From Curtobacterium sp. GC_Cur_3 (lineage in GTDB: Bacteria > Actinomycetota > Actinomycetes > Actinomycetales > Microbacteriaceae): DNA of 64,000 bases. The position numbers and the translations under genes were made by a program. Location of the stretch: assembly GCF_026544205.1 (NCBI RefSeq), contig NZ_JALNUI010000012.1:1-64000 (forward strand). Reading direction: 5' to 3'. The notes under the pieces were generated by a model. It saw only the letters and a program-made list of their open reading frames with translations, was not told where the DNA came from and searched no databases. Below, in pieces: positions 1 through 64,000 of the stretch (the stretch's first letter is position 1; every line of letters begins with the position of its first letter).

Positions 1-54
1 GCGTGCCCCGCACGCCAGGCGTGCCCCGCACGCCAGGCGTGCCCCGCACGCCAG
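1..54. repeat. Three tandem 18-bp GC-rich repeats at the window edge
   Basis: Three perfect copies of GCGTGCCCCGCACGCCAG run from base 1, followed by a degenerate partial copy to about base 70. Each unit is itself a small hairpin (GCGTGC, three-base loop, GCACGC). The array starts at the window edge, so its true length is unknown. It could be the end of a repeat-containing gene to the left or a terminator-like cluster. Confidence 0.8.
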
Positions 55-70
55 GCGCGCCCCGGGCCCC

Positions 71-345
71 GCGGTGACAGCCCCCGCTGTCCACTCACCG
101 CGTTCCCGCCACGCCGCGCCCGGCGATCCACACTGCGGCCCGACTGTCCGCGAACCGCCCACGACACCCGTTGCGCACGGTCTGTCCACGTTCGTCGTGA
201 CGACATCGTTGCCAAACCGAACAACCGGGCGTGCCGAACACCCCCCAACGAGTGCCGCTCGTGGAATGATGACTGAGCGTCCACTTCGGATGCCTTCCCG
301 TACGACCCTCGCTCCACCGACGAGGACAGACGCTTCAGGACCCCG
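71..345. other. Intergenic leader before the histidine kinase; no gene seen
   Basis: With the repeats, this makes 345 bases without a supported gene. An open frame crossing it (from base 74) has low-complexity Pro/Thr/Arg composition and no family resemblance, so I treat it as spurious. The stretch should hold the promoter of the signalling operon, but I cannot point to a convincing -35/-10 pair. Confidence 0.5.
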
Positions 346-1503
346 ATGGAACCCTTGGCTCAGGAACGCGACCGGTTGCTCCGGTCGACGACCCGTGTCG
401 TCGGCATCGTGTGCACCCTGGTCAGCCTCGTCGGGGTGCTCTGCGCCTTCGCCGTCCCGGCCGGTCCGCTCGCCATCGGCGTCGCGTGCATCGTCGTGAT
501 GCTCGGGGCGCTCGTCGCCTTCGGGTGGAACGGTGCCGTGTGGTGGACCGCGCTGACGCAGGTCTCCGGCCTCGCCGCGCTCGTCGTCCTGCTCACGAAC
601 GCCCAACCCGACCTGCGCCAGGTCGTCGCCAGCGCGCTGGTCCCCCTCGCCGCCGGCGGGCTGTCCTCGATGCTGATGGCCCAGCGCGGCCACCTGGTCG
701 GCCTCGCGCTGACGATCCTCGGCGGCGGGGCGTCGCTCGTCATCATGACCACCGCGACCGGCTCGGTGCTGTCCTCCCCCGTCGGCGGCACCGCCCTCGG
801 CTGGGTCCTCACCGCGGTCGTCGCCTACTGGATCTCGCGCAGCATCCCCCGCGTCGCCCGCCGCATCTACAGCATCGGCACCGCCCACCGCGCCGAACGG
901 CAGGCCAGCGAGACCGAGGCCCAGCGCCGCCAGGGTGCCCGACTGCTGCACGACACGGTCCTCGCCACGCTGACGCTCCTGGCCCACTCCGGCGTCGGGG
1001 TCTCCGAGCAGGCCATGCGCGAACAGGCCGCCGAGGACGCGCGGCTCCTCCGCCACCTCCGCCTCGGCGCGACCCCGCAGCCGTCGCAGTCCGGCGACTA
1101 CTCGCTGACCCGGGCCGAGGAGTCCCCGCTCGGGCAGACCCTCGAGTCGGTCAAGCAGCGCTTCGGCCGCATGGGCCTCGAGGTCAGCTGGCACGGCACC
1201 GGCCAGGTCCTGCTCCCCACGCAGGTGCTCGACGCCTTCCTGCTCGCCCTCGCCGAGTGCCTGGAGAACGTCCGTCGCCACGCCGGCGTCGCCGAGGCCC
1301 ACGTCACGATCGTCCACGACAACGACATGGTCCGCGCGATGGTCACCGACTCCGGCGTCGGGTTCGAGATCGGCACCATCGACGAGGAACGTCTCGGCTT
1401 CAAGGAGAGCGTCGTGAACCGTCTCCGCGAGGTCGGCGGCGACGCCCGCCTGTTCTCCGCGCCGGGCTCCGGCACCACCGTCGTCCTGGAGGCGCCCCGA
1501 TGA
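346..1503 (+). CDS. Sensor histidine kinase (NarL-partner type)
   Basis: A 385-residue membrane sensor kinase. About five hydrophobic segments lie between residues 18 and 165. They are followed by a dimerization/phosphoacceptor helix with His202 in RLLHDTVLATL, then a HATPase_c domain with the N-box ECLENVRRH (about 304-312) and the G1 motif DSGVGF (335-340). This is the HisKA_3-like architecture usually paired with LuxR-type response regulators, and one is encoded two genes downstream. There is no large extracellular sensor domain, so the membrane part probably senses directly. The stop overlaps the next start by ATGA, so the genes are translationally coupled. The ligand is unknown. Confidence 0.85.
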   Translation: MEPLAQERDRLLRSTTRVVGIVCTLVSLVGVLCAFAVPAGPLAIGVACIVVMLGALVAFGWNGAVWWTALTQVSGLAALVVLLTNAQPDLRQVVASALVPLAAGGLSSMLMAQRGHLVGLALTILGGGASLVIMTTATGSVLSSPVGGTALGWVLTAVVAYWISRSIPRVARRIYSIGTAHRAERQASETEAQRRQGARLLHDTVLATLTLLAHSGVGVSEQAMREQAAEDARLLRHLRLGATPQPSQSGDYSLTRAEESPLGQTLESVKQRFGRMGLEVSWHGTGQVLLPTQVLDAFLLALAECLENVRRHAGVAEAHVTIVHDNDMVRAMVTDSGVGFEIGTIDEERLGFKESVVNRLREVGGDARLFSAPGSGTTVVLEAPR

Positions 1504-2822
1504 CCCGCACCCCCGAGGACACCATCGGTCGCAGTCTGCCCGGTGAGACCAGACAACCCGCGCCGCGGACCCGCCGGGAGGCTCGTGAGCGGTACCGGGG
1601 CACGGAACGTCGGCAGGCGCGCGGCCTCCCCTCCACCTCCACCGGTGCGCGGTCGCTGCGGCAGGCCGCCAAGCCGGGAGCGTCCCTCGGTGCGGGGCAC
1701 CTCGGCCTCGGCGCGGCGGTGCTGACGGCGCTCGAAGCGGTCTCCGGCATCGTGTTCTTCCTGTCGCGGTGGTCCCAGTACCAGGACCCGTGGCTCCCCG
1801 CCGCCGGCTGGATCCTGTTCGTCATCGCCGCGGTCGGCGTCGGGCTCAGCGTCATGACCTACGGCGAACGACTCACCGGCGTCGCGTTCGCCCTCATCTG
1901 CGTCGTGCTGAGCTGCGTCGTCACGCTCGACTTCATCGGCATCTGGCCCGAGCACGACCTCGCCCACACGGCCAGCGCCTCGGTCGCCGCCGGGTTCGCG
2001 CTGTTGCCCGTCGCCACGCTCCGCCCCGCACGGGAGGTCGCTGCCGCGATCGCCGTCCTCGCGCTGGCCTTCGTGGGGATGTCGATCGCGTCGACCCCGA
2101 TCACGACCGACACGATCCCCGGGCTGTTCTCCCTGCTGGCGCTCGTGATCGTGCCGCCGTCGGTCGCCATCTTCGTGACCCACCGGTTCCGGCAGCTCGT
2201 GCAGCGCGAACTCGACCGGGTGCTCGTGCAGTCGAACGTCGGCGCGCCGCAGTTCGCCGTCGGGATGCTGGCCTCGGACGAACTCGCCAGGCTCGACCTC
2301 GCCGCCGAGAAGCTCCTCGACGCCGTGGCGAACGGGACCGACCCCCTGCCGTTGTCCGACGCCTCGTCGTCGGTCGCAGCGTCACTCGCCACCGAACTCC
2401 GACTGCACCTCATCGAGGGCCGCCGCGAGACCTGGCTCTACCACGCGATCACGGAGTCCGACCACCTCGGCCGGGCCGTCAGCGTCGCCGACCCGAGCTC
2501 CCTCGCCGGGCACCTCACGCCCGCGCAGCGCGACGGACTGCTCCAGGCGCTGTGGCAGATGGTCGGTGACGGCCGCGGGCACCAGCCAGGCGTCCCGGTG
2601 GTCTCCGTCACGCTCGGGCCCGTCGGCACCGCGGGACACCCGGTCTCCGACGAGACCATGGACGTGCCGATCGTCATCGAGTCCCGCGGCGTCCCACGCC
2701 GACGACTCGGCCCGCCTGCGTGGAGCGGTCTGCAGCGCATCGGGCCCTACACGGAGAACGTCCGCGAGGGCGTCCTGCACATCGTCGCCCACTGCGTCGT
2801 CAGCCGTCACCCGAACATGTGA
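1500..2822 (+). CDS. Membrane protein with degenerate kinase-like C-terminus, signalling operon
   Basis: A 440-residue protein starting at the ATG that overlaps the kinase stop codon. Residues 1-60 are basic and Arg-rich. Several hydrophobic segments occupy about 65-235, and a soluble domain of about 200 residues follows. That soluble part is laid out like a histidine-kinase core (helical linker, then a segment around LLQALWQMVGD where an N-box would be), but I see no phosphoacceptor His motif and no DxGxG box, so it is unlikely to be catalytic. Position between a kinase and a response regulator suggests an accessory or decoy kinase partner. This is inference; no named family is recognised. 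Confidence 0.7.
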   Translation: MTRTPEDTIGRSLPGETRQPAPRTRREARERYRGTERRQARGLPSTSTGARSLRQAAKPGASLGAGHLGLGAAVLTALEAVSGIVFFLSRWSQYQDPWLPAAGWILFVIAAVGVGLSVMTYGERLTGVAFALICVVLSCVVTLDFIGIWPEHDLAHTASASVAAGFALLPVATLRPAREVAAAIAVLALAFVGMSIASTPITTDTIPGLFSLLALVIVPPSVAIFVTHRFRQLVQRELDRVLVQSNVGAPQFAVGMLASDELARLDLAAEKLLDAVANGTDPLPLSDASSSVAASLATELRLHLIEGRRETWLYHAITESDHLGRAVSVADPSSLAGHLTPAQRDGLLQALWQMVGDGRGHQPGVPVVSVTLGPVGTAGHPVSDETMDVPIVIESRGVPRRRLGPPAWSGLQRIGPYTENVREGVLHIVAHCVVSRHPNM

Positions 2823-2908
2823 CCTGCCGGACACCCTGACCACCTGCGCCTCCAGCGTGCAGTCGACCTCTAGGCTCGGCCACGCAGACCACGAGAAAGG
2901 ACGCCGAC

Positions 2909-3580
2909 ATGGCGACTCCAGAGGAACCGATCCGACTCGCACTCGTCGACGACCACAGGATGCTCCTCGGCGCGCTCACCGAGTGGATCCGGGGCGCCGC
3001 CGACGACATCACGCTCGTCGCAGCGGTCACGACCTGGCCGGAGCTCCTCACGAGCCCCGCGTTCCCGGTGGACGTGGTGCTCCTCGACCTCGACCTCAAG
3101 GACTCCATCCCGGTCTCGCTGAAGATCTCGACGCTGAAGACCGCCGGCGTGAAGACCGTCGTGATGAGCACGTACTCGGAGCCGAACGTCGTGCGCGAGG
3201 CCCTCGGGTCCGGTGCCCTCGGCTACCTCGTGAAGAGCGAGGACGCGGACATGATCGTCGAGGCCATCCGCTCCGCCCAGCGCGGCGAGCAGTACGTGTC
3301 CGCGGAGCTCGACCTCGCGATCAACTCCGGCGACGTCGGTGGCGTGCCGAAGCTCAGCGCGCAGGAGCGCCGCGTCATGGCGCTCTACGGCGGTGGCGAG
3401 CCCGTGAAGAGCGTGGCGTACCAGCTCGGCATCTCCGAGGAGACCGCCAAGAGCTACCTCAAGCGCATCCGCGAGAAGTACCGTGTGGCCGGCTTCGACG
3501 TGGGCACGAAGGTGGCGCTCCGGAAGCGGGCGATCACCGACGGCATCATCGTCCAGGACGGCAGCCCCCACGGCCTGTAG
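2909..3580 (+). CDS. LuxR/NarL-family response regulator
   Basis: A 223-residue two-domain regulator. The receiver domain has the acidic pair Asp14-Asp15, the phosphoacceptor in VVLLDLDL (Asp60 or Asp62 by alignment), a Thr/Ser switch in VVMSTYS and Lys109 in GYLVKS. The C-terminal half carries a LuxR-type helix-turn-helix (LSAQERRVMALYG ... GISEETAKSYLKRIREKY, about 148-190) that binds DNA as a dimer. The start has AAAGGA about 8 bases upstream. It is the likely output of the kinase encoded at 346-1503, 86 bp beyond the middle gene, and may have its own promoter in that gap (TAGGCT at 2871-2876). Confidence 0.92.
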   Translation: MATPEEPIRLALVDDHRMLLGALTEWIRGAADDITLVAAVTTWPELLTSPAFPVDVVLLDLDLKDSIPVSLKISTLKTAGVKTVVMSTYSEPNVVREALGSGALGYLVKSEDADMIVEAIRSAQRGEQYVSAELDLAINSGDVGGVPKLSAQERRVMALYGGGEPVKSVAYQLGISEETAKSYLKRIREKYRVAGFDVGTKVALRKRAITDGIIVQDGSPHGL

Positions 3581-3604
3581 CCCGACCCGCTGAACCCGTT
3601 TCGC

Positions 3605-3662
3605 TGAGATCGCACTCCGTGTCGCCTCGGTCCCGCCGGACCCGACACGAAGTGCGATCTCA
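3605..3662. repeat. Palindromic interspersed element, copy 1
   Basis: Inverted repeat with 20-bp arms at 3605-3624 and 3643-3662 (arm TGAGATCGCACTCCGTGTCG, one mismatch) around an 18-bp spacer. The same element, spacer included, recurs at 3855-3918, and an inverted variant lies at 28757-28820. It follows the response-regulator gene and could end its transcript, but the conserved spacer suggests a REP-like dispersed element rather than a simple terminator. Confidence 0.85.
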
Positions 3663-3854
3663 CCATTTGGGGGGCTGCCGACCGCGCCGCCGCGCCGCTG
3701 CACCCCCGCCGAGCGGTCGCAACACCCCGCTCAGGTCCGCCGAGCGGCCACGGTTCGTCGCTCGCCGACGCCGCGACCGACGAGACGTGACCGGTCGGCG
3801 CCGCACCGTCGGGGTGTCGTGACCACTCGGCGGAGGCGCCACCATGCTCTGGTC

Positions 3855-3918
3855 CGCTGAGATCGCACTCCGTGTCGCCTCGGTCCCGCCGGACCCGACA
3901 CGGAGTGCGATCTCAGCG
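3855..3918. repeat. Palindromic interspersed element, copy 2
   Basis: Perfect 23-bp arms at 3855-3877 and 3896-3918 flank the same 18-bp spacer found in copy 1 (3878-3895). It lies 20 bp beyond the stop codon of the MFS gene, where it may also act as a bidirectional transcription barrier for the convergent genes. Confidence 0.87.
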
Positions 3919-3937
3919 CGCAGGACCGCGCGCGGGG

Positions 3938-5203
3938 TCAGCCGACCGGGACCGGTGCGGTGATCGGCCCCGTGGAGGGGTGCTTCGCAGCCGCTGCCGC
4001 ACGCCGGTTCGTCCGACGCTCGACCCCGTAGCTGATCGCCGTCATGCCGACACCGAGCAGCGCGAGCCCGATGCCGAGCCACCCCGGCGCGACGAAGCCG
4101 AACCCGGCCGCGATGACCGCGCCACCGAGGGCCGCACCGAGCGAGTTGCCGATGTTGAACGCCGAGTGGTTCAGCGCCGCCGCTATGGTCCTGGCGTCAC
4201 CGGCCATGTCCATCAGGCGGGACTGCACCGCCGGCGGGATCGCGGACGAGGTCGCACCGAGCAGCAACGCCCCGACGAAGACGCCGACGGTCCACTGCGC
4301 GGTGAGCACCATGAAGAGCAGGGACGCGATCAGCGCGAACATGCCGATGTAGATCGTGCGCTTCACGCTGTGGTCCGCCAGGTGCCCGCCGAGCACGCCG
4401 CCGACGACCATGCCGAGTCCGACCACGACGAGCACGAGCGGCACGACGCCCTCGGGCAGGCCGGTGACGTTCGTGACGAGCGGCGAGATGTACGAGTAGA
4501 CGGCGAAGAACCCGCCGAAGCCGACGGCCCCGAGCCCCATCACGAGCCAGACCTGCGGCACGCGGAAGGCACTGAGCTCCCGGCGGATCGACGCGGACTC
4601 GTCGCGGACTGACCGCGGGACGAAGGCGGACACGGCGAGGAAGGTGGCGGCGAACAGGACGGCGACGACGCCGTAGGCCACGCGCCACCCGGACATCTGC
4701 CCGATCCAGGTGATCGCGGGCACACCGATGACGTTCGCGACCGACAGCCCGAGCAGGACCATCGCGATGCCCCGGCCGCGCTTGCCCGGCCCCATGATGT
4801 CGCCGGCGACGATCGACGCGATGCCGAAGTACGCACCGTGCGGGAGCCCGGCGACGAAGCGTGCGACCAGGACGAGCCCGAACGAGGGCAGCACCGCGCT
4901 GGCGACGGTCGCGACCACGAACCCGACGAGCAGCACCATGAGCAGGCCCTTGCGGGGGAACCGGGCACTCATCGCGGCGATGGTGGGGGCGCCGACGACG
5001 ACGCCGAGCGCGTAGGCACTGACGAGCCACCCGGCGTGCGCGATGCCGGCGTCCGGGTCGGCCGAGTACTGGGTCGGCAAGAGCGCGGCGGCGATGTTCG
5101 GCAACAGGCCCATCGCGACGAACTCGGTCGACCCGATGGCGAACCCGCCGAGGGCGAGTGCGGTGATCGCGAGCGCGCGTCGCGCCGGCGTGAGCTGGGA
5201 CAT
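3938..5203 (-). CDS. MFS transporter, DHA1 (AraJ/YdhP-like) drug or sugar exporter
   Basis: A 421-residue, 12-helix major facilitator protein. The N-terminus (ALALGGFAIGSTEFVAMGLLP) is the signature of the DHA1 arabinose-efflux/drug-export group (AraJ, YdhP, Cmr-like). The loop after helix 2 (SARFPRKGLL) corresponds to MFS motif A. Proton-driven export across the cytoplasmic membrane is the expected activity; the substrate cannot be read from the sequence. The gene stands alone: a convergent intergenic region lies downstream and about 270 bp of upstream region contains a plausible promoter. Confidence 0.88.
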   Translation of the reverse strand: MSQLTPARRALAITALALGGFAIGSTEFVAMGLLPNIAAALLPTQYSADPDAGIAHAGWLVSAYALGVVVGAPTIAAMSARFPRKGLLMVLLVGFVVATVASAVLPSFGLVLVARFVAGLPHGAYFGIASIVAGDIMGPGKRGRGIAMVLLGLSVANVIGVPAITWIGQMSGWRVAYGVVAVLFAATFLAVSAFVPRSVRDESASIRRELSAFRVPQVWLVMGLGAVGFGGFFAVYSYISPLVTNVTGLPEGVVPLVLVVVGLGMVVGGVLGGHLADHSVKRTIYIGMFALIASLLFMVLTAQWTVGVFVGALLLGATSSAIPPAVQSRLMDMAGDARTIAAALNHSAFNIGNSLGAALGGAVIAAGFGFVAPGWLGIGLALLGVGMTAISYGVERRTNRRAAAAAKHPSTGPITAPVPVG

Positions 5204-5394
5204 GGTGCCTGGTCTTCGAACGAGGTGCGGGCGGGACCGGCCACGGACCTGGTCAGGCGCGCAACTGGCGGAGCGGCGTCGACGGGGCCGTCCGAGGCCC
5301 GGCGTCCGAACCGCATCGTCACGACCGGCGTCTGTGCCGGCCCGTTCGGCGGTGAACGGAAGCGACCGAGACGCCAGAGCGACCCGGTCGGTTC

Positions 5395-5423
5395 AGTGTA
5401 GACCGCTCCAACGCACCGTCGAA
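5395..5423 (-). promoter_or_regulatory. Candidate promoter for the MFS gene
   Basis: On the minus strand, TTCGAC (5423-5418) and TACACT (5400-5395) are separated by 17 bp, close to the vegetative consensus. It would give a leader of about 185 nt. A 12-bp perfect palindrome CGAATCGATTCG (5434-5445) lies just upstream and could be an operator. Both are readings by eye. Confidence 0.35.
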
Positions 5424-5472
5424 AGCCCTCGGCCGAATCGATTCGAGCCCGTCGTCGAACAAGTCCGTACGG

Positions 5473-5664
5473 TCAGGCCGCGCGACGCTCCTCGGACGGC
5501 TGCCGGCCGGCACGACGCGACGACTCCGACGGGTGCTCCTCACGGTGCACCCACCCGACGCCGCACTCGGTGCAGGACGCCCAGGCGTTGCCGGAGCCGG
5601 ACTCGTCCGAGTCGATGACGACCGTTCGCAGGTCACAGTCGGGGCACCAGCCGTCGTGCATCAT
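5473..5664 (-). CDS. Small zinc-ribbon protein
   Basis: A 63-residue protein starting at the ATG at 5664, chosen because GAGGAG sits six bases upstream; a longer frame from 5727 has no such site. Cys7-x2-Cys10 and Cys31-x2-Cys34 form a compact four-cysteine zinc ribbon of the kind seen in small actinobacterial zinc-finger proteins. An acidic loop (DSDESGSG) separates the knuckles and the tail is basic. No function is known. It may bind nucleic acid or act as a protein-interaction module. It stands alone between the MFS gene and the thiamine-binding-type gene. Confidence 0.6.
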   Translation of the reverse strand: MMHDGWCPDCDLRTVVIDSDESGSGNAWASCTECGVGWVHREEHPSESSRRAGRQPSEERRAA

Positions 5665-5773
5665 CACGGTCTCCTCGTAGGTCCGGGTCGGGACACCCGG
5701 TGTGTCCGTCTGCAGGCCATGACACACCCGACCACCGACATCATCGGGACCCGGGCGGCGTGTCGTGGAGGAC

Positions 5774-6088
5774 TCAGGAACCGCCCTCGAGCGCCGTCTC
5801 CAGGCGTGCGACCTTGCCCTCGAGCTCGCCCGTGTACCCGGGCCGGATGTCGGCCTTGAGCACGAGCGACACCCGCGTGCCGAAGGCCCCGACGGCCTCG
5901 GTGGCGGCCTTGACCACGGCCATCACCTCGTCCCACTCCCCCTCGACCTCGGTGAACATCGAGGACGTGTGGTTCGGCAGCCCGGACTCGCGCACGACCC
6001 GCACGGCCGCCGCGACGGCGTCGTGCACGGACCCGTCCGGCTGCTCGGAGGGACCACCGGACGGGGCGACGGAGAACGCGACGATCAT
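5774..6088 (-). CDS. Thiamine-binding-type protein (MTH1187/YkoF-like)
   Basis: A 104-residue protein of the MTH1187/YkoF thiamine-binding superfamily. The family's beta-alpha-beta signature is visible in VAFSVAPSG at the N-terminus, SSMFTEVEGEWDEVMAVVK in the middle and RVSLVLKADIRPG near the C-terminus. Members form oligomers of ferredoxin-like folds, and some bind thiamine or its hydroxymethylpyrimidine moiety; the exact role is usually unknown. The start overlaps the stop of the upstream membrane-protein gene by ATGA, so it is the second gene of a two-gene operon. I see no other thiamine gene nearby. Confidence 0.75.
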   Translation of the reverse strand: MIVAFSVAPSGGPSEQPDGSVHDAVAAAVRVVRESGLPNHTSSMFTEVEGEWDEVMAVVKAATEAVGAFGTRVSLVLKADIRPGYTGELEGKVARLETALEGGS

Positions 6089-7428
6089 GCGCCCATCCTG
6101 CCCCGCGACGCGGGGTCCGGACCAGACCCGGGAAGGTGGTCCGAGCCTCCCGGCCGGCCGACCGGACCCGACCCGGCCCAAGGACCCCACCCGCGCGACC
6201 CAGTCAGCGGACGCACCCCGCGCCGCCCGCCCAGCCCGAGCCGCACCACGGCCACGACGGCCCACACGAGGATCGCGACCTCGAGCGCGTTCCGCACGGT
6301 CAGCACCACGAGGATCCACGGCTGCACGGTGAGCACCTGGTCGTACCAGCCCGGGTAGACGAGCTGCGTCAGCAGGGCCATCGGCAACGCGGCGACCGCC
6401 ACCGGCAGGAACCGCCTGGCACTCCCCCGCCCCGCGACGAGCCCCCACACGATCGGCACGGCGAACCACCCGACGTACTGCGGCGACCCGACCTTGTTCG
6501 TCGCGACGAGGGCCGCGACCAACAGCAGCGCGAGCACCGGCGCCACCTCGGCCCGACGGGCACCCCGGCCGACGGCCCACGCGGCGAGGACGACCCCCGC
6601 GACGACGACGAGCGCCATCAGGGGCGTCGACACGGCTGCCGCCAGGTGTGTCCCGGTGCCGGAGACCTCGAACGTCAGGATCTCGGTGTCGTAGAAGACG
6701 GCCGCGCCGGGCACGTGCGCGGCAGCGGCCCACATGAAGGGCGTCGCGAGCGGTGCCTCGATCTGCAGCGCCCGGCCGCTCTGCTGACCGATGAACGAGA
6801 GCAGGTGCGCCGCTCCGCCGAAGAGCACGTCGACGAGCACGACCAGCGCGGTGACGGTCAGCGCCCCGGTCAGCACGCCGGTGCGGTGTCCGCGCCGGAG
6901 GACCAGGAGCACCCCGACGAGCGCCGCCGGCCACACCTTGACCCACGCCGCGACCGTGAAGACCGCGGACGCCACGGCCGGCCGCGACGCCACGAAGCAG
7001 ACCCCGACCAGGGCCACGGCAGTCGCGACGGTGTCGATCCGCCCGAGCCCGATCGGGCCGAGCGCGAGCAGGAACACGAGCCACCACCAGACGACCCGCA
7101 CGCCGAGCGCCCGGAACCGCCACAGGAACGCGCAGGCCACCGCGTCGAGCAGCACCATCAGCACGAGCCAACCGGTGCCGATCGAGGCCACACCGCCGAT
7201 CGCCGCCGCGGCCATCGGCACGATCGCGAGGATCGGGTACACCCAGTCCGAGTCCATCCCGACCCAGAAGTGGGAGCTCAGCCCGGTCTCGATCCAGCGC
7301 CGGTAGGTGATCGTCACGTCACCGAGCGGCAGGTTCGCGGTGACCGTCGTCAGCCACCACAGCACCAGGTGCACGGCCACGAACGCGACCCCGAAGCCGG
7401 CGCGTTCGGACCACCTGGACAGCTGCAC
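6085..7428 (-). CDS. GT87/DUF2029-type integral membrane glycosyltransferase-like protein
   Basis: A 447-residue protein with about ten hydrophobic helices. The early loop contains RRWIETGLSSHFWVGMDSDWVYP. This Asp-containing loop after helix 1 and the later NKVGSPQYVGWF segment match the DUF2029/GT87 family, which includes mycobacterial polyprenyl-phosphate-dependent mannosyltransferases. It would act on the outer face of the membrane in cell-envelope glycan assembly; the donor and acceptor are not evident. About 45 residues at the C-terminus are Gly/Pro/Ser-rich and dispensable-looking. The GTG start lies six bases after a TACGCT -10 box (7440-7435), so the mRNA is probably leaderless. Confidence 0.75.
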   Translation of the reverse strand: MQLSRWSERAGFGVAFVAVHLVLWWLTTVTANLPLGDVTITYRRWIETGLSSHFWVGMDSDWVYPILAIVPMAAAAIGGVASIGTGWLVLMVLLDAVACAFLWRFRALGVRVVWWWLVFLLALGPIGLGRIDTVATAVALVGVCFVASRPAVASAVFTVAAWVKVWPAALVGVLLVLRRGHRTGVLTGALTVTALVVLVDVLFGGAAHLLSFIGQQSGRALQIEAPLATPFMWAAAAHVPGAAVFYDTEILTFEVSGTGTHLAAAVSTPLMALVVVAGVVLAAWAVGRGARRAEVAPVLALLLVAALVATNKVGSPQYVGWFAVPIVWGLVAGRGSARRFLPVAVAALPMALLTQLVYPGWYDQVLTVQPWILVVLTVRNALEVAILVWAVVAVVRLGLGGRRGVRPLTGSRGWGPWAGSGPVGRPGGSDHLPGSGPDPASRGRMGA

Positions 7429-7491
7429 CGGACGAGCGTAGCGGCACTGGTCCCCAGGAGCTCCCGAGGGTGACGTGTCAGCGTTCGGCGT

Positions 7492-8211
7492 GTGACCCCC
7501 TCATCCCGGCCCCGGAACGCACCCCGGCGCAAGGCCGTCATCTGGATCTCCGTCGTCGTCGGCGTCGCCGTGCTCGCCGTCGTGGGCACCGTCATCGGCA
7601 CCTCGGTCTACTCGAACACCGAGAACGCGAAGGCCTCGGCCACGCCGACCGTCGCCGCGACCCGGGCGCCCTCCACGCTCGAGACGACGACCCTGTCGGG
7701 CGACTGGGCCGTCGGTGGTGACTCCGAGGCCGGGTACCGCCTGCACGAGGTGCTCAACGGGTCCGACGTCACGGTCACCGGCCGCACGAAGAGCGTCTCC
7801 GGCAGCGCGAAGGTCGACGGCACCGCGATCGCCGCCGCGACGATCCAGGTGCAGGTCGGCGACATCAGGACCGACTCCGAGCAGCGCGACTCGTACTTCC
7901 GCGACTCCGCGCTCGACACGTCGGCGTTCCCGACGGCCACCTTCACCCTCACGAAGCCCGTCGAGGACGCCGTCCCGACCGGCACCGCCACGAAGGAGGT
8001 CGAGGCCACCGGGAACCTCACCCTGCACGGCGTGACGAAGCCCGTCACCGCGACGCTCGAGGTCGGTCTGAGCGGCGACGGGGTCGACATCTCCGGGACG
8101 ATCCCGATCACCTTCGCGGACTTCAGCGTGCAGGCACCGAGCCTCGGCTTCGTGAAGGTCGACGACGCGGGAGCCGTCGAGTTCCTCGTGCACGCGACGC
8201 CGCAGCAGTAG
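7492..8211 (+). CDS. Membrane-anchored YceI-family lipid-binding protein
   Basis: A 239-residue protein. A basic N-terminus and one hydrophobic helix (about 15-37) anchor it or export it. A Ser/Thr/Ala linker leads to a YceI beta-barrel (about 62-237) with the family landmarks GDWAVGGDSEAGYR, a sequence around RDSYFRDSALDTSAFPTATF, and NLTLHGVTKPVTATLEV. YceI proteins are lipocalin-like barrels that bind isoprenoid or other long-chain lipids outside the cytoplasm. Translation starts at GTG 7492. The gene is divergent from the GT87-like gene with 63 bp between starts. It ends at a strong hairpin. Confidence 0.85.
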   Translation: MTPSSRPRNAPRRKAVIWISVVVGVAVLAVVGTVIGTSVYSNTENAKASATPTVAATRAPSTLETTTLSGDWAVGGDSEAGYRLHEVLNGSDVTVTGRTKSVSGSAKVDGTAIAAATIQVQVGDIRTDSEQRDSYFRDSALDTSAFPTATFTLTKPVEDAVPTGTATKEVEATGNLTLHGVTKPVTATLEVGLSGDGVDISGTIPITFADFSVQAPSLGFVKVDDAGAVEFLVHATPQQ

Positions 8212-8224
8212 CCGCGCACCCCAC

Positions 8225-8269
8225 CGGACTGGAGGCCCGGCGCCGGTCCGGCACCGAGCCTCCAGTCCG
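8225..8269 (+). terminator. Hairpin terminator after the YceI gene
   Basis: Arms CGGACTGGAGGC (8225-8236) and GCCTCCAGTCCG (8258-8269), with further inner pairing (CCGGCGCCGG region). There is no T-run after it. It belongs to a set of terminators in this window that share a GGAGGC/GCCTCC stem. Confidence 0.7.
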
Positions 8270-8305
8270 CCCGTGGTCCCGTTGGTGACCGGGGCGGCTT
8301 GCGAA

Positions 8306-8343
8306 ACGGAAGATCGTTCCGTATCTTTGCGGAACGCCGTTCC
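8306..8343 (+). promoter_or_regulatory. Two tandem operator-like palindromes upstream of the SDR gene
   Basis: ACGGAA-GATCG-TTCCGT (8306-8322) and GGAAC-GCC-GTTCC (8331-8343) are perfect inverted repeats sharing GGAA/TTCC half-sites, 39 bp upstream of the ATG at 8382. This is the style of TetR-family operators in front of short-chain dehydrogenase genes. No regulator gene is adjacent, so the binding protein must be encoded elsewhere. Confidence 0.55.
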
Positions 8344-8381
8344 ACTTCGGGGCGCACCGTCCGACGAGAGGCTCCACCACC

Positions 8382-9359
8382 ATGATCTCCGACCAGCACC
8401 CCATCGACTCCGGGTTCACCGCAGCGTCCACCGCGACCGACGTCCTCGCCGGCCTCGACCTCACCGGACGACACGTGGTCGTCACCGGCGGCCACAGCCG
8501 CCTCGGACGAGCGGTCTCCCGCGCCCTCGCAGCCGCCGGGGCCTCGGTCACCGTCGCCGCGCGCGACACCGAGCGTGCCAGCGCCGCCGTCGCCGACCTG
8601 TCCGGCGTCACCGTCGAGCAGCTCGACCTCACCGACCCCGCCTCGATCGACGCCTTCGCCGGACGCTGGACCGCGACCGGGCGTCCCCTGCACGCGCTCG
8701 TGAACAACGCCGCGATGCTCTTCTCCCCCGAGCTCCGGCTCGACGGCCGCGGCAACGAGCTGTCCTTCTCGACCACGCACCTCGGGCACTTCCAGCTCAC
8801 GCGGGCACTCCTGCCGGCGCTCCGTGCCGCGGACGGCGCCCGCGTGCTCACCGTCACGTCCGGAGCCGCGCGGTTCGGGCAGATCCGCTGGGACGACCTC
8901 GCCTTCACCCGCGGGTACGACGCCGGTGCGGCCTACGGGCAGTCCAAGCGGGCGAACGTGCTGTTCACGGTGGAGCTCGACCGACGCCTCGCCGACGAGG
9001 GCATCCGGGCGTTCGCCGCACACCCGGGCGTCATCATCGGCCCCGGCCCGCACGACCCGTCGCGGCTGGCGTCCTACCGGGAGCAGGGCCTCGTCGACGC
9101 GGACGGCACGACGGTCATCGACCCCGCCGTCGGCAAGAAGACCATCGAGCAGGGTGCGGCGACCCTGGTGTTCGGCGCGGTGAGCCCGGCGCTCGACGGC
9201 ATCGGCGGCGTCTACCTGAAGGACAGCGACGTCGCCGTGCTCGACGACACCGTGCGCCCGTTGACCGCGTCGAGCATCCCGTCGGACGCGAACTCCGCGA
9301 TGCTCGACGACACCGATGCCTGGCGACTCTGGAACGTCACGGAGCAGCTGCTGGCCTGA
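8382..9359 (+). CDS. SDR-family oxidoreductase (retinol dehydrogenase-like)
   Basis: A 325-residue short-chain dehydrogenase. The Rossmann dinucleotide motif is TGGHSRLG (35-42). The family NNA motif follows (VNNAAM, about 108-112), and the catalytic residues are Ser160, Tyr185 and Lys189 (YGQSK). The long C-terminal extension (to 325) and the overall pattern resemble the retinol-dehydrogenase/WWOX-like branch, which reduces or oxidises diverse hydroxyl and carbonyl compounds with NAD(P). The substrate is unknown. Two palindromes upstream imply substrate-responsive control by a TetR-type repressor. Confidence 0.85.
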   Translation: MISDQHPIDSGFTAASTATDVLAGLDLTGRHVVVTGGHSRLGRAVSRALAAAGASVTVAARDTERASAAVADLSGVTVEQLDLTDPASIDAFAGRWTATGRPLHALVNNAAMLFSPELRLDGRGNELSFSTTHLGHFQLTRALLPALRAADGARVLTVTSGAARFGQIRWDDLAFTRGYDAGAAYGQSKRANVLFTVELDRRLADEGIRAFAAHPGVIIGPGPHDPSRLASYREQGLVDADGTTVIDPAVGKKTIEQGAATLVFGAVSPALDGIGGVYLKDSDVAVLDDTVRPLTASSIPSDANSAMLDDTDAWRLWNVTEQLLA

Positions 9360-9377
9360 GCGTGGTCGTCCGGACGA

Positions 9378-10391
9378 TCAGTCGGCCGCGCGCGCCGGCT
9401 CGACGTCGTCCGGAGTCACCGACTGCTCGTGCCGGATGCGCACGACGCTGGCGATCGTCGAGACACCCATCGCCGCGACGATGACCACGAGCGAGACCCA
9501 CGTCGGGATCTCCGGCGCCCACGCGATGTGCGCGCCGCCGTTCAGGAAGGGCAGCTCGTTGCCGTGCAGTGCGTGCAGGACGAGCTTCACGCCGATGAAG
9601 GCGAGGATGAACGCGATGCCGTACTTGAGGTAGACCAGCCGCTCCAGCAGCCCGCCGAGCAGGAAGTACAGCTGCCGCAGGCCCATCAGGGCGAAGACGT
9701 TCGCGGTGAAGACGATGAACGGGCTCTCGGTGATGCCGAAGATCGCCGGGATCGAGTCGAGGGCGAACAGCAGGTCGGTGGTGCCGATCGCGATGAGCAC
9801 GACGAGCAGGGGCGTGAAGTGCCGGACGCCGTCCTTGTGCGTGCGGAACTTCATCCCGTCGAACGTGTCCGTCAGGCGCACGCGACGGCGCAGCAGGCGG
9901 ACGATGAAGCCGTCCTTCTGGTCCGCGTCCTCGTCCTCGCCGCGGAGCTGCTGGATCGCGGTCCACACCAGCCACGCGCCGAAGATGTAGAAGATCCACG
10001 AGAAGTTCTCGATGAGCTGGGCGCCGACCAGGATGAAGATCCCGCGCAGCACGAGCGCGATGATGATGCCCAGCATGAGCACCTCTTGCTGGATCTTCTT
10101 CGGAACCGAGAACCGCGCCATGATGATGACGAACACGAACAGGTTGTCGATGCTCAGGCTGTACTCGGTCAGCCAACCCGCCAGGAACTGCCCCGCCGGC
10201 TCACCGCCCGCGAAGACCAGCATCGCGACCGCGAACACGAGCGCGAGCCCCACGTAGACGCCGACCCAGACCGCCGACTCCTTGAGCGTCGGCACGTGCG
10301 GACGCCGTGCCACGATGAGCAGGTCCGCGAGCAGGATCAGGACGAGCGCGACGATCGAGCCGACTTCGAACACGACGGGGAGTTCGGGCAT
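9378..10391 (-). CDS. TerC-family integral membrane protein
   Basis: A 337-residue membrane protein of the TerC/Alx family. About nine hydrophobic segments carry the two diagnostic acidic motifs SLSIDNLFV (Asp82) and TTDLLFALDSIPAIF (Asp206 and Asp212), which lie in the membrane and are thought to bind metal. Characterised relatives (Alx, MeeF/MeeY, TerC) export manganese or load it onto exported metalloenzymes; tellurite resistance is the historical name. The cytoplasmic loop 148-195 is charged. AAGGA lies about ten bases before the ATG. I see no yybP-ykoY-type riboswitch in the short leader. Confidence 0.88.
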   Translation of the reverse strand: MPELPVVFEVGSIVALVLILLADLLIVARRPHVPTLKESAVWVGVYVGLALVFAVAMLVFAGGEPAGQFLAGWLTEYSLSIDNLFVFVIIMARFSVPKKIQQEVLMLGIIIALVLRGIFILVGAQLIENFSWIFYIFGAWLVWTAIQQLRGEDEDADQKDGFIVRLLRRRVRLTDTFDGMKFRTHKDGVRHFTPLLVVLIAIGTTDLLFALDSIPAIFGITESPFIVFTANVFALMGLRQLYFLLGGLLERLVYLKYGIAFILAFIGVKLVLHALHGNELPFLNGGAHIAWAPEIPTWVSLVVIVAAMGVSTIASVVRIRHEQSVTPDDVEPARAAD

Positions 10392-10479
10392 TGCGTGGTG
10401 GTCCTTGCTGCTGGTGGGACTCGCTGAACAGACGTCAAGGATAGGCGACGCGGGCCGCGGCGAGCGCTCCGCGAGCCAT

Positions 10480-10521
10480 GCGCGACAAGATCACTGTCGT
10501 ACGACATCCGCGTTGTCGCGC
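10480..10521. repeat. Nested palindrome with TGTCGTACGACA core
   Basis: Outer arms GCGCGACAA (10480-10488) and TTGTCGCGC (10513-10521) enclose a perfect 12-bp palindrome TGTCGTACGACA (10495-10506). A related copy follows at 10542-10580. The pair lies in the 222 bp between the end of the SDR gene and the start of terC, both on the minus strand, so they may be operators for terC, a terminator for the SDR gene, or a small dispersed repeat. Confidence 0.7.
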
Positions 10522-10541
10522 CGCGCCCGGGCAGGACCCGC

Positions 10542-10580
10542 GCGCGACAACCTCGCTGTCGTACGACCTCGACGATGTCG
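10542..10580. repeat. Second, partly degraded copy of the nested palindrome
   Basis: GCGCGACAA (10542-10550) and TGTCGTACGAC (10557-10567) repeat the left half and core of the 10480-10521 element, 62 bp downstream. The right arm is degraded (GATGTCG, 10574-10580). Confidence 0.6.
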
Positions 10581-10613
10581 TTCCGGGTCGAGCACCTCGC
10601 CCGACCGACGACC

Positions 10614-11480
10614 TCACAACCCGAACCCGCCGTCCGTCGTGAGGACCTGCCCCACGACCCAGCTCCCGGCCGAGGTCGACAGCCACCCGATCAGCTCCGC
10701 CGGGTCCTGCGGCGCCCCCACACGACCGAACGGCGTGCTGGCGACGGAGGCGTCGAGGTCCTCGAGCGACCGGTCCGTCGACTCCGGGTCCATGTAGCCC
10801 GTGTTCACCGGCCCGGGGTTGATCGTGTTGAGCACGATCCCGAGCTCGAGCAGCTCCGCGGCGACGGTCGGCGTGACCCCGGCGAGCGCGGCCTTGCTCG
10901 TGGCGTAGGCCACCTCGCCCCGCATCGCGCCGTGGATCTGCCCGGAGGTCATCCAGAACACATGGCCCTGCGCCTCGGCGTACGGCCCGTTCCCGACGAT
11001 CCGGTCGCCCGGTCGGCTCGGTTCGTCGCGGTGCGGCGCCCGGAGCCGCGCGAACTCGGCCGTGAGCAGCAGGGTGGAGCGCGCGTTGACGTCCCAGAAG
11101 GCGTCGAGCCGCTCGGGCGTCATGTCGAGGACGCTGCCGTCGTCGCCGCTCTTCGCGTGGTTGCACACGAGGACGTCGAGTCGTCCGGTGAGCCCGACCG
11201 CCGTGGCGATGACGTCGGGGATCGCGGCGGCGTCGGACAGGTCAGCGCCGACGTCGGCGAACCGGGCGCCCTCGGTCAGGTGCTCCCGGACACCGGCGCG
11301 GACCGCGTCGAGGTCGTCCCCACCCCACGGCAGGTCCAGGTCGTGCGGTCGGTGGTGGTGGATGACGACGTCGGCGCCGAGGGACGCGAGCTTCGTGGCG
11401 ACGGCGTACCCGATGCCACGGCGTCGGGAGACTCCGGTGACGAGGGCGGTCTGGCCGTGCAGGGGCAGGGATGCGGACAT
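10614..11480 (-). CDS. SDR-family oxidoreductase
   Basis: A 288-residue short-chain dehydrogenase. The nucleotide motif is TGVSRRRGIG (15-24), a longer-than-usual glycine loop of the kind seen in enoyl-reductase-like and 3-oxoacyl-reductase-like SDRs. VCNHAKSG (106-112) stands where NNAG is usual. The catalytic residues are Ser179, Tyr192 and Lys196 (YATSK), and the C-terminus ends in the conserved TDGGF. The protein should be a cytosolic NAD(P)-dependent reductase; the substrate is unknown. GAGAGG lies 6 bases before the ATG. The insertion around residues 150-170 (charged, RDEPSRPGDR) is unusual. Confidence 0.82.
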   Translation of the reverse strand: MSASLPLHGQTALVTGVSRRRGIGYAVATKLASLGADVVIHHHRPHDLDLPWGGDDLDAVRAGVREHLTEGARFADVGADLSDAAAIPDVIATAVGLTGRLDVLVCNHAKSGDDGSVLDMTPERLDAFWDVNARSTLLLTAEFARLRAPHRDEPSRPGDRIVGNGPYAEAQGHVFWMTSGQIHGAMRGEVAYATSKAALAGVTPTVAAELLELGIVLNTINPGPVNTGYMDPESTDRSLEDLDASVASTPFGRVGAPQDPAELIGWLSTSAGSWVVGQVLTTDGGFGL

Positions 11481-11620
11481 GGTGAACCTCTCGATGGCGC
11501 CGCAGGAGGGCGCGTGGGTGGGATCGGAGACGGTTCAGCGGCACTGCATGGCCAGGACGCTACCGGGTGGGGGCGCACGCTGGCAACGCCGGTGTCGGCG
11601 AGCGCGGCGCGCACTCCACC

Positions 11621-11663
11621 GGACGGGAGGCTCCCCACCGGTCCGGCAACGAGCCTCCCGTCC
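11621..11663 (-). terminator. Hairpin after the NAD(P)HX dehydratase gene
   Basis: Arms GGACGGGAGGCTC (11621-11633) and GAGCCTCCCGTCC (11651-11663) around a 17-base loop, in the 234-bp gap between two minus-strand genes. It is a member of the shared GGGAGGCTC stem set. Confidence 0.7.
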
Positions 11664-11714
11664 GTGACGTGCGAACGCCCGCACGCGACGCGCGAGAGGC
11701 GCGAGCGGACGGCG

Positions 11715-12560
11715 TCAGGCCTGCGCGTCGCCGTCCACGACGAGGTCGCGCACGACGCCCGGGAGCGCCTCGATGAGCGTCGTCATCGTGAAGGGCCCAC
11801 CGCCGGACGCCCGCCGGGCCGCCGTTCCGTGCACCACCGCGGCTGCTGCGGCCAGGTGGGCGAGGTCCGAGGGACCGACCTCGCTGCTCCCCGCGCGGCT
11901 GGCGACGAGCGCTCCGAGCACCCCGCCGAGCACGTCACCGGCACCGGCGGCCGCGAGCCACGGCGTGGCGGACGACGCCACGAGCCGGACGGACCCGTCG
12001 GGTGTGACCACGTGCGTGTCGGCGCCCTTGAGGAGCACGACGCTGCCCGTCCGTTCGGCGGCTCGGAGCGCGGATCCCTGCGGGTCGGCCTCGACGGACT
12101 CGCGGGAGACGTCGAGCAGGGCGCCCAGCTCCCCCGCGTGCGGCGTCAGCACCGCGAGCGGACCGAGGTCGACGAGCGGGATGGCCCCGGCGTCGACGAC
12201 CACCGGGACGCCGTCGTCGGACGCGTGCGCGAACGCGGCAGCGGTCGCGGGGTCGAGCGAACCGAGCGAGGACGCGGAGATCCCGGACCCGACGAGCCAG
12301 GCCTGCACGCGGCCCACTCCGGACACGACCTCGGGTCGACGGGTCAGCACGAAGTCGGTGGCGCGGTCCGGTCCGACGTACCGGACCATGCCGACGCCGG
12401 TGTGCACGGCAGCGTCGACGCCCATCACCGCGGCACCCGGGTAGCGGTCCGAACCGGTCGCGACGCCGAGCACGCCGCGGCGGTACTTCGTCGAGTCCCC
12501 GGTCGGCGCGGTGACCCAGGCGGCGGCATCGGACACGGAGAAGGGCACGAAGTCGTTCAT
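11715..12560 (-). CDS. nnrD: ADP-dependent NAD(P)H-hydrate dehydratase
   Basis: A 281-residue protein equal to the C-terminal (CARKD) half of YjeF. It dehydrates the S-epimer of hydrated NADH or NADPH using ADP, returning damaged cofactor to use. Visible landmarks are TPHAGEL (139-145), Lys178 in VVLLKGADT and the ribokinase-type AAGAGDVLGG (204-213). No epimerase (NnrE) domain is fused, so it must be encoded elsewhere. The ATG at 12560 was chosen over a much longer open frame because it gives the right family length and lies seven bases after TAACGT, a -10 box giving a leaderless transcript. It is divergent from the HAD gene. Confidence 0.85.
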   Translation of the reverse strand: MNDFVPFSVSDAAAWVTAPTGDSTKYRRGVLGVATGSDRYPGAAVMGVDAAVHTGVGMVRYVGPDRATDFVLTRRPEVVSGVGRVQAWLVGSGISASSLGSLDPATAAAFAHASDDGVPVVVDAGAIPLVDLGPLAVLTPHAGELGALLDVSRESVEADPQGSALRAAERTGSVVLLKGADTHVVTPDGSVRLVASSATPWLAAAGAGDVLGGVLGALVASRAGSSEVGPSDLAHLAAAAAVVHGTAARRASGGGPFTMTTLIEALPGVVRDLVVDGDAQA

Positions 12561-12584
12561 CGTGCCCACGTTACGGTGGGGCGC
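12561..12584. promoter_or_regulatory. Overlapping divergent -10 boxes serving nnrD and the HAD gene
   Basis: Only 24 bp separate the two start codons. On the plus strand, TACGGT (12572-12577) ends seven bases before ATG 12585. On the minus strand, TAACGT (12573-12568) ends seven bases before ATG 12560. The two -10 boxes overlap by two bases, so both genes are probably read from one bidirectional promoter as leaderless mRNAs. Confidence 0.6.
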
Positions 12585-13223
12585 ATGAGCCTGTCCCTGC
12601 CTGGTCGTGTCGTCGTGTTCGACTACGGCGAGGTGATCAGCCGGACACCGCACGCGGCACGCCAGGCCCTGCTCGCGGCGACGGGCCTGACCGCCAACGA
12701 GCTGTTCCCCGTGTACCAGGAGCTCCGGCACGACCTGGACCGCGGCGACCTCTCGGTCCTCGACTACTGGCGCGCGATCGGCGAGCGCACGGGCCGCACG
12801 TGGTCGGTGAGCCAGGTCCACCGGTTCTGGGCGCTCGACTTCACCGGCTGGTTCGAGGTCGACCCGGAGGTGCTCGACCTGGTCGAGGAGCTGCACGACG
12901 CCGACACGCGGCTGGCGCTGCTGTCGAACGCCGGGTTCGACTTCGGCGACCCCTACCGCCGGTCCCCGATGGGCTCGCTGTTCGAGACCGTCGTGGTGAG
13001 CGCCGAGGAGCACGTGCTGAAGCCCGACGCGTCCATCTACCGCGACACCTGCGCGCGACTGGGAATCGACCCGGCGCAGATGGTGTTCGTGGACAACAGG
13101 GCCGAGAACGCCACGGGCGCGGAAGCGATCGGGGCGGTCGGCCACCACTACACCTCGCCGGCAGCGCTCCGCACCTTCCTGGAGCAGCTCGCCGACGCAC
13201 CTGACGAAGGAGCCACCGCGTGA
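12585..13223 (+). CDS. HAD-superfamily hydrolase, subfamily IA (YihX-like)
   Basis: A 212-residue HAD phosphatase. Motif I is VVFDYGEVI with nucleophile Asp13; the DxG variant matches YihX-like sugar-phosphate phosphatases rather than DxDGT. Motif II is LLSNAGFDF, the conserved lysine is in VLKPDASIY, and motif IV is VFVDNRAENATGA. An alpha-helical cap lies between motifs I and II. It should dephosphorylate a small phosphorylated metabolite in the cytosol. The stop overlaps the GTG start of the next flavoenzyme gene by GTGA, so the two are coupled. An exact sigma-R-type promoter lies inside its 3' part. Confidence 0.82.
   Translation: MSLSLPGRVVVFDYGEVISRTPHAARQALLAATGLTANELFPVYQELRHDLDRGDLSVLDYWRAIGERTGRTWSVSQVHRFWALDFTGWFEVDPEVLDLVEELHDADTRLALLSNAGFDFGDPYRRSPMGSLFETVVVSAEEHVLKPDASIYRDTCARLGIDPAQMVFVDNRAENATGAEAIGAVGHHYTSPAALRTFLEQLADAPDEGATA
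13061..13087 (+). promoter_or_regulatory. Sigma-R/H-type promoter for the old-yellow-enzyme gene
   Basis: GGGAAT (13061-13066), exactly 18 bp, then GTT (13085-13087). This is the sigma-R consensus of Streptomyces and the sigma-H consensus of mycobacteria. It lies within the HAD coding region, 133 bp before the OYE start at 13220. OYE-family enzymes act on electrophiles and are natural thiol-stress genes. The matching sigma factor is encoded at 25411-26241. Confidence 0.5.
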
Positions 13224-14302
13224 CGCACGCCCTGTTCGAGCCGATCACCATCCGCGACCTGACGGTCCGCAACCGCATCTGGGTCTCGCCGATGTGCCAG
13301 TACTCGGTGGACCGGCAGGACGGCGTCCCGACGCCGTGGCACCTCGTGCACCTCGGCGGGTTCGCCAAGGGCGGCGCGGGCGCGGTCGTGCTCGAGGCCA
13401 CGGGTGTCGTGCCCGAGGGCCGCATCACCCCGCAGGACCTCGGGCTCTGGAACGACGAGCAGCGCGACGCCTACCGTCCGATCGTCGACTTCATCCACTC
13501 GCAGGGCGCCGCCGCGGGCATCCAGCTCGCGCACGCCGGCCGCAAGGCGTCGACGTACCGCCCCTGGGACGCCACGCACGGCACAGTCCCCGCGGCCGAG
13601 GGCGGCTGGACCACGGTGGCCCCGTCGGCCGTGGCCTTCGACGGCTACGACGTCCCGCGTGAGCTCACCACCGAGGACATCCGCCTGGTCGCGCTCGGGT
13701 TCGCCGCCGCCGCGCGCCGGTCGGTCGAGGCCGGGTTCGACCTCGTCGAGCTGCACGCCGCGCACGGGTACCTCCTGCACCAGTTCCTCTCACCGCTGAG
13801 CAACCACCGCACCGACGAGTTCGGCGGGTCGCTCGAGAACCGTGCCCGTGCGCTGCTCGACGTCGTGGACGCCGTGCGCAACGAGGTCGGCGAGGGCTTC
13901 CCGGTCGTCGTCCGGTTCTCCGCCACCGACTGGACCGAGGGCGGCGTGACGCTCGAGGAGACCGTCCAGGTCGCACGCTGGGCCGCCGAGCACGGTGCCG
14001 ACCTGGCCGACGTCTCGACCGGCGGCAACGTGGCCTCGGCCCCGATCCCCGTCGGCCCCGGCTACCAGGTGCCCTTCGCCGCCGGCATCAAGCAGGGCGC
14101 CGGCATCGGCACCATCGCGGTGGGCATGATCTCCGAGGCGTTCCAGGCCGAGCAGATCGTGGCGACCGGGCAGGCCGACGTCGTGATGGTCGGACGCGAG
14201 TTCCTCCGCGACCCCTCGTTCGCGCTCCGGGCCGCGCGTGAGCTCAACGTCGAGATCGACTACGAGCCGCAGCAGTACCACCGAGCATCCGTCACGAAGT
14301 GA
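13220..14302 (+). CDS. Old-yellow-enzyme family NADH:flavin oxidoreductase (YqjM-like)
   Basis: A 360-residue FMN-dependent ene-reductase of the thermophilic-like YqjM class. The FMN-redox-tuning Cys26 and Tyr28 stand in SPMCQYS. QLAHAGRKAS (102-111) and the His179/His182 pair in HAAHGYLLHQFLSPLSN bind substrate and flavin, and the C-terminal MVGREFLRDP contacts FMN phosphate. It reduces activated C=C bonds of unsaturated aldehydes, ketones, quinones or nitro compounds at the expense of NAD(P)H. It is translationally coupled to the HAD gene (GTGA) but also has a likely private sigma-R-type promoter at 13061-13087, consistent with induction by electrophile or thiol stress. Confidence 0.9.
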   Translation: MTHALFEPITIRDLTVRNRIWVSPMCQYSVDRQDGVPTPWHLVHLGGFAKGGAGAVVLEATGVVPEGRITPQDLGLWNDEQRDAYRPIVDFIHSQGAAAGIQLAHAGRKASTYRPWDATHGTVPAAEGGWTTVAPSAVAFDGYDVPRELTTEDIRLVALGFAAAARRSVEAGFDLVELHAAHGYLLHQFLSPLSNHRTDEFGGSLENRARALLDVVDAVRNEVGEGFPVVVRFSATDWTEGGVTLEETVQVARWAAEHGADLADVSTGGNVASAPIPVGPGYQVPFAAGIKQGAGIGTIAVGMISEAFQAEQIVATGQADVVMVGREFLRDPSFALRAARELNVEIDYEPQQYHRASVTK

Positions 14303-14336
14303 GCGCTTTCTCGGCATCCGCCGACTGAGCGCCCGG

Positions 14337-14342
14337 TACGAT
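14337..14342 (+). promoter_or_regulatory. Candidate -10 box for the leader peptide and CNNM operon
   Basis: TACGAT fits the TANNNT pattern seen before many genes in this window. Its 3' end is ten bases before the GTG of the small leader frame at 14353, so the transcript would start at or just before that codon. No clear -35 box is visible. Confidence 0.4.
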
Positions 14343-14352
14343 GACACTCACT

Positions 14353-14475
14353 GTGGACGATCCTCCGAATCCTTCTTCGCCCCATCACTCATCCGGCGCT
14401 CACTCGGTGAGCTGCCCTGACTCATCGCGCGCCCGACGCGCCGTCCGCCTCGACGACCGGGGGTGGCGACGATGA
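14353..14475 (+). CDS. Putative Asp/Pro-rich leader peptide (40 aa) upstream of CNNM genes
   Basis: A 40-codon frame starts at a GTG just after a -10 box and ends with TGA overlapping the ATG of the CNNM gene (ATGA, 14472-14475). The encoded start is fMet-DDPPNPSSP, and the C-terminal half is basic. Acidic-proline runs at the start of a short leader peptide are the hallmark of MgtL-type leaders, where ribosomes fall off at low magnesium and so change expression of a downstream magnesium transporter. The downstream genes are CNNM/CorC-type transporters. An upstream in-frame ATG (14341) overlaps the -10 box and is unlikely to be transcribed. Assignment as a real peptide is inference. Confidence 0.42.
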   Translation: MDDPPNPSSPHHSSGAHSVSCPDSSRARRAVRLDDRGWRR

Positions 14476-15848
14476 GCCCCGTCGACGTCCTGATGCTCGT
14501 CGGCGGCATCCTGCTGACCCTCGGCACCGGTGTGTTCGTGGCGTCCGAGTTCTCGCTCGTGAACCTCGACCGCGCCGACGTCGAGGCCCGTCGTGACCGC
14601 GGCGAGGCCGGCCTGGCGCCGGTCATCGGCGCGCTCAAGGTCACCTCGACGCACCTGTCCAGCGCCCAGCTCGGCATCACGCTGACCACCCTGCTGACCG
14701 GGTACCTGCTCGAGCCCTCGATCGCGAAGCTCCTCGAGGCCCCGTTCCTGGCGATGGACCTCCCCGAGGGCGTCGTCGAGACGGTGGGGTCGATCGTGGC
14801 GCTCGTCATCGCGACGCTGCTCTCGATGATCCTCGGCGAGCTCGTGCCGAAGAACTTCGCCCTCGCGCTCCCCCTGCAGACCGCACGCCTGGTCGTGCCC
14901 CTGCAGATCGCGTTCACCACCGTGTTCAAGCCGGCCGTCGCCGTCCTGAACGGCACGGCGAACGCGGTGCTGCGCGCGCTCGGCATCGAGCCGCAGGAGG
15001 AGCTCTCCGGTGCCCGCAGCGCCGAGGAGCTCACCTCGCTGCTCCGTCGGTCCGCGTCCGAGGGGTCACTCGAACAGGACACCGCGACGCTCCTGCAGCG
15101 CACGCTGTCCTTCTCCGAGCTCGACGCCAGCGACGTGATGACCCCGCGCCCGCGGCTCTCCACGATCCGCGTGTCCGAGTCGGCCGAGGACGTCATCGCC
15201 CTCGCCCGCCGCACCGGCTTCAGCCGCTTCCCCGTCATCGAGGAGGACGCGGACGACGTCGTCGGCCTCGTGCACGTCAAGCAGGCCGTCGCGGTCCCGC
15301 GGGAGAAGCGCCCGGACGTGCCGGTGGGCGCGCTGATGACCGACGCCGAGCGGGTCCCCGAGACGATGCCCGGCGACACCCTGCTGACCGAGGTCCGCGG
15401 TCGCGGCTACCAGATGGTCATCGTCGTCGACGAGTACGGCGGGACCGCCGGGGTCGTCACGCTCGAGGACCTCATCGAGGAACTCGTCGGCGAGGTCTCC
15501 GACGAGCACGACCGCGCCCGCATCGACGTGGTCCGCTCCCGCAACTGGCTGACGTTCCCCGGGCTCCTCCGCCCCGACGAGCTCGAGGACCGCGCTGGCG
15601 TGAAGGTGCCGGAGGACGGCCCCTACGAGACCGTCGGCGGCTTCGTCATGTCGACGCTCGGCCGTCTGCCGATCGTCGGCGACGAGGTCCCGCTGCCGGA
15701 CGGTGTCTTCCGCGTCGAACGCCTCGACGGCCGCCGGGTGGACCGCATCCGCTGGACCCCCACCCCGGTGGACACCCCGCCGGACGGCGTGACCGTCCCC
15801 ACGACCGGCAAGGGCACGACCAAGACGAAGAAGGAGGCCACCCGATGA
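14472..15848 (+). CDS. CNNM/CorC-type transporter with CBS pair and CorC_HlyC domain
   Basis: A 458-residue protein with a DUF21/CNNM membrane domain (about 1-180, with the motif [10 protein letters not shown] and the conserved [12 protein letters not shown]), a CBS pair (about 195-320, [32 protein letters not shown]) and a C-terminal CorC_HlyC domain (about 340-425, [21 protein letters not shown]). Related proteins (CNNM, CorC, MpfA) export magnesium or sodium-coupled divalent cations; the old label hemolysin is misleading. ATG 14472 was preferred over GTG 14463 because GGGGGTGG lies just upstream. The next gene is a shorter paralogue overlapping by ATGA, so the two probably work together. 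Confidence 0.87.
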
Positions 15849-16885
15849 GCTCCGACTGGTGGGGGATCTTCTGGCTCGTCGTCCTGCTGATGGGCAACGC
15901 GTTCTTCGTCGCCGCCGAGTTCGCCGTCATCTCCGCACGCCGCTCGCAGATCGAGCCCCGGGCCGAGGAGGGCTCCCGCGCCGCACAGATGACCCTGTGG
16001 GCGATGGAGCACGCCACCCGGATGCTCGCGACGACCCAGCTCGGCATCACCGTGTGCTCGCTGCTCATCCTCAACGTCTCCGAGCCGGCGATCCACCACC
16101 TGCTCGAGGGCCCGCTGCACCTAACCGGGTGGAGCGTCGAGGTCATCGGCATCGTGGCGTTCGTCTTCACGCTGCTGCTCGTGTCGTTCCTGCACGTGGT
16201 GTTCGGCGAGATGGTGCCGAAGAACATCTCGTTCTCGATGCCCGACCGCGCCGCGCTGCTCCTCGTGCCGACGCTCTGGTACATCGGCCACGGCCTGCAC
16301 TGGGTCGTCGTGGGCCTCAACGAGGTCGCGAACGCCGTGCTCCGGCTCTTCAAGGTCGAGCCGAAGGACGAGGCCGTCAGCGCCTACACCGTCGAAGAGG
16401 TGCAGACCATCGTCGAGCAGTCCCGTCGCGAGGGCACGCTCTCTGACGACGGCGGCACGCTCCGGATGGCGTTCGAGTTCACCGAGAAGAAGGTGAAGGA
16501 CATCGCCCTGCCGATGTCCGAGCTCGTCACCCTGCCCGACGTCGCCACCCCCGGTGACGTCGAGCGGGCGGTCGCGCAGCGCGGGTTCTCCCGCTACGTG
16601 CTCGTCGGCGACGAGGGCGAGCCCACCGGCTACGTCCACGTCAAGGACGTCATCGACCTGCGTCCGGACGAGTTCGACGACCCGGTGCCGCCGAAGCGCA
16701 TCCGCCAGCTCATCTCGCTGTACACGGAGATGGACCTGGAGGACGCCCTCGCCACCATGCGCGCCGCCGGCCGCCACGTGGCCCGCGCGTTCGACGCGGA
16801 GGGCCGCACGACGGGCGTGCTGTTCCTGGAGGACATCCTCGAGGAGCTCGTGGGCACCGTCGAGGACGCCACCCGACGCCGGTAG
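15845..16885 (+). CDS. CNNM-type transporter with CBS pair (no CorC_HlyC domain)
   Basis: A 346-residue paralogue of the preceding gene. The CNNM membrane domain (about 1-170) contains FFVAAEFAVISARRSQIE and VVFGEMVPKNISF, and the CBS pair (about 190-340) contains GFSRYVLVGDEGEPTGYVHVKDVIDL and GVLFLEDILEELVG. It ends right after the CBS pair, lacking the CorC_HlyC domain of its neighbour. Tandem long and short CNNM genes are common in actinobacteria. The start overlaps the previous stop by ATGA. A perfect palindromic terminator follows, shared with the convergent guaB1. Confidence 0.86.
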   Translation: MSSDWWGIFWLVVLLMGNAFFVAAEFAVISARRSQIEPRAEEGSRAAQMTLWAMEHATRMLATTQLGITVCSLLILNVSEPAIHHLLEGPLHLTGWSVEVIGIVAFVFTLLLVSFLHVVFGEMVPKNISFSMPDRAALLLVPTLWYIGHGLHWVVVGLNEVANAVLRLFKVEPKDEAVSAYTVEEVQTIVEQSRREGTLSDDGGTLRMAFEFTEKKVKDIALPMSELVTLPDVATPGDVERAVAQRGFSRYVLVGDEGEPTGYVHVKDVIDLRPDEFDDPVPPKRIRQLISLYTEMDLEDALATMRAAGRHVARAFDAEGRTTGVLFLEDILEELVGTVEDATRRR

Positions 16886-16901
16886 ACGCACCCGACAGAC
16901 A

Positions 16902-16941
16902 GACGGGAGGCTCCCCACCAGCTGGTGGGGAGCCTCCCGTC
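16902..16941. terminator. 40-bp perfect palindrome, bidirectional terminator
   Basis: GACGGGAGGCTCCCCACCAG (16902-16921) is followed immediately by its exact reverse complement (16922-16941). It sits between the convergent CNNM and guaB1 genes and shares the GGGAGGCTC stem with other terminators in this window. Confidence 0.85.
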
Positions 16942-16953
16942 CGTCCGTGGTCG

Positions 16954-17018
16954 GCTACCAGCTGACGGGCCAGCCGAGGGTGCTGTCTTGCCCTCGTCCG
17001 GCGCTACCAGCTGACGGG
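16954..17018. repeat. Tandem partial duplication of the guaB1 3' end
   Basis: GCTACCAGCTGACGGG occurs at 17003-17018, covering the guaB1 stop and last codons, and again at 16954-16969 just beyond the gene. A nearby CTTGCCCTC is repeated in the same order. It looks like a small tandem duplication that left a decayed second copy of the gene's end. Confidence 0.65.
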
Positions 17019-18443
17019 GAGCGGCTTGCCCTCTTCGTAGCCGGCGGCGGACTGGATGCCGACGAGCGCGCGCTCCGAGAACTCGGCCAGGCTGGTCGCC
17101 CCGGCGTAGGTCGCGGAGCTGCGCACGCCGGTCGTGATCATGTCGAGCAGGTCCTCGACGCTCGGCCGCTCGGGATCGAGGTAGATCGTCGAGGACGAGA
17201 TCCCCTCGGCGAACAGGGCCTTGCGTGCCCGCTCGTACGGGTCGAGCCGCTCGAAGCGCTCGCGGACGGCCTTCGCCGACGCCATCCCCCAGCTCTCCTT
17301 GTACGCGGCGCCCTTCGCGTCGCGGCGCAGGACGCCGGGGGCCTCGAGGGTTCCGGCGAACCAGGAGCCGATCATCACCGAGCTGGCACCAGCGGCGAGG
17401 GCGAGGGCGACGTCGCGCGGGTACCGGACGCCGCCGTCGGCCCAGACGTGGGCGCCGAGGGACCTGGCGGCTGCGGCGGTCTCGAGCACGGCGGAGAACT
17501 GCGGACGGCCGACCGCGGTCATCATGCGCGTGGTGCACATGGCCCCGGGGCCGACGCCGACCTTCACGATGTCGGCGCCCGCTGCGACGAGGTGGGCGAC
17601 GGCGTCGGCGGTGACGACGTTGCCGGCCACGAGCGGGATGCCGAGGCGGAGTCCGGACACGGCGCGGAGCGCACGGAGCATGCCCTCCTGGTGGCCGTGC
17701 GCGGTGTCGAGCACCAGGACGTCGACGCCGGCGCTCGCGAGGGCCTTCGCCTTGGCGGCGACGTCGCCGTTGATGCCGATCGCTGCGGCGACCCGGAGTC
17801 GACCGGAGGCGTCGACGGCCGGACGGTAGATGTCCGAGCGGATCGCGCTCGTCGGGCTGGTGGTGCCGACGACGTGCCCGTGGCGCATGACCGGGGCGAA
17901 GTCGACGTCGGCGGCGGTGAGGACGTCGTAGACGTGGCGCGAGGAGCCCGCGTCCTCGGCGTCGACGGCGGTCGAGGCGCCGTGCAGCAGGTCGCGGAGC
18001 GTGGCGTCGGGGCCGGCGGTGCCGAGGCGGGTCGCGGGGACGCAGCCGAGGTACTCCCCCGAGCCGTCCCGCACGACGACCCCGCGGCCGGCGACCGGCA
18101 GCAGCTGTTCGAGGGTCTCGGCGACCGTGGTGTCGGCGCCCATGTCGATCGCGGTGTCGAAGTCGACCGGCTGGTCCTTGACCCAGCGGATCGCGGCGTC
18201 GAGGTCCTGCAGGTGCATGTCCTGCGGCAGGACCCCGAGGCCACCGCGTCGGGCGAGGGTGGCGGCGAGACGTGGACCCGTGACCGAGTTCATGTTCGCG
18301 CTGACGATCGGGATGGTGGTGCCGGTGCCGTCGTTCGACGCGAGGTCGACGTCGAACCGGCTCGTGACACCCGATCGACTGGGCACGAGGAAGACGTCGG
18401 AGTAGGTCAGGTCGTGCGTCGGCCGGGTCTCGTAGAACCTCAT
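17004..18443 (-). CDS. guaB1: GuaB1 family IMP dehydrogenase-related protein (GMP reductase)
   Basis: A 479-residue protein with the IMPDH/GMPR barrel interrupted by a CBS pair (about 95-215). The catalytic loop reads GVGPGAMCTTRMMTAVGRPQ with the active-site Cys, and the phosphate-binding WADGGVRYPRDVALALAAGA follows. This GuaB1 subfamily is typical of actinobacteria; members studied in mycobacteria and Streptomyces are GMP reductases converting GMP to IMP with NADPH, with the CBS module giving purine-nucleotide control. True IMPDH (GuaB2) would be encoded elsewhere. The ATG lies seven bases after a TACGGT -10 box (18456-18451), indicating a leaderless mRNA. Confidence 0.88.
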   Translation of the reverse strand: MRFYETRPTHDLTYSDVFLVPSRSGVTSRFDVDLASNDGTGTTIPIVSANMNSVTGPRLAATLARRGGLGVLPQDMHLQDLDAAIRWVKDQPVDFDTAIDMGADTTVAETLEQLLPVAGRGVVVRDGSGEYLGCVPATRLGTAGPDATLRDLLHGASTAVDAEDAGSSRHVYDVLTAADVDFAPVMRHGHVVGTTSPTSAIRSDIYRPAVDASGRLRVAAAIGINGDVAAKAKALASAGVDVLVLDTAHGHQEGMLRALRAVSGLRLGIPLVAGNVVTADAVAHLVAAGADIVKVGVGPGAMCTTRMMTAVGRPQFSAVLETAAAARSLGAHVWADGGVRYPRDVALALAAGASSVMIGSWFAGTLEAPGVLRRDAKGAAYKESWGMASAKAVRERFERLDPYERARKALFAEGISSSTIYLDPERPSVEDLLDMITTGVRSSATYAGATSLAEFSERALVGIQSAAGYEEGKPLPVSW

Positions 18444-18508
18444 GCCGACCACCGTACTGCGCCGACGACATGCCTCGACCTGACACCGGACGGTCAAGCG
18501 GGAACGGC

Positions 18509-18514
18509 TACGCT
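18509..18514 (+). promoter_or_regulatory. Candidate -10 box for kgd
   Basis: TACGCT matches the TANNNT pattern of other starts here. Transcription would begin near 18521, giving a leader of about 67 nt with GGAGAG before the GTG start at 18588. No convincing -35 hexamer is visible. Confidence 0.4.
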
Positions 18515-18587
18515 GGACGTCGTGCGGGGCAGGGTTGCGTCGCACGACACACACGAGCATCAATCGACGGAGAGTGGGCGATCGGCT

Positions 18588-21500
18588 GTGTCGAGCCATC
18601 TGACCGGAACTGACGAGACCGCGGGCGAATTCGGCGCGAACGAGTGGCTCGTGGACGAGCTCTACGAGCAGTTCCTCGCCGACAGGGACTCGGTCGACAA
18701 GTCGTGGTGGCCGGTCCTCGAGAGCTACCACCAGAGCGGGAAGGGCAGCGCCGCCGCTCCCGCCGGTGACACCGCTGCTGGTGCAGCTGGCGCTGGCGCA
18801 TCGCAGCCGGCACCCGCAGGGGCCCCGGCGGCTCCTGCCGCGTCGGCACCCGCGGCTCCCGCCGAGGGCAAGGGCGGGCAGATCCAGGCCCGCACCACGT
18901 CGAAGCAGCCGTCCCCGCAGCCGATCCCGGCCGAGGCGAACGACCAGACCGACGAGCACGACGAGACCCACGAGGACGTGGCCACCCCGCTCCGTGGCAT
19001 GGCCAAGACCCTGGCGTCGAACATGGACGCCTCGCTGACCGTGCCCACGGCGACCAGCGTGCGGACCATCCCGGCGAAGCTGATGATCGACAACCGCATC
19101 GTCATCAACAACCACCTGCGCCGTGCCCGCGGCGGCAAGATCTCCTTCACGCACCTCATCGGCTGGGCCATGGTGCAGGCGCTCAAGGACACCCCGAGCC
19201 AGAACGTGTTCTACGAGGACCGCGACGGCAAGCCCTTCGTGGTGCAGCCCGCGCACGTGGGCCTCGGCATCGCGATCGACGTCCCGAAGAAGGACGGCAC
19301 CCGCTCCCTCCTCGTCCCGAGCATCAAGCGCGCCGAGTCGCTGACGTTCGGCCAGTTCCTCTCCGCGTACGAGGACCTCGTCAAGCGGGCCCGCGACAAC
19401 AAGCTCACGCCCGCGGACTTCCAGGGCACGACGATCTCCCTGACGAACCCGGGCGGCATCGGCACCGTGCACTCGGTCCCCCGCCTGACCAAGGGCCAGG
19501 GGTCGATCATCGGCGCCGGCGCGCTCGAGTACCCGGCGCAGTTCCAGGGCTCGGCCGCCAAGACCCTCGTCGAGCTCGGCATCGGCAAGACCATCACCCT
19601 GACCAGCACCTACGACCACCGCGTCATCCAGGGCGCCGGGTCGGGCGAGTACCTCAAGCGGGTGCACGAGCGGCTCATCGGTGAGCACGGCTTCTACGAG
19701 GGCATCTTCTCCGCGCTCCGGATCCCGTACAAGCCGATCCAGTGGGCGAACGACATCAACGTCGACCTGGCGCACCGCGTCAACAAGACGGCCCGCGTGC
19801 AGGAGCTCATCAACAGCTTCCGGGTCCGCGGTCACCTGATGGCCGACATCGACCCGCTCGAGTACCGGCAGCGCACGCACCCCGACCTCGAGATCGAGAG
19901 CCACGGGCTGACGTTCTGGGACCTCGACCGCGAGTTCGTCACCGGCGGACTCGCCGGCACCACGAACGCGCCGCTCCGCGACGTGCTCGGCGTGCTCCGC
20001 GACGCCTACTGCCGCACGGTCGGCATCGAGTACATGCACATCCAGGACCCGGAGCAGCGCCGCTGGATCCAGTCGCGCATCGAGGTCCCGTACAGCAAGC
20101 CCTCGAAGGAGGAACAGCTCCGCGTCCTCGGCAAGCTCAACGAGGCCGAGGCCTTCGAGACCTTCCTGCAGACCAAGTACGTCGGCCAGAAGCGCTTCTC
20201 GCTCGAGGGCGGCGAGTCCACCATCGCCTTCCTCGACACCCTCATCCAGCACGCGGCGGTCGCCGGGCTCGACGAGGTCGCGATCGGCATGGCCCACCGC
20301 GGTCGCCTCAACGTCCTGACGAACATCGCCGGCAAGACCTACGGCCAGATCTTCCGCGAGTTCGAGGGCACCACGCTCCCGGGCTCCGTGCAGGGCCAGG
20401 GCTCCGGTGACGTGAAGTACCACGTCGGCACCGAGGGCGTCTTCCGCGCGTCGGACGGCACCACGATCCCCGTCACGATCGCGGCGAACCCCTCCCACCT
20501 CGAGGCCGTCGACGGCGTGCTCGAGGGCATCGTCCGCGCCAAGCAGGACCGCGGCCCCGCCGGGGTCTACGGTGTGCTCCCCGTGCTCGTGCACGGCGAC
20601 GCGGCGATGGCGGGTCAGGGCGTGGTCGTCGAGACCCTCCAGATGTCCCAGCTCCGCGGGTACCGCACCGGCGGCACCGTGCACCTGGTGATCAACAACC
20701 AGGTCGGCTTCACCACCCCGCCGGACCAGGCGCGCACCTCGGTGTACTCCACCGACGTCGCCAAGACCATCCAGGCGCCGATCTTCCACGTGAACGGCGA
20801 CGACCCCGAGTCCGTCGCCCGCGTCGCCGACCTGGCGTTCGCGTACCGCGAGGAGTTCCACCGCGACGTCGTCATCGACCTCGTCTGCTACCGCCGCCGC
20901 GGCCACAACGAGGGCGACGACCCCTCGATGACGCAGCCGCTCATGTACAACCTCATCGAGGCCAAGCGCTCCGTCCGCACCCTGTTCACCGAGGCCCTCG
21001 TCGGCCGCGGCGACATCACGCAAGAGGAGTACGACGAGGCCCACCGCGACTTCCAGGACCGCCTCGAGCGGGCCTTCGCGGAGACGCACGAGGCCCAGAC
21101 CGGCACGATCCCCGTGATCGAGGTCGACGACGACGGCGCCGTGCAGGGGCTCGAACGACCGGCAGCGCAGCGCGACGACTCCGAGCACGAGGCCCGCGAC
21201 ACCGCGATCTCGCAGGAGCTCGTCGAGCTCATCGGCGACGCGCACGGCAACCCGCCCGCCGGGTTCCAGGTCCACCCGAAGCTGCAGGCCCTGCTGACCA
21301 AGCGCACCGAGATGACCCGCAAGGGCGGTGTCGACTGGGCGATGGCCGAGCTGATGGCGATCGGGTCGCTCCTGACCGAGGGCAAGCCCGTCCGGTTCGC
21401 CGGGCAGGACGCCCGGCGCGGGACGTTCGTGCAGCGCCAGGCGGTGTTCCACGACCGGACCAACGGCCAGGAGTGGCTGCCGCTGTCGAACCTGACCGAG

Positions 21501-22349
21501 GACCAGGCCCGCTTCTACATCTACGACACCCTGCTCAGCGAGTACGCGGCGATGGCGTTCGAGTACGGCTACTCGGTGGAACGCCCCGACGCGCTCGTGC
21601 TCTGGGAAGCGCAGTTCGGCGACTTCGCCAACGGCGCCCAGACGGTCATCGACGAGTTCATCTCCTCGGCCGAGCAGAAGTGGGGCCAGCGCTCCGGCCT
21701 GGTCCTGCTGCTGCCGCACGGCTACGAGGGCCAGGGACCCGACCACTCGTCGGCCCGCATCGAGCGCTACCTGCAGCTGTGCGCGCAGGACAACATGGTG
21801 GTGGCACGTCCGTCGACCCCGGCGTCGTACTTCCACCTGCTGCGTCGTCAGGCGTGGGAGCGCCCGCAGAAGCCGCTCGTGGTGTTCAGCCCGAAGGCGA
21901 TGCTCCGACTCCGTCAGGCCACGAGCCCGGTCGACGCCTTCACGAGCGGCACCTTCGAGGAGGTCATCGACGACGCCACCATCACCGACCGTGGTGCCGT
22001 GCGCCGCGTCGTGCTCCACTCGGGAAAGGTGCACCACGACCTCCGCGCCGAGGCCGAGAAGCGCGGGATCACCGACGTCGCCCTCGTCCGGCTCGAGCAG
22101 CTCGCACCGCTCCCCCTCGACCGACTCCTCGAGGTCCTGGCGGGCTACCCGGACGCCGAGGTCGTGTGGGCCCAGGAGGAACCGGAGAACCAGGGCGCCT
22201 GGCCGTTCGTGTGCATGAACCTCTCGCCGCACCTCGACGGCCGTCCGCTGTCGGTCGCGTCCCGTCCCGCCAGTGCCGCACCGGCCACCGGGTCGTCGAA
22301 GCGCTCGTCGCAGGAGGCCTCCGACGTCATCACGAAGGCGCTCGGCTAG
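18588..22349 (+). CDS. kgd: Multifunctional 2-oxoglutarate decarboxylase/dehydrogenase (E2-E1 fusion)
   Basis: A 1253-residue actinobacterial Kgd/OdhA. Domain order: a short N-terminal helix (EWLVDELYEQFLADRDSVDKSWW), an Ala/Pro linker (about 50-100), an E2-type succinyltransferase domain with THLIGWAMVQAL and the catalytic TYDHRVIQGA motif (about 130-345), then the thiamine-diphosphate E1 domain with GMAHRGRLNVL, the nucleotide-binding YRRRGHNEGDDPSMTQP and a C-terminal transketolase-like pyrimidine-binding region with LLPHGYEGQGPDHSSARIERYLQ. It decarboxylates 2-oxoglutarate in the TCA cycle, working with AceE/AceF-type and Lpd partners. There is no lipoyl domain, as usual. The GTG start follows GGAGAG by 13 bases. 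A strong terminator follows. Confidence 0.95.
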   Translation: MSSHLTGTDETAGEFGANEWLVDELYEQFLADRDSVDKSWWPVLESYHQSGKGSAAAPAGDTAAGAAGAGASQPAPAGAPAAPAASAPAAPAEGKGGQIQARTTSKQPSPQPIPAEANDQTDEHDETHEDVATPLRGMAKTLASNMDASLTVPTATSVRTIPAKLMIDNRIVINNHLRRARGGKISFTHLIGWAMVQALKDTPSQNVFYEDRDGKPFVVQPAHVGLGIAIDVPKKDGTRSLLVPSIKRAESLTFGQFLSAYEDLVKRARDNKLTPADFQGTTISLTNPGGIGTVHSVPRLTKGQGSIIGAGALEYPAQFQGSAAKTLVELGIGKTITLTSTYDHRVIQGAGSGEYLKRVHERLIGEHGFYEGIFSALRIPYKPIQWANDINVDLAHRVNKTARVQELINSFRVRGHLMADIDPLEYRQRTHPDLEIESHGLTFWDLDREFVTGGLAGTTNAPLRDVLGVLRDAYCRTVGIEYMHIQDPEQRRWIQSRIEVPYSKPSKEEQLRVLGKLNEAEAFETFLQTKYVGQKRFSLEGGESTIAFLDTLIQHAAVAGLDEVAIGMAHRGRLNVLTNIAGKTYGQIFREFEGTTLPGSVQGQGSGDVKYHVGTEGVFRASDGTTIPVTIAANPSHLEAVDGVLEGIVRAKQDRGPAGVYGVLPVLVHGDAAMAGQGVVVETLQMSQLRGYRTGGTVHLVINNQVGFTTPPDQARTSVYSTDVAKTIQAPIFHVNGDDPESVARVADLAFAYREEFHRDVVIDLVCYRRRGHNEGDDPSMTQPLMYNLIEAKRSVRTLFTEALVGRGDITQEEYDEAHRDFQDRLERAFAETHEAQTGTIPVIEVDDDGAVQGLERPAAQRDDSEHEARDTAISQELVELIGDAHGNPPAGFQVHPKLQALLTKRTEMTRKGGVDWAMAELMAIGSLLTEGKPVRFAGQDARRGTFVQRQAVFHDRTNGQEWLPLSNLTEDQARFYIYDTLLSEYAAMAFEYGYSVERPDALVLWEAQFGDFANGAQTVIDEFISSAEQKWGQRSGLVLLLPHGYEGQGPDHSSARIERYLQLCAQDNMVVARPSTPASYFHLLRRQAWERPQKPLVVFSPKAMLRLRQATSPVDAFTSGTFEEVIDDATITDRGAVRRVVLHSGKVHHDLRAEAEKRGITDVALVRLEQLAPLPLDRLLEVLAGYPDAEVVWAQEEPENQGAWPFVCMNLSPHLDGRPLSVASRPASAAPATGSSKRSSQEASDVITKALG

Positions 22350-22370
22350 CAGCACACCACACCACGAATC

Positions 22371-22410
22371 GGACAACGCACCTCGGAATCCCGAGGTGCG
22401 TTGTCCGTTT
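22371..22410 (+). terminator. Strong intrinsic terminator after kgd
   Basis: A 16-bp perfect stem (GGACAACGCACCTCGG at 22371-22386, complement at 22391-22406) with a four-base loop is followed by GTTT. Flanking CACGAA/TTCGTG extends the pairing. It also faces the convergent GNAT gene. Confidence 0.88.
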
Positions 22411-22443
22411 CGTGGTGCTGCGCTGGGCCCGGCGCACCACCCG

Positions 22444-22884
22444 TCAGACGATGCGGGTGTACCGCACCCCGGAGTCGTGGTAGCCGCGCTTCTGGTAGAA
22501 CCGGTGCGCGCTGTCCGTGGCGGCGGCGCTGACGGCGGACAGCCGTCGGGCGCCCTGCTCGGCGGCCCACGTCTCGAAGGTGCCGATGAGCAGCGAGCCG
22601 GTGCCGAGCCTCCTGGCTGACGGGTCGACCACCAGCAGGAGCAGCTGCGCCGTCGGCTCGTCGGACGCGTACGCCCACGTCACCTGCGCTCCCGCGACGG
22701 CGACGGCCTGGCCGGCCTCGTCGCGGACGATCCACGTCCGGTGACCGGCCTCCGGCGTCAGCCGTTCGAGTCGCGCGCGCATGCCCGCGGGGTCGGCGTC
22801 GTGCCCGAGCAGGCGGACGAGGGTGGTGACGTCGTCGACGTCCGGGTCGGACCAGCTGGTGATCGACTCGACGGAGAGGCTCAT
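22444..22884 (-). CDS. GNAT-family N-acetyltransferase
   Basis: A 146-residue acetyltransferase. Residues about 55-140 give the GNAT fold: strand 4 QLLLLVVDPSARRLGTGSLL carries the acetyl-CoA pyrophosphate loop (RRLGTG, the R/Q-x-x-G-x-G/A signature) and HRFYQKRGYHDSG is the typical C-terminal motif B end. The acceptor substrate is unknown. The ATG at 22884 lies seven bases after TAGGGT, a -10 box on the minus strand, implying a leaderless transcript. It is convergent with kgd and divergent from the TasA-like gene. Confidence 0.82.
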   Translation of the reverse strand: MSLSVESITSWSDPDVDDVTTLVRLLGHDADPAGMRARLERLTPEAGHRTWIVRDEAGQAVAVAGAQVTWAYASDEPTAQLLLLVVDPSARRLGTGSLLIGTFETWAAEQGARRLSAVSAAATDSAHRFYQKRGYHDSGVRYTRIV

Positions 22885-22928
22885 GTCCGTGACCCTACCC
22901 GGGCCGCGGATCGTGTTGCGCCCACGGG

Positions 22929-22957
22929 TTCCATCGCAACTGATATTCATATACGCT
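22929..22957 (+). promoter_or_regulatory. Candidate promoter for the TasA-like/SipW operon
   Basis: TTCCAT (22929-22934) and TACGCT (22952-22957) are 17 bp apart in an unusually AT-rich patch (GATATTCATATACG). This would give a leader of about 38 nt before the ATG at 23002. Confidence 0.45.
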
Positions 22958-23001
22958 GCTGGTATGTCACCAACCCGGGTGACCTCACCGACAGGACAGC
23001 C

Positions 23002-23586
23002 ATGCACATCTCCTCCCGCCACGGCCGGACCGCCGCCTGGATCGCCTTCCCCCTCGCCGTCGTCGCCAGCGGTGCGCTCATCGCCACCGCGTCGTACGCC
23101 GCGTTCTCGGACACCACCGAGAACGCCGGCAACAGCTGGCGGACGGGTGCCGTCACCCTCACCGACGACGACCAGGGCACCGCCCTGTTCGACGTCGCCG
23201 ACCTCGTCCCCGGCTCCACGGGCTCGAACTGCATCACGGTGACCGCGAACACCACGAACGCGTCGACCGTGAAGCTCTACACCGCCGCTCAGTCGGACGA
23301 CGACACGCTCCCGAAGCACCTCAACATGACCGTGCAGCGCGGGTCGCTCGGCACGCCCGGGGACTGCACGACCTTCACGTCGACGTCCACCGTGCACGAC
23401 GGCACGCTCGCCGGGTTGCTGGAGCTCGACTCCTTCGGCGAGGGCCTCGACGCCTGGGCGCCCGCGACCGGCACCGCCAGCGCCACGTACCAGTTCGACT
23501 ACGACCTCGACACGGACACCCCGAACACCGCGCAGTCCTCCGAGGCCGGCACGACGTTCGTCTGGGAAGCCCAGACGGCCTCCTGA
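23002..23586 (+). CDS. TasA/CalY-like protein with SipW-dependent-type signal peptide
   Basis: A 194-residue exported protein. The N-terminus is basic (HISSRHGR), then a hydrophobic helix (about 12-31) ends in ATASYAAFSDTTENAGNSWRTG. This A-x-F-S-D-T ... N-x-W/F-x-x-G pattern is the hallmark of substrates of SipW-type signal peptidases (TasA, TapA, camelysin/CalY). The mature part is a Thr/Asp-rich beta protein with two Cys (in SNCITV and GDCTTF), likely disulfide-linked. TasA and CalY build amyloid-like biofilm fibres in Bacillus; whether this one polymerises is unknown. A SipW-type peptidase gene follows 85 bp downstream. Confidence 0.75.
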   Translation: MHISSRHGRTAAWIAFPLAVVASGALIATASYAAFSDTTENAGNSWRTGAVTLTDDDQGTALFDVADLVPGSTGSNCITVTANTTNASTVKLYTAAQSDDDTLPKHLNMTVQRGSLGTPGDCTTFTSTSTVHDGTLAGLLELDSFGEGLDAWAPATGTASATYQFDYDLDTDTPNTAQSSEAGTTFVWEAQTAS

Positions 23587-23671
23587 CCCGCCGCCCGGCG
23601 TGTCCACACCGACCAGCGCACGCCGACCGTCCCACGCCGACCCGTCCGAGACCGAGCACGAGGAGCAGCCG

Positions 23672-25090
23672 ATGTCGACCACCATCACCACCTGGCACCG
23701 CCGGTGCGTGGGTGACGTCCCGCGGCTGCTCCTCGCGGTCGCGGCGAGGACCGTGCTGTGGTCGGTCCTCCTCCTCGCCCTCTGGTCGAACCTGCCCGCA
23801 ATCCTCGGCTGGCACGTGACGACGGTGGTGTCGGGCTCGATGGCCCCGGCGATCCGGACGGGCGACGTCGTCGCGGCGATGCCCACCGGTCCGGACGCCG
23901 TCACACCCGGCCGTGTCCTGCTCGTCGAGGACCCCGACCACGACGACCGGCTCCGGCTGCACCGACTGCGCCGCGTCGAACCGGACGGGTCGCTCCGACT
24001 CCGCGGCGACGCCAACCCGGCGGTCGACCGGACGGCCGTGGCGCCCGACGCGGTGCTCGGCATCGGCGTGCTGCGGTTCCCGGGGGTCGGGCTGCCGCGC
24101 GTGTGGATCGCCGACGGCGCCTGGTCGAACCTGATCGCCGTCGGGCTCACAGCCGCCGGGTTGCTGCTGCTCGCCCGCCTCGACCGGCCGATCCTGGCGG
24201 GGGAACCGTGCCGGCGGTGCGGCACCCCGCGCTGGGACCTCCGCACGACGCCGATGCGACCCAGGGGCACGGGCACCGCGACCGCTCCAGCGGCGGTCCC
24301 CCTCGTCGCGGGCACCCTGGTGGTGCTGATCGGCCTCAGCACGGCGTTCTCCGGCGCCACGTTCTCGGGCACCACGACGACCAGGGCCGCGCTCGGCTCG
24401 AGCGAGTTCGGGTGCTTCCACCACGACCCGGCCGACGCGGTGCTCGCGTGGGACTTCGCGGAGAAGGACGGCACGCGGGTCGCCGACGTCAGCGGGCACG
24501 GCGCTGACGGCTTCTTCGCCAACGCCGGTGCCGTCCGGGTCGACGGCGACTGCGCGGCGAACCCGTCCGTCCAGCTCACCGCGGACGGCGCCGAGGGCTA
24601 CGCCGTGACCACGACACCGGTCGCAGCACCGAACGTCTTCACGATCTCGGCCTGGTTCCGCACGGACGTCGCCGGGGGGCGGGTGTTCGGGTTCGGGTCC
24701 GACCAGAGCCTGTCGTCGGCGTACCGCGACCGCCATCTGTTCATCGACACGGGCGGCCGACTCCGCTTCGGGACCGAGGAGTCGGGATCGCAGTTCAAGT
24801 TCGCCGTGACGTCAGCGGGACGCGTCGACGACGGGCAGTGGCACCACGCGGTCGGCACCTTCACGTCCGGGTCGATGGTGCTCTGGCTCGACGGCGAGCG
24901 TCAGGGCAGTCGCTCCGACGCCAGGAGCCTGCGCCAGTACGGCGGGTACTGGCGCGTCGGCCGACAGTCGCTCGACGGCTGGTCGGGCAGCGGGGCGTTC
25001 GCGTTCACCGGTGACGTCGACACGGTCCGCGTCCACGACCGGGTGCTCGACCCGGCAACGGTCGCAGCCGAGTACGCAGCGGGACGCTGA
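23672..25090 (+). CDS. SipW-type signal peptidase I fused to a LamG/concanavalin-like domain
   Basis: A 472-residue protein; ATG 23672 is preceded by GAGGAG. Residues about 18-45 are a membrane helix. The peptidase domain has the nucleophile Ser56 in VVSGSMAPAIRTGD, His97 in LRLHRL where bacterial peptidases have Lys, and Asp113 in RGDANP: the Ser-His-Asp set of the ER/archaeal SipW type. A second helix (about 142-158), a CxxC loop (EPCRRCGTPRW) and a third helix (about 208-228) follow. The third helix ends in AFSGATFSGTTTT, itself similar to a SipW substrate signal. Residues about 240-470 are a LamG-like beta-sandwich (FTISAWFRTD, GQWHHAVGTF, LWLDG). The usual SipW is under 200 residues, so the fusion is notable. 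Confidence 0.78.
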   Translation: MSTTITTWHRRCVGDVPRLLLAVAARTVLWSVLLLALWSNLPAILGWHVTTVVSGSMAPAIRTGDVVAAMPTGPDAVTPGRVLLVEDPDHDDRLRLHRLRRVEPDGSLRLRGDANPAVDRTAVAPDAVLGIGVLRFPGVGLPRVWIADGAWSNLIAVGLTAAGLLLLARLDRPILAGEPCRRCGTPRWDLRTTPMRPRGTGTATAPAAVPLVAGTLVVLIGLSTAFSGATFSGTTTTRAALGSSEFGCFHHDPADAVLAWDFAEKDGTRVADVSGHGADGFFANAGAVRVDGDCAANPSVQLTADGAEGYAVTTTPVAAPNVFTISAWFRTDVAGGRVFGFGSDQSLSSAYRDRHLFIDTGGRLRFGTEESGSQFKFAVTSAGRVDDGQWHHAVGTFTSGSMVLWLDGERQGSRSDARSLRQYGGYWRVGRQSLDGWSGSGAFAFTGDVDTVRVHDRVLDPATVAAEYAAGR

Positions 25091-25165
25091 ACGACCGAAC
25101 GCTGAACATCCGGACGTTGAGCGACCGGCCGCTCAACGACCGGCCGCTGCGCAACCAGCCGCCGG
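25076..25165. repeat. Six degenerate 15-bp tandem repeats overlapping the end of the SipW-LamG gene
   Basis: Consecutive 15-mers from 25076 to 25165 share the pattern x-CxxCCGxxCGCTGA (for example GCAGCGGGACGCTGA, ACGACCGAACGCTGA, ACATCCGGACGTTGA). The first contains the last codons and stop of the gene (AAGR then stop), and the next two carry an in-frame stop in the same place. It appears the gene's 3' end was amplified in tandem. Confidence 0.6.
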
Positions 25166-25171
25166 ACGGCG

Positions 25172-25414
25172 TCAGTGCGTCGACTGCTCCTCGCGGATGC
25201 GCGTCAGGATCTCGGACCGGAGCTGGTCCGGCGCGGTCTCCCGGCAGGCACGCTTGACGGTCTCCATCAGGACCACACCGACACGGTGCTCGGTCTGGCA
25301 GTCGACGCAGTCGTCCATGTGCTCGCGGATGTCCGCGGCGTCCTCGTGCCGCAGCTCGTCGTGCAGGAACTCCTCGAGCTCCGCCTTGGCCTTGGAGCAG
25401 TCGCAGCCGCTCAT
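25172..25414 (-). CDS. rsrA: Zinc-associated anti-sigma factor, RsrA/RshA type
   Basis: An 80-residue ZAS-family anti-sigma factor. The diagnostic His32-x3-Cys36-x2-Cys39 ([10 protein letters not shown]) and the N-terminal Cys4/Cys6 bind zinc. Oxidation to a disulfide releases the partner sigma factor, so this protein senses thiol-oxidative stress in the cytosol. Its start overlaps the stop of the sigma-factor gene by ATGA, the standard arrangement, so sigma and anti-sigma are made together and share the sigma-R-type promoter upstream. Its length matches RshA and is somewhat shorter than Streptomyces RsrA. Confidence 0.9.
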
Positions 25415-26241
25415 CGCTCACCCTCTCGGTTCGTGCGGCTCGACGCCGCGGCAGTTCCTCGGCCTCGTCCGCGCATCGTCGCCGTCGACGCTGCATCCGG
25501 AACGACACCGGTCTCACGGGCATGGTCCGCCAGGAGCCCCCGCAGGAGTCGGCGTCCACGGTGGAGGCGGCTCATGACCGTCCCCACGGGGGTCTTCATG
25601 ATGTCGGCGATCTCCTGGTACGAGAAGCCCTCGACGTCAGCGAAGTAGACGGCCATCCGGAAGTCCTCGGGGATGGCCTGCAGGGCGTCCTTCACAGCGG
25701 AGGACGGCAGGTGGTCGATCGCGTCGGCCTCGGCGGACCGCGCGGAGACCGACTGGGTGACGCTCTCCGCGCCGCCGAGCTGCCAGTCCTCGAGCTCGTC
25801 GATGGTGCCCTGGTACGGGTTCCGCTGGTTCTTGCGGTACGTGTTGATGAACGTGTTCGTCAGGATCCGGTACAGCCAGGCCTTCAGGTTCGTGCCCTGC
25901 TTGAACTGGCGGAACGCGGCGAACGCCTTGACGAAGGTCTCCTGCACCAGGTCGGACGCGTCCGCGGGGTTGCGCGTCATGCGCATCGCGGCACCGTACA
26001 GCTGGTCCATGAACGGGAGTGCCTGGTCCTCGAAGAGCCGACGCAGTTCGGGGCTCGACACGGTCTTCGCGTCGACGACCTCTTCTTCGTCCTCCACAGC
26101 GTCGAGCTGGGCCTCGGTCTCCTCGACCAGGTCGTTCGGTGTCGCCTGCGGCTCGTCGGTCGTCATCGCCCGCCAGTCTAGGGCGAGCGTCGTCGACACG
26201 TCGGGCAGGCGCGTCCGCGTGGGTGCGAGTGCTGTCGCCAC
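25411..26241 (-). CDS. sigR: ECF sigma factor SigR/SigH
   Basis: A 276-residue thiol-stress sigma factor. Region 2 is recognised in [25 protein letters not shown] and the invariant [20 protein letters not shown]; region 4 in [42 protein letters not shown] 26241 is chosen because GGAGG sits four bases upstream and the sigma-R-type promoter fits a start just before it. A shorter form could begin at ATG 26166, echoing the two isoforms of Streptomyces sigma-R. The N-terminal acidic stretch ([16 protein letters not shown]) is longer than in mycobacterial SigH. With RsrA it forms the redox switch for thioredoxin and electrophile-defence genes. The mycobacterial name would be sigH. Confidence 0.92.
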
Positions 26242-26272
26242 GGGTCCTCCACATCGTTTCAGTAGTCTTGTG

Positions 26273-26298
26273 AACCGATGGCAGACACGACGCATTCC
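26273..26298 (-). promoter_or_regulatory. Autoregulatory sigma-R-type promoter inside the start of aroA
   Basis: Reading the minus strand: GGAAT (26298-26294, preceded by G), exactly 18 bp, then GTT (26275-26273). This is the GGGAAT-N18-GTT consensus of sigma-R/sigma-H. It overlaps the first six codons of the divergent aroA. Transcription would start near 26265, 20-25 nt before the GTG of the sigma gene and upstream of its GGAGG. Confidence 0.72.
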
Positions 26299-27672
26299 CA
26301 GAGCCAGACCCCCAGCGGAGCGGGTCAGGACCCGTGGGTCGCGCCCGTCGCGAGCGGACCCCTGCGCGGCGACGTCTCGCTGCCCGGGTCGAAGTCGCTG
26401 ACGAACCGCGAACTCGTCCTCGCGGCCCTGGCCGACGGCCCCTCCACGATCCACCTGCCGCTGCACTCGCGGGACTCCGCCCTGATGGTCGAGGGGCTCC
26501 GCGCGCTCGGCGTCGGGATCGAGGAACTGCCGGGCACGAACCCCTACGGCCCCGACCTCCGCGTCACGCCGGCTGCGATGACCGGGGACGTCCGCGTCGA
26601 CTGCGGGCTCGCCGGCACCGTGATGCGCTTCCTGCCCCCGCTCGCCGCCCTCGCCGTCGGCCCGGTCGTCTTCGACGGTGACGAGGCAGCCCGCCGCCGC
26701 CCGATGCGCCCCGTCATCGACGCCCTGGTGCAGCTCGGCGTGGACGTCACCGACGACGGCGACGGCTCGCTCCCCTTCGCCTTCACCGGCACGGGCTCGG
26801 TCCGCGGCGGTGCGCTGTCGATCGACGCCTCGGCCTCGTCCCAGTTCGTGTCCGGCCTGCTGCTCTCGGCGCCCCGCTTCGACGAGGGCCTGCACCTCCG
26901 CCACGACGGCGAGCGCCTGCCGAGCCTCCCCCACATCGAGATGACGGTCGCCGCACTCCGCGCCCGCGGGGTCCGCGTCGACGAGCCCGCCGTCGGTGAG
27001 TGGGTCGTGCACCCAGGACCGATCGCCGCGGTCGACGTCACCATCGAACCCGACCTCTCGAACGCCGCGCCCTTCGCCGTCGCGGCGCTCGTCGCCGGGG
27101 GCACCGTCCGCATCCGCACCTGGCCCACCGCGACGACGCAGGTCGGTGCCGACCTCGAGACGCTCCTGCCCCTGTGGGGGGCGACCGTGGACCGTGACGG
27201 TGACGACCTGGTGTTCGGTGGCGGCGTCGGGATCCGCGGAGGAGCCTCCGTCCCGGGTGTCGACCTGGACCTGAGCCGCGGCGGCGAGCTGGCACCGGCA
27301 CTCGTCGCGCTGGCGGCGCTGGCCGCCGGACCCACGACGATCACCGGGATCGGCCACCTGCGGGGGCACGAGACGGACCGCCTGGCGGCGCTGGCTGCGG
27401 ACGTGAACCGGACGGGAGGCTCCGTGCACGAACTCGACGACGGCCTGCGGATCGAGCCGGCTCGCCTGCGGGGCGGTGGCTGGGCCGCGTACGAGGACCA
27501 CCGGATGGCGACCGCCGGCGCGATCGTCGGGCTGGTGACGCCGGGCATCGCGGTGGACGACATCGGGACGACGGCGAAGACGCTGCCGCAGTTCCCGGAG
27601 CTGTGGGCCGAACTCGTGGCGTCGGCGGCGCCGTCGTCATCGGCTTCGTCGTCGCCGGAGGTGTCCCGATGA
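26278..27672 (+). CDS. aroA: 3-phosphoshikimate 1-carboxyvinyltransferase (EPSP synthase)
   Basis: A 464-residue EPSP synthase joining shikimate-3-phosphate and phosphoenolpyruvate in aromatic amino-acid synthesis. Signature blocks are [13 protein letters not shown] (35-47), [16 protein letters not shown] (the PEP/glyphosate-site loop), [28 protein letters not shown] and the C-terminal [15 protein letters not shown]. The GLAGT..RP context is of the glyphosate-sensitive class, judged only by eye. The start is ATG 26278, nine bases after TAGTCT, so the transcript is nearly leaderless. Location next to sigR/rsrA and followed by rsgA is conserved in actinobacteria. The stop overlaps the rsgA start by ATGA. 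Confidence 0.93.
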
Positions 27673-28727
27673 GCTGGTGGGACGACGGCGCCGGGTCCGA
27701 CGGCGACGAGGACGAGCCGTACGGGCAGTACGACGAGTCGAGCGTGCGGGTGCGCCCGAACCCGAAGGGCAACCGGCCGCGCACGAAGACGCGGCCCGCG
27801 TACGAGGACGCACCGACCGGCTGGGTGACGAACGTCGACCGCGGCCGCTTCGGCGTGCTCGTGACCGACGAGGACGGCGACCACGTCATCACGGCGACGA
27901 AGGCGCGGGAACTCGGGCGCAAGTCCGTCGTCACCGGCGACCACGTGTCGCTCACCGGGGACGTCTCGGGCGACGAGGGCTCCCTCGCGCGCATCGTGCG
28001 GGTGGCCGAGCGGACGACGCTGCTGCGCCGGAGCGCCGACGACTCGGACGAGGTCGAGCGCGTCATCGTCGCGAACGCCGACCAGATGCTCATCGTCGTC
28101 GCCGCGGCGGACCCCGAACCGCGCACCCGGCTCATCGACCGGTACCTCGTGGCGGCGTTCGACGCGGGCCTCGACCCCATCCTGTGCATCACGAAGACCG
28201 ACCTCGCCGACCCGACGGCGTTCCTGGCGCACTTCGCCTGCCTGGACCTGCGGATCGTGACGAGCCGTGCGGACGACTTCCCGCTCGACGACCTGCACGA
28301 GCTGCTCGACGGCAAGGTCACCGTGACCGTCGGGCACTCCGGTGTCGGCAAGTCCACGCTCGTGAACGCCCTGACCGGGTCAACACGGGCGATCGGCGTC
28401 GTGAACTCCGTCACCGGGCGGGGGCGGCACACGTCGTCGTCCTCGGTCGCGCTGCGCGTGCACGACGGCGGCTGGATCATCGACACCCCGGGCGTGCGGT
28501 CGTTCGGCCTCGGGCACGTGCAGCCCGAGAACGTGTTCCGCGCCTTCGCCTCCCACGCGATCCCGGTGCTGCCCCCGCGGGACGACATCCCGCTGCCGCA
28601 GGCCCACGACTGGGAGATCGTCGACCGGGTCGCCGCCGGGGAGCTCGGGCCGACGGGCATCGAGCGGCTCGACTCGTTCCGTGCGCTGCTGACGGGCATG
28701 GGCGCGCACGACCCCGGGTCCGACTAG
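27669..28727 (+). CDS. rsgA: Ribosome small-subunit-dependent GTPase RsgA
   Basis: A 352-residue circularly permuted GTPase that checks late 30S maturation. A charged N-terminal tail (1-45) precedes the OB fold (about 50-115). The permuted G domain then shows NADQMLIV, ITKTDLAD (G4), the P-loop VGHSGVGKSTLVNAL (221-235), the switch region VVNSVTGRGRHTSSSS, and WIIDTPGVRSFGL (G3). Many RsgA proteins end in a zinc knuckle with three Cys and one His; here the C-terminal part has no cysteine at all, so zinc is not bound there. It is translationally coupled to aroA. Confidence 0.92.
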   Translation: MSWWDDGAGSDGDEDEPYGQYDESSVRVRPNPKGNRPRTKTRPAYEDAPTGWVTNVDRGRFGVLVTDEDGDHVITATKARELGRKSVVTGDHVSLTGDVSGDEGSLARIVRVAERTTLLRRSADDSDEVERVIVANADQMLIVVAAADPEPRTRLIDRYLVAAFDAGLDPILCITKTDLADPTAFLAHFACLDLRIVTSRADDFPLDDLHELLDGKVTVTVGHSGVGKSTLVNALTGSTRAIGVVNSVTGRGRHTSSSSVALRVHDGGWIIDTPGVRSFGLGHVQPENVFRAFASHAIPVLPPRDDIPLPQAHDWEIVDRVAAGELGPTGIERLDSFRALLTGMGAHDPGSD

Positions 28728-28756
28728 CGCGGCCAGCGTGCGCTGGGCCCGGGCTT

Positions 28757-28820
28757 CGGTGAGATCGCACTTCGTGTCGGGTCGGCTGGGGCCGAGGCGA
28801 CACGGAGTGCGATCTCACCG
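28757..28820. repeat. Palindromic interspersed element, copy 3 (inverted)
   Basis: Arms at 28757-28779 and 28798-28820 (23 bp, one mismatch) around an 18-bp spacer. The spacer resembles the reverse complement of the spacer in copies 1 and 2, so this copy is inserted in the opposite orientation. It lies right after rsgA, in front of the gene that interrupts the rsgA-hisN order. Confidence 0.85.
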
Positions 28821-28854
28821 GACTGGTCGAGCCCCGCTGACCACTCGACGCCCG

Positions 28855-28883
28855 TCGACAACGGGCCGGAGCGGGCGTAGCAT
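28855..28883 (+). promoter_or_regulatory. Promoter of the YhgE/DUF3533-like membrane gene
   Basis: TCGACA (28855-28860) and TAGCAT (28878-28883) are separated by 17 bp. The GTG start at 28892 follows the -10 box by eight bases, so the mRNA is probably leaderless. Confidence 0.55.
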
Positions 28884-28891
28884 CGGCACAC

Positions 28892-29998
28892 GTGTCTGAA
28901 GTTGCAAAGTACAACTATGCCAAGAGCCTCCATGCCGCACCCCGGCCTCCCCACCGTGCGCCCGGGGTGCTCCGCCCCGCTGGCCTCGGCCGCACGCTGC
29001 TGACCTTCGCGACGCACATCCTGGTGCCGCTGTTCCTCGCGGCCGGCATGGGCCTGGCGTACCTCGGCGCCTTCCACGCCCCGACGCCGAGGGAGCTCCC
29101 CGTCGGCATCGTCGGCCAGGGCCCCACCACGCAGGTGTTCGCGCAGACGGTCACCGACCAGTCGGACGGTGCCCTCGTGGCCCACGTCGTGCCGACGACG
29201 GCCAGCGCCGAGCGCCAGGTGCGGACCCGAGACCTGGCAGCCGTGTACGCCGCGACCACGACGGGTGCCACGCTGTACGTGAGCACCGCCGCGTCCGAGA
29301 CCACCGCCACGGCGGCACAGAAGGTGTTCCTGCCGATCGCGTACGACCAGCACCTGCCCTTCCGCGTGGTCGACGTCGTGCCGACCGGCGACCAGGACAC
29401 CACGGGGCAGGGCCTGTTCTTCCTGCTCGTCGCCCTGAGCGTCGGCGGATACGCCTCGGCCATCGCGGTCGCGGCCTTCGCCACGCGGCTCGGCGCGGTC
29501 TGGACGGCGGTCGTCGGGCTCGTCACGGCCGGGGTGGTCGCGGGCATCGGCGTCGTCGTCGCCGGTCCGGTCTACGGCGTGGTCACGACGCACACGTGGC
29601 AGGTGTTCCTGTTCGCCTGGATGTACGACGCGGTCATCATCGGCCTCGGGATCGGTCTGCACCCGCTGCTGGGGCGTTGGACGACCCCGGTGCTGACGAT
29701 GCTGTTCGTGATGCTCAACTTCACGTCGTCCGGCGGGATCTTCCAGCCGGCGTTCCAGCCCGGGTTCTTCGCCGCGCTCCACACGTTCTGGAGCGGCGCC
29801 GCCTGGCTGCAGGCCGCGCAGGACCTGCAGTACTTCCCCGGTGCGTCCCTCGGTCGGAGCTCCCTGGTGCTGGCGCTCTGGCTCGCCGCGGCCGTGCTGC
29901 TCTGCGTCGTCGTGCACGGCCTGGTCGCCCGTCGGAGCCGCATCGCCCGCGAGCGCGAGGTCAGCCGGCTCGAGGAGGAGGAGGTCGTCGCGGCCTAG
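28892..29998 (+). CDS. YhgE/Pip or DUF3533-like membrane protein
   Basis: A 368-residue protein with one helix near the N-terminus (about 34-58), an extracytoplasmic domain of about 120 residues (LPVGIVGQGPTTQVFAQTVTD ... FRVVDVVPTGDQD), then five further helices (about 170-350). This plan, with VLMLNFTSSGGIFQPAFQPGFFAALH near the end, is that of the ABC-2-like YhgE/Pip and SNG1/DUF3533 families. Relatives include phage-receptor and type VII-linked proteins and yeast drug-resistance proteins, but no transport reaction is established. It separates rsgA from hisN, which are neighbours in many actinobacteria, and is flanked by a palindromic element. Confidence 0.7.
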   Translation: MSEVAKYNYAKSLHAAPRPPHRAPGVLRPAGLGRTLLTFATHILVPLFLAAGMGLAYLGAFHAPTPRELPVGIVGQGPTTQVFAQTVTDQSDGALVAHVVPTTASAERQVRTRDLAAVYAATTTGATLYVSTAASETTATAAQKVFLPIAYDQHLPFRVVDVVPTGDQDTTGQGLFFLLVALSVGGYASAIAVAAFATRLGAVWTAVVGLVTAGVVAGIGVVVAGPVYGVVTTHTWQVFLFAWMYDAVIIGLGIGLHPLLGRWTTPVLTMLFVMLNFTSSGGIFQPAFQPGFFAALHTFWSGAAWLQAAQDLQYFPGASLGRSSLVLALWLAAAVLLCVVVHGLVARRSRIAREREVSRLEEEEVVAA

Positions 29999-30005
29999 GT
30001 CCCGC

Positions 30006-30011
30006 TACGCT
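30006..30011 (+). promoter_or_regulatory. -10 box of hisN (leaderless)
   Basis: TACGCT ends six bases before the GTG start of hisN at 30018, so transcription should begin at the start codon itself. The gene is only 19 bp from the upstream gene and could also be read through from it. Confidence 0.5.
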
Positions 30012-30017
30012 CGTCCC

Positions 30018-30800
30018 GTGGACCTCAGCGCCGACCTCGACTTCGCCCGTTCCCTCGCGGACACCGCGGACGCGATCAGCCTCGAGCGCTTCAAGGCCGC
30101 CGACCTGCGCGTGTCGCGGAAGGCCGACAGCACCCACGTCACCGACGCCGACCAGGCGGTCGAACGGGCGCTGCGCGAGCGGATCGCCGCCGAGCGGCCC
30201 GACGACGCCTTCCTCGGCGAGGAGACCACCGCGGACACCGGTGCCGACGCCCGCAGCGAGGGACACCGCCAGTGGGTGGTCGACCCGATCGACGGCACCG
30301 CGAACTACCTCCGTGGCGTCCCGGTCTGGGCCACCCTCATCGCGCTCGCGGTGGACGGCCGACCGGTGCTCGGCGTCGTCAGTGCCCCGGCGCTCGGCAA
30401 GCGCTGGTGGGCAGCGGAGGGGCTCGGCGCGCACGCGTTCGACGGCCCCCTGCACGTGTCCGGCGTCGCGGACCTGGCGGACGCGAGCCTGAGCTACAAC
30501 AGCATCCAGCAGTGGGACGAGGACGACCGGCTCGAGCCGCTCATCACGCTGTCCCGAGCGGTGTGGCGGACGCGGGCCTACGGCGACATGTGGTCCTACA
30601 TGATGGTGGCGGAGGGCATCCTCGACGTCGCCGGCGAGCCGGACCTCAAGCCGTGGGACATGGCGGCCCTCGTGCCCATCGTCGAGGAAGCGGGCGGCCG
30701 GTTCACCTCGCTCGACGGCGATCCCGGCCCCTGGCACGGCAGCGCGCTCGCCACGAACGGCCTGGTGCACGACGCCGTGGTGGAGATCATCCGCCGCTGA
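30018..30800 (+). CDS. hisN: Histidinol-phosphatase, inositol-monophosphatase-like type
   Basis: A 260-residue IMPase-superfamily phosphatase. Metal ligands are Glu68/Glu69 in LGEET, the DPIDGTANYLRG block (Asp89, Asp92) and the late Asp in EPDLKPWDMAALVPIVEEAGG. In actinobacteria this clade carries out the histidinol-phosphate dephosphorylation step of histidine synthesis. Its position in the sigR-aroA-rsgA-hisN neighbourhood supports that over a general inositol phosphatase. GTG 30018 was chosen because it gives the family length and follows a -10 box by six bases. Confidence 0.85.
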   Translation: MDLSADLDFARSLADTADAISLERFKAADLRVSRKADSTHVTDADQAVERALRERIAAERPDDAFLGEETTADTGADARSEGHRQWVVDPIDGTANYLRGVPVWATLIALAVDGRPVLGVVSAPALGKRWWAAEGLGAHAFDGPLHVSGVADLADASLSYNSIQQWDEDDRLEPLITLSRAVWRTRAYGDMWSYMMVAEGILDVAGEPDLKPWDMAALVPIVEEAGGRFTSLDGDPGPWHGSALATNGLVHDAVVEIIRR

Positions 30801-30820
30801 GCCGGACTGGTCCGCACCCA

Positions 30821-30840
30821 GGGGGACAGATCTGTCCCCC
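30821..30840. terminator. 20-bp perfect palindrome after hisN
   Basis: GGGGGACAGATCTGTCCCCC, 20 bp beyond the hisN stop codon. It can fold into a compact hairpin and probably ends the hisN transcript, although no T-run follows. An operator for the downstream regulator gene is the alternative. Confidence 0.55.
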
Positions 30841-31068
30841 GTTCTGACCCCCGGAACGCCCGATGTGCCCCCCACGAGGGGGTCGGCACCCCCCGTACTG
30901 GGGTGATCGATCGTCACATCGGACTGCGCGCATCGGCTGTCACGTGGGATCACTGAGATAGGTTCGTGGACAGACGGCAGGCCGTTCGACGCCTCAGGAT
31001 CCCTAGTCCCGGAGCAGAGACCAGCCCGTCGTGTTCGTCAGATACCCAACCCGAAGGGTGAGAAGACG
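30841..31068. other. Intergenic leader before the LuxR-type ATPase locus
   Basis: No gene is seen here. The distance from hisN to the next certain gene (31264) is 463 bases. A patch of C/G runs (30850-30905) is followed by a region that should hold the promoter; GATAGGTT at 30957-30964 is the only -10-like sequence I can point to. Confidence 0.4.
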
Positions 31069-31260
31069 ATGAATTCATCGTTCCCGAGCGAGATCGAGTG
31101 CACCCTCACTCGACCGCATTCCAACCACGATCTGCCCGGCGCCACCCTGATGGCCGCCACACGTCTGAGCTCCGTCGGGGGCACCACCCCCGTCCTGGCT
31201 CGGTCCGCCTCCGTGCGCTCTGACCGCTGGTCCGCCTCCGGTACCGGAGGCCGGTGAGTC
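31069..31260 (+). CDS. Possible 62-aa small protein ahead of the LuxR-type regulator
   Basis: An ATG with GAAGGGTGAG upstream opens a 62-codon frame that ends a few bases before the start of the large regulator. The product (MNSSFPSEIECTLTRP ... WSASGTGGR) is Ser/Thr/Arg-rich with no recognised motif or membrane segment. The good ribosome-binding site and tight spacing favour a translated leader or small protein; the composition does not. I rate it as uncertain. Confidence 0.35.
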
Positions 31261-31263
31261 CTG

Positions 31264-33972
31264 ATGGAACTCACCGGTCGACGTACTGAGGTCGACCGGA
31301 TCGCAGCCCTCGCAGTCCTCCCCCGGGAGTCTGCGATGGTCGTGGTCGGCGACCCTGGCTCCGGACGCAGCAGCGTCCTCGACGCGGTCTCGCACCGTGT
31401 CTCCATCCCCGTCGTCCGACTGGGCGTCAACGGAAGCGAAGCCCGTTGGCCCATGTCGGGAGTGACCTCCCTGTTCACCGCCCTCGACGACCCCCGAGCC
31501 TCGGCGCACATCGCGCGCCTGGTCCGGAACGTCGACGAGGGCCTGGCCGCAGCACACGACTTCCTGGACGCCGTGCACGCGCTGACGCTCCCGCCGACGC
31601 TCGTGCTCATCGACGACCTGGACCGCATGGACGCCGAGAGCCAGGAGCTCATCGCGTTCCTGGCGGGACGGCTCGCCGGCACGGCGCTCCGCCTCGTGGC
31701 GACCGTCCGCCGTGTGCCGTCGAACGGCCCGCTCACGTCCCTCCCCACGCTGCGGCTCGAACCGCTGGCGCAGGACGAGGCACTGGTGCTGGCCCGTGAC
31801 ATGGCCCCGGAAGAGGCGAACGACGGCGTCCTCGCCGTCCTCGCCCAGGAGACCGGCGGCAACCCCGGCGCGCTCCGCGAGCAGATCGGCGCACTCCGCC
31901 GTGAACAGCTCGTCGGCGCCGAGCCGCTCGTGCTCCCGCTCCGCCCCACACCGACGACCGCCGCAGCCGCGGCACTCGTGCTCGAAGCCGCTGCAGGACG
32001 CGATCTGGACGTCCTGGCGCGGTTGGCACTCGTGCCCACGGCCCGGCTCGCCGGCTGGGACCGGGACGCCGTCGACGACCTCGTCGGCGCGGGCCTGGCC
32101 ACGCTCCGCGGGCAGTCGATCGCCGTGCGTGATCCGCTCGTCCGCTCCGCGCTGTACTGGAGCATGCCCGCGAAGGACCGCCGCGAGGCGCACACCGAGC
32201 TGGCAGCGGACGCCGCGGCACACGACGACCGGTCGGCCGTCTGGCACAGCAGCTTCGTCGAGCACACGCCCGACGCCGTCGCACTGCTGACCGCGGCCAA
32301 GTCGTACGCGGCCGAGAGCGACTCGCACGCCGCCGTCGCCCTGACCGAGCGTGCCCTGCACGTCGGGACGGGCTCGGAGGTCGAGCACGCCGCACTGCTG
32401 TCCGTCGCCGAGGTCCTCCTCGGACACCGGCTGCTCAGCTACGCGGCGCGGTACCTCGCGGCGATCAAGCCGTTCGCGGAACTGCGCGACGAGGTCCGAC
32501 GACTCCGCCTGCAGTACTCGGTGCAGTACCTCAGCGGCGACGCGGTCCACGCGGACGAGCTGATGGTGCCCGTCCGCCCGGACGACGCCGAGGAGTCCGA
32601 CGCCCTCGCCGGCCTGCTGGCCATGGTGGCGTCCTTCCGCGCCGAGGCGTGGGAGCTCGACCAGGCCCGTGACCTGCTGCACCGCGCCGAGCTCTTCGAG
32701 GACCGTGCCTCCGTGCACACCGCGGAGATCCTCGCCACGGCACGACAGCTCGTCGCCGCCGTCGACGGCACCCTGCCGCCGGACGCCGAGCTGCACGAGG
32801 GCCTCGCGGCCCAGAAGCTGCTCGCGATGTCCGACCCGGCACTGCTGCTGCTCTCGCACGCCCTGAGCCTCGCCGAGCGCTACCGCAGCGCCCGACGCGT
32901 GTTCGCCCTCGTGCTCGCCCGTGCCAACGACACCGCTCCGGTGTGGCTCGAGGCCGCGCGGTACCTGTCCGCCGAGAACGAGGTGCGCTCCGGGAACTTC
33001 CGGCAGGCGCTCCGCGCGATCGACGTGTGGGAGTCCGGCTCCGCGGTCGTGGAACGCCTCCGCGAGCCGTCCCGGGCGATCGCCATCGCCTGGCGGCACT
33101 TCGCGGAGGGCCGTTCGGCCGACGCACTCGACGTCATCGACCACTGCCTGCGCCAGCGCACGACCAGCCGGCTGTGGGGTGCGACGGCGAAGCTGTACGC
33201 CCTGCGCGGCCGCGTGCTGCTGCTCGACGGCCGGCTCGAGGAGGCGGCGTCCTCCCTTGAGGCCGCCGACGCCATCGGTCGCTCCCTGCGGAACCCGGCG
33301 GTGCTGCGGCACCTCGGGGACCTGGTCGAGGCCTACGCACGGCTCGACCGGATCGACGACGCGCGGAACATCACCGCGCGCCTCGCCGCCGACCACCACG
33401 CCCGGCCGTCCCGGTGGGGCGCCCTGGTGCTGGCACGGAGCGTCGCGCTCATCGCCGACGAGGGGACCAAGGACGCGTCCAAGCGACGTGCCCTCGAGGT
33501 CTTCCAGCCGGCGGACTCGCAGTTCGAGCGTGCCCGCACGTTCGCGGCCCTCGCAGCGGTCGGCAGCCCCGCCGACCGTGCCCGCCTGGGTGCAGCGGCA
33601 GCGGCGGCGTACGAGGCCGCCGGTCTCCGACGTCCGCTCGTGACGCCGGCACCGACGGTCGCGATGCCCACCCTCGGTGGCGTCGTCGGCTCCGGTCCGT
33701 TCTCCGGTGCGGTGCGCTCCGGCGTGCTCCTCTCCGCGACCACCCCGGGCACGCCCGGTACGCCGCGGAGTGCGCCGGACGCGTCGGCGGTGCTCACGTC
33801 GCTGACCGCGGAGGAGCGTGCCGTGGTGCAGAAGGTGACGGAGGGGTACCGCAACCGCGAGATCGCCTCGTCGCTGTACATGTCCCAGCGCACGGTCGAG
33901 CTGCGGCTGACGCAGATCTACCGCAAGGTCGGGGCGCGTTCGCGCTCCCACCTGGTCGCGCTGCTCACGTGA
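31264..33972 (+). CDS. Large ATP-binding LuxR-family regulator (LAL/MalT-like)
   Basis: A 902-residue STAND-type regulator. An N-terminal NTPase domain has a P-loop-like GDPGSGRSS (29-37) and a Walker B strand TLVLIDDLDRMD (about 115-126). The middle 500 residues are helical TPR-like repeats, and the C-terminus is a LuxR helix-turn-helix (LTAEERAVVQKVTEGYRNREIASSLYMSQRTVELRLTQIYRKVG, about 845-890). The P-loop lysine is replaced by arginine, so ATP binding may be weak or lost. LAL regulators typically respond to a small inducer such as a sugar. No obvious target operon is adjacent. A strong terminator follows. Confidence 0.85.
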   Translation: MELTGRRTEVDRIAALAVLPRESAMVVVGDPGSGRSSVLDAVSHRVSIPVVRLGVNGSEARWPMSGVTSLFTALDDPRASAHIARLVRNVDEGLAAAHDFLDAVHALTLPPTLVLIDDLDRMDAESQELIAFLAGRLAGTALRLVATVRRVPSNGPLTSLPTLRLEPLAQDEALVLARDMAPEEANDGVLAVLAQETGGNPGALREQIGALRREQLVGAEPLVLPLRPTPTTAAAAALVLEAAAGRDLDVLARLALVPTARLAGWDRDAVDDLVGAGLATLRGQSIAVRDPLVRSALYWSMPAKDRREAHTELAADAAAHDDRSAVWHSSFVEHTPDAVALLTAAKSYAAESDSHAAVALTERALHVGTGSEVEHAALLSVAEVLLGHRLLSYAARYLAAIKPFAELRDEVRRLRLQYSVQYLSGDAVHADELMVPVRPDDAEESDALAGLLAMVASFRAEAWELDQARDLLHRAELFEDRASVHTAEILATARQLVAAVDGTLPPDAELHEGLAAQKLLAMSDPALLLLSHALSLAERYRSARRVFALVLARANDTAPVWLEAARYLSAENEVRSGNFRQALRAIDVWESGSAVVERLREPSRAIAIAWRHFAEGRSADALDVIDHCLRQRTTSRLWGATAKLYALRGRVLLLDGRLEEAASSLEAADAIGRSLRNPAVLRHLGDLVEAYARLDRIDDARNITARLAADHHARPSRWGALVLARSVALIADEGTKDASKRRALEVFQPADSQFERARTFAALAAVGSPADRARLGAAAAAAYEAAGLRRPLVTPAPTVAMPTLGGVVGSGPFSGAVRSGVLLSATTPGTPGTPRSAPDASAVLTSLTAEERAVVQKVTEGYRNREIASSLYMSQRTVELRLTQIYRKVGARSRSHLVALLT

Positions 33973-33997
33973 CCTGATCGGCGACCATCCACACACG

Positions 33998-34029
33998 GGA
34001 GGCCCGGTGCCAGCTGGCACCGGGCCTCC
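33998..34029 (+). terminator. Intrinsic terminator after the LuxR-type regulator
   Basis: A 14-bp perfect stem GGAGGCCCGGTGCC (33998-34011), loop AGCT, and the complement (34016-34029), 26 bp beyond the stop. No T-run. It shares the GGAGGC stem start with other terminators here. Confidence 0.85.
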
Positions 34030-34455
34030 TGCGCGCGCTCCGCATGTTGCGACGCGCCAGCGGCGCGCGGCGCCAGCGCCGACCGAGCCTGCGAGGTCGG
34101 TTCGTCCGGGCATCGCGAAACGCACCGTTCGGTCCACCGGTTGCGTGACTCCGCATCCGGACCCGCAGTCTCGCACCTGGCGCGCGGGGAACCGCAACAG
34201 TCGTGGTCGAACGTTGTCCGGTGACTGCCCCGCCGGTGATGCTGTCTGAGCACCGACCGCCGCGCCTCCCCAGGAGGCCGGCCACGGTACCCCGATCGGT
34301 ACCCGAACCGTCGACCCCAGGACGCCGTCGTCCGTCCTCGCCTGATCCGAGGACGGGCGGCGGTCCAGGTCGACGAACCCCGATCGCGTGGCCGACCCGA
34401 GCGGCGGTCGGTGCCGACCCGCTCCCTCCACCCCTCCCACCCGAAGGGATCCACG
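34030..34455. other. Intergenic region and glmS leader; no gene seen
   Basis: About 430 bases between the terminator and glmS. Open frames here are Arg/Pro-rich and unconvincing. A hairpin CCGTCCTCG / CGAGGACGG (34332-34340 and 34348-34356), with partial outer pairing, lies about 100 bases before the glmS start and may be a leader structure. Nothing resembles the glmS ribozyme of Firmicutes. The sequence GGTACCCCGATCGGTACC (around 34286-34303) is a small palindrome. Confidence 0.5.
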
Positions 34456-36237
<1,782 letters not shown>

Positions 36238-36251
36238 CCAGGGAGACCCGC

Positions 36252-36347
36252 ATGAACCGCTTGACGATGTTCCTCGTCGTCCTCACCTCGGTGGCCGTCC
36301 CCGCGACGCTGCTCGCCGTCGTGCTGCTCCCCTCGGTGCACTCCTAA
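36252..36347 (+). CDS. Tiny single-pass membrane protein (31 aa)
   Basis: A 31-residue frame beginning MNRLTMFLVVLTSVAVP, with GGGAGA five bases before the ATG and 14 bp after the glmS stop. Nearly the whole chain is one hydrophobic helix with a basic N-terminal flank (MNR), the form of a small membrane peptide. No family is recognised. It is co-transcribed with glmS and possibly with the M50 peptidase, 25 bp downstream. Confidence 0.5.
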   Translation: MNRLTMFLVVLTSVAVPATLLAVVLLPSVHS

Positions 36348-36372
36348 GCCGTTTCTGTCAGGGTGGCGGACG

Positions 36373-37080
36373 ATGTCCTCCGCTTCCCTGGTCCCCGTCG
36401 CGATCCTCGTCGGCGCCGTGCTCCCGTTCGTCCCCGTCGTCGGGCGGGTGGCGCGGATCGCCGCGACGATCGCGCACGAGGTCGGCCACTGTGTCGTCGT
36501 GGTGCCCTTCGGCGGGCAGATCCGCCGCATCGACCTGCGCCCGGACGGCTCCGGGGAGGCCTGGGTGCAGCTCGGCGGTGTCCCCGGCAGCATCAGGTGG
36601 CTCGTCCGCGTGCTGAACCTGTACGCCGGCTACAGCGCGCCGCTCTGGACCGGCGTGCTGCTCGTGACCGGGGTGCTGCACGGGTCGAGGTGGCTCCCGG
36701 TCGTGGTGCTCGGGGTCATCGGCCTCGTCGCCCTGGTCTTCGTCCGGAACTGGTTCGGGCTGCTCGTCGTCGTCGGCTTCGACGCGCTCGCCCTCTGGGT
36801 GGCGCTCCGGCCGTCGGAGGCGACGGTGCTCGTCGTCGCGGCCGTCGGCGCCCTGTTCGTCGTGGACGGGCTGCGCTCGGTCGTGCAGGTCGCGCGGTGG
36901 CTCGGCACCGGCGCCCGCGTGCAGACGGACTTCCACATCGCCGCCGCCGAGATGCGCCTGCCCGCCGCCGTGTGGTTCGTCCTGTTCGTGGTCGTGAACG
37001 GCGTCGCGGTGTGGCTCGCCCGCGGACCGCTGCTCGCCGTGTGGGACACCGTCGCCGCGGGCGTCCGCAGCCTGGTCTGA
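36373..37080 (+). CDS. M50-family membrane metallopeptidase
   Basis: A 235-residue membrane protein with the zinc-binding HEVGH motif (His35, Glu36, His39) in the first half, right after helix 1, and about six hydrophobic segments. This is the short M50B-like family common in actinobacteria, distinct from the PDZ-containing RseP/Rip1 site-2 proteases. The second metal ligand is likely the Asp in VGFDALALW by analogy with site-2 proteases. Substrates are unknown; a role in cleaving a small membrane protein is possible, and one is encoded immediately upstream. AGGGTGG precedes the ATG. Confidence 0.75.
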   Translation: MSSASLVPVAILVGAVLPFVPVVGRVARIAATIAHEVGHCVVVVPFGGQIRRIDLRPDGSGEAWVQLGGVPGSIRWLVRVLNLYAGYSAPLWTGVLLVTGVLHGSRWLPVVVLGVIGLVALVFVRNWFGLLVVVGFDALALWVALRPSEATVLVVAAVGALFVVDGLRSVVQVARWLGTGARVQTDFHIAAAEMRLPAAVWFVLFVVVNGVAVWLARGPLLAVWDTVAAGVRSLV

Positions 37081-37121
37081 CGCAGGCGCCCGTCCGCGAG
37101 CACCGCGCGAGCCCTGCCACG

Positions 37122-37667
37122 ATGGACCCCGTGCACGCGCCCGATGCCCTCGCCGAACTCCTCGACGCTCCGCCCGGGGACGACCGCGACGCGTTCAGCG
37201 ACTTCGTCACGTCCCGCGGCGACGACGCACTGTGGCGCGAGGGCGGTCCCGAGCACCTCACCGCGTCCTGCTTCGTGCTGTCGCCCGACCTGTCCCACGT
37301 GCTGCTCTGCCTGCACCGCAAGGGCCGGTTCTGGGTGCAGTTCGGCGGACACCTCGAGCACGGCGACGTGTCGCTCGCCGACGCCGCTCGCCGCGAGGCC
37401 CGCGAGGAGTCCGGCGTCCCCGACCTCGACCTGGCGGCGACACGGATCGTCGACCTCGACCGACACGACCTGCACGGCGGCTTCGCCTGCGCCGCGCACT
37501 GGGACGTCGGCTTCGTCGCGATCGCCCGGCCCGACGTCCCGACGAGCGTGAGCGACGAGAGCGACGACGTCAGCTGGTTCCCCGTCGACGCCCTGCCCGC
37601 GTCGCTGCCCCCGGGCTTCGCCGACCGGCTCGACGGCATCCGGACGGCGTTCCGCGCCCGCATCTGA
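37122..37667 (+). CDS. Nudix hydrolase
   Basis: A 181-residue protein with a Nudix box GGHLEHGDVSLADAARREAREESGV (about 70-95); the catalytic REAREESG helix is intact, while the first Glu of the canonical box is replaced by Asp. The N-terminal 45 residues form a helical lead-in, a layout found in actinobacterial Nudix proteins annotated as pyrophosphohydrolases. It would hydrolyse a nucleoside diphosphate linked to another group; the substrate is not predictable. The ATG at 37122 or the in-frame GTG at 37131 could be used. No clear Shine-Dalgarno site is seen before either. Confidence 0.8.
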   Translation: MDPVHAPDALAELLDAPPGDDRDAFSDFVTSRGDDALWREGGPEHLTASCFVLSPDLSHVLLCLHRKGRFWVQFGGHLEHGDVSLADAARREAREESGVPDLDLAATRIVDLDRHDLHGGFACAAHWDVGFVAIARPDVPTSVSDESDDVSWFPVDALPASLPPGFADRLDGIRTAFRARI

Positions 37668-37752
37668 ACCCGTACCCGCGTCACGTCGCGTCGCCCCGCC
37701 CTGGCACCGCCACGGGGGGCGGACCAGCGGAAGTGCTTCCTCATGCCGCGGC

Positions 37753-37802
37753 GTGACGGATCCGGTTCGCGATCTCCGAGGATCGCCGACCAGATCCGTC
37801 AC
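37753..37802. repeat. 50-bp imperfect palindrome
   Basis: Outer arms GTGACGGATC (37753-37762) and GATCCGTCAC (37793-37802) are perfect. Inner segments (GGTTCGCGATC and GATCGCCGACC) pair with two mismatches around TCCGAG. It lies between the Nudix and DUF1264 genes and may be a terminator or another dispersed palindrome. Confidence 0.65.
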
Positions 37803-37891
37803 CGCCGAGGACGGACTTCGACATCCGACGGCCTGGACGGGGACGGACCGGGCGCGGCCTACCCTCGCGGGCACCGACCGAGGAGGACCAG

Positions 37892-38615
37892 ATGCCCAGG
37901 AACCCGACCATCCACGACCGCCGCACCGGACTCCAGCCCGCCGGTGACCGGAAGGGCCTCGGGCTCGCGGCACTCGAGCGCGGGTGCCGACCTGCTCCAG
38001 ACCACGGCGCCGCTCGCCGACTTCGACGTGTACGTCGTCGGCTTCCACTGCGCCAAGGGCGACCCGGAGATGCAGATGGAGGCGCACCACTTCTGCAAGG
38101 TCGTGAACGACGACTTCCTGCAGTGCGTCGTCTTCGACGGCAACACGAAGGACGCCAACCTGATCGGCATCGAGTACATCGTCTCCGGCGACCTGTTCGA
38201 GACGATGCCCGAGGACGAGCGGCCGTCGTGGCACCCGCACAACTTCGAGGTGCTCTCCGGCCAGCTCGTCGCACCGGGGCTGCCCGAGGTGGCCGAGAAG
38301 GCGCTCATGCACCGCCTGCTGAACTCCTACGGCAAGACGTGGCACACCTGGCACTCGCTGGCGCACGGCGCGCAGCCGGGGACCCCGCTCCCCTACGGCG
38401 ACGCGCGGCTGATGTGGTCGTTCAACCGCGACGGCGAGTCGGACGAGGCCATGAAGCAGGACCGCGACACGCAGATGCACCTCGACACCGACGGCAAGCG
38501 TCGCGACCGCCAGTCCTTCGTCGACGAGGCCCGCCCGCAGTGGGGCGTCGACACGATGCGCGACGACTTCGTCGGCACGACCCCGATCCCCGGCGTCGTG
38601 GACCGCTCCGCGTAA
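37892..38615 (+). pseudogene. DUF1264 (OBAP-like) gene with a one-base frameshift
   Basis: GAGGAGG lies before ATG 37892, which opens the frame MPRNPTIHDRRTGLQPAG ... LAALERG. The family sequence then continues in the +1 frame as ADLLQTTAPLADFDVYVVGFHCAKG, EAHHFCKVVNDDFLQCVVFDG, LIGIEYIVSGDLFETMP and ends VVDRSA. Removing one G from the GGG at 37982-37984 restores RGADLLQ and a single reading frame of about 240 residues. The rest shows no decay, so this is either a very recent mutation or a sequencing error. DUF1264 proteins are related to plant oil-body-associated proteins; bacterial function is unknown. Confidence 0.75.
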
Positions 38616-38687
38616 CGGGGAGCCGCAAACGGCGGCGGGCACAGCCGGGACTGCGAGAGTACGGACACCACGTCCCGGAGGTGCCCA

Positions 38688-40082
38688 TTGTCGAACGACG
38701 ACCACGGTTTCGCGACCGAGCAGGTCCACGGCGGGTTCGTGCCCGACGCCGGCCACGGCGCCCGGGTGCCCGCGATCCACATGTCCTCGGGCTTCCTCTT
38801 CGACGACTTCGACCAGGCCCGCGACCGCTTCGCCGGCACCGACGACGGCTACACGTACACGCGGCTCGGCAACCCCACGAACGCCGACGTCGAACGCCGG
38901 GTGGCGCTGCTCGAGCGCGGAGCCGAAGCGATCCTCGTCAGCAGTGGTCAGGCGGCGGCGACCGTGGCGTTCCTCGGGCTGCTGCAGGCGGGCGACCACG
39001 TGGTCAGCGCCAGGAGCATCTACGAGGGCACCCGCGGGCTCCTGACCCAGAACCTCGGGCGGCTCGGCATCGAGGTCGACTTCGTCGGTGACGCCCGCGA
39101 CCTCGACGCGTGGGCCGCCGCCGTCCGTCCGAACACCAAGGCGTTCTTCGCGGAGACCATCCCCAACCCGAAGAACGACGTGCTCGACATCGCCGGCGTC
39201 GCGGACACCGCGCACCGTGCGGGCGTGCCCCTCGTCGTCGACAACACCCTGGCGACGCCGTACCTCGTGCGTCCGGTGGAGCACGGCGCGGACATCGTGG
39301 TGCACTCGGCGTCGAAGTTCCTCAGTGGACACGGCTCGGGCCTCGGCGGCGTGGTCGTGGACGGCGGGACGTTCGACTGGTCCGCCTCCCCCGAACGCTG
39401 GACGCACCTGACCACCCCGGAGCGGTCCCTCGGCGGCCACAGCTACGTCGACCGGTACGGCACCCGCGCCTGGGTCGTCTACGCACGCGACGTCGTCAGT
39501 TCCCGGATCGGCCCGACCCCCTCGCCGTTCAACGCCTTCCTGCTCCGCCAGGGCATCGAGACCCTGAGCCTGCGGATCGAGCGGCACAGCGCGAACGCGC
39601 TCGCGATCGCGGAGTGGCTGGACCAGCAGCCGGAGGTGACGAGCGTCGACCACGCGGGTCTGGCCTCCAGTCCGTACCACGACCTGGCGGAGCGGTACCT
39701 GCCCCGGGGAGCCGGCTCCGTGTTCGCCTTCACGCTCGCCGGTGGCGAGCCGGCCGCCCGCGCCTTCATCGACGCGGTGCAGCTGTTCAGCCGGATGACC
39801 CACCTGGGCGACGTGCGGTCGCTGATCCTGCACCCGGCCACGACGACGCACGCGGGACGCACGCCCGAGGAACGGGCCGAACAGGGCATCGGCGACGGCC
39901 TGATCCGACTGTCCGTCGGCATCGAGGACGTCGCGGACCTGCTCCGCGACCTGGAGCGCGGGCTCGCCGCGGTGCGCGGTGGCAGCAGGACCGGCCAGGA
40001 GGCTCGGCCCGCGCCCGCCAAGGAGCTCGCCGCCCTGGGACACACCGTCCCGGCGCAGCACGTGATCGCCGAGGAGATCTGA
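38688..40082 (+). CDS. O-acetylhomoserine sulfhydrylase-like PLP enzyme
   Basis: A 464-residue Cys/Met-metabolism PLP enzyme. The start is TTG 38688, supported by GGAGG six bases upstream. Landmarks are YTYTRLGNPT (55-64), SSGQAAA, Tyr111 (cofactor stacking), Asp185 in VVDNTLATPYL and the Schiff-base Lys210 in HSASKFLSGHGSG. The C-terminal FSRMTHLGDVRSLILHPATTTHA is typical of MetY/CysD sulfhydrylases, which combine O-acetylhomoserine with sulfide to make homocysteine. It runs in an operon with a flavin monooxygenase two bases downstream, suggesting that sulfur is scavenged from an organic donor. Confidence 0.85.
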   Translation: MSNDDHGFATEQVHGGFVPDAGHGARVPAIHMSSGFLFDDFDQARDRFAGTDDGYTYTRLGNPTNADVERRVALLERGAEAILVSSGQAAATVAFLGLLQAGDHVVSARSIYEGTRGLLTQNLGRLGIEVDFVGDARDLDAWAAAVRPNTKAFFAETIPNPKNDVLDIAGVADTAHRAGVPLVVDNTLATPYLVRPVEHGADIVVHSASKFLSGHGSGLGGVVVDGGTFDWSASPERWTHLTTPERSLGGHSYVDRYGTRAWVVYARDVVSSRIGPTPSPFNAFLLRQGIETLSLRIERHSANALAIAEWLDQQPEVTSVDHAGLASSPYHDLAERYLPRGAGSVFAFTLAGGEPAARAFIDAVQLFSRMTHLGDVRSLILHPATTTHAGRTPEERAEQGIGDGLIRLSVGIEDVADLLRDLERGLAAVRGGSRTGQEARPAPAKELAALGHTVPAQHVIAEEI

Positions 40083-40084
40083 CG

Positions 40085-41392
40085 ATGGCCGACCTGCAGC
40101 ACTTCGGGTACTTCTTCTCGCGCGGATTCGGTCCGCAGGCGTGGGGACGCTCCGACTGGGACTGGGGCCACGACTGGACGAAGCCGGACCTGTACCAACA
40201 GTCCGTGCGCGCGCTGGAGCAGGCGGGGATGGACCTGGTCATCGCCGAGGACGCGATCTCCCTCGGCAACCCCTCGACCCTCGACCTGCGGATCCGCCAG
40301 GCGTACGGCGGCCCGAAGCACGACCCGCTCCTGCTCGCGCCGTACCTGTTCGCCGCCACCTCGCACATCGGGATCGCGCCGACGGTGAACGCGGGGATCA
40401 CGCCGCCGTACCTGGCCGCCCGACAGTTCGCGACGCTCGCACACCTGTCGTCGGAGCGCTTCGGCATCAACGTCGTGACGGACGTCGGCAGCGCCAGGCA
40501 CGCCGGGCTGCCGCCGCTGCCCCACGACGAGGCCTACGACCGGGCCGAGGAGTGGATCACCCTGCTGCGGCGCCTGTGGCACTCGTGGGGGTCGGACGGC
40601 CACGTCGGGAACCGCGAGGACTGGCACTTCGCCGACGGTGACGCGCTCGACGCGTTCCACCACGAGGGGGCGTACTTCACGGCGGACGGCCCGCTGAACG
40701 CGCTGCCGTTCGACAGCGACCCGGTCGTGGTCTCCCCCGGCGGCTCCGGGCGGGGCCTGGGGTTCGCCGGCACGCACTCGGACGTGCAGCTCGCGCTGGC
40801 GCCGCTGTCGGCCGCGGCGGTGCGGGACTACCGCGCTCGTGTGCTGACCGCTGCGGCCGACGCCGGGCGGACGGCCGACCAGCTGCGGATCCTGTTCGTG
40901 CTGAAGCCCGAGATCGTCGTCTCGGCCGCGGAGGCCGAGCGTGTAGTCGAGGCATCGCGACACCCGTCCGACGACGACCTCCGCACCGCGGCGATCGCGT
41001 GGTCGAGCGACTCGGAGACCGACCTGCTCGCGCTCGACCTCGACGCGCCCGTCCCCGCCGGCACCTTCGGCGACCACGTCTCCGCCGGCACGATCCGGGG
41101 ACTGCTCGGGGACACGCCGGACGCGCCGCTGCGGGAGCTCCTCACGCGGAAGGCCCGCAAGGGGCGGGTGTCATCGCGCGAGGGCTTCGTGGGCACCGCT
41201 GGCGAGTTCGCGGACTTCATCGAGGAGCTCGGGGCGGACGCGGACAACGACGGGATCATCTTCTCCGGCGACCTGCACCCGGCGCAGGTGTACCGGATGT
41301 TCGGCGACCTGGTGCCGGTGCTGCGGCAGCGCGGGCTGCTGCGGCGCGAGTACGGCTCGGGCGGGCTGCGGTCGAACCTGTTCGACTTCTAG
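40085..41392 (+). CDS. LLM-class flavin-dependent monooxygenase (NtaA/SnaA/DszA-like)
   Basis: A 435-residue TIM-barrel monooxygenase of the bacterial luciferase superfamily, NtaA/SnaA/SoxA/DszA branch: the segments RAGLEQ-like ALEQAGMDLVIAEDA, PYLFAATSHIGIAPTVNAGITPPYLAARQFATLAHLSSERFGINVVTD and VSPGGSGRGLGFAGTHSD fit the family. It uses reduced FMN from a separate reductase and oxygen to oxidise C-S, S or N compounds. The GAGGAG at the end of the preceding gene serves as its ribosome-binding site. With the sulfhydrylase gene it probably forms an organosulfur-use unit. The C-terminal half is longer and more variable than in DszA. Confidence 0.83.
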   Translation: MADLQHFGYFFSRGFGPQAWGRSDWDWGHDWTKPDLYQQSVRALEQAGMDLVIAEDAISLGNPSTLDLRIRQAYGGPKHDPLLLAPYLFAATSHIGIAPTVNAGITPPYLAARQFATLAHLSSERFGINVVTDVGSARHAGLPPLPHDEAYDRAEEWITLLRRLWHSWGSDGHVGNREDWHFADGDALDAFHHEGAYFTADGPLNALPFDSDPVVVSPGGSGRGLGFAGTHSDVQLALAPLSAAAVRDYRARVLTAAADAGRTADQLRILFVLKPEIVVSAAEAERVVEASRHPSDDDLRTAAIAWSSDSETDLLALDLDAPVPAGTFGDHVSAGTIRGLLGDTPDAPLRELLTRKARKGRVSSREGFVGTAGEFADFIEELGADADNDGIIFSGDLHPAQVYRMFGDLVPVLRQRGLLRREYGSGGLRSNLFDF

Positions 41393-41418
41393 GCTGCGCC
41401 TTGCCGCCGCGCGGCGCG

Positions 41419-43086
41419 TCAGTGCCGCACAGGATCGACGACCGCGGACTCCTCGACCTCGCGGACGTCGTCCGCGGTGCGCAGGATCTCCTCCCGCGGG
41501 GACGCCGAGTTGATCGCCCAGTAGTAGACGATGACCGAGAACACGGCGACCACGACGATGTCGATCCAGAGCGGGAACACCGGGTGCGTGAGCGGCCCGA
41601 AGTCGCTCAGGAACACGATGAGGCCCATGCCGACCAGGTAGGGCAACAGCCACTGCGCCGCCTTCCAGTCCCACCGCGGGCGGACGCTGGTCTGTCCGCG
41701 GAACACGTTGTTCGCGATGATCACGACGGCGCCGATCAGGATCGCGACGCCGAGCTTCCAGTCGGTGTCCCATCCCGTCCACAGGATGATGAGGTTGGCG
41801 ACGATGAACGCGAGCGGGGAGAGCACCGCAGCCGCGGGCATCCGGTACGGGCGCTCGACCTCGGGGATGCGCTTCCGGAAGGCGCCGAGTGCGAGCGGCG
41901 CCCCGGCGTACATGAGCACCGACGCACTCGTGATGAGGCTCACGAGGCCCTGCCACGACGGGAACGGGGCGAAGCACGCGCAGCCGACGACGAACGCGGT
42001 GATGAGCCCGACCCACGGCACGCCGGCCTTCGTCGTCCACTCGAACGCCTTCGGGAAGTACCCGTTGCGGCTGAGGCCGTAGGAGATGCGCGACGTCGCG
42101 GTGACGTAGATCAGGCCGGTGCCCGCCGGGGAGATGATCGCGTCGATGAAGATCACGACGGCCAGCCAGGTCAGCCCGGCCGCCATCGCGATGTCGGCGA
42201 ACGGACCGGTGTACTTCGTGAAGTCCGCCGTCGCCCACGAGCCCTGGATCGCGTCGGAGCGCAGGACGCCGAGGAAGACGACCTGCAGCAGCAGGTAGAT
42301 GACCAGGCCGATGACGACCGAGCCGATGACAGCGCGAGGGATGTCGCGCTTGGGGTTCTTCGCCTCGCCGGCGAGCTGGTCCGCCTGCTCGAAGCCGAGG
42401 AACGCGAAGATGATGCCGGACGTGGAGACCGCCGCGAGAACGCCCTTCGCACCCTGCGGCATGAAGCCGTCCGCCGCGGTGAAGTTCGAGCCGTGGAACC
42501 CGCTGAAGGCCAGCACGATGATGACCAGCAGGGGGATGGCGACCTTCCACCAGGTCGCCGCCGAGTTCGTGTTCGCGAGGATCTTCACGCTCAGCAGGTT
42601 GATCACCGTGACGACCGCCATGAGCACCACCGCCACCGCGATGCCCGCACCGGTGAGCAGCTGCTGGGTCTCACCGTCCACCGTGGTGGTGTGCAGCCAC
42701 GGGTGTGCGAACTGCCAGTGCTGCGCGTACTTGATCATCGCCTCGACCTCGATCGGGGCGACCGTGACCGACTGCAGCCACGAGAACCAGCCGAAGGAGG
42801 CTCCGGCGACGCCACCGAACGCGATGTGCGGGAAGCGGGCCGTGCCGCCGGCGATGGGGAACATGCCACCGAGCTCGGCGTGCACGAGCGCCAGCACGAG
42901 GATCGCGACGCCACCGATCAGCCACGAGATGATCGCGGCGGGTCCGGCGGTCTTCAGGGCCTCCTGTGACCCGAACAGCCACCCGGACCCGATGATCGAA
43001 CCGGTGGACGCCCAGATGAGTCCGATGAAGCCGACGTTCCGCTTCAGGCCGGAATCCGGAAGCGTCGGTGCGCTCGTTGTTGCCAC
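41419..43086 (-). CDS. APC-superfamily amino acid permease
   Basis: A 555-residue, 12-to-14-helix permease of the APC family. Helix 1 has the substrate-site GSIIGSGWLFG, and FLGFEQADQLAGEAKNPKRDIPRAV is the conserved loop after helix 6. It should take up an amino acid or related amine; the sequence does not say which. GTG 43086 was chosen since AGGAG lies five bases upstream; a GTG at 43110 would fall inside a strong hairpin. A perfect 16-bp stem precedes the ribosome-binding site. The gene is convergent with the monooxygenase gene. Confidence 0.85.
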   Translation of the reverse strand: MATTSAPTLPDSGLKRNVGFIGLIWASTGSIIGSGWLFGSQEALKTAGPAAIISWLIGGVAILVLALVHAELGGMFPIAGGTARFPHIAFGGVAGASFGWFSWLQSVTVAPIEVEAMIKYAQHWQFAHPWLHTTTVDGETQQLLTGAGIAVAVVLMAVVTVINLLSVKILANTNSAATWWKVAIPLLVIIVLAFSGFHGSNFTAADGFMPQGAKGVLAAVSTSGIIFAFLGFEQADQLAGEAKNPKRDIPRAVIGSVVIGLVIYLLLQVVFLGVLRSDAIQGSWATADFTKYTGPFADIAMAAGLTWLAVVIFIDAIISPAGTGLIYVTATSRISYGLSRNGYFPKAFEWTTKAGVPWVGLITAFVVGCACFAPFPSWQGLVSLITSASVLMYAGAPLALGAFRKRIPEVERPYRMPAAAVLSPLAFIVANLIILWTGWDTDWKLGVAILIGAVVIIANNVFRGQTSVRPRWDWKAAQWLLPYLVGMGLIVFLSDFGPLTHPVFPLWIDIVVVAVFSVIVYYWAINSASPREEILRTADDVREVEESAVVDPVRH

Positions 43087-43100
43087 GGTTGCTCCTGTCG

Positions 43101-43138
43101 AGTCGAACACGACCCCGTTCGGGGGGTCGTGTTCGACT
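43101..43138 (-). promoter_or_regulatory. Perfect 16-bp hairpin in the permease 5' leader
   Basis: Arms AGTCGAACACGACCCC (43101-43116) and its exact complement (43123-43138) around a six-base loop. On the mRNA it ends four bases before AGGAG of the permease. There is no T-run. It could be an mRNA-stability hairpin, an attenuator or a site for a regulator. Confidence 0.7.
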
Positions 43139-43169
43139 CTGGCACCGTGCGGCGACTTGGGACGGATTG

Positions 43170-43185
43170 TTCACATGACTGAAAC
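43170..43185. promoter_or_regulatory. Possible GlnR-type half-site pair upstream of the permease
   Basis: TTCAC (43170-43174), six bases, GAAAC (43181-43185) fits the gTnAc-N6-GaAAc pattern of GlnR boxes. Only one a/b pair is present and the promoter is not located, so this is tentative. Confidence 0.25.
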
Positions 43186-43209
43186 ACCAGTCCTGTATAA
43201 CCCTTCAGG

Positions 43210-44073
43210 CTACTTCTTGGACTTCTTCTTCTTGTCGTCCTTCTTCGAGGACTTCTTCTCGTCCTTCTTCTTCGACGACTTCTTCTCGTCGTCCTTCTTC
43301 TTGGACGACTTCTTCTTCGACGACTGCTCCTCGTCGTCCTGCTTCTTCGACTTCTTCGACTTCTTCGTCGTCTTGCCGTCCTCGTCCTCAGCTGCCTCAG
43401 CTGCCTCAGCTGCCTCGGGTGCCTCGGGCACGGGCTGCACGGCGGGGACGGTCGGTACCACGGGCTCGCTCGGCTCGATTCCGTCGACCGGCTCGACGAC
43501 CACGGCGGACCCGGTGTCCTCGAGCACGTCCACGGGCTGCTCGGTCAGCTCGGAGGCGAGTGCGTCCTCGACCCGCTCCACGGTGAGCTCGGCGGCGTCC
43601 TCGGCGAGTCGGACGAGGGCCTGCGCGGCACGGAGGCGCGTGGTGCTCTTGCGGGCCAGCACGTCGGCCCGGGCGCCCTCGAGGAACGTCCGCAGCGAGC
43701 GCTCGACGGCCGAACGACCTCGGGGAGCCGAGCGGTCCAGCCGGTCGATCTCGCCCGCGACCCCGGCGACGTCGTCCTCGACGTGCTCGTGCCGGACGGA
43801 CTCGATGAGTGCTGCGACGGTGGCGGCGGCACGCTCGACGGCGGCGCTGCGCTGGTCGAGCACGACGAGCATCTCGAACGTGGAGCCGTACGACACGGTC
43901 TCGAGGCGGACGGGCTCGGCGCCACGGCCGCGGACGACCAGTCGGGCGTCGGGGGTGGGGAGCCAGGCCGTCAACGCGGCGACGGTGGCGACCGACGCGA
44001 CGATGCGCTCGTACTCGGCCAGGCCGACTCGTTCCTGCTCTCGCAGCCGGACTCGGATCGCGATCTCCTGCAC
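43210..44073 (-). CDS. Hypothetical protein with long Lys/Ser/Asp tail
   Basis: A 287-residue protein of no recognised family. GTG 44073 follows GGAAGG by seven bases. Residues about 1-180 form a soluble alpha/beta domain (QEIAIRVRLREQERVGLAEYERI, TPDARLVVRGRGAEPVRLETVSYGSTFEMLVVLD), then an acidic Val/Glu/Pro/Ala linker with EAPEAAEAAEAAEDED, and a 50-residue tail made almost only of Lys, Ser and Asp in repeats such as KKSSKKKDDEKKSSKKKDE. Such tails bind nucleic acid or acidic polymers. It lies downstream of ssrA on the same strand, but beyond a strong terminator, so is probably separate. Confidence 0.65.
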   Translation of the reverse strand: MQEIAIRVRLREQERVGLAEYERIVASVATVAALTAWLPTPDARLVVRGRGAEPVRLETVSYGSTFEMLVVLDQRSAAVERAAATVAALIESVRHEHVEDDVAGVAGEIDRLDRSAPRGRSAVERSLRTFLEGARADVLARKSTTRLRAAQALVRLAEDAAELTVERVEDALASELTEQPVDVLEDTGSAVVVEPVDGIEPSEPVVPTVPAVQPVPEAPEAAEAAEAAEDEDGKTTKKSKKSKKQDDEEQSSKKKSSKKKDDEKKSSKKKDEKKSSKKDDKKKKSKK

Positions 44074-44154
44074 AGCGGGACCTTCCACTCGGGTTCGGCA
44101 CGGGTGTCCACCCGCGCCTGCCCCGGAGCGTAGTCCTCGAGCGTGCACGAACAG

Positions 44155-44196
44155 CGAACGCCCCGGCGGTGTCCTTCGACACCGCCGGGGCGTTCG
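44155..44196 (-). terminator. Strong terminator of ssrA
   Basis: A 19-bp perfect stem (44155-44173 with 44178-44196) and a four-base loop, about 50 bp beyond the 3' end of tmRNA. It separates ssrA from the Lys-tailed protein gene. Confidence 0.82.
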
Positions 44197-44244
44197 GTCC
44201 TGATCGCTCAGGCCACGTGTGACAGCAGCTGCGCCGCTCGGCGA

Positions 44245-44622
44245 TGGTGGAGATGGGGGGAATCGAACCCCCGTCCATCGCTGCAATTCGACGTCTTCTA
44301 CGGGCGTATCCGGATGATTCGTTCTGCTCGGCCCCGTCCTTTGCTACCGGCTTCTAGGACGACGGGCCCAGTCTCAGTGCAAGTCCCGCACGGCCCTGAG
44401 GCGCAACCGTGCAGCAAGTCCTCTGGATGACGCCGGAACTCAGGTTAGAAGACGATCACCTGGCCGACGGACTTCATGTGCTGGGCTGCTTACGCAGCGA
44501 GAGCGAAGTCAGTGCGCTTGGAATTGGCACTTGTTGTTTTCCACGGATCGTTGACGAGATGACCGTGGATCCTCGGCCCGCTTCCCGTCGGCACACAGGC
44601 AATGTCGAAACCGATCATCCCC
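44245..44622 (-). ncRNA. ssrA: tmRNA (transfer-messenger RNA)
   Basis: About 378 nt. The 5' end GGGGATG (44622-44616) pairs with CATCTCC before the encoded 3' ACCA (44248-44245), forming the tRNA-like acceptor stem. The T-arm GGGGGTTCGATTCCCCC is intact (about 44256-44274), and the D-loop-like GATCGGTTTCGAC follows the 5' end. The tag frame at 44528-44490 reads ANSKRTDFALAA then TAA, ending in the ALAA degron read by ClpXP-type proteases. tmRNA with SmpB frees stalled ribosomes. smpB lies just upstream on the same strand, in the standard order. Confidence 0.96.
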
Positions 44623-44717
44623 GTACGGGCCGAGCAGCGAGCCGCTGTCACACTGTGGAGTTGTTGTGCCTGTTTCCGCAGGCAGCTGTTCAGTCTACCG
44701 AGGAACGGCTGACACCG

Positions 44718-45194
44718 CTACTCGCCGACGCGGTTCTTCGTCCGCATGGCCCGCTCGGCCTCGCGCTTGTCGGTCTTCTCGCGCATGGCCTGGCGCTTGT
44801 CGAACTCGCGCTTGCCCTTGGCCACGGCGATCTCGACCTTGGCGCGGCCGTCGTGGAAGTAGATCTGCAGCGGCACGAGGGTGTAGCCACCCTGCGCCGT
44901 CTTGTGCGAGATCTTCACGATCTCCTGCTTGTGCAGGAGCAGCTTGCGCTTGCGCCGCGGGGCGTGGTTGTTCCAGGTGCCCTCGGTGTACTCGGGGATG
45001 TGCACGGCGTCGAGCCAGGCTTCTCCCCCGTCCACGAAGGCGTAGCCGTCCACGAGCGACGCCCGGCCCTCACGCAGGGACTTGACCTCGGTGCCTGAGA
45101 GCACCATGCCGGCCTCGTACGTCGACTCGATCAGGTAGTCGTGGCGCGCTCGACGATTCGTCGCCACGATCTTCTCGCCGCGTTCCTTCGCCAT
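44718..45194 (-). CDS. smpB: SsrA-binding protein SmpB
   Basis: A 158-residue SmpB, an OB-fold protein that binds the tRNA-like part of tmRNA and enters the empty decoding centre. Landmarks are [29 protein letters not shown] (13-41), the [14 protein letters not shown] region, and the basic C-terminal tail that becomes a helix in the mRNA channel. GAGAGGAG precedes the ATG. It follows ftsX on the same strand with 57 bp between, and ssrA comes next. Confidence 0.95.
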
Positions 45195-45251
45195 GCGCGT
45201 CTCCTCTCGACCGTTCGCTGCGGGTGCGCAGCCCCACAGTCTATCGGACGA

Positions 45252-46162
45252 TCAGACCTTCAGGTAGCGGCGGATGGCGATCGACGCCGACACCGCCGCC
45301 AGGACCACGCCGATGACGATCACCGCCGGGACGACCACGGCCGCGTCGCTCATGCCGATGAACGCGACACCGCTGAACCGCTTGGTGAGGTAGTTGCGGA
45401 CGAAGAACCACACGACCGCGGTGATCGCACCACCGGCCAGCACGGCACCGATGGCCGCGGCGATCACGCCCTCGAGCACGAACGGCGTCTGGATGAACCG
45501 GTTGGACGCCCCCACCAGACGCATGATCCCGAGCTCCCGTCTCCGCGAGAACGCGGACAGGCGGATCGTCGTGGCGATGAGCAGCACGGCGGCGATGAGC
45601 ATCAGCGCCGCGATGCCGATGGCCGTGTACGACGACGCGTTCAGCAGGTTGAAGATCGGTTGGAGGTACCCGCGTTGGTCCATGACGCTCTGGACGCCAG
45701 CGACCTTCGATAGGCTCTCCTGCAGCACGTCCGCCTGCGACGGGTTCTTCAGGTTCACCCAGAAGGTCTCGTTGAGGTACTCGGGCTTGACGAACTCCGT
45801 GGTCGGCGCGTCCTTGAACTGCTGCTTGAAGCGGACGTACGCCTGCTGCTGGTCCTGGAAGTACGTCTTCTCGATGTACGGCGCCAGCGTCGGGCCCTTG
45901 AGCTGTTCCTCGACCTGCTTGCGCTGGTCCTCGGTGGCCTTCGCCCCGGTGCAGTTGCCGGTGGTGTCGGTGTCGGTGCACAGGTAGACGGCGACCTGGG
46001 CACGGTCGTACCAGTACCCCTTCATCTGGTTGATCTGCATCTGCAGCAGGATCGCGGTGCCGACGAAGGTCAGCGAGATGAACGTGACGAGGACGACCGA
46101 GACGACCATCGAGGCGTTGCGGCGGAGGCCGGAACCGACCTCGCCCATGACGAGTCCGAGCC

Positions 46163-46166
<4 letters not shown>
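45252..46166 (-). CDS. ftsX: Cell-division ABC transporter permease FtsX
   Basis: A 304-residue FtsX with four helices: one near the N-terminus (about 22-42), an extracytoplasmic domain of about 130 residues (containing Cys in [16 protein letters not shown], a likely disulfide), and three helices in the C-terminal half around 175-300 with [26 protein letters not shown]. FtsEX is recruited to the divisome and activates peptidoglycan hydrolases such as RipC through the extracellular loop. The start overlaps the stop of ftsE by ATGA. Confidence 0.93.
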
Positions 46167-46921
<755 letters not shown>

Positions 46922-46972
46922 GACCGGATCAGGGTAGGTCGCCTGGCTCGGAATGACCGCCAGGCGCGCGGC

Positions 46973-48082
46973 TCAGGACTCGACGGACTGCTTGCGCCAG
47001 CGGATGCCGGCGTTGATGAAGCCGTCCAGGTCGCCGTCGAACACGGCTGAGGGGTTGTTCACCTCGTGCTCGGTCCTGAGGTCCTTGACCATCTGGTACG
47101 GCGCCAGGACGTAGGAGCGGATCTGGTCGCCCCAGCTCGCCGTGATGTTCCCGGCGAGCTCCTTCTTCTTCGCGTTCTCCTCTTCCTTCTTCAGGAGCAG
47201 GAGTCGCGACTGGAGCACGCGCATGGCCGCAGCACGGTTCTGGATCTGCGACTTCTCGTTCTGCATCGACACCACGGTGCCGGTGGGGATGTGCGTGAGG
47301 CGCACCGCCGAGTCCGTCGTGTTGACGGACTGGCCACCGGGTCCCGACGAGCGGAAGACGTCGACGCGGATGTCGTTCTCGGGGATGTCGATGACGGCGG
47401 TCTCCGGCATCAGCGGGATTACCTCCACCGCGGCGAACGACGTCTGCCGCTTGCCCGCGGCGCCGAACGGCGACATCCGGACCAGGCGGTGCGTGCCGGC
47501 CTCCACCGACAGGGTGCCGAAGGCGTGCGGGGCGTCGACCTCGAACGTGGCGGACTTGATGCCCGCTTCCTCGGCGTAGGAGGTGTCCATCACGGTGGCC
47601 TTGTAGCCGTGCTGTTCGGCGTACCGCAGGTACATGCGCATGAGCATCTCGGCGAAGTCGGCGGCGTCGACGCCACCGGCCCCGGCACGGATGGTGATGA
47701 CCGCGGGGCGGTCGTCGTACTCGCCGTCGAGGAGCGTCTGCACCTCGAGCTCGCCCATCGTCTTCGTGATCGCCTTGAGCTCCGAGGCGGCCTCGTCGGC
47801 GGACTCCTGGTCGTCGCCCTCGTTCGCCATCTCGACCAGGACCTCGAGGTCGTCGATGCGCGACTGCGTGTCGGTGATCTTCTTCAGCGCCGACTGCCGG
47901 TGCGAGAGCGCGCTCGTCACCTGCTGCGCGTGGTCGACGTCGTCCCAGAGGTCCTGGGCCCCGGCCTGCTCGCTGAGGTCGGCGATCTCGCGCTGCAGGC
48001 GGTCGACGTCGACCACCGAGCGGATGTTGCCGAAGGTCTCTCGGAGGGCGGAGAGCTGCTCGGTGTAGTCCAGTTCGACCAT
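46973..48082 (-). CDS. prfB: Peptide chain release factor 2
   Basis: A 369-residue RF2 that reads UGA and UAA stop codons. It has the SPF recognition tripeptide ([12 protein letters not shown]) and the catalytic GGQ in [19 protein letters not shown] searched the early coding region for the in-frame UGA and the programmed +1 frameshift of many RF2 genes; none is present, as expected for actinobacteria. The ATG at 48082 lies eight bases after TAGGAT on the minus strand, implying a leaderless mRNA. It heads the prfB-ftsE-ftsX-smpB-ssrA block. Confidence 0.94.
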
Positions 48083-48194
48083 GGTCCCCGATCCTACCGG
48101 CGCGGCCAGGACACGGCCGACCGGGAGGCTCGGCGCGGCCCCGCCTCGCCCGTCACGTCGGCGCACGGTCCGCCGGGCGTGGCCCGGCGGTCCG

Positions 48195-49811
48195 TCAACC
48201 GGCTCGGGAGATGCTCACCCACGCGACCTGCACGTCACCGGCAGCGTCCTTCGGCGGCTTCTGCGGGGACATCGTCGCCGCCTGCAGGACGAGGTGCAGC
48301 GGCTTCTTCGGGAGGTTCTGCGTCGTGGAGCTCACGCTCACGCCGTCGACGAGGAAGTTCAGCTTCGTCGGCGTCCACTCGATCGTGTAGGTGTGCCATG
48401 CCGTGAACGTCGTGCCGAGGTCCCGGTGCAGGCAGTTCGCGGCCGGGTTTCCCGGGCAGTGGTTCGAGAGCGTGACGTTGCCGTCGAGGGCACCCTCCGG
48501 GAAGTCGACCTCGCCGTCCTCCCACGTGTTCGTGTCCGACCACAGGAGCCCGGCGAGCCCGTACCCCTGGACGGCGTCCGCACGGAGCCGGATGTCGTAC
48601 CGGCCACTGGTCTGTCCGCCCCACCGGCCGTCGACGAGCGGGATGAACGCGGCGCCGGTGGGCTGCCCGGACGCGTCGGTGTGCATGTGCATGTCGAGCG
48701 TCCCGTCGGCCACGGACATGGCGGACTGTCGGTACATGCCGACGCCGCTCGTGTCGTTGAAGCCGTCGTAGGCGACGAAGCGGTCCCCGTAGTCCTTCGC
48801 GAACGCCCCGGAGGCCGCCGGTGTCGTGAAGTCCTCACCGAAGATGCGCGTCCACCCCGACGCTGCCGCCGGCATCGCGCCGCCGTCCTGCTGGTCGGAC
48901 CCCGCGGTGCTGTCCGGGGTCGTCGGCCGGGAGGGCACGGGCGACGTCGTCGGCTGGGTCGTCGGCTGGGTCGTCGGCTGGGGCGTGGGCTGCGGCGCCG
49001 GCGCGGTCGCGGGCAGTGCTGCCGGGATCGTGGCCGTCCGGCACCCGAGCTGCCGGTCGGATCCGCTGCCGACGTTCACCGCGACGACGCACACCGACTG
49101 CGCGCCGGTCTTCGCCGTCGCGAGCGCGGTGGCGAAGCCGTGGGTCCCCGTGACCCCGCGGGCGCGGTTCACGTCACCCCGGGCGACGTCCGTGTGCACG
49201 GTCCCGATCCTGGTGCCGCCGACGGTGACCGCGACGTCCACGGAGGCGGACGAGGTGTCCGGGTCGAGTGCCCACCCGCGGACGGTCACCGTGCCCGCGC
49301 TGGCGGCGACGCCGTCGAACGAGCCGACCGGGGACGGGTCCCCGACGGTGACGGTCCGGCACCCCAGCGCGACGTCCTTCCCACGGGTCAGGCTGAGCGC
49401 GGTGACGCAGACCGACTGCTTGCCGTACTTCGTGGCGACGACGGAGCCGCTGTACCCGTGGTTCCCGCGCACGCCCAGGCGGCGGTTCACGTCGGCACGG
49501 GCCGTCGCGGCGGGCACGGTGCCGGCGACGCTGCCCCCGACGGTGACGCGGACGCTCGTGGACGCGGTCGACTTCGCCCGGTCGACTGCCCACCCGCGGA
49601 CCGTGACCGTGCCGAGGCCGGCGCTGACGGCGTCGATCGAGCCCGTCGTCGTCGCGCTCGCGGCGAACACCGGGGACGCGCTGAGCGTCGCGGCGACGAT
49701 CGCCGACACGGTGACGGCGACGGCGAGACGTCGGCGTGCGTGTCCGCGGACGACGACCGTCCCGACACCCGCTCGTCCCCGCACCGCACCGGTGTTCGTC
49801 TGCTTGTCCAT
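48195..49811 (-). CDS. Secreted GH16 beta-glucanase-like enzyme with two N-terminal repeats
   Basis: A 538-residue exported protein. A signal sequence (about 26-51, ending PVFA-AS) is followed by two homologous repeats of about 105 residues (each with GTVTVRGWA-x-D, DVNRxxGVxGxHG and a Cys pair in QSVCV and LGCRT), a Pro/Thr/Gln linker and a C-terminal GH16 jelly roll (about 310-538). The catalytic ExDxxE reads EVDFPE: Glu434, Asp436, Glu439. GH16 enzymes cleave beta-1,3, mixed-linkage or other beta-glucans and galactans, so the target may be plant or fungal glucan. The repeats are not a domain I recognise. Start at ATG 49811. Confidence 0.82.
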
Positions 49812-49892
49812 CTGCTGATTCCCTGCCCCTGACCGACCGAAACGATCGGTACTGTACGGGCGCTCGAGCAGGCTCCGACAGCGTTTCGAGCA

Positions 49893-49972
49893 GGTCAGCC
49901 CCGGACTGGGGACAGGGGGGCCAGCGCCGGGCAGGAGTCGGGAGAACCCCTGGTCAGCCCCGAACTGGGGAC
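49893..49972. repeat. Two copies of a GTCAGCCCCGxACTGGGGAC element
   Basis: GGTCAGCCCCGGACTGGGGAC (near 49894) and GGTCAGCCCCGAACTGGGGAC (near 49952) are direct repeats about 58 bp apart in the region between the GH16 start and the cysteine desulfurase stop. Each contains a CCCC/GGGG inverted repeat and could be a pair of operator sites for the GH16 gene. Confidence 0.55.
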
Positions 49973-49978
49973 TGGTGC

Positions 49979-51142
49979 CTAGCGCCCGAGCAGGGGTTCG
50001 CGGGAGGCCATGCCCGCCACGCTCGCCCGCGCCACGGCGTCGGGCAGGGCGGCCAGGAAGGCGTCGACGTCCGCGTCGGTCGAGGTGTGCCCGAGCGTCA
50101 CCCGGAGGGCGCCGCGGGCCTCGTCCTCGGACAGCCCCATGGCGAGCAGCACGTGGGAGGCCTCCGGCACGCCGGCCTGGCACGCGGAGCCGGTCGAGAC
50201 GGCCACCCCGGCGGCGTCGAGGAGGAACAGGAGCGAGTCGCCCTCGCAGCCCGGGAAGGTGAAGTGCGCGTTGCCCGGCAGCCGGTCGACCGGGTCACCG
50301 CGGAGCACGGCGCTGGGCACGGCGTCGAGGACCCCGGCGACCAGCCGGTCTCGGAGGGCCTGGACGTCGGCGTGGGGTGTCGCGGCCGCGACGCCGAACG
50401 CGATCGCCGCCGGGGCGTCCTGCGTGCCGCTCCGCACCTGGCGCTGCTGTCCGCCGCCGTGGATGAGCGGTTCGACCGTGGCGCGGCGACCGAGCACCAG
50501 CGCGCCGATCCCCACCGGTCCCCCGATCTTGTGGGCGGACACGCTCATGGCGTCGAGACCCGAGTCGCGGAACGACACCGGCACCTGGCCGTACGCGGCG
50601 ACGGCGTCGGCGTGCACCGGGACGCCGGCCGCGTGGGCGAGCTCGACGATGCGGGCGACCGGCTGGATCGTGCCGACCTCGTTGTTCGCCCACAGGAACG
50701 TGACCAGGGCGACGTCCGAGGCCGCGGCGAGCCGGGCCTCCAGGCCGTCGAGGTCGAGGTGACCCTGCGCGTCCAGCGGGACCACGTCGACGACGGCGCC
50801 GTCGTGGCGCTCCAGCCAGTCGACCGTGTCGACGGTGGCGTGGTGCTCCCCCGCCGCGACGACGATGCGGGGGCGCGGGTGGTCGACCTGTCGCGCCCAG
50901 AAGAGGCCCTTGACGGCGAGGTTGACGCTCTCGGTGCCGCCGGAGGTGAAGACGACCTCGACGGGTTCGGCGTCGAGGGAGGCGGCAACGCGGGCGCGAC
51001 CGTCCTCGAGCAGCATCTTGGCGCGCTGACCGGCGCTGTGGATCGACGACGGGTTGCCGACCGTGGCGAGGGCGTCGGTGAAGGCGGCGAGCGCCTCGGG
51101 CAGGATCGGCGTCGTCGCTGCGTGGTCGAGGTAGACCGGCAC
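49979..51142 (-). CDS. Cysteine desulfurase (IscS/NifS-like)
   Basis: A 387-residue PLP enzyme taking sulfur from cysteine for Fe-S clusters and tRNA thiolation. It has YLDHAATTP at the N-terminus, His101 (GEHHATVD), Asp179, the Schiff-base Lys205 in SAHKIGGPVGIG and the persulfide Cys321 in STGSACQAG, on the short loop of group I. In many actinobacteria this form lies next to mnmA, the tRNA 2-thiouridylase; here mnmA is not in the window downstream, where GH16 follows instead. GTG 51142 follows GGGAG by seven bases. It is divergent from glgX with 59 bp between starts. Confidence 0.9.
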   Translation of the reverse strand: MPVYLDHAATTPILPEALAAFTDALATVGNPSSIHSAGQRAKMLLEDGRARVAASLDAEPVEVVFTSGGTESVNLAVKGLFWARQVDHPRPRIVVAAGEHHATVDTVDWLERHDGAVVDVVPLDAQGHLDLDGLEARLAAASDVALVTFLWANNEVGTIQPVARIVELAHAAGVPVHADAVAAYGQVPVSFRDSGLDAMSVSAHKIGGPVGIGALVLGRRATVEPLIHGGGQQRQVRSGTQDAPAAIAFGVAAATPHADVQALRDRLVAGVLDAVPSAVLRGDPVDRLPGNAHFTFPGCEGDSLLFLLDAAGVAVSTGSACQAGVPEASHVLLAMGLSEDEARGALRVTLGHTSTDADVDAFLAALPDAVARASVAGMASREPLLGR

Positions 51143-51164
51143 TGGAGGACTCCCTTCGAGAGCG

Positions 51165-51195
51165 TTTTCAGGATACCTGCGTGTCCTCGTACCCT
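51165..51195 (+). promoter_or_regulatory. Promoter of glgX (leaderless)
   Basis: TTTTCA (51165-51170) and TACCCT (51190-51195) form a plausible -35/-10 pair. The GTG at 51202 begins six bases after the -10 box, so the mRNA probably starts at the start codon. The divergent cysteine desulfurase has TATCCT on the minus strand (51175-51170) within the same region. Confidence 0.5.
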
Positions 51196-51201
51196 TGTCG
51201 G

Positions 51202-53253
51202 GTGCAGGACATCGCGATCGACACCGTCCAGGGCCTCCACCTGGGTGAGGACGTCGCGCGTTTCGCGATGCGCTCGGCGACGGCGACGGCCGCCACCCTG
51301 GTGCTCGATCCCCGTCCTGACGGCTCGGTGGCGGAGCGACGGGTCACACTCCGGCACGCGCCGGACTCCGACCAGTGGCACGCCGAGGTGCCGGAGGTCC
51401 GCGTCGGCGACACCTACCACCTGCTCGTCGACGGCCCGACCGGCGGGCGCCACGACTTCGACGGCGCGCGCCAGCTGCTCGACCCGTACGCCCGCGGTGT
51501 CGTCCACGCCCCCGAGGACGCTGCGGCCCGCTGGACGAGCGTCGTGGTCGACGACGCCTTCGACTGGGGCGACGTACCCAAGCCGACGGTGCCGCTCGAC
51601 CGGGTCGTCCTGTACGAGGCCAACGTGCGGACGCTCACGAGCGCGAACCCCGCCGTGCCGGAGCACCTCCGCGGGACCTTCGCCGGGGTCGCGCACGAGA
51701 GCACCATCGCGCACCTGCAGCGGATCGGGGTGACGACGCTCGAGCTCCTGCCCGTGCACGCGTTCGACACCGAGCACTGGCTGCAGCAGGCCGAGCGGGA
51801 GAACGCCTGGGGCTACAACACGCTCGGGTTCTTCGCCCCGCACGCCGGGTACGCGTCCTCCTCTGCCCGGGAAGCCGGCGCGGACGGGGTGCTCCGCGAG
51901 TTCAAGGGCATGGTGCGGCTGCTGCACGAGGCCGGCATCCAGGTCGTGCTCGACGTCGTCTACAACCACACCGCCGAGGAGGGCCTCGGCGGTCCGACCT
52001 CCTCCGTGCGCGGCATCGACGGCGCCAACCGGTACCGCTTCGCCGAGGACGACACCTACTACGACACGACGGGCTGCGGGAACACGCTCGACACCTCGGT
52101 CGAGGCCACCGCCGACCTCGTCGTCGACAGCCTGCGGTACTGGGCGCGGGAGATGCAGGTCGACGGCTTCCGCTTCGACCTGATGGCCGCGCTGGCCCGC
52201 GACGCCGACCACGTCTTCGACCCGGCGCACCCGCTGCTCGAGCGCATCCGGCAGCACCCGGACCTGCAGGACGTCCTGGTCATCGCCGAACCGTGGGACG
52301 TCGGCCCTGACGGCTGGCGCACCGGGGCGTTCGGCGCGGGGACGCTGGAGTGGAACGACGGCTTCCGGAACACCGTGCGGCAGTTCTGGCTGGCCGACGT
52401 CGGCCAAGAGCGCCGCAGCGGCGTACCAGGAGCGGGCATCGGCGCGCTCGCGAACTCGCTGACGGGGTCGCGGAGCGTCTTCGACGTCGCGCGCGGGCCG
52501 CTCGCCGGCGTGAACTTCGTCACCGCGCACGACGGCTTCACGCTGCACGACCTGGTGTCGTACGACGGCAAGCACAACGAGGCCAACGGCGAGGACAACC
52601 GCGACGGCTCGAACGACAACCGCTCGTTCAACCACGGGCACGAGGGCGCGACGGAGGACCGCGGCGTCCGTGCGGCCAGGGGGCGGTCGATGCGCAACCT
52701 GCTCGGCACGCTGTTCCTGTCCGCCGGGGTGCCGATGCTCACCGCCGGCGACGAGCGCAGCCGCACCCAGCACGGCAACAACAACGCGTACGTCGTCTCC
52801 GGCGACCTCACCCCGGTCGACTGGTCGGACGACGAGGACGCCGAGTCGATGACCGAGACCGTGGCCGCGCTGACCCGACTGCGTGCGGCGCACCCGGCGC
52901 TGCGCCCGTCGCGCTTCGGCGTCGAGGGCCAGGTCACGCCCTCCGCGTCCCGGATGACCTGGTACGGGCCCGACGGCGGTCCGATGACCGGCGAGTGGTG
53001 GGACCAGCCGATCCACCGCGCGCTGCAGTCCTTCATCGAGTCCACGCCGGAGCACGAACCGTACGACCGGGTGCTCGTCGTGGTGCACGGCAGCGGGCGG
53101 ACCCGGGACCTGACGCTCCCCGTGCGGGAGGACGTGCTGGCGTACCGGCTGGCGTGGTCGAGCGAGAAGCACCGCGACCACGCCCGGCACCGTCCTGCCG
53201 GCACGGTGTTCACGGCGTACGGGCCGGGCATCCACGTGTTCGAGGTCGTCTGA
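51202..53253 (+). CDS. glgX: Glycogen debranching enzyme (isoamylase type)
   Basis: A 683-residue GH13 isoamylase-type debranching enzyme. An N-terminal CBM48-like domain (about 1-105) precedes the barrel with YEANVRTLT, LDVVYNHTAEEG, the nucleophile Asp in VDGFRFDLMAALARD, the acid Glu in VLVIAEPWDVG and VTAHDGFTLHDLVSYDGKHNEANGEDNRDG. It hydrolyses alpha-1,6 branches in glycogen-like glucans. GTG 51202 is chosen over 51181 since it lies six bases from a -10 box, matching the leaderless pattern here. The next genes on this strand are glgE and glgB, so the cluster handles alpha-glucan turnover. Confidence 0.9.
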   Translation: MQDIAIDTVQGLHLGEDVARFAMRSATATAATLVLDPRPDGSVAERRVTLRHAPDSDQWHAEVPEVRVGDTYHLLVDGPTGGRHDFDGARQLLDPYARGVVHAPEDAAARWTSVVVDDAFDWGDVPKPTVPLDRVVLYEANVRTLTSANPAVPEHLRGTFAGVAHESTIAHLQRIGVTTLELLPVHAFDTEHWLQQAERENAWGYNTLGFFAPHAGYASSSAREAGADGVLREFKGMVRLLHEAGIQVVLDVVYNHTAEEGLGGPTSSVRGIDGANRYRFAEDDTYYDTTGCGNTLDTSVEATADLVVDSLRYWAREMQVDGFRFDLMAALARDADHVFDPAHPLLERIRQHPDLQDVLVIAEPWDVGPDGWRTGAFGAGTLEWNDGFRNTVRQFWLADVGQERRSGVPGAGIGALANSLTGSRSVFDVARGPLAGVNFVTAHDGFTLHDLVSYDGKHNEANGEDNRDGSNDNRSFNHGHEGATEDRGVRAARGRSMRNLLGTLFLSAGVPMLTAGDERSRTQHGNNNAYVVSGDLTPVDWSDDEDAESMTETVAALTRLRAAHPALRPSRFGVEGQVTPSASRMTWYGPDGGPMTGEWWDQPIHRALQSFIESTPEHEPYDRVLVVVHGSGRTRDLTLPVREDVLAYRLAWSSEKHRDHARHRPAGTVFTAYGPGIHVFEVV

Positions 53254-53394
53254 GCCCACTTGGTCGGGCCGGGCGGCGAGTGCGGTCGATCGGCGCGGTC
53301 GGTGGGTCCTCCACCGGCCGTGCGACGCGCCGATCCGTCCACAGGACACGCGATCCGGGGAACACGGAGCGCCGCGCCGGGTAGCGTCTGCTCC

Positions 53395-55395
53395 GTGGCC
53401 ACCGCAGACCGACCCCGGCGTCCGAAGATCGGGCGCATCCCGATCACCGAACTCACCCCGAGGACGCCCAACGGCTTCCCCGGCAAGGCCTTCGACGGCG
53501 AGGTGATCACGTTCGGCGCGACCGTCTTCCGGGAAGGCCACGGCGTGATCGGCGCCGACGTCGTCCTGGAACGACCCGACGGGGGGACCAGGACCGTCCC
53601 ACTGCGCCTCGCCGCCGCCGGCACCGACCGGTACGAGGCGACCGTCCAGGTCGACCACGTCGGCGTGTGGACCTGGCACGTCGAGGCCTACTCCGACGAC
53701 TGGGCATCCTGGCTCCACGGCGCCCGGCTGAAGATCGCCGCCGGTGTCGACACCGAAGCCACGCTGCTCGACGGCGCCGTGCTGCTCGACCGGCTGGCGG
53801 CGGAGACCGACTCCCCCGCCGCGACCCGTGCCGCCGCCCGCATGCGCGACACGGAGCTCGACGCCGCCGACCGCCTCGCGGCGGTCGACGACCCGCGCAT
53901 CCTGTCCGAGGTCGAGGAGTCGCCCGTCACCTCGCTCCGCACCGACTCCCCCGTGCAGCTGCTCGACGTCGAGCGCACGCGCGCCGGTGTCGGCGCCTGG
54001 TACGAGTTCTTCCCCCGCAGTGAAGGCGCCAAGCGGAACGCCGACGGCTCCTGGAAGAGCGGTGACTTCCGCACCGCCGCCCGCCGCCTCCCCGCCGTCG
54101 CCCGGATGGGCTTCGACGTGATCTACCTGCCGCCGATCCACCCGATCGGGCACACCGCCAGGAAGGGCCCGAACAACACGCTCGACGCCGGCCCGAACGA
54201 CCCGGGCAGCCCCTGGGCGATCGGTTCGGCCGAGGGCGGCCACGACGCCATCCACCCCGACCTCGGCACCGAGGACGACTTCCGCGACTTCGTCGAGACG
54301 GCGAAGAACACCGGGATGGAGGTCGCGCTCGACTTCGCGCTGCAGTGCTCCCCCGACCACCCCTGGGTCACCGAGCACCCGGAGTGGTTCACCACGCGCG
54401 CCGACGGCTCCATCGCGACCGCGGAGAACCCGCCGAAGCGCTACCAGGACATCTACCCGATCCAGTTCGACTCCGACCCCGAGGGCCTGGTCGTCGAGGT
54501 CGAGCGGGTCCTGCGCCACTGGATCGCGTTCGGCATCCGGATCTTCCGCGTCGACAACCCGCACACCAAGCCGCTCTGGTTCTGGGAGCGCGTCATCCGG
54601 GAGATCCGCGACGAGCACCCCGACACCGTGTTCCTCGCCGAGGCCTTCACCCGCCCGGCGATGATGCGGGCCCTGGCCGAGGCCGGCTTCCAGCAGTCGT
54701 ACTCGTACTTCACGTGGCGCAACACGAAGGACGAGATCGCGGACTACTTCGACGAGCTCGCCCACGAGACCTCGGACTACCTCCGTCCGAACCTGTTCGT
54801 GAACACGCCGGACATCCTCACCGAGTTCCTGCAGTTCGGTGGTCGCGCTGGGTACAAGATCCGCGCTGCGCTCGCCGCGACGGGCGCTCCGACGTGGGGC
54901 ATGTACGCCGGCTACGAGCTCTTCGAGGACGTCGCACGCCCGGGCTCCGAGGAGAACATCGACAACGAGAAGTACGAGTACAAGCCGCGCGACTTCGCCC
55001 TCGCCGAGGCCGAGGGCGCGAGCCTGGCGCCGTACGTCACGATGCTGAACCGCTTCCGGCAGGCGCACCCCGCGCTCCGGCAGCTCCGGAACCTGCACGT
55101 GCACACCAGCGAGGACGACGCCATCGTCGTGTACTCCAAGCACCTCCCCGGGCAGTTCATCCGCTCGGGCCGCGCCGACACCGTGATCGTCGTCGCGAAC
55201 GTCGACCCCCACTCCGCCCGTGAGACCACGGTGCACCTCGACCTCGCTGCACTCGGACTCGACCCCGAGCAGTCGTTCGACGTCCGCGACGTCGTCACGG
55301 GTGCGCGCTGGGTCTGGGGATCGTCGAACTACGTCCGCCTGGACGCATTCCAGGAGCCCGTGCACCTGCTCGTCGTGGAAGGACCCCACCGATGA
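53395..55395 (+). CDS. glgE: Alpha-1,4-glucan:maltose-1-phosphate maltosyltransferase
   Basis: A 666-residue GH13_3 enzyme that transfers maltosyl units from maltose-1-phosphate to growing alpha-1,4-glucan. The N-terminal domain has [25 protein letters not shown], and the barrel has [20 protein letters not shown]. The catalytic Asp387 in [10 protein letters not shown] and Glu416 in FLAEAFTRP are present, with the same spacing as in characterised Streptomyces GlgE. The GTG lies seven bases after TAGCGT (53382-53387), a leaderless pattern. The stop overlaps the glgB start by ATGA. The enzymes that make maltose-1-phosphate (TreS/Pep2 or GlgM) are not in this window. Confidence 0.93.
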
Positions 55396-58085
55396 CCGAC
55401 CACCACAACCCCGAGCGGATCGAACCCCGCGACCGGGGCCAGGGGCCGAGCGTGCCCCCGGTCCAGCCGCCGCCCCCGCCCGCACGCTCCGAGCACCCGG
55501 CGAAGCACGTCGACCCCACCGCGGACCCCGCTGACGCGCTCGACCCCGTCGACGCTGCGGACGCCGCCGGCCTGGGCGCCGGGTCCCCGGTCCCGAGCCG
55601 CCCGGTCCCCGCACCGGTGCCGTCGCGCGCTCCCCAGGCTGTGCCCCGCACCGAGCCGCGGACGTCGGCCCCCGGAGAGGACCTCCCCGGTGCCCGACTG
55701 CCGCGCCGCGAGTCCCCCGACCGTGACGTGCCCGAGTCGGCGACGCTCGCCGGTGGCCTGGACACACCGCACCCCCGTCACGCCGAAGCGGTGGACGCGA
55801 CCCCGGCGGACACCACTCCGGCAGACACCACCCCGGCGACCACCGCACAGGACGTCGCTGAGTCGGCCGCAGCCGCCGAGCCGTCCGACGGCACGACCAC
55901 CACGGCCGACGCTGCCGCGGCGACCGTCGAGCCACGACCCGCTCCCCTCGAGGAGTGGCTGCGCCAGCAGGTCGCCGAGGGCCGCTGGTCCCAGCCGCAC
56001 GACGTGCTCGGCCCGCACCCGGTCGACGGCGGCACCAGTGTGCGCGTCGTCCGCCACCTCGCCGAGGCCGTCCGCATCGTCCGTCCGGACGGCGACGACA
56101 TCGAGCTCGCCCACGAGGGCGACGGCCTCTGGTCCGGCGCCACGACCGGCGAACTCGGCCGGTACCGCGTCGAGTCCGAGTACGTCGAGGACGACACGAC
56201 GTGGACCAGCGACGACGCCTACCGGTTCCCGCCGACGCTCGGCGAACTCGACCTGCACCTGTTCGGTGAGGGCCGCGACGAGCAGCTCTGGAACCACCTC
56301 GGTGCCCACGTCACGACCGTCGACGGCGTCGACGGCGTCGCGTTCGCCGTCTGGGCCCCCCGGGCCACCGCCGTCCGCGTGATCGGCGACTTCGAGGGCT
56401 GGGAGGGCCGCACCACCGCGATGCGCCGCCTGAACGACCTCGGCGTCTGGGAGCTCTTCTGGCCGGGTGCCCTCGACGGGCAGCGGTACAAGTTCCAGAT
56501 CCTCACCGACAGCGGCTGGGTCGAGCGCGCCGACCCCTTCGCGCGTCGCGCCGAGGTCCCGCCGCTGACGGCGTCGGTCATCACGAGCTCCTCCTACGCA
56601 TGGTCGGACGGGGACCGCCAGTGGATGGCGGACCGCGCCGCCGCGACGACACACGATCGCCCGATGAGCGTGTACGAGGTCCACCTCGGCTCCTGGCGTC
56701 CGGGCCTGTCGTACCGCGACGTCGCCGACGAGCTCATCGGGCACGTGCAGCACCTCGGGTTCACGCACATCGAGTTCCTGCCCCTGTCCGAGCACCCCTT
56801 CGGTGGGTCGTGGGGCTACCAGGTCACCGGGTACTACGCCCCGACCTCCCGCTACGGCAGCCCCGACGACCTCCGCTACCTGATCGACCGGCTGCACTCG
56901 GCCGGCATCGGCGTGATCATGGACTGGGTCCCCGGGCACTTCCCGAAGGACGAGTGGGCGCTGGCGAAGTTCGACGGCTACGCGCTCTTCGAGCACCCGG
57001 ACCCCCGCCGCGGCGAGCAGCTCGACTGGGGCACCTACGTGTTCGACTTCGGGCAGCCGCAGGTGAAGAACTTCCTGGTCGCGAACGCGCTGTACTGGAT
57101 GGAGGAGTTCCACATCGACGGCCTCCGCGTGGACGCCGTCGCCTCGATCCTGTACCTCGACTACTCCCGCACGGAGTGGCTGCCGAACATCCACGGCGGA
57201 CGCGAGAACCTCGAGGCGATCTCGTTCCTGCAGGAGACCAACGCCACCGCGTACAAGCGCTACCCGGGCATCGTCATGATCGCCGAGGAGAGCACCTCGT
57301 GGCCGGGCGTCACCCAGCCCACCAGTGCCGGCGGCCTCGGCTTCGGGCAGAAGTGGAACATGGGGTGGATGCACGACTCGCTCGAGTACGTGCAGCGTGA
57401 CCCGGCGTACCGCTCGTACCACCACGACGAGCTGACGTTCTCGTTCGTGTACGCGTTCAGCGAGCAGTTCACCCTGCCGATCAGCCACGACGAGGTCGTG
57501 CACGGCAAGGGCTCGCTCTACGGCAAAATGCCCGGCGACGAGTGGCAGAAGCTCGCCAACGTGCGCGCCTACCTCGCGTTCATGTGGTCGCACCCCGGCA
57601 AGCAGCTGCTGTTCATGGGCCAGGAGTTCGCCCAGATCGGCGAGTGGTCCGAGGCCCGCGGGCTCGACTGGTGGCACCTCGACGACCCGGGTCACCGTGG
57701 CGTGCAGGACCTCGTCGCCGAGCTCAACAGCGTGTACAAGGACACCCCCGCGCTGTGGACGCACGACAGCACCGCCGAGGGCTTCGAGTGGCTCGAGGGC
57801 GGCGACGCTCCCCACGCCACGATCGGGTTCCTGCGCAAGGCCGGTGACGAGCGCCTCGCGGTCTTCGTGAACTTCTCCGGCGTGCCCGTCGAGCGGCGCT
57901 TCGGCCTGCCGACGGCCGGTGCCTGGCACGAGGTCCTCAACACCGACGCAGCCGAGTACGGCGGGTCCGGCGTCGGCAACCTCGGTGTCGTCACCGCCGA
58001 GGACGTCCCGTGGGCCGGTCGCCCGGCCTCGGCGAACCTCGTGGTGCCCCCGCTCGGCGCCGTCTGGCTGAAGCTCGCCCCGTAG
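55392..58085 (+). CDS. glgB: 1,4-alpha-glucan branching enzyme with a 180-aa disordered extension
   Basis: An 897-residue branching enzyme. Residues 1-180 are Pro/Ala/Thr/Asp-rich and low in complexity, with short repeats ([16 protein letters not shown]), and look disordered. An N1/CBM48 region (about 185-400) follows, then the GH13_9 barrel with [29 protein letters not shown], the nucleophile Asp in [19 protein letters not shown], the acid Glu in MIAEEST and [13 protein letters not shown]. It introduces alpha-1,6 branches into the glucan made by GlgE. Typical GlgB proteins are about 730 residues, so the extension is extra. It is translationally coupled to glgE. Two hairpins follow. Confidence 0.94.
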
Positions 58086-58218
58086 TCCGGGGGCAGTGCG
58101 GACACGCGGAGGAGGTCGGCCCAGCCGACCCCCTCCGCGCGTTCGTCTGTGCGGCGGGGGTGCCCGCCCGTGCACGTGCACGTCCCACGCGGAGCGAGTC
58201 GAATCGCGCGGAGCGAGA

Positions 58219-58267
58219 GGAATCGCGCGTTGCGGGTCGGATCTTCCGACCCGCAACGCGCGATTCC
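58219..58267 (+). terminator. Strong terminator after glgB
   Basis: A 23-bp perfect stem (58219-58241 with 58245-58267) and a three-base loop. The stem begins GGAATCGCGCGTTGCGGGTC. No T-run follows. Confidence 0.85.
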
Positions 58268-58308
58268 ACATCCCACAGCGCCCGTGATGGGCGGAACCGC
58301 CCACACGA

Positions 58309-58352
58309 CGGACGGGAGGCTCGGTACCAGCCGGCACCGAGCCTCCCGTCCG
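58309..58352. terminator. Second hairpin after glgB, GGGAGGCTC family
   Basis: Arms CGGACGGGAGGCTCGGT (58309-58325) and ACCGAGCCTCCCGTCCG (58336-58352), a 17-bp perfect stem, placed between convergent genes. It is closely related to the hairpins at 11621 and 16902. Confidence 0.8.
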
Positions 58353-58471
58353 TGGATGGCCGCGACAGCGAGACGCCCCCGGCGACTCGGAACGCCGCCG
58401 ATTCCGGCGGTGTCTCGAGCGCTCGGGGGCGTCTCGAGCAGACGGGGGTGTCTCGCGACTCCCCCGTGTGC

Positions 58472-59497
58472 TCAGTACAGCGCGCTCGCCAGGCGGCGGC
58501 GTGCCGCCACGACGCGCGGGTCCTCCGCACCGATCAGCTCGAAGTACTCGACGAGCCGGACGCGGAGCGCCTCACGCTGGTCGCCGAACACGGTCGGCAC
58601 CAGGTCGAGCAGCCGCCCGAAGGCGTCCTCGACGTGTCCACCGCTGATGTCGAGGTCGGCCACGGCGAGCTGGGCCTCGACGTCGTGCGGCCCGGCGCCG
58701 GCGGCAGCGCGGATCTCGTCGGCGGTGTGCCCGGCGAGCCGGTCGAGGAGCGACACCTGCGCCAGTCCCGCGACGGCCATCTGGTCGTGCGGGTCCTGCA
58801 GGATGGCGGTCTTGTACTCCTGGATGGCGGTGGCGTAGTCGCCCTGCTCGATGGCGTCGTAGGCGGCCTGGTGGTGCTGCGGCAGCGGCTCCGGCTCGGG
58901 CTCGCCCTGCTCGACGGCCTCGGTGTCGACACCGGCGCCGTCGACGGTCACGCGCCCGGAGACGCCGTTCTGCTCGGCAGCCTGGAGCACCTGCTCGAAG
59001 ACGTCACGGACCTCGGCCTCGGGCAGCGCACCGACGAACAACCCCAGCGGGCGTCCGGCGATGACGGCGGCCACGGTCGGGATCGACTGCGCCTGGAAGG
59101 CCTGCACGAGCTGCGGGTTCGTGTCGGCGTCGACCTTGGCCAGCAGGACGCGGCCGTCGTACTCCGCGGTCAACCGTTCGAGGATCGGCGAGAGCTGCTT
59201 GCACGGCCCGCACCACTCGGCCCAGATGTCCACGATCACGGGGACGATGGTCGAGAGCTGCAGGATGTCCTGGAAGCTCTGGTCGGTGACGTCGAGGACG
59301 AGCGACGGAACGGTCAGGTCGCCGGCGGTCTCGCTGCCGGGGACGCCGGCACCGGGAACTCCGGTGGGACCGGTGGCACCGGGGCCCGCGGCACCGGGAC
59401 CGGTCGGCTGTCCTGCCGGTCGCTGCGCACGCTCGACCAGGGAAGACAGGTCGACGGCTCCGCGGAGTCCGGACGGGGTCGGGGGGACGTTCGTCAT
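58472..59497 (-). CDS. Thioredoxin-TPR co-chaperone-like protein (YbbN/CnoX-like)
   Basis: A 341-residue protein. The first 60 residues are Gly/Pro/Ala-rich and probably flexible. A thioredoxin domain (about 62-172) has the active site WAEWCGPCKQ with Cys96 and Cys99, and the cis-Pro loop SIPTV. After an acidic linker come tetratricopeptide-like helices (about 212-340; AYDAIEQGDYATAIQEYKTAILQDPHDQMAVAGLAQ). This matches YbbN/CnoX, which holds oxidised or unfolded proteins. Here the CxxC is complete, so redox activity is plausible. The start overlaps the upstream gene's stop (ATGA), so it is the second gene of that operon. Confidence 0.85.
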   Translation of the reverse strand: MTNVPPTPSGLRGAVDLSSLVERAQRPAGQPTGPGAAGPGATGPTGVPGAGVPGSETAGDLTVPSLVLDVTDQSFQDILQLSTIVPVIVDIWAEWCGPCKQLSPILERLTAEYDGRVLLAKVDADTNPQLVQAFQAQSIPTVAAVIAGRPLGLFVGALPEAEVRDVFEQVLQAAEQNGVSGRVTVDGAGVDTEAVEQGEPEPEPLPQHHQAAYDAIEQGDYATAIQEYKTAILQDPHDQMAVAGLAQVSLLDRLAGHTADEIRAAAGAGPHDVEAQLAVADLDISGGHVEDAFGRLLDLVPTVFGDQREALRVRLVEYFELIGAEDPRVVAARRRLASALY

Positions 59498-61230
59498 TGC
59501 ACCTCACTCGCTGCGATCAGGCCCTGGGTGAACCCGAGCAGGACCATCTTGTCGTCCGACCCGACGGCCGGCACGGAGAAGAGCAGCTGGACGCCGTAGG
59601 TGGCGCTCACGCCCTTCTTGCTGGAGTCGACACCGGACAGGGCCTTCACGGCGCCCTCGGTGTTGACGGAGGCCCCGGTGGCCGTCGGCGTGACCTTCTC
59701 GATCTCGTCGAGGCTGACCGACACGAGTGCACCGGCACCGTTCGTCGCCAGGGCGACGGCACTGCCGTCCGGCGACTCGGACGAGTACTCGATCTTGGCG
59801 GTGTCGGGCAGGGCCTCGGACTTCTTGTCCTTGTAGTCCTTGCCGATCTTCGGCCGGAGGTCGTCGCCGTCGCTCTGGAACAGGTCGGCGTACTCGCTGT
59901 CGGCGTCCTTCGACAGGACGTCGCCGTAGGCCTTCGCGACCTGGTCAGGGGCGATCGCCAGGAGCGGGGAGTCCGAGGCGAGCTGCGCGGTGCCGATCGA
60001 CACGGGGGCGACGGACGGCAGGGTGGCATCGGCCTCGAGCGAGACGTCGTACATCACCTTGTAGTCGTCGCGTGCCGACTCCTGCACGAGCGTGAGCGCC
60101 TGCGGTGCCGTCTTCTGGTCGGAGGGGTCCGACGTGACGACGAACACGGTGCGCGGCCAGCTGTCGGTCTGCTGCGGGAGCGCGACCGAGACGTCGGCGG
60201 CCGAGATCGTCGGCGGCGCCTGGACGTCCTCGTCCGCGTCACGGATCGTGTAGTTGGCCTTCCGGAGGTCGAGCGCGGGCCCGGTGAACCGGGTGCCTGC
60301 GAGGTCAGCGTCCTTGTCGGAGTCCGCCTTCGACGCGACGTCGGCGATGCGCTGGACCACGCGGGTGATCTGCTGCCGGGTCGCGGCGGTCGGCTCGGCC
60401 TGCTCGGCTGCTCCGGTCGCCGAGGCAGTCGGGGTCGGGGTCGCCGCGACGCCGCCCTGGGGCCAGTACTCCGACGAGCAGCCGGCGAGCGACAGTGCGC
60501 CGAGCAGGACGACCGGCACCGCGATCAGCGAACGACGCCCGCGGCGGGACCTGGCGGGCACCTGGGCACCGGCGGCAGCGGCGCGGCGCGAGGCCCGCAC
60601 GCGGGGAGGACGCGTCCCGCCACTGCGACGGCGCGGACCGCGGGATCGGCGCTGGTGCAGGAACGCCCAGACCAGCAGCACGATGCCGCCGAGCACGAAG
60701 ATGCCGCCGGCGGTCATGAGCGGACCCACGGACGGCGTGGAGGTGTCGCGCGGCCAGGTGACCGAGACGTCCGACGGTGCTGCCGACGAGCCCTCGCCGA
60801 CGATGAGCACGGAGACGTCGTCGGGCAGCCGGACGGTGAACTGCCCGGCGTCGTCGTACTCCTGGTACCAGAGGTCGCTGCCCTTCGGGTCCGGCACGGT
60901 GGTGTCGCTGCCGGCGGTCTTCGCGACGAGTCGGGACTGGTCGGCGTCGTACCGGAGCGTGCGGTGGCGGGCGTCACCCACCCAGGCGTCCACGTCCGAG
61001 GTCTTGCCGTAGGCGGCGAAGACCTTGCCGGACCCGGAGACGCTGATCCGCTGGTAGCCGGGGTTCGCGTTGAGCACGGAGCCGGGGATGACGGTCACGG
61101 GGGCCTTCGTGGTCGTGGACGTCTGCGCGACGATCGAGGACGGCGGAGCGAAGACGGTCCGCTCGGCGACCCCCAGGCCGACGAGCAGCAGCCCGATCAC
61201 GAAACTGACGATCGCCAGGACGAATCGCAC
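59494..61230 (-). CDS. Membrane protein with an internal lipoprotein-type signal
   Basis: A 578-residue protein of no family I can name. The GTG at 61230 follows GGGAGAGAG. Helix 1 (3-20), a 150-residue extracytoplasmic beta-rich domain (VTVIPGSVLNANPGYQRISVSGSG ... VSVTWP), helix 2 (171-191), an Arg-rich cytoplasmic stretch (193-233), then a third hydrophobic segment ending in a lipobox-like LSLAGC (Cys251). The remaining 325 residues form a soluble domain. It looks like a membrane protein joined to a lipoprotein. If cleaved at the lipobox, the second part would be a free lipoprotein. It is the first gene of an operon with the thioredoxin-TPR gene. Confidence 0.7.
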   Translation of the reverse strand: MRFVLAIVSFVIGLLLVGLGVAERTVFAPPSSIVAQTSTTTKAPVTVIPGSVLNANPGYQRISVSGSGKVFAAYGKTSDVDAWVGDARHRTLRYDADQSRLVAKTAGSDTTVPDPKGSDLWYQEYDDAGQFTVRLPDDVSVLIVGEGSSAAPSDVSVTWPRDTSTPSVGPLMTAGGIFVLGGIVLLVWAFLHQRRSRGPRRRSGGTRPPRVRASRRAAAAGAQVPARSRRGRRSLIAVPVVLLGALSLAGCSSEYWPQGGVAATPTPTASATGAAEQAEPTAATRQQITRVVQRIADVASKADSDKDADLAGTRFTGPALDLRKANYTIRDADEDVQAPPTISAADVSVALPQQTDSWPRTVFVVTSDPSDQKTAPQALTLVQESARDDYKVMYDVSLEADATLPSVAPVSIGTAQLASDSPLLAIAPDQVAKAYGDVLSKDADSEYADLFQSDGDDLRPKIGKDYKDKKSEALPDTAKIEYSSESPDGSAVALATNGAGALVSVSLDEIEKVTPTATGASVNTEGAVKALSGVDSSKKGVSATYGVQLLFSVPAVGSDDKMVLLGFTQGLIAASEVQ

Positions 61231-61359
61231 GGAACTCTCTCCCTCCGCGCCGGGGTGGGGGGATCGGCGCGAATCAACGCCCCAGGCTACGCGAGAACCA
61301 CTGTGAAGCGCATCCCGTCACGCTGTCCGCGAGCACAGCCCTGCCCATCGGGGCACCAC

Positions 61360-61365
61360 TACAAT
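61360..61365 (+). promoter_or_regulatory. -10 box of the coiled-coil gene
   Basis: TACAAT, the best match to TATAAT in this window's promoters, would start an RNA near 61372. The leader contains a small hairpin (GGGCGGC ... GCCGCCC, about 61374-61391) before GGGAG and the GTG at 61416. Confidence 0.5.
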
Positions 61366-61415
61366 CGGGGCGCGGGCGGCACCGGGCCGCCCGAGTGGAC
61401 CAGTGGGAGCGACAC

Positions 61416-63230
61416 GTGGCGAACGACGAGGCAGAGTTCGGGACCGAGCTGCGGGGCTACCGCAAGGACGAGGTCGACCGGGCGCTGAACGACCTCCGTC
61501 GTGAGCTCATCAAGTCCAACACCGACCGCGCCGAGGCCGCCAAGGAGATCCGTCTCCTGCAGTCACGCGTCACGGACATGCAGAGCGAGCTCGACGAGGC
61601 CGGCACCCCCACGTACAGCGGACTCGGCACGCGCCTGGAGTCCACCCTCCGCGTCGCCGAGGAGCAGTCCACCCGCCTGATCGCCCAGGCCGACATCGAC
61701 GCCCAGCGCCTCCGCGCCTCGAGCCGCGCCGAAGCCGACCGCACCGTCCGCGAAGCCCAGGAAGAAGCGCGCGAGACGCTCGAGGACGCCAGGACCCGCG
61801 CCACGAACGAGCTCGCCCGCGCCCGCGCCGAGTCCGGCGACACCGTCGAGCGTGCCCGCGCCGAAGCCGGCATGCTCACGCAGGACGCCCGTAACGAGGC
61901 CGCCGCGATGCGCGGTGCCGCCGTCACCGAGGCCGCCGAGACCCGCTCGGTCGCCATCCGCGAGACGAACGCACTGCGCGCCCGCGCCGAGCACGAGGTC
62001 GCCGAACTCCGCGAGCTCGCCCAGCGTGAGGCCGCAGCCGCCCGTGGCGCCGCAGCCGACCTCGACCGCGAGACCGAGCACCGGCGCAGCGTGTTCGAGG
62101 CCGACCACGCCCGACGTGTCGAGGACCTCGACCGCGACGAGCGCACCCGCCGCGAAGCCCTCGAGCGTGAGGTCACCGACGGCCGCGCCGCCTGGGAACA
62201 CGAGCACACCGAGCGCCGCCGTGCCTTCGAGCTCGAACTCGAGACCGGCCGCGCCGACCTGGCGTCGGAGGTCGAGGCCCGCCGCGCCGAGCTCGCCGCC
62301 GAACTGGCGGACCGCCGTCGTGAGCACGACGAGGACCTCGCCGCCGCCCGCGCCGGATGGGAGCGCGAGCTCGCCTCCGCACGTACGGCCCTCGCGCAGG
62401 AAACCGATGCCGTCCACGCGCAGCTCCAGGTCGACCAGGAGCAGACCGCCGCCGAGAACGACCGACTGCTGCAGGAGTCCGCCGCGCGGATCGCCCGCGA
62501 GACCGAGGAGCACCGCGAACGCATCGAGCGCGAGCGCGCCGAGGCCCTCGCCACCGCCGAGCGCGCCGCGCAGGACCACGACGCCGAACTGGCCGCCCGA
62601 CGCGAGCGCGAGCACGCCGAGGTCGACTCCGAGATCGCCGAGCGTCGCAGCGCCGAACTCGGCACGCTCGAAGCCGAGCGGACCGCGCTCCGGCAGGAGA
62701 TCGACACCGCCAGGGCCGGCCTGGTCAAGGAGCGCGACGAAGCCCTCGCCGAGATCGCCCGGGAGCGCGACGAGGCCCGCACGACCCTGGAGTCGGAGCT
62801 CGCCGCCCGACGTGACGACGCCGAGCAGGACTACCTGCAGAAGCACCACGAGACCGTCACGGAGACGCAGCGCTACCTGGACGAGGCGAACCTGCAGCTC
62901 GCCGAGGCCACCCGGCGCGCGACCGAGGCCCGCGAGCGTGCTGAGCACCTCCGACAGGAAGCCAACGACCTCGAGCGCACCAGCACCTCGGACGCCGAGG
63001 AACACGCCCGCCGGCTCCTGTCCGACGCGCAGGAGCGTGCGCACCAGCTCGTCGCCGAGGCCGAGGAGCGCACCGCCAGCCAGATCGCGGAGGCCGAGGA
63101 CCGGCTCGCCGCGATCCGCACCGAGCGCGAAGCGGTCGCCGGCTACCTGGAGAACCTGCGCGGCGTCCTGTCGCACGCCGCCGGTGTCGTCGAGGACGCC
63201 CCGAACCGGGTGGACGCGACCGACTCCTGA
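61416..63230 (+). CDS. DivIVA-like long coiled-coil protein
   Basis: A 604-residue protein. GTG 61416 is chosen because GGGAG lies seven bases upstream; a GTG at 61395 has none. The N-terminal segment FGTELRGYRKDEVDRALNDLRREL resembles the DivIVA/Wag31 membrane-curvature domain. The rest, to about residue 590, is one very long Ala/Glu/Arg-rich coiled coil with heptad-like spacing and no Gly/Pro breaks until the end. The plan recalls polar-growth or cytoskeletal proteins (Scy, FilP, Wag31) of actinobacteria, although it is not the usual Wag31 locus. It probably self-assembles at the cell pole or septum. Confidence 0.72.
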   Translation: MANDEAEFGTELRGYRKDEVDRALNDLRRELIKSNTDRAEAAKEIRLLQSRVTDMQSELDEAGTPTYSGLGTRLESTLRVAEEQSTRLIAQADIDAQRLRASSRAEADRTVREAQEEARETLEDARTRATNELARARAESGDTVERARAEAGMLTQDARNEAAAMRGAAVTEAAETRSVAIRETNALRARAEHEVAELRELAQREAAAARGAAADLDRETEHRRSVFEADHARRVEDLDRDERTRREALEREVTDGRAAWEHEHTERRRAFELELETGRADLASEVEARRAELAAELADRRREHDEDLAAARAGWERELASARTALAQETDAVHAQLQVDQEQTAAENDRLLQESAARIARETEEHRERIERERAEALATAERAAQDHDAELAARREREHAEVDSEIAERRSAELGTLEAERTALRQEIDTARAGLVKERDEALAEIARERDEARTTLESELAARRDDAEQDYLQKHHETVTETQRYLDEANLQLAEATRRATEARERAEHLRQEANDLERTSTSDAEEHARRLLSDAQERAHQLVAEAEERTASQIAEAEDRLAAIRTEREAVAGYLENLRGVLSHAAGVVEDAPNRVDATDS

Positions 63231-63257
63231 GGCGACCGACCCCTGAGGCGACTCGGC

Positions 63258-63282
63258 CTGGAGGCTCGACCCGGTCCTCCAG
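63258..63282. terminator. Weak hairpin between convergent genes
   Basis: CTGGAGG (63258-63264) and CCTCCAG (63276-63282) form a 7-bp stem. It may be a short member of the GGAGGC terminator set. Confidence 0.4.
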
Positions 63283-63313
63283 GTCGGCTCACCTCCGTAC
63301 CGTGGTGCGGTGC

Positions 63314-63982
63314 TCAGTGCGGCCAGTGCGTCGGCAGCGGTGCCGAGCCCGGGACGACCAGGTCCGCGACGGCGTCGAGGACGACGCGGACGTACCGCTC
63401 CCCCACCCAGAGGTGCTTCGCACCCGCGACCGGCACGACGCGGACGTTCGGCGCGACCGCGAACCGCCGGGCAGCGTCGTCGGGCTGCAGGAAGTCGTCG
63501 TGCTCGGGCACCAGCGCGACCACGGGCACGTCGACGGCGGCCCAGCGGGCGAGTTCCTCGTCGGTCGTACGGTGCAGCGGCGGCGAGAGCAGGACGGCCC
63601 CGGCGACGGTGCCGGCCTCGACGTGTTCGAGCGCGTGCTTGAGGATGACCTCCGTCCCGAAGGACCACCCGACGAGCCACGGCGTCGGCAGCCCGCGTGC
63701 GGTGACGTCGGCCACGGCGGCGCGGAGGTCGAAGCCCTCGGAGACGCCGTCGCCGAAGGTCCCCTCGGACGTGCCGCGCGGGGAGGTCACCGAGCGGAAG
63801 TTGAAGCGGAGCACCGCGATGTCGGCGAGCTCCGGCAGCCGAGCTGCGGCCTTCTTCAGGACGTGGGAGTCCATGAAGCCCTGCGCGGTGGGCAGCGGGT
63901 GCAGGGTGACGATCGTGCCGCGAGCGGGTCGGCCCTGCGGTTCCGCGAGCTCCCCGACCAGGGTGAGGTGGTCGTCCGTCAC
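63314..63982 (-). CDS. Alpha/beta hydrolase, possibly truncated by the window edge
   Basis: At least 222 residues of an alpha/beta-hydrolase. The nucleophile elbow GWSFGTE has Ser107, Asp is expected in VPEHDD (about 160) and His in AGAKHLW. The oxyanion region TLHPLPTAQGFMDSHV is typical of the dienelactone-hydrolase-like, KTN-type hydrolases. The GTG at 63982 is near the right edge, and the frame stays open to base 64000 (RTDVEL), so the true start may lie outside. The substrate is unknown. Confidence 0.75.
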   Translation of the reverse strand: MTDDHLTLVGELAEPQGRPARGTIVTLHPLPTAQGFMDSHVLKKAAARLPELADIAVLRFNFRSVTSPRGTSEGTFGDGVSEGFDLRAAVADVTARGLPTPWLVGWSFGTEVILKHALEHVEAGTVAGAVLLSPPLHRTTDEELARWAAVDVPVVALVPEHDDFLQPDDAARRFAVAPNVRVVPVAGAKHLWVGERYVRVVLDAVADLVVPGSAPLPTHWPH

Positions 63983-64000
63983 GAGCTCGACGTCCGTGCG

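Follow-up and report, generated by a model that had tools for sequence, protein, structure and literature searches.

A SipW-type signal peptidase joined to a LamG domain beside a TasA-like gene in Curtobacterium: a candidate peptidase-cargo polyprotein

Background

Signal peptidases are usually regarded as shared enzymes that work on other proteins, and their active site sits at the outer face of the membrane. In a stretch of 64,000 nucleotides from Curtobacterium sp. GC_Cur_3 (positions 1 to 64,000 of contig NZ_JALNUI010000012.1, here called the window), a gene for a SipW-type peptidase continues into a further membrane helix and a LamG domain, and stands next to a gene for a TasA-like exported protein. 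Why would a signal peptidase carry such a domain as its own tail? Is the domain a substrate, freed by the enzyme to which it is joined? Or, does the helix stay intact and hold it at the membrane? The initial annotation of the locus had proposed that one enzyme releases both the TasA-like protein and its own LamG domain.

In B. subtilis the gene order is tapA-sipW-tasA. Bacillus SipW, like the fusion as we read it, is an ER-type Ser-His peptidase with dedicated substrates of the TasA/CalY family (TasA, CalY and CapP, or TapA) and more than one substrate per enzyme, as described in two reports (PMC13082335, PMC10269814). Unlike the fusion, it is a separate protein; in the fusion the C-terminal part of the peptidase itself would be a second substrate. 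Among the open-access papers listed by our searches, judged by title and the start of the abstract, none dealt with a signal peptidase fused to its own cargo, most subscription papers and all preprints lying outside this scope. Of the papers listed for SipW and TasA in Actinobacteria, none had such a system as its subject by title. Here we investigate the fusion, its neighbour and their relatives through comparative sequence and structure analysis.

Results and discussion

Layout of the fusion

The fusion gene (P0001, 23672..25090, + strand) encodes 472 amino acids in the order TM1, peptidase, TM2, TM3, site and LamG domain, and is separated by 85 bases from the upstream gene for the TasA/CalY-like exported protein (P0002, 23002..23586, + strand, 194 amino acids). 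A GAGGAG ribosome-binding site (23660..23665, +), recognised by comparison of genus orthologues, is kept upstream of the start in 11/11 of them (own included) and so backs the start at 23672. An assembly or frame artefact was ruled out, since the fusion is present in 11 genus genomes and in several named families.

All features of the fusion lie on the + strand. TM1 (residues 19-46, 23726..23809) and the SipW/SEC11-type peptidase domain (residues 27-145, 23750..24106; placed by profiles, a SEC11 alignment and structure matches) make up the N-terminal part, with catalytic codons for Ser56 at 23837-23839, His97 at 23960-23962 and Asp113 at 24008-24010. TM2 (residues 150-168, 24119..24175) is presumed to run from outside to inside. 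It is followed by TM3 (residues 208-226, 24293..24349), which would be the hydrophobic core of an internal signal, and by the putative cleavage-site motif A-T-F-S-G-T-T (residues 229-235, 24356..24376), located by conservation and a motif matrix. The predicted cut falls between A229, whose codon ends at 24358, and T230, whose codon starts at 24359, so that the predicted released cargo is residues 230-472 (24359..25087). The LamG domain itself (residues 305-465, 24584-25066) matches PF13385 with an E value of 1.6e-22 and 80.7 bits against a cut-off of 27.6. The AlphaFold model is confident for most of residues 310-470 and this region has jellyroll structure matches. Between TM2 and TM3, the presumed cytoplasmic loop carries a PCxxCGxPR motif (here PCRRCGTPR; residues 179-190, 24206..24241) that orthologue alignment shows to be invariant across 11 genus fusions.

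The peptidase

The three catalytic residues are invariant in 11 orthologues, 18 diverse relatives and 22 LamG fusions. Pairwise alignment of 157 distinct SipW proteins, both fused and unfused, finds the Ser kept in 155, the His in 157 and the Asp in 157; one of the two Ser exceptions comes from a protein without its N-terminus (L172) and the other has Thr in its pairwise alignment (L216). On this conservation the reading as a dead peptidase was rejected. A Ser, His and Asp are the marks of the SipW and archaeal-ER type, P-type signal peptidases having Lys in place of His. A profile built from the 18 relatives reaches human SEC11C (E 1.7e-8) and SEC11A (E 8.8e-8) with the three catalytic positions aligned. 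From its sequence, then, the enzyme appears to be of the ER/archaeal kind and looks active. The human proteins, catalytic subunits of the signal peptidase complex, act within that complex and, unlike the fusion, have no cargo domain.

P0001 falls below the cut-offs of the family models. It scores 39.1 bits against TIGR02228 (cut-off 51.85), a cut-off exceeded by six of seven fused relatives scanned (L165, L183, L074, L211, L193 and L128, with L116 under it), and 32.4 bits against the Bacillus SipW equivalog NF046067, whose cut-off is 190. On these scores it is the same kind of protein as Bacillus SipW and is not filed as its orthologue.

An AlphaFold model made for residues 1-179, with a mean pLDDT of 84.5, superposes in its overall fold on LepB (3s04) with Z 11.3 and 1.9 A over 91 residues. 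Z is 11.5 for S. pyogenes SipA (4n31) and 10.2 for SEC11C, the latter yet at 8.0 A over 134 residues; Foldseek gives E values of 2.4e-4 and 2.6e-4 for SEC11A and SEC11C. As modelled, the peptidase part therefore has a signal peptidase fold. LexA, UmuD and lambda repressor appear to share the same core (Z about 8-10). These are self-cutting chains which, unlike the fusion, are soluble, DNA-damage-triggered Ser-Lys proteins with no signal peptide.

The initial annotation had named the three catalytic residues, the added helix followed by a LamG domain, and the TasA-like gene alongside; all three readings hold.

The TasA-like gene

P0002, the presumed main substrate, begins with a SipW-type signal, for which a cut is predicted after Ala33 (SYA|AFSDT). 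It comes close to the relevant models, with 20.6 bits against PF12389 in a profile scan (Pfam cut-off 22.5) and 16.3 bits against TIGR04088, the cognate_SipW signal model (cut-off 19). Of nine relatives scanned, three score over the PF12389 cut-off, five fall under it and one gives no match.

Its distribution follows that of the fusion. The full-length fusion occurs in 11/36 genus genomes, and P0002 orthologues of at least 72% identity occur in the same 11; in the remaining 25 the best P0002 matches are at most 49% identical or absent. Across 53 distinct loci with an extended SipW, 50 have a TasA-like match (E 2e-24 or better) adjoining on the same strand. One of the other three has a weak TasA-like match (L166) and two have none (L172 and L173). 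In one of the 11 genomes (G006, locus L020) a frame change splits the TasA-like gene that adjoins the fusion, the two pieces being 85 and 64% identical.

The internal signal segment

Residues 188-245 are hypervariable in the 11 Curtobacterium orthologues, and A229, F231, S232 and T235 are the sole invariants there (11/11). Across the 22 LamG fusions F231 is invariant and A229 is at least 90% conserved. The initial annotation had seen a SipW-like cleavage context at AFSGATFSGTTTT. The second AFSG-like copy in it is conserved and that part stands; the first copy is not conserved among orthologues and was discarded as the cut site. The cut is predicted after A229, which puts Phe231 at P2', as in TasA.

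How strong a mark is this Phe? SipW processes TasA, whose P2' residue is Phe, and E. coli LepB cuts it very inefficiently, a hindrance traced chiefly to Trp at P2 (PMC10269814). The fusion has Gly228 at P2 and no Trp, so in its case a Phe at P2' by itself marks SipW less strongly. The same report describes Pro at P1' as generally unfavourable (PMC10269814). A Pro precedes the aromatic residue in 14/17 FN3-like Curtobacterium forms (own C6 locus included) and in one LamG fusion (L130). This puts either Pro at P1' or the aromatic residue at P3', and cutting of such forms may be poor or fail altogether. The aromatic residue is missing from the site in L198 and L221.

The resemblance to the neighbours' signals was measured with a position matrix built solely from the N-termini of TasA-like neighbours and scanned over 50 extended SipW proteins. 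The best window in the whole protein lay at the end of TM3 in 44/50 (33/39 after thinning to diverse sequences). In 500 runs with column-permuted matrices the count averaged 19.4 and never exceeded 42 of 50, this high ceiling arising because the region is rich in Ala, Ser and Thr; this richness accounts for part of the 44/50 and not for all of it.

Motif counts were made in 86 proteins, a set with some nearly identical members and with hydropathy peaks that are spurious in a few cases (L194, L199). A strict A-x-F-[ST] follows TM3 in 49/86, TM2 in 1/86 and TM1 in 0/86, and is found in 15/382 control windows; for the looser A-x-[FWY]-[STAGVR] the figures are 73/86, 6/86, 38/86 and 63/382. Arg and Lys average 5.9 in the 25 residues before TM3 and 0.7 after it, and 84/86 proteins are charged in the positive-inside sense. 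In P0001 itself there are five Arg in the 25 residues preceding TM3 and none in the last eight of these. The segment thus appears to have the architecture of a SipW-type signal, with a basic n-region, a hydrophobic core, a small P1 and an aromatic P2', which is a descriptive criterion and not a curated family. TIGR04088 finds no match to the internal segment of P0001 at E 0.01; the segment resembles a SipW-type signal in sequence and is not filed in this N-terminal family. The whole-protein AlphaFold model has pLDDT below 50 at residues 189-211 and 219-247, and is therefore silent on the geometry of cleavage in cis.

A three-gene counterpart in the same genome

The second Laminin_G_3 match of this genome lies on contig 45 (L008), in the gene order TasA-like, SipW, LamG. 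Here the LamG protein has its own N-terminal SipW-type signal, ending SGFSAQ. SipW and LamG genes of this arrangement are adjacent on one strand in 30/30 genus loci (own included; 29 others), and with the chosen start codons they overlap by 4 bp in 29/30; in two of the 30 the examined stretch ends short of the TasA-like gene. Across 31 long same-genus matches, homology between the fusion and the separate LamG proteins starts within fusion residues 171-232, and in 30/31 the start lies ahead of the site at 229.

In sequence, then, the fusion looks like the last two genes of the contig 45 operon in one chain. The operon has the same three parts in the same order, including a LamG protein with a SipW-type signal; unlike the fusion unit, it keeps them as three separate genes, and its SipW (P0003) falls in a different clade of the SipW tree and has an extension of about 97 residues. 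The fusion unit can accordingly be read as a two-gene version of a TasA-like/peptidase/LamG set that is found elsewhere as three genes. The extension of P0003 (L008:6460-7344, - strand) lies past TM2 and includes a last hydrophobic helix (residues 267-285); similar tails are seen at other genus loci.

Spread and cargo exchange

The initial annotation had treated one protein and suggested a search for other SipW-LamG fusions with adjacent CalY/TasA-like genes. Such fusions exist, and the window protein is one member of a wider fused architecture. With 299 genomes searched, the fusion profile matches at near full length in seven genera of the family. In named genomes, 29 of 32 loci found are SipW-LamG fusions, 28 of them by BLAST coverage and one (L165) by Pfam. 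They come from Curtobacterium, Frigoribacterium, Cryobacterium, Arthrobacter, Pseudarthrobacter, Phycicoccus, Flexivirga, Geodermatophilus, Modestobacter and one Intrasporangiaceae MAG, and the fusion of one Modestobacter MAG has two LamG stretches. A truncated relative (L172) is in a MAG labelled Acidobacteria, by wrong binning or transfer.

LamG is not the only cargo. An FN3-like domain follows the helix-and-site segment in at least 17/36 genus genomes, the own C6 locus (P0005) among them; the C-terminal domain of P0005 and its relatives has no notable Pfam match, and 'FN3-like' is a reading rather than a profile assignment. Ice_binding cargo occurs in L074 (E 1.3e-26), Ig cargo in L193 (Big_7, E 4.8e-26) and L197 (E 3e-5), RCC1 in L211, and WD40 with fn3 in L216. 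CBM5/12 in L176 and L178 is under the cut-off (E 0.003-0.004) and only suggestive, and the tails of L182, L198, L213, L214, L217 and L221 have no match in the Pfam scan.

One genome (G394, L183) joins its peptidase to a TasA-like domain, matched with 71 bits and an E value of 1e-22 in a set of 31 sequences. The next gene, with a 4-bp overlap, encodes what by eye is a LamG-repeat protein, whose signal has no aromatic residue. TasA-like and LamG domains thus swap the 'fused' and 'separate' roles, as expected if both are substrates. Read by eye, the genes beside the SipW-TasA fusion of this genome (L204:4749-13493) encode a LamG-repeat protein, a GGDEF-like protein and a TasA-like protein that bears a long Pro-Ala repeat.

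A quick tree of SipW places the LamG fusions and the FN3-like fusions, intermixed, in one clade of 54 rows (SH-aLRT 99), with the Ice_binding form outside it. The make-up of this clade is biased, because its members were collected by similarity to fusions; L004, L027, L039, L040 and L042 carry FN3-like tails, L036 is out of frame, and L166 and L172 are truncated.

Searches with the peptidase alone brought in unfused relatives as well as other forms. Among the best 29 matches at the order level (own locus left out), 11 have helix 3 and cargo, five have helix 3 and a short tail, two have LamG with neither TM2 nor TM3, and 11 have no recognised helix 3, among which L194 and L195 carry long Pro-rich tails and L199 contains a masked stretch. 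Among the best 28 at the phylum level, eight carry cargo and 20 do not show a recognised helix 3 with cargo. The two forms lacking TM2 and TM3 (L201 and L203) have GTTGAAFVAQ between peptidase and LamG. The short-tailed forms (L177, L179-L181, L200) keep helix 3 and the site and have only about 17-20 residues beyond. In L177, L179, L180 and L181 (g143) the 20 or so residues past the site are similar to one another and could be a small released peptide or a relic.

A proposed mechanism and its alternatives

Comparison gives good support for LamG as SipW-type cargo that follows an internal signal of its own. The enzyme, which has on its tail a further export signal and then a domain of sugar-binding type, probably frees its own cargo, and cutting by the attached peptidase is the simplest reading of the predicted site. 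We therefore think it likely that P0001 is a signal peptidase-cargo polyprotein that would free its own LamG domain and process its TasA-like neighbour. The N-terminal half would be a SipW/SEC11-type peptidase held by two helices, with its domain outside the membrane. TM2 would return the chain inward, and the cytoplasmic loop would lead into helix 3, which as an internal SipW-type signal peptide would take LamG out. A cut at Ala229|Thr230, by the peptidase of the same chain or of a neighbouring copy, would free a 243-residue LamG protein and leave a three-helix peptidase, which would also trim the product of the upstream gene. The output would be one LamG per peptidase, with the TasA-like subunit expressed freely.

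What might the products do? In B. cereus, SipW processes TasA, CalY and also CapP, an assembly factor (PMC13082335), so it is a reasonable guess that LamG is an accessory of a TasA-like fibre. It may serve as the accessory, the tip or the anchor of a surface or matrix fibre whose main subunit would be the TasA-like protein; the suggested matrix or adhesion role draws on the TasA-like partner and the LamG fold.

Could helix 3 instead stay uncut? The protein would then work as a LamG lectin or adhesin that is anchored in the membrane and linked to the peptidase, perhaps holding the enzyme at the cell wall or the growing fibre. L201 and L203, with peptidase and LamG in one chain lacking TM2 and TM3, would fit such an arrangement, as would the Pro before the aromatic residue in 14/17 FN3-like forms. 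We nevertheless consider it unlikely: the site holds the sole invariant residues of a hypervariable region and resembles the signals of TasA-like neighbours, the separate LamG paralogues bear N-terminal SipW-type signals, and the four g143 genomes, with only about 20 residues past the site, have no domain to anchor.

Nor is the attached peptidase the only candidate for the cut, as TIGR02228 gives three further matches in this genome at 45-78 bits (C17, C6 and C45) and a fourth, weak one at 20 bits. LamG might be released in trans by one of these, the attached peptidase serving TasA-like proteins only. This seems improbable given that the fusion and the P0002 orthologue co-occur in 11/36 genomes and that fused LamG and FN3-like forms share one SipW clade; a lasting fusion to the substrate of another enzyme would also be odd. 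That helix 3 and the motif are an intramolecular pseudosubstrate restraining the peptidase in a zymogen-like manner, with the cargo a passenger, is very doubtful: the short-tailed forms, which retain both with almost no cargo and so would allow helix 3 a regulatory function, and the self-cleaving LexA, UmuD and lambda repressor among the structural matches speak for it, and against it the cargo is often a large exported-type domain swapped for other binding folds, and relatives read as unfused show no recognised helix 3.

If the polyprotein reading is right, it would provide a built-in stoichiometry between an enzyme and a surface subunit, and the self-cleavage would serve as a natural reporter for signal peptidases of the ER type. 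A domain fused to the peptidase is a candidate SipW substrate, which offers a route to unknown SipW cargo. The fusions and their neighbours point to TasA-type systems across Actinomycetota. We lean towards a class of self-processing peptidase polyproteins in this phylum, in which a SipW-type enzyme with an internal signal would carry swappable cargo (LamG, TasA-like, ice-binding-like, Ig, RCC1, WD40, FN3-like, perhaps CBM5/12), usually beside a TasA-like gene, and would yield enzyme and accessory subunit 1:1.

Genome context

A further SipW gene, on contig 17 (L009:5457-8240, - strand), comes after three genes that read as encoding signal-bearing, substrate-like proteins. In the window, a sigma/anti-sigma-like pair (25172 to about 26100, - strand) adjoins the two-gene unit. 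We take it to be a SigH/RsrA-type sigma factor with its anti-sigma factor, and a pair of this type is near the fusion in 13/17 named loci examined.
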